From Sulfurimonas sp. (lineage in GTDB: Bacteria; Campylobacterota; Campylobacteria; Campylobacterales; Sulfurimonadaceae): a stretch of 5,388 bases of DNA. Each line of letters starts with the position of its first letter. Within the stretch, counting starts at the first letter, position 1. Positions 1 to 5,388 of this stretch are shown piece after piece. Both the position numbers and the translations under genes were made by a program. Under the pieces are notes generated by a model. That model saw only the letters and a program-made list of their open reading frames with translations, did no database searches and was not told the DNA's origin. The stretch is from the NCBI GenBank assembly GCA_024762745.1, contig JANTGV010000096.1:1-5388 (forward strand), written 5' to 3'.

Positions 1-2774
1 ATAAACTCTTTTGCCACGGAGTTCTCAACTGCTTTTCCTACTGTTTCTAATGGTGCTTCCATGTAAGTTAGAAGTCGTACTGGTTCATGATAGGCTTCCC
101 CTTCTAAAAGCACTGATTGTGTTGGTAAACCTATTTTTAGGTCACTGTAGTTACCGTTAAATACACCAACTTTTGAAACAACATTATGATATACCTTAGA
201 ACCTGCACCATAAACAGCATTATCTACAGTAGCAAAGTAGTGTTCTAGATTAATCCATTCGCCAACAACAAGCGGACCGTTAAAAATTCGTGTGAGGATA
301 TCAGCATTTTCATTATCTAGTTTTTCGTCATAAGAGTGCATAAAGAGTCTGTTTCCAAAAGGCATATGTTTAATTGACTTTCTAGGACCTGCAAAAACAC
401 CCATAACACCTGCTAAACCCCATTCAGGTCTGGTCTCTGACCAGTCCATAGACTTAATCATAATATCATTTTGCGTTTTTGTATATGGAAGTTGCGCTGC
501 TCTTTCATAACGTGAGATACTTGAGGCTTTCTCAAAGTCTTTTTTTACTTGAGCAAATCTTTTCATCTCATCTTCACTTAAAATATCGGTGTCATAAAAA
601 GTTATCTCATCAGTTGTAGTAACATGCAGTGAAGGTATAAATTTTACATCATCAGGAATGACAACTCCCTTCTTAGCAAGTTCATCTCTTACATCTTGTG
701 AATTTGCAATCATACAGAGTGCTCTATTGTTAGGAAGACTACTCTTACCACCACAAGCACCACAATCGAGTGCAGATTCAAATGGATTGTTATCTGACTG
801 ACTTACATGTCCAGATAGAATTACAAACTCAGCAAAGTTATCAACTTGGCCTATCATAGTTAGGAAATTGTACAGATACTGTACTTTCTCTTCAAGAGTA
901 AATCCAACTTTTGCAAGTTTTTGTTTTTGCAGTTCGTAATCTTCAGTAGACACATTGTAGTTATTTTTGAGCTTCTCTAATAGTTCTGATGGCACATCCA
1001 CAGTTAAATTATTACCCAAGATCAGATGATCTCTAATTGTCTGTACCTCTTCTTGAGAATATTTATGAGAAGTGTTGTTTACTAGGGCTTCATTGATAAT
1101 ATGTAGATGAAGTTTATTCACATACATCTCTATATCTTCATCTGATAACTTATCTAGTGTATATGTTGTTTTAGGCTTTTTTGCTTTAAAGTTTGCAAAG
1201 AACTTTTTAGTCTTTTGTGGTGCAAATGTTTTACCAAAAAGATTAATTCCAAAGACCCAGCCTATTGCTTCAACCATAATATATGGTGTATAAGGATTGT
1301 TTTTTAGATCACTTATAACTTTTTTTGTTGTTTTATTAATAACTTTTTTCGACTTATAATCATCGTCTGATTCTTGTGCTACTTCAAATACAATATTTCC
1401 AGGTTTCACAACTGCTGGACATAGAAGCTGTTCGTTTGTTTTGTCAAACTCTACAAAAGCTATTGGAAATCCTAAAAAGCCTCCAGCACCATATGTTGTA
1501 TAGTTACCAGTACTCTCTATCGCTCTTCTTGTAATTTCAGATCTTACATCTAAACACATTGTAATTGAAGCTGAAGGTCTCTGGGTTTCAGGTTCATCGG
1601 AGAGTTTCATTTCGTCAATAAATGAATGAATATAGGTATCTTCAAGAGATTTCATCCAAACATAACCCTCTTCTTCACGAAGAACTTCCATGATTTTTGC
1701 AAGTTCTACCAGTGGTATATCACTGTTAAGTATATCATTTGAGAGGTGAACCTGCTTAGCATCTAACTGAAGCTCCTCTTGTACATATCTCTCTAGGATA
1801 TCCTCATAGTTTTTAGACTCTTCCATAGCATCTATGTATTTTCCAGGGAGATTATGTTTGAACTTAAGCATTTTGAGTATCACATAGGCTCCATTCTCCA
1901 AAGCATACTTATGTAATAAATCAAAATTATTAATTTGTCTATGCTGTAAGTATGCTAATTCGTAATAGAGTCTAATCGCCATATAGTCCATAAGAGATGC
2001 GGGGTACTTTTGTTGTGAATAATAGTCAGAATCTTCAGAGCGGTACTTTATAAATCCAGCCCATCCATGTAACTTAAGAATATGCGTTAAAAGATATCTC
2101 TCTTTGTTCATTACATGTAGTTTCTCTAATGCTTCTTCTACAAATTTTTCAGAGTCATGCGGATAATCAAACTCTTCATAAAGCTTAAATGTCTCAAACA
2201 TTCCAAGTTCTCGATTATCCATAGATAATATAGTCTGGTCTTCATCTAAAAACCGTGTAATATATTCAATAATACTTTTTTCAATTACCTCTTTGTCATC
2301 ACGGTGAAAAAGGATGTCATTAATCTCATAAAGAGTCATATGTTTAGTTATCTGTTTGAGCCATCTGTCTTTATTATGATACGAAAATTCATCATCAAGA
2401 TAAGCTAAAAGTTCTTTATCAATAGCGTGCTCTTTATCGTCTGCCTGTTTTCTAAAGTGGTTCCATTGAGGATTCACTTCAAGTAAACATTTCATAGCTA
2501 GATCATAATATTCTGCTAACCCATCAACCTCAAGAACTTCTTTTAAGTTCTCTTCTAATAACTCATGTGAAATTTTTCCCTCATTATAAAACTTCAAATA
2601 ATAAGATGGATCCATATAGACTTTTCCGCCATATGTTTTTTTTGCTTTGTTCAGGCCATCTTTAAAGCCAAGGTGCTCAAAGCCTTTGAGTGGATTGTGG
2701 TGAATAAATGAACCAATAGGCCAATAGTGCGGGACTCTGTTTTTAACAGCATCTAATTTTTCTACAATACCCAT
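1..2774 (-). CDS. dabA: DabA, beta-carbonic-anhydrase-like subunit of the DAB inorganic carbon pump (DUF2309), C-terminus cut by window edge
   Basis: This is the cytoplasmic, zinc-dependent subunit of the DAB complex. With DabB it is thought to hydrate CO2 to bicarbonate in one direction, driven by a cation gradient. The frame is open from ATG at 2774 to the left edge, giving 924 whole codons with no stop. The start is set by AAGGAG at 2788-2783, 8 nt upstream. The family signature runs along the whole length: HHNPL at 25-29; CLDVRSE with C407, D409 and R411; YGAGGFLGFP near 427-436; CP at 452-453; SGH at 654-656; NNP at 662-664; DCGACGG with C671 and C674; a WINL...GAGSK..HN block at 840-864; and HEPVRLL from H896. 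C407, H656 and C671 are the predicted zinc ligands, and D409/R411 the beta-CA dyad. The H-to-C spacing of 15 equals that of Halothiobacillus DabA (H524, C539). No signal peptide or membrane helix is visible. A few tens of C-terminal residues are probably missing. Family assignment is very secure; direction of catalysis is inferred from the family. Confidence 0.96.
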   Translation of the reverse strand, partial: MGIVEKLDAVKNRVPHYWPIGSFIHHNPLKGFEHLGFKDGLNKAKKTYGGKVYMDPSYYLKFYNEGKISHELLEENLKEVLEVDGLAEYYDLAMKCLLEVNPQWNHFRKQADDKEHAIDKELLAYLDDEFSYHNKDRWLKQITKHMTLYEINDILFHRDDKEVIEKSIIEYITRFLDEDQTILSMDNRELGMFETFKLYEEFDYPHDSEKFVEEALEKLHVMNKERYLLTHILKLHGWAGFIKYRSEDSDYYSQQKYPASLMDYMAIRLYYELAYLQHRQINNFDLLHKYALENGAYVILKMLKFKHNLPGKYIDAMEESKNYEDILERYVQEELQLDAKQVHLSNDILNSDIPLVELAKIMEVLREEEGYVWMKSLEDTYIHSFIDEMKLSDEPETQRPSASITMCLDVRSEITRRAIESTGNYTTYGAGGFLGFPIAFVEFDKTNEQLLCPAVVKPGNIVFEVAQESDDDYKSKKVINKTTKKVISDLKNNPYTPYIMVEAIGWVFGINLFGKTFAPQKTKKFFANFKAKKPKTTYTLDKLSDEDIEMYVNKLHLHIINEALVNNTSHKYSQEEVQTIRDHLILGNNLTVDVPSELLEKLKNNYNVSTEDYELQKQKLAKVGFTLEEKVQYLYNFLTMIGQVDNFAEFVILSGHVSQSDNNPFESALDCGACGGKSSLPNNRALCMIANSQDVRDELAKKGVVIPDDVKFIPSLHVTTTDEITFYDTDILSEDEMKRFAQVKKDFEKASSISRYERAAQLPYTKTQNDIMIKSMDWSETRPEWGLAGVMGVFAGPRKSIKHMPFGNRLFMHSYDEKLDNENADILTRIFNGPLVVGEWINLEHYFATVDNAVYGAGSKVYHNVVSKVGVFNGNYSDLKIGLPTQSVLLEGEAYHEPVRLLTYMEAPLETVGKAVENSVAKEF

Positions 2775-3502
2775 GAAAGTATCTCCTTAACTCCATAAAT
2801 ACTTAATATTGTAAGTGCTATTACAATACCAAAATGAGTAATTTTTTCTTTGTTATCTAAATCAAAATAGTGAATATTTGGATTAGTTTTTCCAAAAATC
2901 GATTTCTCCAGAACCTTCATCGAGATTAAAAAGTTTCCAAGATATATACTAATAACAACTACGTACCATAACAGATCAGCTTCAGTATTAAAAATATATG
3001 TTAAGAAAAACAGAGAGTTTGGTAATGGTGGGTAAAGACCTATACTGATTAAATATACAGTAATATGAATACCAACTAATGGAGTAGCAAGTGTAATACC
3101 TCTTACATAAAGGTAGTTAGCACTTCCATAGTGTTTTTGATAAAAGTTAGCAATTGCATAAAGACCAATTAAAGAGACTAGTAATGATAAACTGTAAAAT
3201 GCACCTTGTTCTTCAAAAAGAAGAAAAAATGGAGCATTAATATAGATAAAGTAGTAGGCTAGTTTATAAAAATTTGTTGTCTTGGTTGCTCTATATATAG
3301 TATACATTGCACTAATAAATGAGATTAAAACTAATGTCTCAGAGTGCTCATTGTGTATAAAAAAAGAGAGGACAATTGCACATAAAAGTAGAAAAGCACT
3401 TATTTGAAAGATAGACTTACTAGTAAACTTAGCACTCTTCTCTAGGAAAATATAGTACGGCAGACCAGAGACCAATAAAAGAAATATAATATTAGCAATC
3501 AT
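2762..3502 (-). CDS. Polytopic membrane protein between dabB and dabA, possibly a half-size NuoM/MrpD-like subunit
   Basis: I do not recognise this as a named family. It encodes 246 residues, very hydrophobic, with about seven or eight likely membrane spans near 2-20, 31-50, 54-71, 78-96, 100-121, 138-158, 176-195 and 222-244. Its ATG at 3502 overlaps the dabB TGA in an ATGA junction and is preceded by AAGGG (3513-3509) at 6 nt. Its TAG lies 13 nt inside dabA. It is therefore almost certainly co-translated with both. From about residue 126 the pattern YGS..YLYVRGI...P, then ISIGLYPPLP, then a Tyr-containing helix ending FGK, then YFDLDNKEK before a last helix, resembles the terminal helices of NuoM/NuoN/MrpD subunits. 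There the equivalents are GL..P, GLPP..GF and a D(L)..E+ segment before the final span. I see no lysine or histidine in the middle of a span that would match the proton-channel residues, apart from H146. A role as an accessory or third DAB subunit is inferred from position. It could instead be an unrelated membrane protein. Confidence 0.9.
   Translation of the reverse strand: MIANIIFLLLVSGLPYYIFLEKSAKFTSKSIFQISAFLLLCAIVLSFFIHNEHSETLVLISFISAMYTIYRATKTTNFYKLAYYFIYINAPFFLLFEEQGAFYSLSLLVSLIGLYAIANFYQKHYGSANYLYVRGITLATPLVGIHITVYLISIGLYPPLPNSLFFLTYIFNTEADLLWYVVVISIYLGNFLISMKVLEKSIFGKTNPNIHYFDLDNKEKITHFGIVIALTILSIYGVKEILSWVL
2783..2788 (-). promoter_or_regulatory. Strong ribosome binding site of dabA, inside the preceding gene
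   Basis: AAGGAG on the minus strand stands 8 nt before the dabA ATG at 2774, within the 3' end of the preceding membrane-protein gene, whose TAG lies 13 nt into dabA. It is the most complete Shine-Dalgarno of the three genes, which would suit high production of the soluble subunit. That last point is inference. Confidence 0.75.
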
Positions 3503-5109
3503 AATTTACCCTTTTTAGAGTTTTTAAACATATCAAAGTAGTATCCTTCCTTAACTAAGAATCTATAATATTGCCATTTAGTTTGATTTGGTTTTTCATC
3601 TAAACTAGCAGAATCTATAGAGGGTTTTCTATATATAAACAACCACCCAATAACCATAATAAGTGTTATAACCGTTAGTGCTGTCATTAAAGTTACATTA
3701 AGTGTTGCAGCTTCATAAAAAAGTAATGCGTCTTTTCCGTAAAGGAAGTGCTCTAATGCTAATCCAAGATATTCATATGTAAATAGTATAAGAATAAAAG
3801 AGCTAATGAGTCCCAATATAACTTTTATTGAGTCAGTTTTAGTTACTTTGAAAAAAGATACAAAAAGTTGAGTTCCTGTAAGCCAAGCGAATGCTAAAAT
3901 AATGATTGCAGCATTAAATTCGAAGAACTCAGGTGCAAGTACTATCTTAGCTCCAATAAACGTGACAACAGGAATAATAGTAAAGAGTGCTATAAGTTTG
4001 AAAGTCTTGGTATTCTTGTATTTTATATCTTTATTTGAAAATGTTTTATTTGAGAGACGTTCTGGAATATGTGAATCTTTTCTCGCATGATTGATAACAC
4101 TTCCTGATTCTAAGAAGAGTGAAGCTTTGAAGATACCATGAACGATAAGGTGATAAACTGCAAGAGAAAATGCACCTAGACCAACTTCCATTATCATATA
4201 ACCCATTTGACCAACTGTCGAGTAACCAAGTGAACGTTTAATATCAGAAACAACTAGCATTAAGACCGATGCAAATATCGCAGTTATAAGACCTATAACA
4301 AACGCAATATTGAGTACTGCTGGAGTAAGAATAAGTAAATAAGCCATTTTATTTAGCAATATACCACCTACATTTACAACACCGGCATGCATTAAAGCTG
4401 ACACTGGCGTTGGTGCTTCAGAAGTGTAAGGTAGCCATATATGAAAGGGTACAATTGCTGATTTCATCATAGCAGCAATTAGGTAGAGTAATCCAACAAC
4501 AAAAATCATCGGATCTGTTATTGGACTTTCAGACATGATGAGCCACTGCTCTTTAAGTACTACTAAATCAAAACTTCCAAATGTTTGGTATGTGAGGATA
4601 ACAGCAAGTAAAAATACGAAATCTGCACTTTTATGAATGTACATAGTCCACCTTGCATTTTTAACAGCTGTTTTAGAACCTACATTAAAGGATACTAAAA
4701 GGTAGAGACCAACACTCATCAGTTGCCACGCTAACGCTAAAACAATCAGATTATTACTCATGACGAGTAGATAAATTGATGCGAAAATAAAGTTTAAAAG
4801 GATAAAGAACCTTTTATAACCAGCTTCATCCCACATATATTTTGTTGCAAACTTTCTAATAACTAAACCTAAGATAGCAATATATGGTACTAAGATAGCC
4901 GAGAGCTCATTATAGATGACTAAACCACCAAGGCCTTCAATCGATTCACCGGTACTCATTACATAATATGTACCAAGTAGTGCAAGTAGTGCTACCATGC
5001 TTGAGAGTATGATACTCACTTTTGGCATTATCTCTTTTTTATTGATAAAACCAAGTATGATTGCTATTATGATCGGTATACTAGGAATAAGTAATACAAT
5101 TTTTTCCAC
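3499..5109 (-). CDS. dabB: DabB, NuoL-like cation-translocating membrane subunit of the DAB inorganic carbon pump
   Basis: This is the integral membrane partner of DabA and is expected to couple a proton or sodium gradient to CO2 hydration. It has 536 residues from GTG at 5109. An upstream in-frame TTG at 5115 is rejected because it directly abuts the AGGAG. The proton-conducting antiporter-like domain (PF00361 type) covers about residues 60-340. Visible motifs are W128-Q129 in the fifth-helix region, K216 followed by S-A then P..H.WLP (H223, W225, P227), APTPVSALMHAGVVN near 232-246, D289-K291-R292 with YSTVGQMGYM, and H320/H324/K328 in the GLGAF...H...HG..KA..FL stretch. HAGVVN and GLGAF are typical of DabB, whereas Complex I NuoL has HAATM. 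The C-terminal third has about four further spans and a tail with YYRFLVKEGYYFD, similar to the tail of NuoL-type proteins. The GIPP..GFFSK loop of NuoL is absent. It ends in TGA overlapping the next ATG. The assignment is secure, supported by dabA in the same operon. Confidence 0.95.
   Translation of the reverse strand: MEKIVLLIPSIPIIIAIILGFINKKEIMPKVSIILSSMVALLALLGTYYVMSTGESIEGLGGLVIYNELSAILVPYIAILGLVIRKFATKYMWDEAGYKRFFILLNFIFASIYLLVMSNNLIVLALAWQLMSVGLYLLVSFNVGSKTAVKNARWTMYIHKSADFVFLLAVILTYQTFGSFDLVVLKEQWLIMSESPITDPMIFVVGLLYLIAAMMKSAIVPFHIWLPYTSEAPTPVSALMHAGVVNVGGILLNKMAYLLILTPAVLNIAFVIGLITAIFASVLMLVVSDIKRSLGYSTVGQMGYMIMEVGLGAFSLAVYHLIVHGIFKASLFLESGSVINHARKDSHIPERLSNKTFSNKDIKYKNTKTFKLIALFTIIPVVTFIGAKIVLAPEFFEFNAAIIILAFAWLTGTQLFVSFFKVTKTDSIKVILGLISSFILILFTYEYLGLALEHFLYGKDALLFYEAATLNVTLMTALTVITLIMVIGWLFIYRKPSIDSASLDEKPNQTKWQYYRFLVKEGYYFDMFKNSKKGKL
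3509..3513 (-). promoter_or_regulatory. Ribosome binding site of the middle membrane-protein gene, inside the dabB end
   Basis: AAGGG on the minus strand lies 6 nt before ATG at 3502, within the last codons of dabB. Together with the 4-nt ATGA overlap this points to translational coupling between dabB and the 246-residue protein. Confidence 0.6.
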
Positions 5110-5115
5110 TAACAA

Positions 5116-5120
5116 CTCCT
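5116..5120 (-). promoter_or_regulatory. Ribosome binding site that fixes the dabB start at GTG
   Basis: On the minus strand AGGAG is followed by TTGTTA and then GTG. The GTG at 5109 sits at an ideal 6 nt spacing, while the in-frame TTG at 5115 touches the motif and could not be used with it. This shortens the predicted DabB by two residues compared with a longest-frame call. Confidence 0.75.
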
Positions 5121-5200
5121 AAAATCTATAATAAAATGCCTTTTAAACAAAATAGAAAACTTTGTTAAACATTTTTAATGTAATAGATTTATTTTTTAGA

Positions 5201-5206
5201 ATTATA
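5201..5206 (-). promoter_or_regulatory. Candidate -10 element of the dab operon promoter
   Basis: A perfect TATAAT reads toward dabB, about 90 nt before its start codon. Transcription would begin near 5193-5195 and give a leader of roughly 85 nt. No TTGACA-like -35 lies 16-18 nt upstream (the 17-nt position reads CTCCTT). That is compatible with Campylobacterota sigma-70 promoters, where the -35 is poorly conserved. In such AT-rich DNA a TATAAT can occur by chance, so confidence is moderate. A second, weaker TATTAT at 5133-5128 is too close to the ribosome binding site to be attractive. Confidence 0.4.
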
Positions 5207-5230
5207 GTTTATTTTTTTGAAATAAGGAGT

Positions 5231-5267
5231 AGTTGAAATCAAGTTCTGCTTAAGAGTTGAATTTAAG
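5231..5267. repeat. Imperfect 13-bp direct repeat upstream of the dab promoter candidate
   Basis: AGTTGAAATCAAG at 5231-5243 recurs as AGTTGAATTTAAG at 5255-5267. The copies match at 11 of 13 positions and lie 24 bp apart. The first copy also contains TTGA-AA-TCAA, a small inverted repeat. Placed against the TATAAT at 5206-5201, the copies would sit at roughly -37 to -49 and -61 to -73. An activator such as a LysR-type regulator could bind there, but no regulator gene is in the window and chance similarity is possible. Confidence 0.3.
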
Positions 5268-5388
5268 AGCAACAAGTGTTACTATTTGATGCTAACTGGA
5301 AAGGGCAAGTTGTTGTAAGTTTTATAAAAACAGAAGCTTGTCTGACGTAAATAAGATAAATAAAAACACGCAATTATCCCCTTCTAAC

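Follow-up and report, generated by a model that had tools for sequence, protein, structure and literature searches.

Among DIC-accumulating complexes (DACs), the structures in the copy of the PDB that we searched are of the two-subunit DAB2 (9rd0, 9rd8, 9rd9). DAB2 and MpsAB combine a PF10070 DabA, carrying a finger Glu and zinc-site motifs, with a NuoL-like DabB and have no third subunit; in S. aureus, a separate downstream gene, mpsC, is described as dispensable (PMC6689103). Since these two-gene systems work without a third protein, the core mechanism does not need one. The original prediction took characterised DABs to be such DabB-DabA pairs, which does not hold, as DAB1 of Halothiobacillus neapolitanus has already been described as having three subunits, one of them the small transmembrane protein Hneap_0908 (PMC13144422). 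Its gene order, dabB (Hneap_0909), Hneap_0908 and dabA (Hneap_0907), has been in print since 2015 (PMC4633670, PMC13144422), with the third protein figuring as an unnamed or hypothetical gene. A plasmid carrying dabAB1 and 'one unnamed interstitial gene' is reported to rescue CA-free E. coli (PMC7714395), whereas 'DabA1/B1' gave no rescue of a delta-can strain in a 2025 report whose sections on it do not state if the interstitial gene was part of the construct (PMC12859837); we do not use this contrast as proof. COGNAT clade C, described in 2017, comprises ybcC (DUF2309) operons in which NuoL-type and NuoM-type genes lie beside a DabA homologue, with ybcC upstream of nuoL and COG1008 (NuoM) added (PMC5700660).

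The window, i.e., the whole stretch of 5,388 nucleotides analysed here, has the gene order of DAB1, dabB-third gene-dabA, and thus differs from COGNAT clade C as that clade is described. Its features are:

3499..5109, minus strand: dabB, NuoL-like membrane subunit (PF00361, E 2.2e-42)
3499..3502, minus strand: ATGA stop/start overlap of dabB and the third gene, read from the sequence
2762..3502, minus strand: third gene, 246 codons, ATG start, predicted half antiporter-like membrane protein
2783..2788, minus strand: AAGGAG, ribosome-binding-type motif of dabA, read from the sequence
2762..2774, minus strand: 13-nt overlap of the third gene and dabA, read from the sequence
3..2774, minus strand: dabA, first 924 codons, 3' end lost at the contig end (PF10070, E 4.1e-202)
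1554..1556, minus strand: codon for DabA Cys407 (in CLDVRSE), which lines up with the Cys of active-site type in DabA relatives
1269..1271, minus strand: codon for DabA Glu502, the Glu of the membrane 'finger', conserved in 29 of 29 aligned DabAs
930..1226, minus strand: DabA insert that follows the finger, placed by alignment at about residues 517-615, limits approximate

As originally predicted, a polytopic protein of 246 aa is encoded between dabB and dabA, and both junctions were confirmed in the sequence. The dabB TGA at 3501-3499 shares bases with the third-gene ATG at 3502-3500, and the third-gene TAG (2764-2762) lies within dabA, whose ATG (2774-2772) therefore leaves 13 nt shared; the AAGGAG of dabA (2788-2783) is situated inside the third gene, 8 nt ahead of the dabA ATG. 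For dabB, a TTG at 5115 was listed as the start, but the GTG at 5109, with AGGAG ahead of it, is likelier. The dabB product matches DabB2 (9rd0_B) with an E-value of 5.9e-39.

The third gene is closely tied to dab loci. Searching with its protein returned 202 homologues at E<=10 (55-100% identity among the 120 matches listed), so the reading frame is not a chance product. In the 43 loci found with the third-protein family alone, dabA follows the third gene directly in every case and dabB precedes it in 41, the remaining two loci being cut; the family was thus seen at dab loci only, and the wide spread away from dab genes that would have told against a functional link was not observed. Taking the opposite direction, the third gene is present at all 34 assessable Campylobacterota dabA loci, 23 of which come from genomes drawn by kinship alone. 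Coupling in translation with the dab genes, which had been proposed from the overlaps in the window, is also borne out in relatives: the spacing between the third-gene stop and the start of dabA is -1, -4, -10 or -13 nt in 40/43 loci (L001-L043), while our script could not place the junction in L021, L023 and L033, where frames are broken or matches fragmentary. Spacing on the dabB side is more varied: most loci labelled Sulfurimonas or Sulfuricurvum have -4 or -1 (L041 has -11), and those labelled Sulfurovum have +2 or +7 to +14. Not all relatives therefore share the exact ATGA and 13-nt overlap of the window.

Neither Pfam nor NCBIfam has a family for the third protein of the window, and a PDB sequence search with it gave no match at E<=10. 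PF00361 does not exceed its curated cut-off in this protein or in 29 aligned family members, among which the best Pfam score has an E-value of 0.031. The protein is thus unlike NuoM/ND4 (and NuoL/ND5 and Mrp) in having half the length and no PF00361 match over the cut-off, and it differs in the same way from the added NuoM of COGNAT clade C (PMC5700660). Compared by hhalign with 54 DAB1-type third proteins, none of them Hneap_0908 itself and four of them seen in dab context (L070, L044, L074 and L084), the family proved homologous with an E-value of 3.1e-9, although the window protein shares only 10-18% identity with the 39 aligned DAB1-type members. Modelled from a mixed alignment of 84 chosen rows (45 from its own family and 39 of DAB1 type), the window protein has the predicted fold of the second half of an antiporter subunit (an ND4 half), as does the DAB1-type, P-II-linked third protein P0145; we take this to be roughly TM7-14 of a NuoM/ND4-like subunit. 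The third-protein family alone gave no significant match to antiporters (probability 13-14%); what connects it to them is the DAB1-type family, together with the fold. In NCBIfam, P0145 matches NuoM weakly and far under the cut-off (E 0.0016), and in Pfam not at all; P0146 matched nothing in either. Partial duplication of DabB as the origin of the third protein found no support, since neither its family nor the DAB1-type family matches DabB (hhalign probability 0.2-0.5%).

The residues of the third protein set it further apart from NuoM/ND4, whose conserved protonatable Lys, His and Glu of the second half are not kept. L10, L40, N89 and L105 align at the conserved K, K, H and H of NuoM, and the broken-helix Glu aligns with a gap. 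On the other hand, all of 46 third-protein sequences keep Glu21, His211 and His223, and nearly all keep Lys80, which lies beside a conserved Lys of antiporters. In these 46 sequences 29 columns are invariant, 18 of them Pro, Tyr, Gly or Asn.

DabA of the window carries the Cys/Asp/His/Cys motifs of the beta-CA type, with Cys407, His656 and Cys671 aligned with DabA2 and relatives. Judging by its spacing to the zinc-site His, Glu502 would correspond to Glu444 of DabA2; this spacing is 154 residues in the window versus 80 in DabA2 (444, 524). We aligned 29 DabAs, i.e., the window, 13 chosen from L001-L043, three of P-II type and 12 from two-gene loci, and also built a tree from them, which carries a long-branch warning for the Staphylococcus, Mycolicibacterium and Nitrobacter rows. 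The 12 two-gene loci came from 14 plasmid regions, among 60 rows listed of the 123 plasmid records matched; the other two regions were a three-gene Nitrobacter region and L123, which is unannotated and was not counted. The insert after the finger is present in 17/17 DabAs with a third gene and 0/12 from two-gene loci. The Glu-His spacing is 154 residues in all 13 other window-type DabAs, 167-178 in the P-II-linked type and 64-97 in two-gene DabAs. It may be that the insert arose a single time and the third gene likewise, in which case these 17 matches would represent one event. Replacement of the DabA finger by the third protein was rejected, as the finger Glu is kept in 29/29 aligned DabAs. 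At the position of NuoL Glu144, on the NuoM-facing side, DabBs of third-gene loci have not regained a Glu: it is Gln129 in five aligned DabBs of window type and His or Phe in two of P-II type, with likewise no Glu in the 12 two-gene DabBs, a pattern that is suggestive only.

Considered together, these observations make it probable that the third gene encodes a third DAC subunit resembling the second half of NuoM/ND4, with a structural role beside DabB and together with the DabA insert. Most likely the protein is non-pumping and held in place by the insert. Its synthesis is probably in step with that of DabB and DabA. Lacking the residues thought to move protons in NuoM/ND4, it would pack in the membrane against DabB, which is NuoL-like, as NuoM does against NuoL, and jointly with the DabA insert could anchor the CO2-hydrating DabA at a second point above the membrane. 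The driving protons would still be carried by DabB and the DabA finger Glu.

Strict genetic linkage and coupling would also fit a dedicated assembly or insertion factor that helps DabB insert or join DabA and stays outside the finished pump, and the preponderance of Pro, Tyr, Gly and Asn among the invariant residues agrees with such a role. We regard this as unlikely, as the predicted fold suits lateral packing against antiporter subunits, such as occurs in complex I and Mrp, and co-occurrence with the long DabA insert suggests lasting contact.

It is more doubtful that the third protein acts as a CO2 conduit, with a charge-poor antiporter half offering CO2 a hydrophobic way to DabA. Leu and Asn at the NuoM Lys and His positions, and the missing counterpart of the broken-helix Glu, would suit this, and cyanobacterial NDH-1MS provides a precedent: in NdhF3 non-polar residues replace charged ones in a lateral channel, proposed with a computed path as a CO2 conduit (PMC6981117). 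However, NdhF3 is NuoL-type and not NuoM-type, and DAB2 is described as reaching its buried active site by gated substrate tunnels, without a third subunit. The likeness to NDH-1MS extends to CO2-hydrating CupA, which sits on the cytoplasmic side on NdhF3, beside NdhD3 where the membrane arm ends, but that complex is redox driven, its NdhD3 is full-length and the CupA fold is unlike carbonic anhydrases (PMC6981117). An equally speculative extension would see the three-subunit DAC as a minimal, redox-free NDH-1MS tip (DabB as NdhF3, the half-NuoM third protein as NdhD3, DabA as CupA), in which the third protein, without the usual proton-carrying residues, forms a hydrophobic CO2 conduit and gate feeding DabA, and the Campylobacterota pump serves adjoining reductive TCA carboxylases.

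The third protein could also be part of the ion channel, as originally suggested, or an extra channel that conducts one more proton or Na+ for each CO2, which would raise the driving force. The antiporter-half fold is consistent with this, COGNAT relates how many membrane genes such operons contain to how many ions are moved (PMC5700660), and the invariant Glu21, His211 and His223, with near-invariant Lys80, would leave room for some proton role. An active channel is nevertheless less likely given that the conserved NuoM Lys, His and Glu positions are not kept, and we consider it improbable. A passenger gene retained at this place for translation coupling alone would account for the tight dabA junctions, but is very improbable given the strong conservation of the protein and the homologue in the same gene position on the Nitrobacter plasmid.

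The structural reading of the third protein as half a NuoM, with the DabA insert, turns a 'hypothetical TM protein' into a precise hypothesis on the coupling between CO2 hydration and the membrane of sulfur-oxidising bacteria; for engineering, 'DabAB1' constructs without the third gene may fail. In the literature searched we found no DIC accumulation, CA-deficient rescue or other biochemistry for the window lineage, and scanning viral_contigs with DabA gave no match. The DAB1 type of Halothiobacillus is a relative of this Campylobacterota lineage, and in both DabA is long and has an insert following the finger. DabA1 (1046 aa, PMC4633670; Cys462, PMC7714395) resembles the three aligned P-II-linked DabAs (1036-1044 aa, Cys450-460), while the 13 aligned window-type relatives are shorter, at 955-959 aa. 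The window ends inside dabA; by hand count, a protein of about 105 aa and of unknown family follows dabA in 37/37 relatives whose sequence extends 330 nt or more beyond it, and in none of them is this place taken by the P-II/SbtB gene that accompanies DAB1 without being a subunit. The neighbourhood is one of 2-oxoacid:ferredoxin oxidoreductase, where DAB1 has a carboxysome neighbourhood.

The three genes lie on the minus strand of the window as follows:

3499-5109, minus strand: dabB
3499-3502, minus strand: ATGA junction of dabB and the third gene
2762-3502, minus strand: third gene, 246 codons
2762-2774, minus strand: 13-nt overlap of the third gene and dabA
3-2774, minus strand: dabA, first 924 codons

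Both junctions, on which the original prediction had built its case for tight coupling, were confirmed in the sequence. A search of the window for tRNAs found none, and shuffled sequence contained patterns resembling promoters and terminators at least as often. The closest relative of the window dabA in the DabA tree is that of a Sulfurimonas autotrophica MAG (85% over 452 columns).

The third protein belongs to a genuine conserved family. Its search returned 202 homologues at E<=10, and the named organisms among the 120 listed are Campylobacterota (e.g., Sulfurimonas and Sulfuricurvum); 29 columns are invariant in an alignment of 46 sequences. Pfam and NCBIfam assigned it no family, and PDB sequences gave no match. 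To look for the gene apart from dab, as originally suggested, genome contigs were scanned using two motifs from the window third-protein family only, and in all 43 loci found dabA followed directly downstream. The third gene was preceded by dabB in 41, the other two being cut loci. In 40 of the 43 its junction with dabA could be placed, showing coupling at -1 to -13 nt, and tight dabB/third-gene spacing was general only among Sulfurimonas- and Sulfuricurvum-labelled loci. The reverse question was put with a PF10070 (DabA) search of genome samples, where DabA was rare: 2/298 genomes of the phylum sample, 14/150 and 15/151 in the families of two centres, and 2/22 in the family of another. Every dabA locus that could be assessed (34, excluding the fragments L068 and L082) had a third gene, 31 of the window family and three of another type (L044, L074 and L084); 11 of these loci, in ten genomes, had entered for holding the window family, leaving 23 as the unbiased part. 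The family is tied to dab.

The premise that characterized systems are DabB-DabA pairs is wrong for DAB1, because its literature gives a third transmembrane protein. PMC4633670 lists a NuoL gene, a putative transmembrane hypothetical protein, a 1046-aa DUF2309 protein, PII and a small hypothetical protein in Halothiobacillus, and PMC13144422 terms DAB1 a three-subunit DAC with the small hypothetical transmembrane protein Hneap_0908. The same arrangement occurs at L044, L074, L084 and on a Nitrobacter hamburgensis plasmid, each with a ~250-aa polytopic protein in the third-gene position. The unit on this plasmid (plasmid 1, L070) is annotated as proton-conducting subunit, 253-aa hypothetical protein, DUF2309 and P-II; it stands complete twice in tandem, with one accession common to both third proteins. 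One Sulfurospirillum-labelled MAG (G007; L043/L054 and L044) holds third genes of both types, the window type and this P-II type. A search seeded with these four P-II-type third proteins, the only ones seen in gene context, yielded 82 proteins at E<=1, some with a named source such as Guyparkeria, Hydrogenovibrio, Halothiobacillaceae, Thioalkalivibrio, Chromatiaceae and Thiomonas. A few were labelled NuoM, NuoN or MnhD at source, and two of ~250 aa (P0199 and P0216) carry a PF00361 domain by source label. Profile comparisons of window-family with DAB1-type alignments (hhalign; A1 versus A3, probability 95.3, E 2.2e-8; A4 versus A5, probability 96.1, E 3.1e-9, 196 columns, 16% identity) show that the two families are homologous.

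DabA carries a feature that matches the presence of the third gene. In DAB2 the DabB periplasmic half-channel is completed by a finger of DabA that bears Glu444 (PMC13144422). This Glu is kept in 29/29 aligned DabAs (E502 in the window). Its distance to the zinc-site His is 80 residues in DabA2 (Glu444 from that paper, His524 by count), 64-97 in 12 two-gene DabAs and 154-178 in 17 third-gene DabAs, 74-98 above DabA2. In a tree built on conserved blocks, insert excluded, one branch (100/99) parts two-gene from third-gene DabAs; the window type forms a single group (100/100) and the P-II type a weaker one (86/66), with a long-branch warning from the tool. Because the split follows one branch, third gene and insert may each have a single origin, and their match may be one coincidence rather than many. 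In active-site position and length, DabA1 (Cys462, PMC7714395; 1046 aa, PMC4633670) resembles the third-gene DabAs linked to P-II, whose values are Cys450-460 and 1036-1044 aa, and falls outside the two-gene ranges of Cys298-371 and 786-855 aa. Codon 129 of the window dabB is at the position of NuoL Glu144 (Ile151 in DabB2), which holds Gln in five window-type DabBs aligned, His or Phe in two of P-II type, and hydrophobic residues, Gly, Ala or Thr in 12 two-gene DabBs.

We propose that the third protein is probably a subunit beside DabB, like half a NuoM beside NuoL, and probably holds DabA via the DabA insert, while protons would be carried by DabB and the DabA finger Glu; the DabB codon-129 region may be the docking face for the NuoM half. 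An assembly factor, also conceivable for a protein so tied to dab, appears unlikely. The closest functional parallel to the proposed subunit is NDH-1MS, in which CupA is bound to NdhF3, adjoining NdhD3; PMC6981117 also describes a proposed CO2 path through loss of charged residues in NdhF3. Because of that proposal the third subunit could be read as a CO2 conduit, the boldest reading and an unlikely one.

Third-protein L10, L40, N89 and L105 align with conserved K220, K251, H308 and H334 of a Campylobacterota NuoM (L093), and the broken-helix Glu (GFVGEF) is opposite a gap. These NuoM positions make up its proton path in complex I; judging by them, the third protein is likely not a pump. NuoL and DabB2 counterparts are discussed in PMC13144422. 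A proton role may still exist, because across 46 sequences Glu21, His211 and His223 never vary and Lys80 hardly does, Lys80 adjoining Y79, the position of the conserved antiporter Lys. An additional ion channel is very unlikely, and a mere passenger barely credible.

That DAB1 has a third gene, that this gene carries an antiporter-family label, and that other DUF2309 operons contain NuoM genes is already known; COGNAT places one P-II clade and another with a NuoM gene among DUF2309 operons (PMC5700660). Our literature search, with most subscription papers outside it, found neither the third protein of Campylobacterota nor the insert in DabA described, and no earlier reading of the former as a half antiporter.

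Among the 34 relatives whose flank exceeds 2.5 kb on one side or both, 32 carry 2-oxoacid:ferredoxin oxidoreductase-like subunit genes in the dab flanks (<=8 kb; exceptions L026 and L035), such as POR_N, POR gamma and PorB-like genes with a PF02552 protein (e.g., L002, L005, L024 and L034). Such oxidoreductases belong to the reductive TCA cycle, and the neighbourhood, read from relatives' flanks beyond the window's reach, fits a role of dab in supplying it. A ~105-aa Cys-containing protein (MYTI..E.ECSCFKKSG), without a Pfam or NCBIfam family, is encoded downstream of dabA in 37/37 relatives with at least 330 nt there (e.g., L002:11621-11935), where the other type has P-II; it is possibly a fourth component or regulator. 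A shorter second copy is present in some loci, and that of L002 ends in CGC. Many loci also encode, near dab, a CobW-type GTPase (L024:12225-13193 and equivalents); zinc chaperones belong to this family, and DabA is a zinc enzyme.
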